The notes under the pieces are model-generated. The model was not told where the DNA came from. It was given only the letters and a program-made list of their open reading frames with translations, and did not search any database. Below, one piece after another: positions 1 through 64,000 of a stretch of 64,000 bases of DNA. Every line of letters begins with the position of its first letter. The stretch's first letter is position 1. The translations under genes were made by a program, and so were the position numbers. The stretch comes from Muricea muricata (Eukaryota > Cnidaria > Anthozoa > Malacalcyonacea > Plexauridae), in contig OY979718.1 of the NCBI GenBank assembly GCA_963855995.1, forward strand, positions 49,057,064-49,121,063, written 5' to 3'.

Positions 1-1125
1 AGTACAACGCGAGGAAGAGGAAAGACAGAAAGCAGCAGAATCTAGTTTTCCTGCAGGGTTTCCTGGGGGTGCAGGTGGATTCCCAGGGGGTGCAGGGGGA
101 TTCCCAGGGGGTGCTGGAGGATTCCCTGGTGCTGCTGCTGGAGGATTCCCTGGTGCTGCTGCTGGAGGTTTCTCTGGTGCAGGTTCTGTAATTATGATTT
201 GACTTCTAGCATATACGTTATTCTTGTATATTGACTTTGTATCTTTGTCGCAACTTGATAAACATTAATACATTATACAACTGAAAAGTATGATTAACCA
301 CACATCTCCTAACAGGTGGAGCTGGTGGTGCAGCTGGCATGCCAAATATGGCGGATATCTTGCAAGATCCCGAGATAATGAGATATTTGCAGGTTTGTAC
401 ATTTATATTTCAGTTCTATTTAATTAACGTACATATTTATGATCCTAATTTGTGGTTCAACTAGTTGTGCTGTGGCACTTTCCATATTGGTCACACTTCA
501 TATTTTTAGACTAATTGTTCAGCACAGAATTTATCCATTTCACCAGCTACGACTGATTGTTTTTATAAGAACATCTCGAGTAGTAACATTACTACATTAA
601 ATTTTGATGCAAGATCTTTAATTGGCCTCTACGTAGGGCTGATTGAAGTTAAGAGACATCTCAAGAGTCAAGAAATTTCCTTTCAGCATTATGTTTTTAA
701 AGAACATTGGCAATAAAATTATCTCGTTTTAAATGAACCAGCACATTACACCTTATGCATAAATGGTGATCCGGATCGTGTATCCTAGGAAACAGGAATT
801 TATGCATTGTTATTGGTCACTGTTTGCGACGAGTGACAAATAACAGTTTGTAAATTTCCGTTTTCTAGGATACACGGATAAATCACGATTTATGCATAAG
901 ATCTATATTGACCTATTTGGCACATTTGTCTAATAAATTAATTAACTGATTAATTAGCATGTAGTATACTGCATATTGTCTTTTATCCTTTACCATATGT
1001 AGGATCCAGAAGTGCAAGCAGCTTTACAGGATATTATGTCAAACCCTGGCAATATGAGCAAGTATCAGGGCAATCCGAAGGTCGCAAAAGTTATGGAAAA
1101 GCTGAATTCTAAATTTGGTCGTTAA
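1..1125 (+). CDS. ST13: Hsc70-interacting protein (Hip/ST13), C-terminal part, 3 exons
   Basis: This is the 3' end of an ST13/Hip gene, a cytosolic co-chaperone that binds and stabilises ADP-bound Hsp70. Three coding exons join in phase: 1-182 (5' end outside the window), 316-392 and 1003-1125, with stop TAA at 1123-1125. Introns are GT-AG. The first exon encodes an acidic/charged stretch ([11 protein letters not shown]) followed by a Gly/Phe/Pro/Ala repeat with units like GGFPGGA and GGFPGAAA, typical of the GGMP-type linker of this family. The last two exons encode the STI1/DP2-like C-terminal domain with the motifs [26 protein letters not shown] and [16 protein letters not shown], ending KLNSKFGR. 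The TPR region lies upstream of the window. I see no break. The family match is from recognised motifs and no search was run. Confidence 0.93.
752..900. mobile_element. Short palindromic MITE in the last ST13 intron
   Basis: About 50-bp imperfect terminal inverted repeats begin CTTATGCATAAA at 752 and end TTTATGCATAAG at 900. The arms also share a GTGTATCCTAG block. There is no coding capacity. It lies between ST13 exons 2 and 3 and leaves the splice sites intact. Confidence 0.7.
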
Positions 1126-1436
1126 CTGTTCCGAGAACAAGCAGATTTTCATGTATACCTGAACAGAAATCGTCAGCGTGATTATGATTTTAGTCTAGTA
1201 CTCCACGAGAATTATTAGGTATGCGTAGTTAGTATCCCCTAGTATCACAACGTGAGAAACCTATCACTGGCAGCAACAATTGCATGAAAAAGGCAAATTC
1301 CGCAAGACTAACCTCAAATATTACTGACATTTATGAGACTGTGATTTTTACCGTGCTTATATTTGCAGATGCTTGTAAACTTACTATGCTAGCTCATTCT
1401 TCAACTTGCTTTGCTTTCGAAGACATGTGAAACCGA

Positions 1437-1442
1437 AATAAA
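1437..1442 (+). terminator. Probable ST13 polyadenylation signal AATAAA
   Basis: A canonical AATAAA lies 312 bases downstream of the ST13 stop codon, in AT-rich sequence with no other gene signal. It is the first canonical hexamer after the stop. Confidence 0.6.
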
Positions 1443-2573
1443 AGAAATACAAAATTTACCATTGTGTATGCAGTTAGATTTTTTATACAATATTTCTATG
1501 ATTAAAACCCTAATATACATTCAGTTCGGTTATTGTATTGATGTCCTTTGAACCACGTCTTTCGTTAAACTTCAAGGAGTGCCAATCCACATGCTGTTAG
1601 CGCTTGTGTACATTGCAGAAAAATACGTTATATCCCCATATATTATCCCCAAACAATACAAGATCTACCAGATTGAAATATTTTCTTAATCCTTCATAAT
1701 GCTAACTCTGAATTCCTTATTAGTTCCTCATTTACCCTTTTGTGTAAACAGTCAGATATTCAATTAAAGGATTACGTCACACGAAAAAACCCCTCAAAGT
1801 TGATAATTTGAATAAACTGCACATTTTATAATAAGAATCCAATAAAGTTCGTAATTGTTGACTAGATGTCCGATGTTTTTAGAGTTTTGACTCGTTTTGG
1901 TGGATGTGATTTCCACTATGCACGAACAGTTTCACATACGTTTTTTCGATTAATGGAGAAAGAATTAAAATTTATTATTCAGGAATGTCTCGTTTATCCG
2001 GAGCCAGACACACTTCAGATACATTTCAAGCAGTTGTTGGTAGTGCCTGGTATGCATCTGTTGGCATTAGATGAAATAATTGTGCTCGTTGCAAGTGTCT
2101 TTAATACCGTAATGTGAATAACACGACAAGAGAACAAATAGTAATGGAATGTACTGATTGTAGACTGATGTTAGGTGTTCCTAACGCGCCAAAAAACTGC
2201 GACAAGCTGCTTTCTACTCCAATACGACACCAAAGACAAAGAAACAACAGACAGAAACGTCAACATGGTTTTATTTCGGGATTCCAGGTAGGAAGGATTT
2301 TACGTAAATGTGTGAACAATGTGATGGTAATGACATAATCAGGTACAAATACAACAGATTAATCGTCTAGATAACTAGCTATACTAAACTCTAAAGTTAG
2401 TAAAGTAAATCTGCATGGTATAGGCCGTATAGCTAATTTTAAATACTGGAGAGTATAATCGTATGCATGTAATTACTAAGAAGCCCAACCTCTGACTAAG
2501 GAGCTTTAAATTCACATTCGTGCATGTATTAAAGTTTATAAGTCAATAAAAATACAATATTACAAACGCTCCT
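1443..2573. other. Intergenic stretch with no assignable gene
   Basis: AT-rich sequence. Two short open stretches at 1866-2117 and 2114-2338 (+) overlap in different frames and match no family I recognise. A donor-like CAG|GTAGGAAG lies at about 2288, so a decayed or lineage-specific exon cannot be excluded. I do not call a gene. Confidence 0.4.
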
Positions 2574-2797
2574 ATTCTTGGGTTTCACTGGAAACTTCAG
2601 TAATTCTGAGTGGGGGTCAACCCAAAATGTATTGATGATTGTACTGCACTGGAGCACGCAAATCTCACGAAATTGCACATATTTGCTGCCAAACACAAGG
2701 TCAATACATACTGTGAAAATTTTTCAGCCTGATGACAGTGTATCGACTTGGAGTTGACCCCCAGTGAAATTTATGACGTCACGTGAAACCCAAGAAT
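2574..2797. mobile_element. MITE with ~45-bp terminal inverted repeats
   Basis: The left end reads ATTCTTGGGTTTCAC and the right end is its inverse (GTGAAACCCAAGAAT). A second shared block, GGGGGTCAAC, lies inside each arm. The element is 224 bp and non-coding. No clear target duplication was seen. Confidence 0.7.
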
Positions 2798-3248
2798 TGT
2801 CCGCTATACGATATCGGTCAACGCCACCTCATTCATATAAATTATAGATGTGAACAAACCTGTCCATAATTGTCCATAACATAAATTAAAAGTAAAACCC
2901 CAGCTTCTGGTGGAGAAATGTTCTGGTTCGGTCCCAAACCTATTTACTGGCTGCAGAAGCAGATCATATATAGCCTTCCATTGCTTCTCTAATTGTTAAT
3001 TGTTTGTAAACACAAATAAAGTTCAGTAATTGACGAAAGACGATCTGCATTAATTAGATGACTTACCACGACCTGTATCGAAGTTTATGCATGCATTTAT
3101 AACTACATATAACATATTAATTTTATAATTTTTATTTTTCGGACTTTTTAATTTCTGTGTTTAAGGCACATTGTTCTGTCTGGTACATTGTTGCGTTGTT
3201 AGTTTCACTAAGAGTGAAACTTTCCAAAGTTTTGAAGTTTGATCCGGC

Positions 3249-4742
3249 ATCGTCTAAAACGCGGAATACGGAATGGAACAACTGGAATACCTGGAACAGC
3301 TGGAACAACTAAAAATTTCCGATTTTTAGCACTTTTCTGAATTTTAGCATGTATGGAAGTACGCACAACGCTCAATAAGCTTTCTAAAATATGAAAAACG
3401 CGCAGAAAGAATACAATTCTAACAAATTACTTACACGAAAATATCGACAGTCAAAATTAAACGAGGATTAAGTTGGACTGTAATGGCATCTTGGAAACCA
3501 ATTTACACTGTTCAGTTATTGAAAACAAGACATTTTGGTAAAATAGCCTAACATAGCCCTTTAAAGAAAATGTGCGTTTTTCGCGGAAACCAAACTCTTA
3601 TTGTCTGAATATCACCTTTTGCGGAAAACGGGCATTGCTCAAACAGACCGAATGCAACACAATATTTCGGTTTTCAAAAGCGAATAAAACCGTCAACGGA
3701 AAGAAGACCAGATAGTTTGAATTGCTCAAAGCAAGTACTGAAAAGACAATCAGGGGCAAAACTATTTGGTTGGGGGGGGGGGGTGAAAAGATTCACTGCC
3801 CTGCCGTTATGTAAATGCCCTGCACAAAAGTGGGTGACAAAAATGCCTGCCATTCGGGTTAAATAAAAATGACTTCAAAATTAATGTAGATAAACCATCG
3901 AGATACAGTGGCGTAGCCAGGGTGATTGTTTTAGGGGGGCAACAAGGCGATATGCTCCTCCGGGAAAATTTTGAAATCTACAGTTGACAGTTCCGCAAAT
4001 GCGATTTCCTGCATTTTCGGGTGAGATTTAGCAGAAAAACGATTACTTTTGAGGATTATATGGTGCATAAAGGACATCATTTTTATCAATTTCACAATCA
4101 CAGCAATCAATTCTTATTACAAGGGTGGTCCTTCTGACCATTGGAGGGGCTGAGCCCCACTCCCCTTGTCTACGCCACTGTTGAGATAAACAAGCTAGTG
4201 GCTGCAGTGGTTCCACTTACATTACAAGTTACAAAAATCACTATTCCATTGTAAATAAAAATCTAGTAATTCGATGAATCTTGAAATCAAGCAGTCAACC
4301 GTGAGAATTAAGAAAAGAAATAAGTTCAAAAACTGAAAGAGACACAAGTCTGACACACTGTCAGTCTGTCAAAAAGTAAAATTTAGCTATTACAAATACG
4401 GTTTTATTTTCGCATTTCAAATTTTACATTTTGCCCTGCATACTTCCCCTGTGCCCTTAAGTTTCGCCCCTGAAGACAATAATCAAATTTGAAATTCGTG
4501 TGGCGTTGCCAAAGCGTGTCCACCTTGTGTGGGTCTACTTTTCCTTAATAAATTACGATCCTTCGAGAGTGGAACAGGATATATATATATAGTCAGGTGA
4601 AAAATAATATCTATGCAAGTCTAATATTGTGTTTTTTCCTGAAAATCGCAAGATATTTATTTGTAATAAAAGAGAAATTCAGCTGTTCTAGATGTTCCAG
4701 GTATTCCAGTTGTTCCATTCAGTGTTCCTAGTTTTAGACGAT
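3249..4742. mobile_element. 1.5-kb non-autonomous element with repeat-rich TIRs
   Basis: Inverted ends share ATCGTCTAAAAC followed by short degenerate repeats of the form GGAACAACTGGAATACCTGG, with about 70-bp arms at 3249-3318 and 4680-4742. The interior has no long open frame. It contains a G/C-tract and a separate hAT-type MITE inserted at 3906-4180. It lies between ST13 and CNBD2. The superfamily is unclear because no unambiguous duplication flanks it. Confidence 0.6.
3906..4180. mobile_element. hAT-type MITE (CAGTGGCGTAG ends), nested
   Basis: It begins CAGTGGCGTAGCCAG and ends CTACGCCACTG. The flanking 8-mers are TCGAGATA (3898-3905) and TTGAGATA (4181-4188), 7 of 8 identical, as expected for the 8-bp duplication of hAT transposons. 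The interior is non-coding. It is inserted inside the 3249-4742 element, so it is the younger of the two. Confidence 0.8.
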
Positions 4743-5200
4743 ACCGTTTGATCCTAATGGTCGTCCTTTGCTCGACCCTTTAGGAACGTCCAGGTAGATG
4801 AAATCAATTAGTTCCATCACATCTGGTGAGTCGTGGTGTGCCTTTAAAAAATTAAACTGAAACGAAGTTTGTAAAAAATTTTTAAAGTGTGTTGTGTAAC
4901 GAAAGTAGCAAACGTCAAAGTTCATTTTGAGTATCTTTTAGGTCAATAGACAATGTTAGGGCTGAAGTTCTCTTTGTTATTTGACAAATAAATTGGTAGG
5001 TTGGCTGGTTGTTTGAAATTTGCACATTTATTTTTTTTGAGATTTCACACGGTCTATGATAAAGCATATGATCCAAGGTTATGTAATATGAAACTGCCTT
5101 TAACTTGCTTCATATTGCTAGAGAAATTTGATCTTAGAAATCAAAGCATTGTCTGATAATAAACAGACTATTTACATCAGTTGAAAATACAGCTAACAAT

Positions 5201-15839
<10,639 letters not shown>

Positions 15840-16486
15840 AAGAAAAATATACCGAATTCTCGTTCATTGCAAATCGCTACTGCCATTTGCGTTCAAGTTT
15901 GAATCGTGCAAAAATTTGTGTGTATTGTAACGTTTCAAACGTACCTTTTCAAAGGTTGTCACGCGCTTTTGGCCAATGAAATTGAATTGATTTTGGAAAT
16001 ATAAAAAATACTTATTGTAGAAGCAAATGTGTACTTTATTATTTTATTATCGCGATTCAAAATTGTGTTCAATTAATTATTTACTTTTTGTAGCTGAATT
16101 TTTGGGACTTAAATAATGCGTGTCAACCGTCATGCATTGTGCGTCGAAATCAATACAGCGGCCATTTTAGTGATCCAAAAATTAGGTCTTCATTTTGAAT
16201 CCATAAAAAAACCTCTACCATCGTAGGGATACACTTGCTCATTTTGACATATTTTTAATGGAATGCAATGAAGAATTATTTTTCTTGCCTATTTTTTGTT
16301 GTAGGATAAATTTCGCAGCTAAGATGCAAACAATAACATTGCAAAGCATAATGGTTGACACACATTCTTTAAAGGGAATTGGCAGCAAAAATATTCTTTG
16401 CTCATTTGAAAAAGCTTTCAAAACAACTAACAACGCCTTTTACAGATTTTTCATATCTAGCTTCACTCGAGAGACATTTCAGCTGA

Positions 16487-16490
<4 letters not shown>
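15840..16490. other. Intergenic region after CNBD2
   Basis: This holds the CNBD2 3' flank. No canonical AATAAA was seen close to the stop. It also holds AT-rich sequence and a block (about 16365-16420) resembling other TTTAAAGGGAATTGGC-type repeat ends. No gene was recognised. Confidence 0.4.

Positions 16491-16534
<44 letters not shown>
16491..16534. repeat. (TA)n microsatellite at the 5' boundary of a PLE
   Basis: Twenty-two TA units end exactly where the coding similarity of the plus-strand Penelope-like element begins. Confidence 0.95.
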
Positions 16535-16535
<1 letters not shown>

Positions 16536-18249
16536 GCAATACTGCAATTACGAAAGCCTACAAAAAAGCGCCACCAAATACTACCGCACAAATAATCGCA
16601 GAAGAAAAGAAAATCGCAAAGAGTCTTGACCTTGATGACCGCATTGACTCGCTAGCAACGAAGGATAGCTTTATCACACTTAAGGACCACAAACCGAATT
16701 TCAATAACAATCCTACATGCAGACTTATCAATCCTTCTAAATCCGAAATCGGGATTATCAGCAAACAAATCCTCCAGAGAATAAATGCAGCAGTCCTGGA
16801 GCATATTAATGTCAACCAGTGGAAAAATACAGATTCCGTCATATCGTGGTTCAGTAATCTACCAAATAAATCTACCCGTTCATTCATCAACTTCGATATA
16901 GTAGATTTCTATCCCTCTATATCTGAAGAGTTACTGTGTGAAGCCCTCACTTTCGCTTCAAACTATGTCCCAATTACCGACAACGAGAAAAACATCATCA
17001 TCCAGGCAAAGAGCTCAGTGCAAGAAAAGATGGTGCAAGAAAACATCAAGTTCACTCTTCGACGTAACGATGGGCAGTTTCGACGGCGCCGAAACATGTG
17101 AATTGGTAGGTTTGTACCTACTATCCAAGTTACCACCAGAATACAGCACTGATGTTGGTCTATACAGAGATGACGGCTTGGCGGCTCTTGATAAATCCCC
17201 AAAAGAAATTGAAAATATTAAAAAACACATCTGTAAAATTTTCAACGACCACAACCTTAAGCCCATTAAGCCCACAATAGAAGCAAACACGAAATGCGTC
17301 AATTTCCTTGATATCACCCTAGACCTACGATCTGCATCCTACAAACCGTACATGAAACCTGGTAACACCCCGCAATATGTCCACCGCAACAGTAATCACC
17401 CACCATCAATATTACGTTCCGTGCCTGAAGCCATAAACAAACGATTATCGAATATATCATCACATAAGAATGCTTTCGATTCAGCTGTTCCACCTTACCA
17501 GGAAGCTCTGCAAAAAAGTGGTTACAACTTCAAATTACAATACAACCCTCAACCGTCAAAACCTAAACGATCCAGAAGTAGAAATATAATATGGTTCAAT
17601 CCACCCTACAATTCCACAGTTAGCACGAATATTGGCTATAAGTTTCTTCAAGCCGTCGATGATTGCTTCACACCCGACCATCCTTTACGCAAAATATTTA
17701 ACAGAAACACTCTAAAATTAAGCTACAGCTGCATGCCTAACGTTAAATCCATAATCTCTAGCCACAACAAATCTGTACTCAAGGACCAATCAGTCACATC
17801 AGCAAGTCAAGTAGACAAAGATTTGCAACTGCCGAAAGAAAGATACCTGCCCTCTCTCTGGTAAATGCTTAACAACGAACGTGGTTTACCAGGCAACAGT
17901 TACCAGAGATGACACAAACGAGCAAGAAACTTACGTAGGACATACAGAGTGCCAATTTAAGACGAGATATAACGGCCACACCAGTTCTTTTCGAAACGCG
18001 AAATACAAGCACGCCACAGAACTGAGTAAACATGTCTGGAATCTCAACGATAAGAATGTAAAATACTCAATTAAGTGGAGGGTACTTGCAAGATGCAATA
18101 GCTATTCGAACAAAACCAAACGATGCCATCTGTGTTTGCATGAGAAATATATTATAATATACCACCCTAAACTTGCCTCTCTGAACTCTAGAAACGAACT
18201 TTTATCTAAATGTAGACACCGGAATAAATTCCTCTTGAGCTATAAGTGA
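16535..18249 (+). pseudogene. Penelope-like retroelement, 5'-truncated: reverse transcriptase + GIY-YIG endonuclease
   Basis: The reading starts without an ATG next to the TA repeat. It has reverse-transcriptase motifs in order: [52 protein letters not shown], then the catalytic LYRDDGLA (about 17160-17185), followed by NFLDITLDL and the thumb/linker. The C-terminal part at about 17830-18249 has a Cys-rich [14 protein letters not shown] segment. It then has a GIY-YIG-type endonuclease core, VVYQATV..TYVG, FKTRYNGHTSSFRN and RCHLCLHEKY. RT plus C-terminal GIY-YIG defines PLEs. At least two frameshifts (near 17035 and 17820) split the frame into 16938-17864 and 17881-18249, so this copy is dead. 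It converges with a second PLE on the minus strand. Confidence 0.85.
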
Positions 18250-18351
18250 TTTCCTAACAGATAACAATGTAACATAACCTTTTTAATCTCAACGTAGTGA
18301 CGTCAAACATGTATATAGTATATCCTAGGCAACGAAACGCGCTAATATTCA

Positions 18352-18412
18352 AATTCACCTGATGAGTGTAACAGGGTTCTCCCTGTTATACGAAACAAAT
18401 TTGTAGTGAATT
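18352..18412 (+). ncRNA. Type I hammerhead ribozyme, ~100 nt after the PLE stop
   Basis: All elements of a hammerhead are present. Stem I is AATTCAC (18352-18358) pairing with GTGAATT (18406-18412), 7 bp. The core is CTGATGA (18359-18365). Stem II is 11 bp, GTGTAACAGGG/CCCTGTTATAC, closed by a TTCT loop. GAAA (18392-18395) follows, then a short stem III (ACA/TGT with loop AATT). The cleavage triplet GTA ends at 18405. Short stem III with open stem I is the form known from Penelope-like elements and retrozymes. Catalytic activity is not shown, but every invariant core base is intact. Confidence 0.88.
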
Positions 18413-18519
18413 AAAATGTAAATGTAATATTTCAAGTTTGTTTTTATCTTATTCTTATTCTTATTTGCTCTACTATTGTATTGAGCACTGTGTCTATACA
18501 TGATTCACAAATTGTTTAT

Positions 18520-18648
<129 letters not shown>

Positions 18649-18653
<5 letters not shown>

Positions 18654-18691
18654 CTGATGAGGCGTAAACGCCGAAACATGCATGTCTGCAG
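18649..18691 (+). ncRNA. Second hammerhead ribozyme, minimal form
   Basis: Stem I is CTGCA (18649-18653) pairing with TGCAG (18687-18691). The core CTGATGA is at 18654-18660. Stem II is GGCG-TAAA-CGCC (18661-18672). GAAA is at 18673-18676. Stem III is ACA/TGT with loop TGCA, and the cleavage triplet GTC ends at 18686. All core bases are conserved. It forms a palindrome with the broken minus-strand copy and is flanked by TA repeats. Confidence 0.85.
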
Positions 18692-18719
18692 ATATATAGA
18701 TATATATATATATATATTA

Positions 18720-19298
18720 AGATTCCTTCTGGATGAAACAGACTGTAGTGGTATAAGTTTTTGAGGTATTTTGCACGATTATACATTTCGCTCTGTCTAT
18801 ATGTCATTGAGCACTCTTGTATTTCGCAAACAAAAACTAGCACACTATATATATATGGGTTTTTTTCTTTCAAAATACTAATTTTCTCGTCCAAACATAA
18901 ATTACATTTGGATCCTTCCGTGTAAGAAATGGACTTTTTTACTGTAGACCATTTTATGGCGAAATCTGTTTTGTTTTGCTTTAAGTGCCAGACGTGTTTC
19001 GAAAGTTCCGTTTCGTTTAAATATTTTTTGTGTGTGAAAGATTTAATATGATTCCTGTTCGCTCTTTAACTCTGTTTGAAGTCATGCCAATGTAGTGCTT
19101 TGTGTCCTGTGTGTTGCTTGTATTAATTGTTGCTGTGCATACAATGTCCAGATGTCCTTACTCGTGCACTTATTCTGCAGTGGGCATGCGTGCTTGTTCC
19201 TACAGTTACAGTTCACTGCAGTAATGTCTTGTGGTTGGCTTTTCCTAATTATGCGTGTGTATTGTGATTTGTGATAATTAACTTAACGTTACTCACGC
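18720..19298 (-). pseudogene. Penelope-like element, endonuclease part (decayed, minus strand)
   Basis: On the minus strand the sequence continues a PLE: VSNVKLIITNHNTHA near 19290-19250, then ALHWHDFKQ-type GIY-YIG remnants with many frameshifts. LSKHVWHLKQNKTDFAIKW and KCNLCLDEKISILK lie near 19010-18860. It matches the C-terminal half of the plus-strand PLE in order. It is the downstream half of the element whose RT part lies at 21338-22295. A transposon at 19308-21328 separates the halves. Confidence 0.75.
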
Positions 19299-19307
19299 AA
19301 CTGTAAC
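19299..19307. repeat. 9-bp target-site duplication, left copy (AACTGTAAC)
   Basis: AACTGTAAC is repeated exactly at 21329-21337. The duplication splits the codons of the PLE's SYSCVSNVK segment, which reads through once the insert is ignored. Confidence 0.85.
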
Positions 19308-21328
19308 GGGTTGGGATAAAACACGGATACGGATGGCACGGATACGGATACGGATACGGATGGGGGGATAAAACACGGATGAGGGGATAAAACACGGATG
19401 GGGGGATAAAACACGGATGAGGGGATAAAACACGGATGGGGGGATAAAACACGGATGAGGGGATAAAACACGGATGGGGGATAAAACACGGATGAAGGGA
19501 TAAAACACGGATGGGGGGATAAAACATACCCATGCATTCAATAAGCAAAAAAACAACGATTCAGTCTACTTTCTCGATATTTTTGAGAATTTACGATTTA
19601 GTGAGGGAGCTTGCCTTACCCGCTGTTTACATAGCATAAAGAAAGCACTTTTTGTTTAATATTAGATTTGCTTTACTTTGTAATGATGTTATGTTCTGAC
19701 AAATCTCGCGTTGCGGTATATTGTATACTCCACATCACGCTGCAGATTAAAACTTTAAAAGACGAATTTATAGTTTAATCACTCTGAATTTCTTTGCTAC
19801 TTTAATGCTTGCCTTTAACAAATAGGTAATATCAAATACATACATATCAACACGAAATCAGTTATGAATTATGGGCAATTTTAACTTAGACATAAATGAA
19901 ACGTAAGTATAGACGCTTCGCATTATTCATATGTACGTACGTACACGCACGGAACAATTCAATCCTTCTAGTTCCAAATTCTAATTAATTACAAACTAGA
20001 AATTTCTGATAGAAAGTGAAGTGCTGCGAAATGTACAAATACATTTATTAAAAATATAAACATTTTATATAGTCCATATGTAACAAAAGTTATCATAACA
20101 AAACTTCAAACCAAAAGACAAAAACAATTTTTAGTCAGATTACTTAGTAGAAAAGTTGACCGCTGATCATGAACGACTGCCAACGCATATTTACAACACG
20201 TCACAAATCATCGTTTAGGTGCATACGCGTACGTACCACAAAACATCGAGAACACAAACACTTATTCATGTCGTTGTTCCCCCATAAAAATGAACTCGAT
20301 ACAGACTTTTCCGTGCGTATAGAAGTACATGTATATCGTCTACTGAGTCTATGTATAGAAAAGACGTAAAACTCAACAGTGGTATAAATGTCTTAGCTAA
20401 ATATCTCGAATAATACGAAGTAAATATGAGTGCCAAAACTCAAATTCTGCATACACTGAATGCATTCTTAGAAGTAGATTAACAGTTGTTTGTTTTTGAG
20501 ATTTGGATAATAATCATCCAAACGTGCAGGCAAATAAGAAGTGTTTCGGAAAATGGATCAGGACTGACGTAGAAACCATAAAATCGCGAATTTTGAAGTT
20601 CGTTTATTTAACTTGTCAGAAAGTTCATAAAAAACTACATATAAGACCACCACGGTTTTTCAAGCGAGTTATTACTGCTTTAAGATGGAAAAAGTCCTAA
20701 AATGGCGCAAATTTCGTGGGCACTAGTCTGCCCATAACCCTCATAACTCAACAAAAACTTCCAAAATCAAAGTAACTATAATGATGTGGTATATGTAGTT
20801 CTATATTACCTTTCTGATGACATAATTGATTTTCCTATCAATGCCTCTGAAATTTTACCTTTTTTACATTAATAGTTTTTATTGGAAGATTCAACTAGGA
20901 AAAAAACGTGTTGGCAGTAGCCCACATGAAATTTGAAAGCGCTCAACATACAAAAATATACTTAACAGACTTAAAGGTACAATATAAACCTAAAGTTAAA
21001 TTGCCCCTCGATCTGATAAATAAAAATGTACTTTTATACTTCCAGCTGCCTGACTATAAATGATAAAGGCGTATTTTTTATGTTGGCTATACTAGCTCGC
21101 CGTATAAATTTATGGCGTGTTTTGGCGTCAATATACTGCATATTTATCCCCTCATCCGTGTTTTATCCCCCTCATCCGTGTTTTATCCCCTCATCCGTGT
21201 TTTATCCCCCCATCCGTGTTTTATCCCCCCATCCGTGTTTTATCCCCTCATCCGTGTTTTATCCCCCCATCCGTATCCGTATCCGTGCCATCCGTATCCG
21301 TATCCGTATCCGTGTTTTATCCCAACCC
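19308..21328. mobile_element. 2.0-kb non-autonomous transposon with minisatellite TIRs and 9-bp duplication
   Basis: Both ends begin GGGTTGGGATAAAACACGG. The terminal inverted repeats (19308-19526 and 21145-21328) are not unique sequence. Each is an outer block of ACGGAT hexamers followed by tandem copies of the 19-mer GGGGATAAAACACGGATGR. The interior (about 19530-21140) is AT-rich, with no recognisable transposase. The 9-bp duplication AACTGTAAC flanks it perfectly and it sits inside a minus-strand PLE. A 9-bp duplication is typical of Mutator-like elements, which is the best guess. Open frames across the arrays (repeats like [13 protein letters not shown]) merely reflect a stop-free repeat. 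Confidence 0.85.
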
Positions 21329-21337
21329 AACTGTAAC
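21329..21337. repeat. 9-bp target-site duplication, right copy
   Basis: An exact repeat of 19299-19307. Confidence 0.85.
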
Positions 21338-22295
21338 TGACCTTAACTGTGTTCCTATTAAAAATTTTCTGTAATTTGCTGCCTATTGGAAAGTGCGTGT
21401 CTACAAGCTTGAGGAAGCTGCGTGCAATATTTGTCTTAACATTTTTGCTGAATGGAGGGTTAACCAAATTATGTTGCGTTGTCGGTTCCTGCGTGGCTGC
21501 TGTGTTGCATGTGGCATGTATTCCAACTTGTGGCTGAAGTTGCTATCTCCTATTGCGTTTTGATATGTTTGTACTCCATCGTCGAATACTTGTTTGTCAG
21601 ATGACAGCGTTGAAATGCGCTTGTTGATAGATGCTGGAAATTGCCCTAAAATGCTAGGTGGATGGTTAGAGTGTTTGTGTACGTGTAACGGATCGTCATA
21701 TTAGGCTTCCTATAAGGTTTATATTTTCCGGTAGCAAGGTCGAAAGTTACGTCTGTAAATTTGCTTCTGTTGTTATTTTTAGTTATTTTTGTTATTTTAA
21801 AACTTCATGGAGTTCTTTTCTGGTTTTGTCTGCCAAACGTTCTGATATGTTTTTAATTATCGCCAAACCTTCGTTCCTATACAAGCCATTTTTTTCTTGC
21901 CAAACTTTTTTCCTAGATGGTTTAAGATGAAAAGACCTACTAGTTCGCAAATTTCTGCCCCGTCATAGCTAGCCATGGTGACATCAAACAAATTGCTATT
22001 GTTGTTTTTGTTCCACGGTTTTCCGTCATTGAAAAGGAGTGATTTTCTAGCGCGTTTTATAGAAATGTCTTCGTCCGGAATGTCAGCCAAATTGGAGGCC
22101 CAAGACAATGCTTGGTCCAGTAAATTTTCAGAAGTTGACGGGTAAAAGTCGACTATGTCATAAACGAAATTAAAGAATGCCTAGTTTTTTCCTCGATGCT
22201 GCCAAACCATTCTATGACGTTTTGCGTGTTTCTCCATTGGTTTGCGTTCAAAATTGACTAAATTTTTGTGTTTATTTTTTCCAATATTGATTTAC
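21338..22295 (-). pseudogene. Penelope-like element, reverse-transcriptase part (decayed, minus strand)
   Basis: Minus-strand frames recover PLE RT blocks in order from high to low coordinate. These are ILNANQWRNTQNVIEWFG, SLLFNDGKPWNKNNNSNLF then DVTMASYDGAEICELVG (about 22000), KFTDVTFDLATGKYKPY, and [19 protein letters not shown] with [13 protein letters not shown] just before 21338. It has numerous frameshifts and stops. It joins to 18720-19298 after removal of the 2.0-kb insert and one 9-bp duplication. Confidence 0.8.
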
Positions 22296-22419
22296 TATAG
22301 CAGTAGAATCCTACCAGAATCCGCGCTAGAGCGCAACGATTCTCCAATTCTGGGAAAAAAACTAACCTGTCTCACGACGTTCTAATCCCAGCTCACGTTC
22401 CCTATTGGCGGGTAAACAA

Positions 22420-22575
22420 TCCGATGCTTGGCGAATTCTGCTTCACAATAGGCAACAAATTACACAAAATTTTCAATGGGAACACAGTTAAGGTCAGTTA
22501 AAGTTGCTTGAGTAACGTTAAGTCAATTATCACAAGCCAAAACACACGCATAATATAATTAGGAGAAGCCATATG
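22420..22575 (+). pseudogene. Third PLE fragment
   Basis: A plus-strand reading of IGNKLHKIFNGNTVKVS and SCLSNVKSIITSQNTRII matches the same segment of the other two PLEs, with one stop. It is about 150 bp, orphaned, and lies head to head with the minus-strand copy. Confidence 0.7.
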
Positions 22576-22734
22576 AACAACTCGAGCTCGTGTCCCACCG
22601 GGATATCCAAACACTCGAAAATAATGGACAGCAACGCGAGATCTAAAGTTACGTAAGTTTAATTACCCGCAGACCTATCGCTATGGAATCAATATACAAA
22701 TCACGCGTTAAATACTTCATGTAGTTTTCTTAAT

Positions 22735-23825
22735 TCTTCTTGCTGGTGATGTTGCGACAAATCCAGAACCTTCGGTTCCATTAAAGAAAACTGCAGAAAT
22801 GAATTTTGCCCGAGGACACTATTTTAGAAGTCAAATGGAGGTTTTAAATCCTCTGTACCTTAACGCGAGAAGTTTGAAGGCGTTTATTCCATCAAATACG
22901 GACGGCACATCCAAACAATGAAAGATTACACTTCTGCAACATCTAGTGTACAGTATAGCGTATGACATTGTGTGTATTTGTGAAATATGGCTAAACGCGA
23001 CTGTCTTAAGTAGTGAATTGTTGCCTGGTTACTTCATCTTCCGGCGCGACAGAGCGGGAAAGATCGGTGGTGGTGTACTTGTGGCTGTCAGGGACAACTT
23101 ACATGCAACTCGTCGGTTTGATCTTGAAAAAGAAAACATGGAATTTGTCGTTGTCAAACTTGCCCTAAACAATTGCAAATCAACCACAAGAATACTGCCT
23201 TAGCTGGAAAAACCTCTCGCTCCCATATACTTTAGCAAAGGATTCCGTTATTGCCCTATAATACTTGATAATACTTGTAGCTCCGACACTTCGTCAGGTT
23301 GTGATAATTCGGATGGCATTCCATTTAATATCCGTATTCCGTGACTCGATGGCGCATCAAACGGATTATACGGTTTTTAACCAACAGAGATTAGTCCTGA
23401 GCAGAAAAAATGTTTTAAAAGTGATAAACGTTGAGTCTTCTCTTATGTGAGACATTGTGTTTCAGTGAAGCTATCGAACAGAGTTCAAAAGCTAACAAAC
23501 TCTTGGGATTTGTGAGGAGATCTTCCCGGCAGATACGAAATGAACGAACAAGAAGATGCCTGTTCCTCACTATAGTACGACCCCACCTTGGCTAAGCCAC
23601 CTAGATTCGAAAATTACTTCGGTAGGCACGAAATCTTGACTGGTGTGTGCCCTTTAGCTTTTAATGGTGTTTTGATGTCAGATTTTTCTAGATTTCTGTT
23701 GTGTTTTATTTCTATTTTATGTTGTATTTTGATAATGTTTAAAGGGCCCACAGTAATTGGTGTTATACTGTTGTGGTGACCCTGCCATGCATGTATAATT
23801 ATGGCAAAGTTAAATAAATAAATCA
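22735..23825 (+). pseudogene. CR1/L2-like LINE fragment: endonuclease start and 3' end, internally deleted
   Basis: It opens with LLAGDVATNPEPSVPLKK, then LNPLYLNARSLKAFI, LLQHLVYSIAYDIVCICEIW, LLPGYFIFRRDRAGKIGGGV and LVAVRDNLHATRR. This is the start of an apurinic-type endonuclease of a non-LTR retrotransposon. After stops near 23200-23450 the frame jumps to the RT C-terminal end (SSKANKLLGFVRRSSRQIRN, about 23475-23540) and a 3' UTR ending in TTAAATAAATAAA near 23820. Most of the RT domain is missing, so it is an internally deleted dead copy. Confidence 0.75.
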
Positions 23826-23899
23826 AAGCCGTGTGTAATCATGTTTCGAATTGTTTAGTTATGTTTAGCAATCTTTTATGGCAAGACCTTATAGATAGA

Positions 23900-24378
23900 T
23901 AAATAAATAATATTATTTATTCAGGAGAAACCAACATCACATTATGTGTTTTTCAGAAGGTCCCTGAGAAAATATTGAAATACATAGGTCAATACTATAA
24001 AATACGCATGCAGGATATAGTTATTACGTATAAATACATGATAAGCAATGCAAAATGAACTAAGATTGTCTAAGCTAATTTTATATTAAAAGAAAGAGCG
24101 AGTTTCAAAATGAGTTTCATTAGATCATGGATACGGAGTTCTAAAAAGTATATTTCTAAACCTAGCTATTTCGGAAATCGATTTAACATTATGATCCAAA
24201 GCATTGTATACTCTTTGCATGCCTGATACAACAGCTTCTGCTTTCCCCAGTTGGTCTTTGGTTTGCTAAGATAGATATCGCCTCTACGTCTGGTGTTATA
24301 AAAATGGCTAGTTTTAGGTAGATTAAAACCAAATTCTGTTAGGTTATTTTCCAGTTTATTTTTTAGGTTATTTTTCAA
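23900..24378 (-). pseudogene. LINE RT C-terminal fragment (minus strand)
   Basis: The minus strand encodes FNLPKTSHFYNTRRRGDIYL and SKPKTNWGKQKLLYQACKEY, then in another frame VKSISEIARFRNILFRTPYP with a stop. This is the typical C-terminal tail of CR1/L2-type RTs. A run of ATTTATTTATCTATC-like 3' tail lies near 23900-23925. The fold-back element at 24386 interrupts its upstream side. Confidence 0.65.
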
Positions 24379-24453
24379 GAAGGAACATAGGCAGCCCAAT
24401 TCAGTGTGTAGTTTTATATAGAGATCAGTAGCGAGCGGTAGCGTATTGTTTTA

Positions 24454-25067
24454 CATATATAATATACATAAGGTTGGCAACTAAATTTCACCTGACGAAC
24501 ATATGACTTTTGTTAAACACAAAATACATCGCTCGTGGAATTAAAAACAGGTAAAAAATTATAACACATTAATCTCCGATAATTTTACTACACATACTCA
24601 ATGAAATTTGTCTTCAATGTTTCCGAATGGATGCAAAATTTGAACATATTTTTCATGTATTGACAAAAAATTTCTTTTCCCGATGCGGGATGCATGAGGT
24701 TGGCGTACACGTCAGCCTTTAAAACGCATTTATATGCTCCTATTGGTACACTTTTAACGAAATATTCATTTAAACCAACAGGAGTTTATAAATGCTTTTT
24801 AAAGGCTGACATGTACGCCAACCTCTGGCATCCCGCATCGGGACAAGAAATTTTTTGTCAATACATGAAAAATATGTTCAAATTTTGCATCCATTCGGAA
24901 ACATTGAAGACAAATTTCATTGAGTGTGTGTAGTAAAATTATCGGAGATTAATGTGTTATAATTTTTTACCTGTTTTTAATTCCACGAGCGATGTATTTT
25001 GTGTTTAACAAAAGTCATATGTTCGTCAAGTGAAATTTAGTTGCCAACCTTATGTATATTATATATG
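24454..25067. mobile_element. 614-bp palindromic MITE, TA-flanked
   Basis: Two arms of about 290 bp are almost perfectly complementary (left from CATATATAATATACATAAGG, right ending in its inverse), with a short central spacer near 24745-24790. TA dinucleotides adjoin both ends, consistent with a Tc1/mariner-type target. It is inserted in the left arm of the outer CATAGG element. Open frames in it are shadows. Confidence 0.75.
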
Positions 25068-25070
25068 TAA

Positions 25071-27448
25071 GGCCGGTTTACACTGCACAACTTTTGCTTA
25101 CAACTGTCGCATGCAATTCGCTTACAACTCGAATTGTACAATGTAAATTAACCTTACAACTCGCTACGGTAGTTCGATACAACACGAAAAAAGTTGTAGC
25201 CTTTTGAAATCATGCTTCAAGGCCTACAGTTTGGTACAGTTTACGAATGATTTATATAGATCAGTGAGATTAGACGTCATCCTCGCGACTTTCGCGTGGA
25301 ATTTTCGTAGTTCGGCAAAATTTTTAAAACAAGAGCAACAGAACTTGTTTTTGAGTGCTGTTATGTACCAAAACTTGATCATTCTTCATTATTTTCTTGA
25401 CTTTTTGAAAAGTTAAACAGTACGTATGTTTTTAACCAGCTTTTTAAATATATATTTAAATATGTTTCTGAGTATTTATTTTGAAGCAATGTTGTTTATA
25501 ATATTACTAAAAAATTGTCGCCAATCAAAATTCAAAATGCTATTTTATGCTGTCTTCAAAAGCACTCTCAAATTGTCGGCGAAACATATATAATTCCTGC
25601 CATTCAACCCTGTTTAATATGTAGTACTTTACCTGTTGAATTCAATAGAAGAGATAGAAGTTGTTTTGATGAATTGTTCAAGTCGTAGCATAGGTAGCCC
25701 AGAGAACGCTGCGTGTTTTTATTCGCGTGGCGCTCGCGACTCATTGGTTTAATATAATGACAAGGTTGGCAAGTTTTTAGCGTAAATAATACGACAACGT
25801 TCGCTAAACTATGAATACTTCGCAAATTACAAACAAAAACCGTTCAAAAATTACATTATGTTAAACCATGATAGTTTTTTTACACTCTCTGAAAGTTTTA
25901 AGTTCAAAAATATTTGTTAAACCGGCTAAAAAAGCAAATGTTTTTCGGGATTTTGTCAAAATATTTTTAAAACTATCCTGGGGTCACCCAGCCGCCTGTG
26001 TCGTCATTTTTTTAAACAGCAATTGAAAAGCTGATTGGCTTTTGGCAAAAACCGTTCCGAAAACAGCCAATCAGCTTTTCAATTGCTGTTTAAAAAAATG
26101 ACGACACAGGCGGCTGGGTGACCCCAGGATAGTTTTAAAAATATTTTGACAAAATCCCGAAAAACATTTGCTTTTTTAGCCGGTTTAACAAATATTTTTG
26201 AACTTAAAACTTTCAGAGAGTGTAAAAAAACTATCATGGTTTAACATAATGTAATTTTTGAACGGTTTTTGTTTGTAATTTGCGAAGTATTCATAGTTTA
26301 GCGAACGTTGTCGTATTATTTACGCTAAAAACTTGCCAACCTTGTCATTATATTAAACCAATGAGTCGCGAGCGCCACGCGAATAAAAACACGCAGCGTT
26401 CTCTGGGCTACCTATGGTCGTAGTTGAATCTTTTGGTGCTTTTTTACGCATATTTACACATATTTTTTCGACAAAAAAGAATATAATGAACCATTGGTCA
26501 ATCCAATGGATTATAGTGTTTTGTTTTTTTCGTATTTTGAACATTATCTTGTGTTTTCGTCTCAAAAAAGTAAAAAATATCTGTTTCATAACATATGTGC
26601 CAAACAACTCGAAAAATAAAATTACTAAAAAAGCCAACCAAACAACACGCGTTTTTCACGCATTAGAATTTACACGCATGCGCAAATAGCGATCATGTCG
26701 AATCGATATTTTGTCACAACCAGAGTTTAGGACTGTTTTTCTCGCTTTTCCTTCGGTGATTTTTTTTTTAAATTTTGCACATTTTCTCGGTATAACAAGC
26801 AGTAAAACATATCAAAATTTCAAAAAATTCTATAAGATGGAATTGTTGTGCTAGTTATTTGTGAATATCTCAGAACCTGGCTTTACAATTCGTCTCAAAA
26901 TTTATCATGTTATTCCTTCATCAACCAAAAGTCATCAGAAGAAAAATTAGAAAAATTCACCGAAGGAAAATTAATAAACTATGTAAAGATCATAAAAAAT
27001 ATGACATGTTCATAACGCCATATTGCCATGGAGACGAAATGAACCAACGAAAGTTTTCATCATTAAAAATTTCTAACATCATGGTAATGTGGTGGCTAAG
27101 TTTCAACACCACAACTTTCACGAAAAAGAAATATTAGACCTTCAAACAATACGTGAACTGAAACATTATAACTGTAGGGAGCCACCCTAAGAAAAATAAA
27201 AAAAGAGCAAACAGGCTTCTCTTCCGAAGAAACGGATTCTTTTATCAACTTGCGGGGAAAGGAGGAGACCCTGTTCAACTGCCGCCACGAAGAATACTTT
27301 AATAATCAGTCCGAAGACGAGCGAAATTGCTTACGATTATCTTGAGTTGCATGGGTTAAGTTGTATGCGTGTAAATCTATCCGAATTCGAGTTGTAAGCG
27401 AATTGCATGCGACAGTTGTAAGCAAAAGTTGTGCAGTGTAAACCGGCC
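25071..27448. mobile_element. GGCCGG-ended inverted-repeat element in TTAA context
   Basis: GGCCGGTTTACACTGCACAA at 25071 is mirrored at 27448, with about 67-bp arms (through CGCATGCAATTCGCTTACAA). Ignoring the TA-flanked palindrome, both ends abut TTAA, compatible with a TTAA duplication. Because TTAA is its own inverse and the outer arms are also inverted, these arms could instead simply be the inner part of the outer fold-back. No transposase was recognised in 25140-25680 or 26430-27380. Confidence 0.6.
25689..26416. mobile_element. Inner CATAGG fold-back element, 728-bp palindrome with 7-bp duplication
   Basis: It starts CATAGGTAGCCCAGAGAACG and ends with the exact inverse. The arms are about 350 bp and nearly identical, around a ~28-base spacer centred at 26052. 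GTCGTAG flanks both sides (25682-25688 and 26417-26423). It shares the CATAGGYRGCCCA terminus and 7-bp duplication with the outer element. No coding capacity. The near-identity of the arms implies recent origin or arm correction. Confidence 0.85.
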
Positions 27449-27673
27449 TTAAAACAATACGCTACCGCTCGCTACTGATCTCTATATAAAACTACACACT
27501 GAATTTACCACTCGCTACTGATCTCTATATAAAACTACACACTGAATTGGGCCGCCTATATATGAAACAATACGCTACCGCTCGCTACTGATCTCTATAT
27601 AAAACTACACACTGAATTTACCGCTCGCTACTGATCTCTATATAAAACTACACACTGAATTGGGCCGCCTATG
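27449..27673. repeat. Tandem multiplication of the right fold-back arm
   Basis: Four copies of a unit containing CGCTCGCTACTGATCTCTAT and AAAACTACACACTGAATT, in pairs separated by GGGCCGCCTAT, so the terminus-proximal arm sequence is repeated. The left arm has a single copy. Confidence 0.85.
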
Positions 27674-27681
27674 GAAGGAAT

Positions 27682-27866
27682 GTCGAAGTTTGCAAGATTA
27701 ATAACTGTTGTTCTTTTTTTACTTTCCGCAATTCCGTGGGCCGTTTCCTTCTTGATTGAGTTTGATATGCCATTACGTTCAGTGCCCTTGATATAGGAGT
27801 CATTTATATATGGCCTTGGGTTTAATTCCCAAACACTGAATGGCAGTCTTTAGTTCTTTCAAGTAA
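27682..27866 (+). repeat. Inverted-repeat arm (LINE-derived), left
   Basis: The sequence is about 90-95% complementary to 29320-29512. In the plus sense it corresponds to LINE sequence immediately upstream of the RT C-terminal region seen on the minus strand at 28795-29350. It is a second, oppositely oriented copy. Confidence 0.7.
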
Positions 27867-28330
27867 CGAGATAACATTGCCACTTGATGGTACTAGGTTA
27901 TCGATAACTTTGCCTAAACGTCAGACAAACACATAGTATATTCTATAAGCTTTGACTCACAACTTTGCGATTCAGTTTGTGTCAACGAGAAAGCTTGACG
28001 TTCACGGTTTGCATATAACCGCCCATTTTATACATCACAAGTAAACTGTGCCTCGCAGTTGTCTTAAAAACTGTTAAGGCTTACAGCATACACTGTGTTT
28101 GTCAAATTGGTTACAGGCGTGAGATAGTGTCGATTAGGCAGTGATAAAGCAGTGCCATCCGTGTTGTAATTACTCTGTCAGTTGTAATTCCTCCAGCTCT
28201 TCTAAGTTACCTCTGCGATTCAGTTTGTATAAAGTATGAACATTGTGTTTTTCTGTCATTGTTTAGCGTGTTGAGAAGATGTTACGGGCGTGACATAGCA
28301 CAAAGTGATAACGCAGTGCCATCTTGTCGC
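27867..28330. other. No recognisable gene
   Basis: About 460 bp between the inverted-repeat arm and the AAT microsatellite. A loosely repeated motif (GCGATTCAGTTTGT; GATAAAGCAGTGCCATC/GATAACGCAGTGCCATC) occurs two times each, suggesting a degenerate ~170-bp duplication. Nothing coding was recognised. Confidence 0.4.
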
Positions 28331-28674
<344 letters not shown>

Positions 28675-28679
28675 TATCA

Positions 28680-29360
28680 ATAACAATATTTATTTAAGAT
28701 CCATCTTAAGTATTAAAAGTACCATGGACTTACAATAATATTTGATTAATTACTTATACTTATACTTATATAAAAATATAAAAATATATCTATTAAAACC
28801 TACATTAAATGTACAATTCAGTTACGGCATGCTCTTGGAACAAACGAGTTCTTATGCCGATCAGTTCCCGATATGATCATATTTAAGTCATTATTCTGAT
28901 TTCTTAGATTATATTTATGAGTTTTGGTTGTTGGTAATAATTTAAAACATGGATGATCAGAGTCTCTTTGTATCTTTTGAAGTTCCCTCCTGGTAGCTTC
29001 ATCTCTTCTTCCTTTAAGCGAGGGAAGATGATCTTTAGGAAGGCCAATGATTTTCATGCTTCTTATCTGCACCTGTTCAATTTCCTTCTCCAAATATTTA
29101 GGGAGGCCTCCCCACACCGGCGACGCATACTCCAATATTGGTCTAATTTTGGAGATATACAGTAGGTTGTAAGTCCAACTTCAACACGAAGTTTCAATCG
29201 TCTGCATTCTCTCAGATGGTAGAGATTCTTGTTAGCTTTAAGGATAATCTCGAAGACATGCATGTTCCATTTATTTTGTTGCCAAACGCCTAGAAGTTTG
29301 AAATTTTCAACTCTCTCAAGTTTGAAAGAGCTAAAGACTGCCATTCAGTGTTTAGGAATT
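28680..29360 (-). pseudogene. CR1/L2-like LINE, RT C-terminal part and 3' end (minus strand)
   Basis: The minus strand reads MAVFSSFKLERVENFKLLGV, then IILKANKNLYHLRECRRLKL, then after a one-base frameshift near 29150 YASPVWGGLPKYLEKEIEQV and RSMKIIGLPKDHLPSLKGRR. It ends near TDRHKNSFVPRACRN with a stop. This order (thumb region, 'YASPVW', 'QVQ..R') is characteristic of the C-terminus of CR1/L2-type reverse transcriptases. The 3' end runs into the AAT microsatellite. Confidence 0.8.
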
Positions 29361-29512
29361 AAACCCAAGGCCATATATAAATGACTCCTATATCAAGGAC
29401 ACTGAACGTAATGGCATATCAAGCTCGATCAAGAAGGAAACGGCCCACGGAAAGTCAATAAAGACAACAGTTATTAATTTTGTCAACAGTTATTAATCTT
29501 GCAAAGACTTCG
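29320..29512 (-). repeat. Inverted-repeat arm (LINE-derived), right
   Basis: Inverse of 27682-27866. The pair could fold the 1.8-kb interval into a hairpin. Confidence 0.7.
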
Positions 29513-29696
29513 CCATAAAATATCGTTAAACATAGCTAAACAACTTAAAATATGACCAGAAAGCTTTGATTTAGTTAGCGTTGTCGTCTTTGACTCATTT
29601 CCGAAAGAAAACGCTTGTTTTAAGGCTTTGATAAAGTGTTTGCGCAACTTTGACATCCATGCTTGTACCGTAAGCTTTGGGAAGACGTCCGCCATA

Positions 29697-29838
29697 TATA
29701 TTTGGCACAGTGTATATTTGGCACATATATATTTGCCACACTGTATATTTGGCACATATATATTTGCCACACTGTACATTTGGCACATATATATTTGCCA
29801 CACTGTATATTTGGCACATATATATTTGCCACACTGTA
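29697..29838. repeat. 31-bp minisatellite, ~4.5 copies
   Basis: The unit contains GTATATTTGGCACATATAT and ATTTGCCACACT, with starts at 29712, 29743, 29774 and 29805. Each unit holds an imperfect dyad (TTGGCA/TTGCCA). Open frames across it are repeat artefacts. Confidence 0.9.
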
Positions 29839-31680
29839 GTTTTACAGTGTGGTGGTTTAGCGGTGTCTTGAAGTCTTCTTGTCGTTGTTTCTCATCGAAG
29901 ACAACTTGTCCTCTGGAACGAAGGGAAATAACGGCGAGCAGTCTTCAATACACCAACCCTACAGGTCTGTCCCCAACAGTCAAGAGAAAGAAATTTGCTT
30001 AAATATTTGTTAAAACACTTGGCAAATAGCTTTTGCCTCCTTGGCCCCGCCTAGTGTTTTCCTGCACTCCACGCCCAGCTTTGATTTCAGTTTTGGGTGG
30101 ATCGGAGACCGATCAAGTCAAACCTCAGTTGAGCTCGAACGGTTCACGATCCGCCCAAAATCAAAGTCAAACGATGCGTGCAATTCGGAAGAGGTTACTT
30201 TTACCTCTCGGCCACGAAGGGAAAGATGTTGGCCAATGAAATCACAAACGGGTCTTTCCTTGCTCATCAACATGCAAATAAATTTTTTTGCAAAAACGTC
30301 CCTTACAGGCGTTTTTTGGGCGAATTAACTAAGTAAACTAAAAGTAAAGAAGCAGAAGAAACGACTGAGTTAGAAATAATGGCAAAAACACCTCATTCGG
30401 ACAATAAAAACTTATTTTCACCTTCGTACATAGAAGATCAAACATTATACATACGGGTATTTTCTGGCATACAATGGTCATCTGACGTCATTTGCTGCTG
30501 GTTCCTCTAACACGAAGCTTCGTTGAAAATCTCTCCTCTTGCACCAAATATTTAGACACCAAAAGTCTTCAAAGTTCCACAGAAATGGCGCAGGATTCCA
30601 CATAAATGGCGACGAAGACACAAAGAAGACATCTTGGGCAAATTTGAGCTAAAATGGTGAAGAAATGGGGGGAAAATTGAGAACGAACATATGTCGTCGT
30701 CGAGAAAATTCAAAATCAAAATGGCGTCAGTCTTCTTCTCCGAACTAAAGATGCAACGAAAATCGTTTCAGTGTAACTGGACATCAACAATATTGAATTT
30801 TTATTACACATGTAAGTATTCTCTAACTAATCTGCGTATGTATTAGTTGTTAAATGTTCTCTTGTTTGGCGAAAATTCGGTTTGCACACCAGGTCGAAAT
30901 TTTATGTTATAAATTTCAGTCAAGTGTACTGGTGTATAAGATTGAGCTTCTATTTCTCTCTCTAGCTAAGCCGTCAGGGAATTGTTCGAAATGGAACAAC
31001 GATGACTTGATTAAAACAGGACCTTTTCAAGGTAAAATAATTTTTATATAATTCTGGGTCATTTACCTCCACAACTGATTCAGGTTAAAATGTTCAGGCA
31101 TCAATTTTGTTTGAGGTTTTTATTCCTAACCGCCATATTTTGTTTTATATTTTAGATATTCCAGAGGTATTGCGAGACTACCACGTGACAAATTCGATGC
31201 AAGAAGTCTGAAGTCACACCAAATACAATGACGTTCAAGAGGATTTAGTAGTGAGAAAACAAAATATTAGAATACACTTACTGTCATTGTAAATTCTCTA
31301 TTCAAGCCCCTATCCGTTGAACTTCTTTCCGCTTAACTATCTTTTCATGTACGATCAAAATTATTATGGCAACAAAAGTAATGAATTAATCGTGCTCTCG
31401 TTTCAAACCTACCTGCCCAGCAAGACCACACCCACTGTATGGGGGTTAATAGAGCATTTATGATGATGATGATTATCGTGTATTATTTTTATAAACTTCA
31501 TTGTAACAAAAACCTCTTCTGTCCACTGATACACTGCAATCTATACAAGAAACAGGAAATTCAGATTTAGGGCCTTCCGAGTTAGGGTCAAGTGAGAACA
31601 CGTTAAGTGCGAATATTGTTAACAACTAGTTTTAATTCCTCCTGCCTTCATTCCAATTCTATCCTTTACTTCCTTCCTTC
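29839..31680. other. Gene-poor interval with two exon-like stretches
   Basis: 30966-31031 and 31156-31211 are bounded by acceptor/donor and acceptor/stop. They join in phase to a short C-terminus (KPSGNCSKWNNDDLIKTGPF, DIPEVLRDYHVTNSMQEV, stop). I recognise no family and no upstream exons. The rest shows nothing definite. Confidence 0.3.
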
Positions 31681-31685
31681 AACTA

Positions 31686-32005
31686 CAGTGAAACACTTAG
31701 CTTTATTCATTTATTTTAACGTCACCTCATCGTCAACTAGCTATAGCAGCCTTGGCTAGTTACCCGAGTTCCATCGTTTACCGATATTTTACAATTCTAA
31801 CCACCCTGTCAACATTCCCTAACCGGTGTACCGTAGCTGAGTAAACCTACGACTGCCGACAGAGCGTTGACTAACTCCTTGCATAAGTGCCACGAATCTG
31901 AAGTGGGAATTGAACTCACGATCTCAGAGGCGGCAGGCGCTTGCTTTGACGATTGCGCCACTTGGTGACGATTGCGCCACTATCGTGTGGCACTGTGTTT
32001 CACTG
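31686..32005. mobile_element. Tc1/mariner-like MITE carrying a tRNA-like SINE head
   Basis: The ends CAGTGAAACAC (31686) and GTGTTTCACTG (to 32005) are exact inverses, each bordered by TA. The minus strand of the interior has a polymerase III-like B box (GTTCAATTCC, 31906-31915). An A-box-like TGGCGCAATCGTC (about 31949-31961) is duplicated about 20 bp further out. This is the tRNA-related head of a SINE. Confidence 0.7.
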
Positions 32006-32278
32006 TAATTTCTTTATAAAACAACTACGAAATAGTTTTCTGCCAGGAAAGCGTTATTCATGTATTTGGGATTGGGCTTGCCCACGCCCTTGGATGTCGT
32101 TATTCTGAACAGAAAACCATTTCATATTTTATTAATTTCTTAAGGTATAAAAAAATGTAATGCGGGCATTCCTGGGCGTTCGTCTCCTAACGCCCGCTGT
32201 CAAATACCTTTTAAAAAATCCTATAAATAAAATTTATACTCTTCGACGACAAACTAGTCAACATTCAACTGTTTATGC

Positions 32279-32381
32279 ACTATTTACAACATGGGCGGCC
32301 GTGTTGTATCAGCATATACAAACTCGAGCCGAAGGCGAGAGTTGTATAGCTGATACCACACGGACGCGAATTTTGTAAATA
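32279..32381. repeat. Hairpin repeat
   Basis: CTATTTACAA at 32279 is mirrored by TTTGTAAATAG at 32381. GCCGTGTTGTATCAGC/GCTGATACCACACGG pair inside. Looks like a small MITE. Confidence 0.6.
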
Positions 32382-32984
32382 GCTTGTGAAACTCTCCAAT
32401 TTTATAGATCAGTTTGCAAAGTGATTTTGAAAATACATCTTATATAAAACGAGAATATCAAAGTTAAAAGTCATGGAAATCAACAGAATTCTGTATCAGA
32501 GCATACAGACTCCTTCACGCTCATGATTTCTTTTGTGTTTTCTTTATGAATTATTATTGAGTTTCACAATTTTTTTGTCATGCCTAGTTTTTTGTTCCCT
32601 CCAAGTGCTGTATCCATTGACTGTCCTCTGTGATATGCCACACCTATTATGTAATTACTTAATCCTCCTCAATGCTTGTTAACGTAGTTTTCTTTGCTTA
32701 TCCTGAAACGAGTTTTTTAAACATTGTCAGTATCTGTATTTTCAAAGGATGTCAAGTGAAAGTTTCAGTGAGAGTTTCATTAAACAAGATGGGAGGAAAT
32801 GATATTGATCCAAGACGTGAATCACTACCCGTGTTCATCAGAAAATGTCAAGATGAAAATACCATCGCAATGTACGGTTTGTCAAAGTGTCTTACAATCA
32901 TATTTCCGCAGTTTTGTTTTCAACAATCTAAAATATTGTTTTGTAACATTATAAATTCTCTCCTTATTTTATGATGGTTGACAG

Positions 32985-33119
32985 GATATGAGAGAGCTTG
33001 TTAACCAACTGGACCGGCGTGATGTTCTTTGAATAGAGAATGCCAAGCAGATGAACCATGAACAGCATATGATGAAACTAGACCAATCGAAGCCACGACG
33101 ATCCAAGGATAGAGTTAAG
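32985..33119 (+). other. Exon-like stretch with an in-frame TGA
   Basis: Bounded by a good acceptor (TTGACAG) and donor (AAG|GTAAGTG). It reads DMRELVNQLDRRDVL, stop TGA (33030-33032), IENAKQMNHEQHMMKLDQSK and PRRSKDRVK. It would join in phase 0 to 35119-35223. A preceding open stretch near 32740-32870 (MGGNDIDPRRESLPVFIRKC) may be related but does not splice in phase. Possibly a decayed or misread gene. No family was recognised. Confidence 0.3.
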
Positions 33120-33421
33120 GTAAGTGATTATTACATTTTGCTGCTTTCAGTCCTTTGCTTCGTAAACCTATCGCAAGCTTGCCATTAAAGGGATATGGCA
33201 ATAGGCATAAAAATCTCGAACTAATGTTTCCAGCGTCAGTGGTGGAATCAAAGGCACACAAAATCCTCGGTTCTTTGATTATCTGAAATAATATAAACAG
33301 AATTCGACGTTTCAAGCGAAGGTTCTCGTCGAGAAGTGAGTAGTCACCATCATGTTTGTCTCATTTTCAAATAATTTAATTTGACTTATCGATAGGAACC
33401 TTAAATTTTTTATAACGTGCT

Positions 33422-33660
33422 TAGGTTCTGAAATATTGAAAGGCAAAGACACTAGTCATCCGCAATATTCGAGCAGGGTAAAAAAGCAATTAGCTTTCCT
33501 AAATTGCGAATGGTCAATAAAATTTAAGTAAGATTTACCTCATTGTCGGTAAGTTTTATAAAGTCTACGCTGTAGTGACGTCTTCAAATAGAGCTAATTA
33601 TAAAACAAGATGGCCGACGGTGTGTGTTTCTCTTTCAATATTTCAGAAACTAAGCAGTGT
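33422..33660. mobile_element. MITE family copy 1 (TTCTGAAATATT ends)
   Basis: Starts TTCTGAAATATTGAAAGGC and ends with the inverse-like TTCAATATTTCAGAA. The interior has GGCAAAGACACTAGTCATCC and GTGACGTC blocks shared with the copy at 48738-48955. Confidence 0.6.
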
Positions 33661-34227
33661 TGTAGTACAGTAACTACAAGTCTCATGCATTTAAGTCCGA
33701 ATCCAAGGCCTGCATTATCTAGTATAGTATTCATTCTCCAGTCAAGTATAAACTAGGCTACGTGCACACGGTGTCGTTTCTGAGCGTTTTCATTCCGAAT
33801 TATTTCAAAAAGCTCCCGACTTGTTGACATAATTTAATGAAAACAAGCATAAACTTCGTCTAAGGACAAAAACTAAAAACCTCATACAACGAGAACTCTT
33901 ATAGTTCATATTGTTTTCATTTTGACTACTGTAGAAATGTCCGGAAACTTTACCTCGTGTGCGCATGGTCTAAGTACGGTATTCCATCCTAGACACACAC
34001 ACATATCCACCAGTGACACCCTCCATACACACTGTTGACAAGGGCACAGCTATTTGAACCAATGTTCACTTTCTAAAGCGTTTTCGCCGCAGACATTCGA
34101 AAACGGAGACTGTTAAAATTCTCGAACTCATTATATTTATTAGAAAATTCCTTCAAAATTGTATTTGCTAAAAGATTAATTCATTTTATTCTTCCGGTTT
34201 GTTAAAGGTAATTAAGCATACTGGGAA

Positions 34228-34680
34228 AAAATTAACACGGGCCATATTCCAATTGCCGTAAGAAACACCGCACAAAAAAGAAAGTTTTCCCCTACATACA
34301 TCAGAATATATTCTAAACAAATGAATCGCTGTTAATCAAACCTGGAACTAATTGGACCAATGCTGGGCATGATTTAAACGGCTTTACACGATTGCACTAC
34401 GATTTCATGTTTACCAATGAATGGTGAATGAGACGGATCACACTAGCATATTCAGCATGTTAATTTTGAAATTGGGTATTTTTGTATTCAATGGGGTTTA
34501 ACTCATTATTGCACGCATGTGTGACCCAATTCTTCACACACCATTAAGCAACCTACCATAGGTCCAAGTACTGTAGTTCTAGGTTTGATTAACAGCGATT
34601 CATTTGTTTAGAACTTATTCTGATGTATTTAGAGGGGAACTTTCTTTTTGTGCGGTGTTTATATTGCCATATCCCTTTAA
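34228..34680. mobile_element. Inverted-repeat element, ~100-bp arms
   Basis: AACACCGCACAAAAAAGAAAG and ATGAATCGCTGTTAATCAAAC in the left arm are mirrored on the right (to about 34668), with TTAA near both outer edges. Its outer end TTAAAGGGATATGGCAATA also occurs alone at about 33187. Non-coding. Confidence 0.6.
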
Positions 34681-35118
34681 AAATTATCTCTCTTGCACAT
34701 TTTTACGTCGCTTATTTCCTAAATATTTTGTGAATAATTTGAGCTACCCGCCATCAATGAACTCATTGATTAAAGTTGGTTTTGGTGACGTCACAACCAG
34801 AGCTAGCCAAGTAAAACTACTATTGAACAACAATGAGTAAATTTCGATTTCGTAAAATATCACACTACCTTCATCTTAAAGCAAAAATCACGGCCTGTAA
34901 GCAAACTTTATTTGGAAATGATATTGGCTATTGAATCATAGCGAAAAGTTAACAAGAATACTTCAGGAAATTGCTACCGTGAAATTTTGTTTCATCTCGT
35001 TTGGTGTAAAAATCTGTAACATTTAGAACTTCGTGTTTCTTTTTTGCAATAAAGTGGTTTACAACTTAATTGTATAATAAACTAACGGATACGATTCTTT
35101 AATTTCGGACAGTGATAG

Positions 35119-35223
35119 GGTGTGAAAAAACGCAAGAGAAATAGACCAGAATACAAGATGCTGGATGAGATGGACCCACAAATCAACAACAATCCGCAAG
35201 ACAGAGAAGACACGACATTGTAA
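35119..35223 (+). other. Exon-like stretch, possible terminal exon
   Basis: After an acceptor (GTGATAG) it reads GVKKRKRNRPEYKMLDEMDP, QINNNPQDREDTTL and TAA. AATAAA is at about 35381. It joins in phase to 32985-33119 across a 2-kb intron. No family was recognised and the upstream partner carries a stop. Confidence 0.3.
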
Positions 35224-38200
35224 TACAAAGTAATGGTAATTTACAAGTTAGTGGAAACAAGATATTAATTATTTAGAAATCAAAGAGGATTCAAGTAAAT
35301 TTTATTGTTTCTCGTCGAACAAAATCATTGTTTCTCGTTGTGAAAAAAGCAAGAAATTTAAGATTAAATTAACACTGAAAAAATAAACAACATTTGTAAA
35401 AAAAAATGACATTTGGATTGTGATTATTTCTAAAAGCAAAAAGAAATAATGCATGTCACTTCACTTGATATGTAAGATTGAACACAAAAATCTGTTTCAA
35501 CTTTCAAAAAATAATACTATATGTTGGTTTAATGATACTAAGTTGGATTGGGTTGGTTTATTATTATTTGTATTCTATTATCATCAATAACATATAGTTT
35601 TAAAATAACTATGTATATTAACTAAACGAGGTAATAAGACTCAACTTCTGATTTCAGGGGAATATACTGTTTCTGTATTTTTTTATTAATTTGATTTGTG
35701 CGTACATTAAAACAGTAGGATTTATTATTTTTTTGCCTATTTTTAATTCCCAAGGGAATAGAGCAAGCTTTGTTTTCATGGTGATATGTCGATTCATGGT
35801 AGAGACGTGACTGCATAATGGAATCCTCTTTGATAATAAATATAATAAGTATCTTGGTTCCTTGGAGATTGTTTTGGCAAGCATAAACAATGGGAACAAT
35901 AAATCCATTGTTTGTGTGCACAAGAGCAAATTACGGAAGTGGTTTGAGAGCAGCTGCGACGTACCATGCAAATGAAGGCGTTTCGGTTAAATAAGTATGA
36001 GAATAGCGGTAAAGCTTTAAAATGTTCCGATCATTAATTTGAACTATACATACAGTAACTGTACCAGCTATAGGGAGATTAAATTGCATGCTAACTACGG
36101 TGAAGGATTTAAATCTCTAAGCTAGGAAAAAGATTTAAGCTCTTTGCATCCTCATGCTTATTTGACCCAGCCTTAGACTTTGGTGAGTATCAGATTATAT
36201 TTACTTCGGATCAGTTCAACGTAACGAAAAGCCCATACCCTTTCAGCTAAGGTTTTACGTTTGAAAACTCAATCAAATACTCAGTCTAAGTGGGTTTAAG
36301 TAGCTAGAGATAACGTAATTTATCTTTTTATTTTGCTTTTTTGTTTATAACGTAATTTATTAACTAAATGTATGGACTGCGAGGGTGTGAGCCGTGTGTA
36401 AGTTGCATGGGGTTAGGCTTGTTAAAGGAATTTAAAATTTTTGTAAGTATGCTTGAAAACCAAAATCTACCATCACTTCTAACAAACAGTTTGGAGTAAG
36501 TTCTCAACATCAACTAAATTAGACTTGTATTATTATTCAAACTAGTATTGTGTACAGTGGTAAGATATTAGGGGCAAAAATTCTTTGCAAAGTAATTTTA
36601 AGTACAAAGTCAGCTCACCTTTTTCAAAATTCGAGCTTTGGTGTTTTTATATTCGACGTTTTGGCCTAAAACATCAAGCAGGCGTACTTTACTAAAATTT
36701 TAATTCCTTTAATTTTCGGATTTGGGTGGTAGTTGGGGTGGTGGTGGTGCATGTGGGTTTATCAGTTGCGAGTGACTGTGCGATGGTGAGAAAAGTGAAG
36801 GTAACGAATGGAATGCAGGAGCTTAGGACCGAGGAAGACAGCTTAGAACTGAGGCAGGTAGGCAGTTGGTAGGATCAGAGGGGGGCACTTGCCATTTTGG
36901 CTTTGGGAACCAAATTTGCATGCTAAGTATTTTGAAGTCACTAACGGTTAGTTGTTTTAATTTGTTAGGTATGCGCGGCTGCTCTCTAGGGAAGATCAAC
37001 TTAGCAATTTGTATTAGCATTTGCAAGATTGGTCTTCTCTTTGCCTCGCTACCCCGGCTATCTCTCTGAGTGCTACTTCCACCGTAAATAAGTAGAGGAA
37101 CTTGTACTATATGTATAGGTACTTCTACTTAAATGGAAGTAGCACTTGGAGAGCTGGCCAGGGTAGAGGGGATTTTTTTTATTCAATTTTTCAATTCCCA
37201 TGGGAATTGAATTTTTAATTAAAAAGGGTCACATGTAAATTTTGTAAACAATTTATTGAAAAGGATTTGTAAAAAAAAACAATTTGAATAACAATAAAAA
37301 CAACCACAAACTGGTACGTATTTAAAAAACAATAGAAGAAAACAGAGCATGGCAAAAAAAAGGGAATTTGCATTGCATTTAACACAAGTGAAAAGGCAAT
37401 GTTAAATGGAAATTGTCCTTTCAAGATAAATGCTTATACTCCAAGATATATTACTTACAAAACAACTAGTAATGGTCATTTTGCGAGTTTGACAGAGAAA
37501 TGCAAAACGTAGCACCAAGTTGTTTCATAATAATACTAAGAAATATATGGCTCAAAGATTTAAAGAACTAAATAAAAATGCTATTTGTTTTGGATAAAAA
37601 TAAGAAGAGCAGTTTGTTTTTCTCCTTTATACAAATGGTCTTTTTTCATAAAATTGATGGTAGTTTTAACTAAAGTATTGAAAGCAATGGACTTGTTGCA
37701 ATACAAGAATACATATATACAAAGTCTTTTGAGCTAAGTTAGAAATGGCCTGAAATAACCTCAAAATTGCCTCAACATTTTGCCATTGTATTCTTTGGAG
37801 AGCTTTAGAAAACTTATTGAAAAAATGTATACTGATAATCCTACGAAAAGCATCCCGGTTTTTGTCCAGTCACAAAAGTGTTTTGAAAACAAATCATTTC
37901 CATCTTATAAGCCATATATCTACGTTACTTTTTTAACCTGACAAGACGTAATGCCTCGAATGTTTCTTCATGTTTTTTTTTAATATTTTCTTTACATTTT
38001 AAAGTCTATGTATTTTCCAACACAATTTCAACATACTAGTTTTGCTTAGAAAAATTTTCTTTTACACGTTTAACATAAAGAACCGTTTCAGCAGAAAGGA
38101 AAGTTTTACAATATTAATGTCAAAATTCTGATTTGTCAACAACTCAGACATTTCATTTTGAAAAAGCTTTGGCAAATTTACTCAATTGATTAATATACTA

Positions 38201-39613
38201 TGCAGTATGCAACACCAAAGCTATCAATTTTAACTCAATTCTTAGAATTTCCTTTCAATTCTTTAAGTTTTACAAACTAGAGTCAACATCACGAAGTTTA
38301 GTAGCAACACAGTTTAGACGGAGCATTTCAAATTTTGTTGATGTTCTTGTCAGGTTAAAAAGCTGATCTCTTTGAAGTATGAACTTATCTTTACTTACCT
38401 GTTGAATTAAAAAGAGCTTGTTCAAAAGCCATATAAACCTGTTTTCTTATATTATTATCACAATCACAAAGTGGGACTACTTGAATATGCATTTGAACTG
38501 AAGCCAAGAAAATGAAAGATACAAAGGTCACAAAGTTAATTTCAATTGCCAAACAAGAATGAACCAGCCAAAAAAGAATGAAAAACGGGCAAAAGAACAT
38601 CTTGTAATTGTTTCATTTAATCAGATTCAGTAACAACTAATTTTTCAAGCCTAAAATATTGATAAAAATCTGAAGAGAATTGCCAATTGAAAAAATATTT
38701 TTGCATGCCACAGCAAGAACAAACTTCACTGAGATTCTGTTATAAACTTCAGTTTCAGCACAGCTATCATCAAAATGTTGAACAAACTACTTTATTGATT
38801 GTTTATGTCCAAATGTTTTATTGAGCATAAATTTCAGAAATGCTGCATGCATGTTATACAACATATACTCACACTGGACAATCCATAAATTTTTGAGGGT
38901 TTTTCTTGTAGTTTCATTAAGAATAATCTTGTTATCTGTTGTGGCTGGGGTTCTGTTTATATTATATTTTACTAAAAATTGCTTCAGTCATTTGCATTCA
39001 AACCAGTTCCACTTTGCAATGCAGCAAGGCTTAGTCTATGAATTTTATTGCTGGATTATTTGACCATAATTGTTTGTTCTAAAGTTGAATACATTAACTA
39101 TTGAAAATCACAAAGACTGAAAAGTTAAAGATTAAAATGCATAATAACAGTTAAATTTTCACTTTCTGTGGCACAATGGACAATTTGATTCCCTGTGGAC
39201 AAACATTTGAATTAGGAATATTCATTAGCACAGCTGCAAAGAGCATCCTAAGTTTAGTAAAATTGTAAAGTTTGGTTGCAAAATATTGTAAAATGTGGAA
39301 AATATAGTCCTCTGAAGTTTTGAATTCTGTATACTCTTGTATTATGCAGTTAAAAGTGTACTCAGAACTCGAAACGTGACTACACTTTTCCACTCAATAC
39401 AATAGTATATAAAATTTGCAAACTTCACTGGACGATATTTTCCACATTTTACAATTTTTTGCAACCAAACTTTACCATTATATTTTACTAAATTTAGAAT
39501 GCTCTTTTCAGCTGTGCTAATGAATATAGATATTTGTCTAAAAGGGGAATGGTCCATTGCTTAAAGCTGCTGTGTGTAATCTCTTAGTTTGTGTGGGTTT
39601 TGAGATACTCTAA
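35224..39613. other. 4.4-kb interval with no assignable gene
   Basis: AT-rich. A short inverted pair (AGTGCTACTTCC / GGAAGTAGCACT) lies at about 37067-37147. A G-rich stretch at about 36720-36860 is also present. Short frames on both strands have no recognisable domains. Confidence 0.4.
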
Positions 39614-39857
39614 CTCTGACACAGGACGAAAAAACGAATTTGCATCAAATTTGCCTTGTGCAAATATGTTGCAAATATGAAATTTGCAAAGCTTTGCAAC
39701 CAGTGCAAAGGTGGCAATCACCGAATTTGCACAAAAACGGGCAAATTCGGCGATTGCCACCTTTGCACTGGTTGCAAAGCTTTGCAAATTTCATATTTGC
39801 AACATATTTGCACAAGGCAAATTTGATGCAAATTCGTTTTTTCGTCCAGTGTGAGAG
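39614..39857. mobile_element. 244-bp palindromic MITE
   Basis: Arms of about 105 bp are nearly perfect inverses (ACGAATTTGCATCAAATTTG; CCAGTGCAAAGGTGGCAATC), around a ~10-base spacer. A diverged piece of the same family lies at about 55277-55330. Confidence 0.8.
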
Positions 39858-42286
39858 GCTAACAGAGGATAAACACAATACGTAAGACTAAAATAGTTTA
39901 GTTTTTGAAGCAGCAAGTGCTTGCAAAATCATCTGCCTGACATGCACAGGCAACTAAAAATTTGTGTTGGATAACTTAAATCTCCTGACTAATCAACCAC
40001 ATTTTGTGTTTTGATTTCTGATCACATACTGGTTTTGTTGTTGTGTTTTATTAGTCAATTCACATATTATATAATATCAATATAAATTTGCCTATTAAAT
40101 ATGGGCATAAGTGAGAACCCTTTTTCAAAATTTTGTAACACCTGAGGTTTTCTATTTTTCTAACAGGTAATGGGAATTCACGTTAAGTCCCAGAATAGAT
40201 GCTAACAAGGTTTTTACAATTGTAAAAGATCACTAACAAGCAGCCATAGTCAATTTGTTTTTTTTTTGTGGCAAATGCATTAGCTAGACTAAGACTAGAA
40301 TTCATGAACTTTGGGTTCTCAAGGAATTGATCCACTAACACGTCACTGCCATTCATGAGTAAAGTCAATCATGGTGTTAGTGCCAAAACAAGGAAGGAGG
40401 ATTATTTCATTATACAGGTTAAGCAATGGACAAGTTTAAAGCAGTACATAAATTGAGGATGATTAAAATTTCTTCTGTCAAGAAATTGATTTTAACAGCA
40501 CTGGAGCTTGCATAACCATCTTTGTGATTTTTAAATGAATGTTTCAAACTTTTAAACAAACATTGAAAGTGAATTTTAGCACAAGAAGTTTGAGACCTTT
40601 CTCCATACTTTCCATTCACGACAATGGTTATTTTTTGGTGATCACAGGCATGTCAGTTAGGAATTCAAATGAAGCTTTCTCAAAACTTGCAACAAATGTC
40701 TAGGAAAATAAAAGAAAATTGAATGTTTACGATGCTTCTCAACCATGTTTAGAGATTAATTATCCATCTAGATCGAAAGAAGAAAAATCATATTTTAACT
40801 TTTTATGGTCTGTCAGTTACTGAGAGTTGGGGCATTTTGTTGATCTACAAACAAATTTCAGAGAATTCTTTAATTGACCTATGACACAGTATGAATAAAT
40901 GAAATTGTAAACAAAATACAAAAGGTAATTAAGCAAGTGGTTGTGTATATTAAATAATATGTCACATAAACATATCAAAAAACATCCATAACCCCAAACA
41001 CTCTTAATAAGGCAAGGGGTTATATGCTCCTTGATAATAAACCTTACACTCTCTTTCAACTAGGGCTGTAGTGGCCTTGCCTTCCTTCTGCTTATATAAA
41101 CACAAGGAATTTTCACACTAGTTGGGTTAGTAGCCATTAACAAATGGGTTCCATCCTTCAACCATGTCCTGTACTGCAACTGCACCCCCCCCCCCCCCAA
41201 ATCAATCACAGACCATTTCAACAGATCTTTTGAACAAAGTCTGTTCCCTTCCCATATAATATTGCCTCCATCACAGAACAAGTCTTCAATTGACTAATGA
41301 AATCTATTTGTCAAAAGCCATATTTTGTAGTTATGCTAGGCTACTAAACCCTCCTGAACACTATCGAAGGGCATTTTTGTGAGCCATGATTGGCTAATAT
41401 TTTTCGTAGGAAATGCTTGATTTTGGTGCTATAAAATGTGATCTGCTCTACAACCAAGACAAATTATTCTTAATGAAGATGTGGATAGTTATATAATATA
41501 CTTGGTCAGCTTATAATTCTAGCCTAAACTCTAAACCAAACCCTAACACTTACAGTACCCGAACTCTTTGTGACCAGATATGGTGGCTATCAATAACTGT
41601 ACTGAGAATGTTCCATGAAATTAGAATAATAGATTTTGATTCTGGCAAACTGAGACTCTTTAAGATGCCACTACACTATTCAACTTGTCTAACAACTTGG
41701 AATTTTGTTGAGACACAAGTCGCTAGACACATGCCTCACAATCATGCAACTTAATGCCGACATAACCTCTTTATTTAAAAACAGATCCCAGCATCTGCTG
41801 AGATTGCAAGACAAGTTGCAAGAAACATTACATAGTCTGTGTAACATCTCTGATCATACAACTTCAATTCTTAAAATAAAGTTGTGGCAAGACAAGTTGC
41901 ATAGTGTTACAGCGGCTCTAGGAGGCTGTCAGTTGGTTGTTCTCACTGACTGAAACGTTAATCTTGAAATAACATTTTCTCCCTTTATAACCCATGAATG
42001 TTAAGATGGGCAGTAAAACTGCTCGAAAACTTGCTAAAATAAATGTAAAAAACCTCTTCAAAAATCCTGTTTTTTTAAAACTAAATTAAACCACAGTATA
42101 GGGAATAGACAGTAGAGCCCCTCAATTGAAGTTTGTGTGTCCCATGCATATCGAATTACACATCTCATTACCCATTACGCCAGCCAGTCAATTGCACTTT
42201 CTGGCCATTAAGAATGCTAAACTGGCTGGTGGCAGCCAGTAAACTGCATTATGATAGGGCACCATGTTGCACTCCTGAGTGGCCCT
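39858..42286. other. Interval with no assignable gene
   Basis: AT-rich sequence with a poly-C tract at about 41186-41197. Short frames show no domains. Confidence 0.4.
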
Positions 42287-44032
42287 ACTGTCCATTCCAT
42301 AGATGCAGTAGGCCCTAGATGGCTAGATAGCCAACACATACCTAGCACACATGTCACATGTGTGATAAATCCAAGATGGCATCGTCAACCGGGCAAAAAA
42401 CTAGGGATTTCCATTACAAGAAGCAGGTTTTTGGACATTTTAGACGGTTTGACTGCTGCTGTTCAACTGGACTTTTTGTTAAAATAGATCACTATTGCAG
42501 AGGTTTTGAATGTAAAATGAGTAGGGTGGGCTTGATTCTTATAAAATTATTGTCCGATAAAGATTTGAAGAAGTGGACGTTTTGACCGGTTTCATAAATT
42601 ATCATAAATCATAAATTTCATAATTAATCTACTTCTAACACTTTGAATCACAGTCGATCGTATATATATTTAGGAACACATGTTTATTATGGATGTGTTA
42701 GATCTGAACTGGAGAGCAGTTGCCAATGTGAATGTTATTTAGATTTTTGCCTGGTATTAAATGTTAAATTAAAAATCTGCACAAAATTTGTCCTTCAGTA
42801 CATGTCACTACAAGTTTTCCAGGACGCATCATGATTGACTTTTAAGATAAGCCCAATAATGGGCATGCAGCAGTTCTGTTGTGTGCTTGTCATATTTATT
42901 ACAAATAAAAATTGATACCTAGCTAAAGTTAATTTTACAAGTTGTACTTAAGCATCTTTGTGACAGTCCTAAAGCATACCTGATTTTATAATATATTGTC
43001 TTGCCAAAACTGTATTTACATTCCCACACATTTACCAGCATTTATATAAATAATGTCTTTTTAACAAGCCTGCAGGAACTTTATAAAACCACAGTATTTC
43101 ACAAGTTGTTTTCATCATTGCAACACATTTGTCACAGGCACAACTGGTTGACAAATTGCAATATTGTAATTAATTTTGAGTAAAATCATAATCACTTTGG
43201 CAAAACTGGCAATTTGTATTTTCAACTTTACTTAGCTATCCATCTATTTTCTAAATTTTGATGACACAGAACCTAATTTTGATGGAGTTATATTCTTGTC
43301 TTGTACACCTATAATAATATTATGAGTCTCTAAAACTAAGCTTACCTGCTCAGCAGATATAAACTATCATAAATGAAAAGCAACCCATTAAAACATCTAC
43401 TTATTTCATCTGTTGTTATATCTGCATTACTTTGTCAGCAGATTTCCCACAATCAGCAATTTTACACTTTTGATACTGTGGTCTTTACTCCAGTAATTGC
43501 AACATACATATGCCATAAAACACATTTATACTAGCCAGCATACGTACCTGATGACTATGAATAACTTAACTCACAATATTTTTTAAAAAACTTGGCACCC
43601 GCTTTCCAGTTCACATCTAAAACATCCATAATAACACCATTTCCAAAATATATGTGATCGATCATGATTCAAAGTGTTCAAAGTGCAATAATCCATGCAA
43701 ACTTATGAAACCGGTCAAAACGTCCACTCCTTGAAATCTTTATCTAATGATAATTTTGCAAGAATCAAGCCCACTCTTCTCATTTTACGTTCAAAACCTC
43801 CATAATATTGATCTATTTTATATAATAGTGATCAAAAAGTCTAGTTGAACGGCATTCTCAGCACTTAAACCGTCAAAAATGTCCAAAAAAAACTTGCTTT
43901 TAGTAATAGAACTCTAAGAATTTTTTTTGCCAGTTGAAGACACCATCTTGGATTTATCATACATGTAACACCTGCGCTTGGTATTTGTTAGCTATCTAGG
44001 GTCTACTATATCTATGGCCCATTCCCAATACT
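42287..44032. mobile_element. 1.75-kb element with ~430-bp inverted arms
   Basis: The left arm (about 42287-42728) and right arm (about 43590-44032) are about 80% complementary over nearly their whole length. Anchors include GATAAATCCAAGATGG, GACCGGTTTCATAA and TATTATGGATGTGTTAGAT. The 860-bp interior has no recognisable frame. Arm divergence implies an older insertion than the other fold-backs. Confidence 0.65.
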
Positions 44033-44555
44033 GTGATAAAACTAAAATATAATTTTGTAAAAGCACCGCTTAAATTTATTATCACAAAGCTTACAAGCTT
44101 ATGGATCGAAAGCTTTGCAATAAAAAATTTATGTGGTGTCTCAAAAAATTATATTTTAACTTGATATTCACCTTGCAAATGTACAAGGAACTTAAGATTA
44201 AACTACATATATAAGTTGAAGGTCATTTCTGAAGATCGAAATCTATAGAACTGTCTGAGACTATGTATTTGCAGCGCATTTCGCGGCATTATTATCAGTA
44301 AACTATAAATTTCAACCAAAACCTGTAGCCTTTATTTTGAAAAGCGATCATTCATTCTTGCAAGCATGGATGGCACAAACTTTATACTCAAATATTGTAA
44401 TTAATTCCCACCCGACTTTACAAAAATCTATTTCTATGAGCACGCTAAGAACTTCGGTAGAAGTACTAACAAAAAATAAACCATATTACCTTAAAGCAAA
44501 TCTAGGATTGATGAAAATTCGAAGTGAACTTTTGTCACCAACTCAGCGTTCTCAA

Positions 44556-45047
44556 CAGGGTTGGTAGGTCCTGCGCATGCTTGGAGCCAAATAGCTATGC
44601 AAAAAGAGGCCAAAATCTACCAAAAGAGGCCAAACTACAATTTTTCAAACGTGGCCAAATAAATGCTAAAAAGCCCAATTTTATCGCAAACTCATTCCTA
44701 ATAGTTTTGGGTGTTGACACTGTTCAGCTTTTCTTTTACAACCAGTGCGATGTCTAGTGTACTGCGTAGCACAACTAATCTATTCCATGAATGCTAAATA
44801 ATCCTCTATACTAAAAGTCCTCATGAATACTAAATGCCTTTAATATCACAATTAGTATACCTACATTATTATGACAATTAAACATATATAATCAAACTAA
44901 GATCGAAACATTTTCCAAGCATTACTTTGAAATAGAAAGAGGCCAAAAAGTAACCAAAAGGCCAAACTTTTTTTTTGAGGCCAAGCAAGAAAAAAAGAAG
45001 CCAAAATTGAGTTATTTGGCCTCTAATAGGCCAAACTACCAACCCTG
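44556..45047. mobile_element. hAT-type MITE (CAGGGTTGGTAG ends) with perfect 8-bp duplication
   Basis: It begins CAGGGTTGGTAG and ends CTACCAACCCTG, flanked exactly by GTTCTCAA on both sides (44548-44555 and 45048-45055). The interior has repeated AGGCCAAA words and no transposase. Same terminus family as 13690-13833. Confidence 0.88.
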
Positions 45048-45174
45048 GTTCTCAATTCGAAAATTTAAAAAAAGTTCGGAAAATGTTTGACCAGCGTCGG
45101 AAACCGAAGAATACCGAAATATACGACGTTGTATCGACATATTCCGAGCAAGTTTTGGCACACAGCAGCAGTCA

Positions 45175-45421
45175 CAGGGACCGCGGAGCGGTTTTTTATT
45201 GGTGGGGCTAATCGAGCACCGAAGGTGCGAGATATCTAGAGGGGAAACTTTTGAAATCAAGAGTCCTGAGATGCCTGGAAACATTTCTAATTTCAACAAT
45301 CATCATGAAGTGGCATATAGTTTTTGCCTCGATTCTTATATTTTTAATGCAAACATATGTATTGAACAAAAATTATTGGTGGGGCTTTAGCCCAGCCAGC
45401 CACCCCATTCCGCGGTCCCTG
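45175..45421. mobile_element. MITE with CAGGGACCGCGGA ends
   Basis: The ends CAGGGACCGCGGA and TCCGCGGTCCCTG are inverses. AGTCA occurs immediately outside both ends (5 bp). The interior holds GGTGGGGCT/AGCCCAGCC near the ends. The superfamily is uncertain because of the short duplication. Confidence 0.7.
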
Positions 45422-46480
45422 AGTCATGGTATAAAATTCGTGTTTAGAAAAAAAATTATATTATATAAATTATTTACAGCAATCCTGGAGTTATCTGATC
45501 ATCTGAGATACATAACACTCTCAGGACTTCGATTGGAACAGGAATCTAACCTGAAGACCGCGGATCATTAAAACTCATATCCTCACCTGTTCCTAGCTAT
45601 ACACGAGCATAAGAACTTCTCATGAATCAATATAATTTTTTAACCATATTATAAAACAAAGCAAGTGTTTTTGCTAAAGACAGACATCTTAATTGCTAAA
45701 TTAAAGAATTGGGAACAAGTTTCTTGTCTGGCAACTGATATAGCATGACGACTGATATGCATTCTCAATGATGGAGAGTTTTTATGTGGGGGGGGGACTT
45801 TTATGATCATGCATGAAACGAGAATGCATGAGAATTATGATCTAAAATAGTACCAAACATGGCCACTCTTTTTTTTTATTTTTTATTGAGGGAAACCGGA
45901 GGACCCAGAGGAAAACCCTCTTCTTTCTCTTTTGCTCTCTTTGCCTTTTTTCTTCTCTCTCCTTAAAAAAACCAAAAAGAGAATAAGAAATAAAAAATAA
46001 AATAGGAAAGAGGAAAACAAAAAAAAAGAAAATAGAAAAAGAATTCCTTTTTTCTCTCGTCAGCAAGTCTCATTTTTTTTTTCGGCACTACCATTTTGTT
46101 TTTTCGACAATCCGACACCGTCATTTTTTTGTCCTAATTCAGGCACTTCCATTTTGTGTTTACGACAACCCAACACGGCTAGTTTCTCATTTTCGGCTAT
46201 GCGACACAGCCATTTTCTCTGTGTGTTTTTTAAATCTAATAATTCCAATTGTCTGATGGTCTGTATATCTAGATCTGTTTCAGACGATGAACTTTTCATG
46301 CATATGTCTGATATGTGCCGAACATATTATTGACGAACCAGGGACTAGTATCTAATTGCTATTTGATATCACACATTAAGTTAAAGCATTTTTCCAACTA
46401 ATGTGTGCTACTTTCTTTGTTACGAGTAATTTTTCAAGGCTTATCCGACTTGTGACGTCATGTAACGAACGTGCTAAAAC
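45422..46480. other. Interval with low-complexity tract and one unassigned frame
   Basis: 45860-46060 is polypyrimidine/polypurine low complexity. A minus-strand frame at 46060-46299 (start MKSSSSETDLDIQTIRQLEL) holds a degenerate repeat of the type LGCRKHKMEV/PELGQKNDGV/GLSKKQNGSA. I recognise no family. Confidence 0.35.
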
Positions 46481-46970
46481 CACTGATCTAAATTACTGGA
46501 TAAAGCTTCTGTCATGCATAATTGAAGCCAATGGCGGCCACATTGGACTATCCCATATAAATTTACTTTGGTACTATTGAGGTAGTAGAAGAGGTTTTTA
46601 GAGTTTTAGGTTATTGGTGGGAATGGATAAACATTGTGTGAATGAAATTTCTTTTACAAATAATTTCTGTTTCCTTTTAAACTCGCCTGTGAATAACGAA
46701 TTGGGGATAGTCCAAGATGGCCGCCATGAGTTCATTATCAAGTGTTTTAAACCTTCTCAAAACCATTAGAAAAGTTGTGGCAAGCTGTCTTCGCAGTTAA
46801 TATGGGAAAGAGATTTCCCTAATAATTTGGTCATTTTTAATTTACACGTCGCGATTAGATTTGCCGAAATTTTGATCGATTCTGGTATATCATCTCACTA
46901 TAAATATTCTGGCTTCAAAATTGGGTCACCGAATTCAAAAGGATGCTTTATCCAGTTATTTAGATCAGTG
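46481..46970. mobile_element. MITE with CACTGATCTAAAT ends and perfect 8-bp duplication
   Basis: The arms read CACTGATCTAAATNACTGG then ATAAAGC. GCTAAAAC flanks both ends exactly (46473-46480 and 46971-46978), as in hAT elements. A second inverted pair (GGCGGCCACATTGGACTATCC / GGATAGTCCAAGATGGCCGCC) lies inside. Confidence 0.85.
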
Positions 46971-47094
46971 GCTAAAACGTACATCTGTCTATAATAAATT
47001 TTAATACGATAATGAATTTACGTGGTGTTTCCATTAATGTAACCAATTGGCTTTTTTATATACCAGCCACAGATTGAAAGTAGGCAGACAATTT

Positions 47095-47359
<265 letters not shown>

Positions 47360-47644
47360 ACTAAGATATTTACAAACGACAATAACTAAATTTAAGTAAG
47401 AGAATCTAGAATAAAGAAAGCATGCATTTACAAATTTCTATTCTAAGTTACAAGTTATTGTCGTACTAAAAAATGTGAGTAGCTATTAGCCGAATGCTGA
47501 TCAAACAACTAGTCCGAACGGCGAACGCCATGTATGTACCGCAAGTTCCTGGATATCACACATTGGTGATTTCAGCGTCAAACATCATCTGGTCCGTTTT
47601 GGGCCAACAAGAACAACGTGCTCGAAATAGCAATCGGCGTCGTG

Positions 47645-47875
47645 TCGTTCCTGCGCCAACATTTTTTGCAAAAGTGCGTGACATATACCAAAAAACGTCT
47701 TACCAAAGATTTTTTAATTGGTTACGTATGTGACATACATCAAAGGTTTTGCCACCAAAGATTTTTCAATTGTTTACGTATGTGACACGTAACAAAAAAT
47801 TTTTTGCAAAAGATTTTTTATTTGGTTAGGTGTGTGACATATAACAAAAACGTTTTACGAAAGATACTACCCTAT
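47645..47875. repeat. 52-bp minisatellite, ~4 copies
   Basis: GTGAC anchors recur at 47678, 47730, 47782 and 47834. The unit includes ACCAAAGATTTTTTAATTGG and TTACGTATGTGACAT. Confidence 0.85.
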
Positions 47876-48737
47876 AACTCTTTTCCCTTCCTCTCTTCTT
47901 TCCTTTTCAGATTCTCTTCCCTCCTGCTTTAAAAGCCTTTTCTACCAAAGGTTTGCACTTGAAAGCTCGCCACACAAGATTTGATATAAGGTTTGTCCTT
48001 CAAGTGCAGGTATACTACCAGTCCACGTGGGCTATTGGGGAAAGCTAGAATATTTTTACCATAGCTAATTCTTTACTTCTAATCTATAATGAACACAATC
48101 ATGACAACGTCTTTTACTTGCTAATATATATTTGTCTTAATTACTTGTTTGCTATCAAACAGACCTCATCACAAGTTTACGAAACAGGGTGTATACAAAG
48201 TGGGCCCTTTGATGTAGCCATGCACAATTTGAATTAGCCACAATCTGTTGTATTAATTTTGCACCTCGGGAAGCTTCAAACTAATGATTTGAAAAAACGG
48301 CACAAGATCTTACACACTTGGGTACGTAATTAGTAAGTTATTATGTGTACAAAACCTTATGTTTTTTGTAACTAACAGCAAAGCTGACAAACCCATGGGC
48401 CTCTGGTTTATCTAGTTGACATTATACGTTTTATATAGTCTCCCATGTTGCCATATTAACTAATACAACAGATCGCGGCTAATTTAAATTGCATCTACTT
48501 CAGAGTCGGCTTTGCTATTGCAAATAACTGAAGTTAAAATAAATATACATAAATTAAATCTATTAGTGAATGATACATATGATTATTGATTTACTGATTG
48601 CAAAACGAGTATGAACTGTAGATTTGCTAGATTTAATCTTATGCACTAAAGGGATTGGCAATATGCTTTTATTTTGTCTTATCGAAAAGAAGCTTTGGAG
48701 TTACTATACAATCCGTTTTTAAATTATTGATAACATT

Positions 48738-48955
48738 CTCAGTTTCTGAAGTATTGCAGAACCAAAAGGGCAAAGACAGTAGTCATCCGCCATCTTGAAA
48801 ATTAAGGAAATCGATGCGGACACATCGACACATTCTTACGTAAATTAAGTTTTATACAGTCTTCCATGTTGTGACGTCATTAAAATAAATTATACAAATT
48901 ATAAAACAATATGGCAGACGGCTAGTATCATTTTACTTAAATATTTCAGAAACCA
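48738..48955. mobile_element. MITE family copy 2 (TTCTGAAATATT ends)
   Basis: TTCTGAAGTATTG at the left and AATATTTCAGAA at the right. It shares GGGCAAAGACAGTAGTCATCC and the GTGACGTCAT block with 33422-33660. Confidence 0.6.
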
Positions 48956-49273
48956 CATATGTTAGGAACAATGTAACAATGGATCATACGTCAATTACTT
49001 TAACAATTGTTGTATGGGTAAGCCAATAAAGAAATATATTGCCATACCATGTCCATTAACTAAATAATTAATAATTAATATTGAATTTAATTGCGAGATA
49101 TAAAACTCATTGCCAATACAGTGCATGATGGTGAATGTATATATTTTATACAAGTCTCTTGTTTGACTGTGATAATTAAATATTTGTTTACAGCAAACTA
49201 AAATCTGTTACATTGATCAAGTATTTGTGTAATTGTAGAAGATGCAGTTAAAATATGGAATAAGTTAATATTT

Positions 49274-64000
<14,727 letters not shown>

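Follow-up and report, generated by a model that had tools for sequence, protein, structure and literature searches.

Why does an intact-looking hammerhead ribozyme lie close behind the broken ORF of a Penelope-like element (PLE), and what does its presence say about how such elements are copied? We analysed the 64-kb window that contains it (the whole stretch of DNA under study) and searched the genome (453 Mb, 74 contigs). Our overall reading, to which we give a probability of roughly 80%, is that the hammerhead is part of a young PLE that inserts into (TA)n, and that the reverse transcriptase (RT) of this element would copy a second hammerhead-bearing element, a retrozyme, in trans. PLE hammerheads, retrozymes and their RNA circles, PLE start sites and tails are all already known. 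The features of the locus on which the argument draws are these (positions in the window, strand, description):

16490-16534, unstranded: (TA)n tract to the left of the PLE copy
16535-18523, plus: 5'-truncated PLE copy, whose segments 16538-17020, 17031-17822 and 17815-18237 are homologous, in three frames, to the family C ORF
17881-18249, plus: ORF with what we take to be a GIY-YIG-like endonuclease motif, with no Pfam or PDB match
18352-18412, plus: family A PLE hammerhead, cleavage point 18405/18406 (from sequence, RF00163 match, fold energy and descriptor scan)
18395-18404, plus: stem III palindrome ACAAATTTGT, of a kind that would suit a dimer (from predicted energies and arm comparison)
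18465-18485, plus: hairpin sequence right after the putative short RT start, TTCTTAT, then TTGCTC...GAGC; the window has one TTCTTA unit more than most copies
18520-18526, plus: putative long RT start and 3' end of the window copy, ATTCTAT, its last TAT common with the TA repeat
18524-18620, unstranded: (TA)n tract, target of PLE and retrozyme
18620-18648, minus: second, inverted arm of the retrozyme fragment, perfectly complementary to 18654-18682
18649-18691, plus: retrozyme hammerhead with GTC, cleavage point 18686/18687

A hammerhead in the terminal repeat of a Penelope-like element

The motif at 18352-18412 has the make-up of a type I hammerhead, with CUGAUGA, GAAA and GUH, three stems, and an opening at stem I. 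The core consists of CTGATGA (18359-18365) and GAAA (18392-18395), with G18403-T18404-A18405 directly 5' of the cleavage point. Stem I is formed by 18352-18358 with 18406-18412 (7 pairs) and stem II by 18366-18376 with 18381-18391 (11 pairs, including one G-U), closed by a TTCT loop. A sequence-only reading of this DNA had described the core bases and both of these stems correctly. A strict descriptor scan of the window returned two complete type I hammerheads only (18352-18412 and 18649-18691), and the same descriptor returned none in 100 dinucleotide-shuffled windows. The segment 18349-18416 has a fold energy of -21.4 kcal/mol (z -5.0), a value equalled by 0/200 shuffles. The covariance search that the sequence-only reading had put forward as a check gave a weak answer: RF00163 (Hammerhead_1) finds the motif (E 0.0006 in a 251-nt search) but scores it at 24.5 bits against a cut-off of 34. 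This match was absent from the listing when 9 kb were searched at once, the Rfam gathering score was reached nowhere in the whole window, and six related loci gave no Rfam match at the cut-off. Passing this cut-off is not what defines a hammerhead ribozyme; the motif has every core base, yet would fail it. RAGATH-34, MIR530 and other miRNA matches from the Rfam searches of the window were below their cut-offs and were discarded. We are nearly certain that the hammerhead at 18352-18412 is a real ribozyme motif of a PLE.

The very short stem III that had been noted is an accurate description of the monomer, but an incomplete one. Positions 18395-18404 form a perfect 10-nt palindrome, which would permit two window-type hammerheads to form a common stem III of 10 bp. 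The predicted energy is -51.6 kcal/mol for such a dimer, compared with 2 x -20.4 kcal/mol for the monomers, and on this ground we rejected a monomeric, very short stem III as the whole story. Since stem III is palindromic, cleavage as a dimer is likely, as these models have it, and dimer cleavage of such PLE hammerheads is reported in passages of PMC7761336.

The window copy of the PLE starts at 16535, behind (TA)n, without approximately the first 132 codons of the family C ORF. The ORF upstream of the hammerhead stops at 18249, 103 nt before the motif, in agreement with the earlier estimate of about 100 nt past the endonuclease stop of a broken ORF, which lies in three frames and lacks its 5' part. 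That the motif sits just downstream of the ORF is right as to position, and incomplete in that it lies in the terminal repeat of the element, on both sides of the ORF in two fuller loci. At the family A locus L023 the two hammerheads are 2415 bp apart, and at the family C locus L059/L083 they are 2389 bp apart and flank the ORF; L059 with L083 gives an unbroken ORF of 702 codons beginning MEPV. Both loci have the PLE pseudo-LTR on either side of the ORF. The proteins of families C and A are 71% identical over the aligned C-terminal part. Putative YRDD and GIY-YIG-like motifs would mark the family C ORF as a PLE-type RT with endonuclease, and we likewise presume a GIY-YIG-like motif in the window ORF at 17881-18249. 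Neither the window pieces of the PLE protein nor the family C protein had a confident match in Pfam or PDB, and fold models of two window pieces were of poor quality and unfit for a structure search. We call the elements Penelope-like because of these presumed motifs and because of their terminal repeats, tails and head-to-head habit (PMC3846280, PMC11167929).

A query spanning 18200-18480 found at least 44 matching places (40 of 547 candidates scored), and the other family A copies are mostly 93-99% identical to the window copy. For family C, 20 of 52 matches, the query itself not counted, have a displayed identity of 100% across 309 or 369 bases. All PLE and retrozyme copy numbers given here are lower bounds from one genome. 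Head-to-head inverted, truncated arms occur in 13 of 20 regions (9 kb each, one of 5.5 kb at a contig end), and in most inverted pairs of families A and C a tail is present on one arm, as is found in PLEs. The hammerhead of the window belongs to the terminal repeat of a young PLE family. According to passages of PMC3846280, one of two inverted repeats may bear a tail, and the Penelope elements of the rotifer Adineta vaga are alike in their head-to-head inverted repeats with an optional tail on one; they differ in that the text searched there mentions no hammerhead or passenger retrozyme.

Other PLE-related pieces were observed. The inserts at L049, L050 and L054 are tiny head-to-head insertions of almost only PLE hammerhead and tail; their arms meet at GAATATTC, a self-complementary sequence immediately 5' of stem I. 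The minus strand of the window holds an older, decayed Penelope-like element at 18871-22296, with matches to the family C ORF protein (32-53% identity) at 22296-21324 and 19305-18871. A 19-bp minisatellite forms oppositely oriented arrays at 19344-19489 and 21160-21286, with complementarity of up to 98% across 119 nt. By eye, 18714-18845 (plus strand) resembles a 5'-truncated piece of a further PLE family that ends in a TA repeat; within it GGATGAAACAGACTGTAGTGG resembles the 3' half of a hammerhead and is followed by TTTCGCTC...TTGAGCACTC. Flanks similar to this piece, again by eye, adjoin the retrozyme in L042 and L103.

Insertion end points and the form of the template

PLE copies terminate in (TA)n at two preferred points, with GCTC...GAGC after each. 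With the break marked by a slash, these are TTCTTAT/TTGCTCTACTATTGTATTGAGC and TTCTAT/TTCGCTCCTTCACTGTTGAGC in family A, and TTATAT/CCGCTCTACTTCGGTATTGAGC and GTCTAT/TTTGCTCCTTTACTGTTGAGC in family C. The 3' ends of the 52 family C matches fall at query position 309 (18), at 368-369 (24) or elsewhere (10), placing 42/52 at the two points. By analogy, those of the L094 family are predicted at query 39 and 118 of L094:60-360 (minus strand). Family A head-to-head pairs with both 3' ends visible combine a short with a long end in 9/11 cases (exceptions L030 and L026), the arms at L028 being 1.9 kb apart. The same combination was found in 9/11 head-to-head pairs of family C (exceptions C1:62279706/62282094 and C1:22585547/22586991), a count that omits one divergent pair, C1:115882097 and 115882362 (80-82% identity). 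Such pairing fits a PLE that cuts and extends both strands from two internal starts, by analogy with PAc, an Anolis PLE studied in vitro (PMC11167929). PAc is also alike in its tandem units, its hammerhead, its AT-rich targets and its two internal RT starts, which give the tail. It differs in that its ORF begins at stem II and its RT starts lie inside the ORF, whereas here both putative starts lie between hammerhead and ORF, each then followed by a GCTC...GAGC copy. Of six GCUC...GAGC hairpins, five had no clear extra stability (equalled by 22 to 93 of 300 shuffles), the short-site hairpin of family A being the sole clear case (1/300).

The second hammerhead of the window, which the sequence-only reading did not contain, is complete and lies inside a 29-nt perfect inverted repeat, 236 nt beyond the PLE hammerhead. 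The inverted arm at 18620-18648 stops before the cleavage point, so that there is no complete hammerhead on the minus strand. The plus-strand part recurs at a minimum of 39 further genomic sites (40 of 172 candidates scored), and L046 holds a tandem unit of 281 bp with a type I hammerhead. A unit of about 170-400 nt, a type I hammerhead and tandem copies characterise animal non-LTR retrozymes, and all three were found; by its sequence, the second hammerhead is assigned to a retrozyme of about 281 bp. The animal non-LTR retrozymes described in passages of PMC7229834 are alike in having a type I hammerhead in a unit comparable to the 281 nt seen here, tandem copies, and a genome that also has hammerhead PLEs. 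Matches of RF00008 and RF03152 on the retrozyme were below the Rfam cut-off and were set aside.

Retrozyme 3' ends were placed for 30 segments from 28 loci, among which L044, L063 and L064 are apparent duplicates, as are L075 and L076. Most of the segments (26) stop 5-12 nt past the cleavage point, three reach the query end as tandem copies, and one ends elsewhere. The end point reads AGTAT/TACGCTCCTTCACTTCGGTGTTGTTGAGC, and a second subfamily (L103) ends at TACTAT/, where the inner unit continues AATGCCCCTTCACTTCGG. The inverted arm in the window, unlike 26/30 segments, ends 3-4 nt before the cleavage point and not at the start site. Among the retrozyme loci examined, the window fragment is the only one with the head-to-head form, compared with 13/20 regions for the PLE. 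At 255-801 of L102 (C1:84851750-84852550), a second-subfamily retrozyme is fused directly to an antisense PLE RT fragment with 70% identity to family C over 97 residues, forming a chimera. Contig C53 has three retrozyme copies of the same variant at 8709, 50823 and 92936, about 42.1 kb apart, which suggests a large tandem repeat.

With a query spanning the retrozyme start point we obtained at least 42 matches (40 of 211 candidates scored): 19 run on from the preceding unit, 15 have their start at query 34-41, which is the start point with its TA microhomology, and 8 start elsewhere. With the C53 triple repeat counted once, 13/21 placed 5' ends lie at the start point (binomial P about 8e-11 for an 8-nt target that was picked after earlier end-point data). 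Among 21 fetched contexts, which overlap with the 42 matches, the copy starts no more than about 4 nt from the point in 12, runs on from the preceding unit in 8, and starts about 17 nt upstream in 1. Three copies (L069, L071 and L078) both start and end at the point, with a total of 283-285 nt.

In both elements the putative RT start lies just downstream of the cleavage point, so the copied template would have stayed uncleaved or been joined again; PLE insertions extend across the cleavage point, and the same would hold for their RNA. A linear cleaved monomer cannot yield a one-lap copy, because just 12 nt separate its 5' end from the start point downstream. A circle copied through a single lap would give retrozyme copies that begin and end at the start point, and we favour the circle: a circular template seems the better choice for the retrozyme, though not by a firm judgement, and for the PLE itself we consider it rather unlikely. 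A credible, if doubtful, alternative is that the template was a linear, uncleaved multimer, the 5' ends at the start point then resulting from stopping of the RT or from microhomology with (TA)n. The run-through tandem copies (19/42) are in keeping with a multimer, the start point has a TAT able to pair with the target, and the PLE studied in vitro used unprocessed RNA and inserted without ribozyme cleavage (PMC11167929). Yet a block at the hairpin would stop the RT before the hairpin, whereas the copies contain the whole of it; TTATATA elsewhere in the unit offers longer and better microhomology but is used by few of 28 loci; and 13/21 of the placed 5' ends lie at one point. A circular retrozyme template remains our preference.

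The sequence at the start points of PLE and retrozyme

Each 17-mer from the L023 unit was set against the retrozyme's plus strand (679,990 comparisons). The single best match, 16/17, falls at both start points and begins three bases before the break. The L094 family matches the retrozyme at 16/17 at the start points (among 102,025), and family C at 14/17, tied with two other places; the break points of families A and C and of the retrozyme are those of insertion ends, that of L094 being set by analogy. Genome-wide, the pattern GCTCCTTYACTN{1,14}TTGAGC has 30 matches and its reversed control 0. All 30 have either the 26-nt retrozyme form (23) or the 18-nt PLE form (7); the context was examined for 21/23 and 6/7, respectively, and the seventh PLE-form match lies inside a family C match. 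The 26-nt form has stayed unchanged in L097, a locus with 80% identity to the first retrozyme subfamily across 160 bases. Scores over the whole region are weaker: the gapped score of PLE against retrozyme is not significant (196/2000 shuffles and 26/620 window pieces as good), and the ungapped score of 79 compares with a null that reached 90 in at least one of 150. The register test, the genome patterns and the one-lap count were all designed after the similarity had been seen in the data. A motif scan of viral contigs found nothing. Judged by these matches, retrozyme and PLE appear to have a common RT start signal, of which a literature search, largely at listing level, gave no report.

A retrozyme with the PLE start signal would very likely be copied by the PLE enzyme in trans, and we regard copying of this retrozyme by a PLE enzyme as probable. 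That PLEs move animal retrozymes has been proposed in passages of PMC7229834 and PMC7761336 from co-occurrence and hammerhead type; here the proposal would draw on an apparent common start signal and on matching end points in genomic DNA. Alternatively, the retrozyme arose from a PLE terminal repeat, a descent already proposed in passages of PMC11722881, and GCTC...GAGC is a relic or has another job (promoter, RNA stability) while another enzyme, for example that of a LINE, does the copying. We find this improbable: the common stretch is short, as a relic might be, but it begins at the insertion end in both elements, both target (TA)n, the rest of the PLE and retrozyme units has no equally good match, and the 26-nt form persists in L097 despite the divergence around it. 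Chance or a common AT-rich bias, which the gapped score and the ungapped null (90 against 79) would accommodate, is very unlikely to have produced the start-point match, given the register test with families A and L094 (the L094 start by analogy only) and the 30 genome matches against 0.

Age of the ribozyme and the proposed copying cycle

The sequence-only reading had attributed the perfect ribozyme beside a dead ORF to selection on the RNA or to a recent insertion. Over 55 family A copies, 29/3254 cells vary in the ribozyme (0.9%), 38/3696 in the upstream flank (1.0%) and 27/2318 in the downstream flank (1.2%). Drift in the ribozyme is about as rapid as in its flanks, and the ribozyme of the window is intact because the copy is recent; this half of the suggestion is supported, in line with the high identity of the copies, while selection is not visible within single copies and was rejected for the window ribozyme. 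Retention by selection for a host function, however suggestive an intact ribozyme beside a broken ORF, is hardly credible when the ribozyme varies about as its flanks do in 55 copies and the copy is simply young.

Selection on the ribozyme shows only between families, not among single copies. When the arms are compared from the core outward, 5/11 pairs of stem II have changed at both positions from the window to family C, with pairing preserved. A MAFFT alignment of 12 sequences has 3 double-changed pairs, with a covariation score reached by 2/500 shuffles, and sliding the same alignment by one column also gives 3; MAFFT places a gap inside stem II, so alignment-based pair counts understate that helix. 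Stem I is weaker in family C (5/7 pairs), and L058 loses one or two stem I pairs. Both the window and L058 have a stem III that is perfectly palindromic over 10 nt; that of family C falls slightly short of this. The minimal type I PLE hammerheads of Cervera and de la Pena (2014) and Lunse et al. (2017), as conveyed by passages of PMC7761336 and PMC11722881, are alike in lying in the terminal repeat, in their short stem III and in occurring at both ends of fuller copies. By comparison, stem III here is a perfect palindrome in family A and L058, and related families with a compensated stem II occur in one genome.

We propose the following cycle. A young PLE with a putative endonuclease inserts into (TA)n. 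Its unit of about 2.4 kb consists of the hammerhead, two putative RT starts each then followed by GCUC...GAGC, the ORF, and the next hammerhead. The ribozyme would cleave tandem transcripts, probably as a dimer via the palindromic stem III, and the RT, primed by a cut in (TA)n, would begin at either of these starts. Both cut ends would often be extended, usually one per start site, leading to head-to-head copies. The retrozyme, of about 281 nt, has its own hammerhead and apparently the same start signal 12 nt past the cleavage point, and the PLE protein would bind its RNA and reverse transcribe it in trans, probably from circles. A broader view, for which we see the case as evenly balanced, is that retrozymes parasitise PLEs through a copied RT-start signal used in trans, that insertions starting and ending at the signal are footprints of one lap around a circle, and that PLEs may take the circle route too.

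Which enzyme copies animal retrozymes, and what role hammerheads have in PLEs, are described as unsettled in passages of PMC7229834 and PMC7761336. A short common signal with a defined start nucleotide would make the question of retrozyme copying testable at the bench. If the one-lap reading holds, circular-RNA templates would be recognisable from genome sequence alone, and if PLEs do use the circle route, their hammerhead would gain its missing role.
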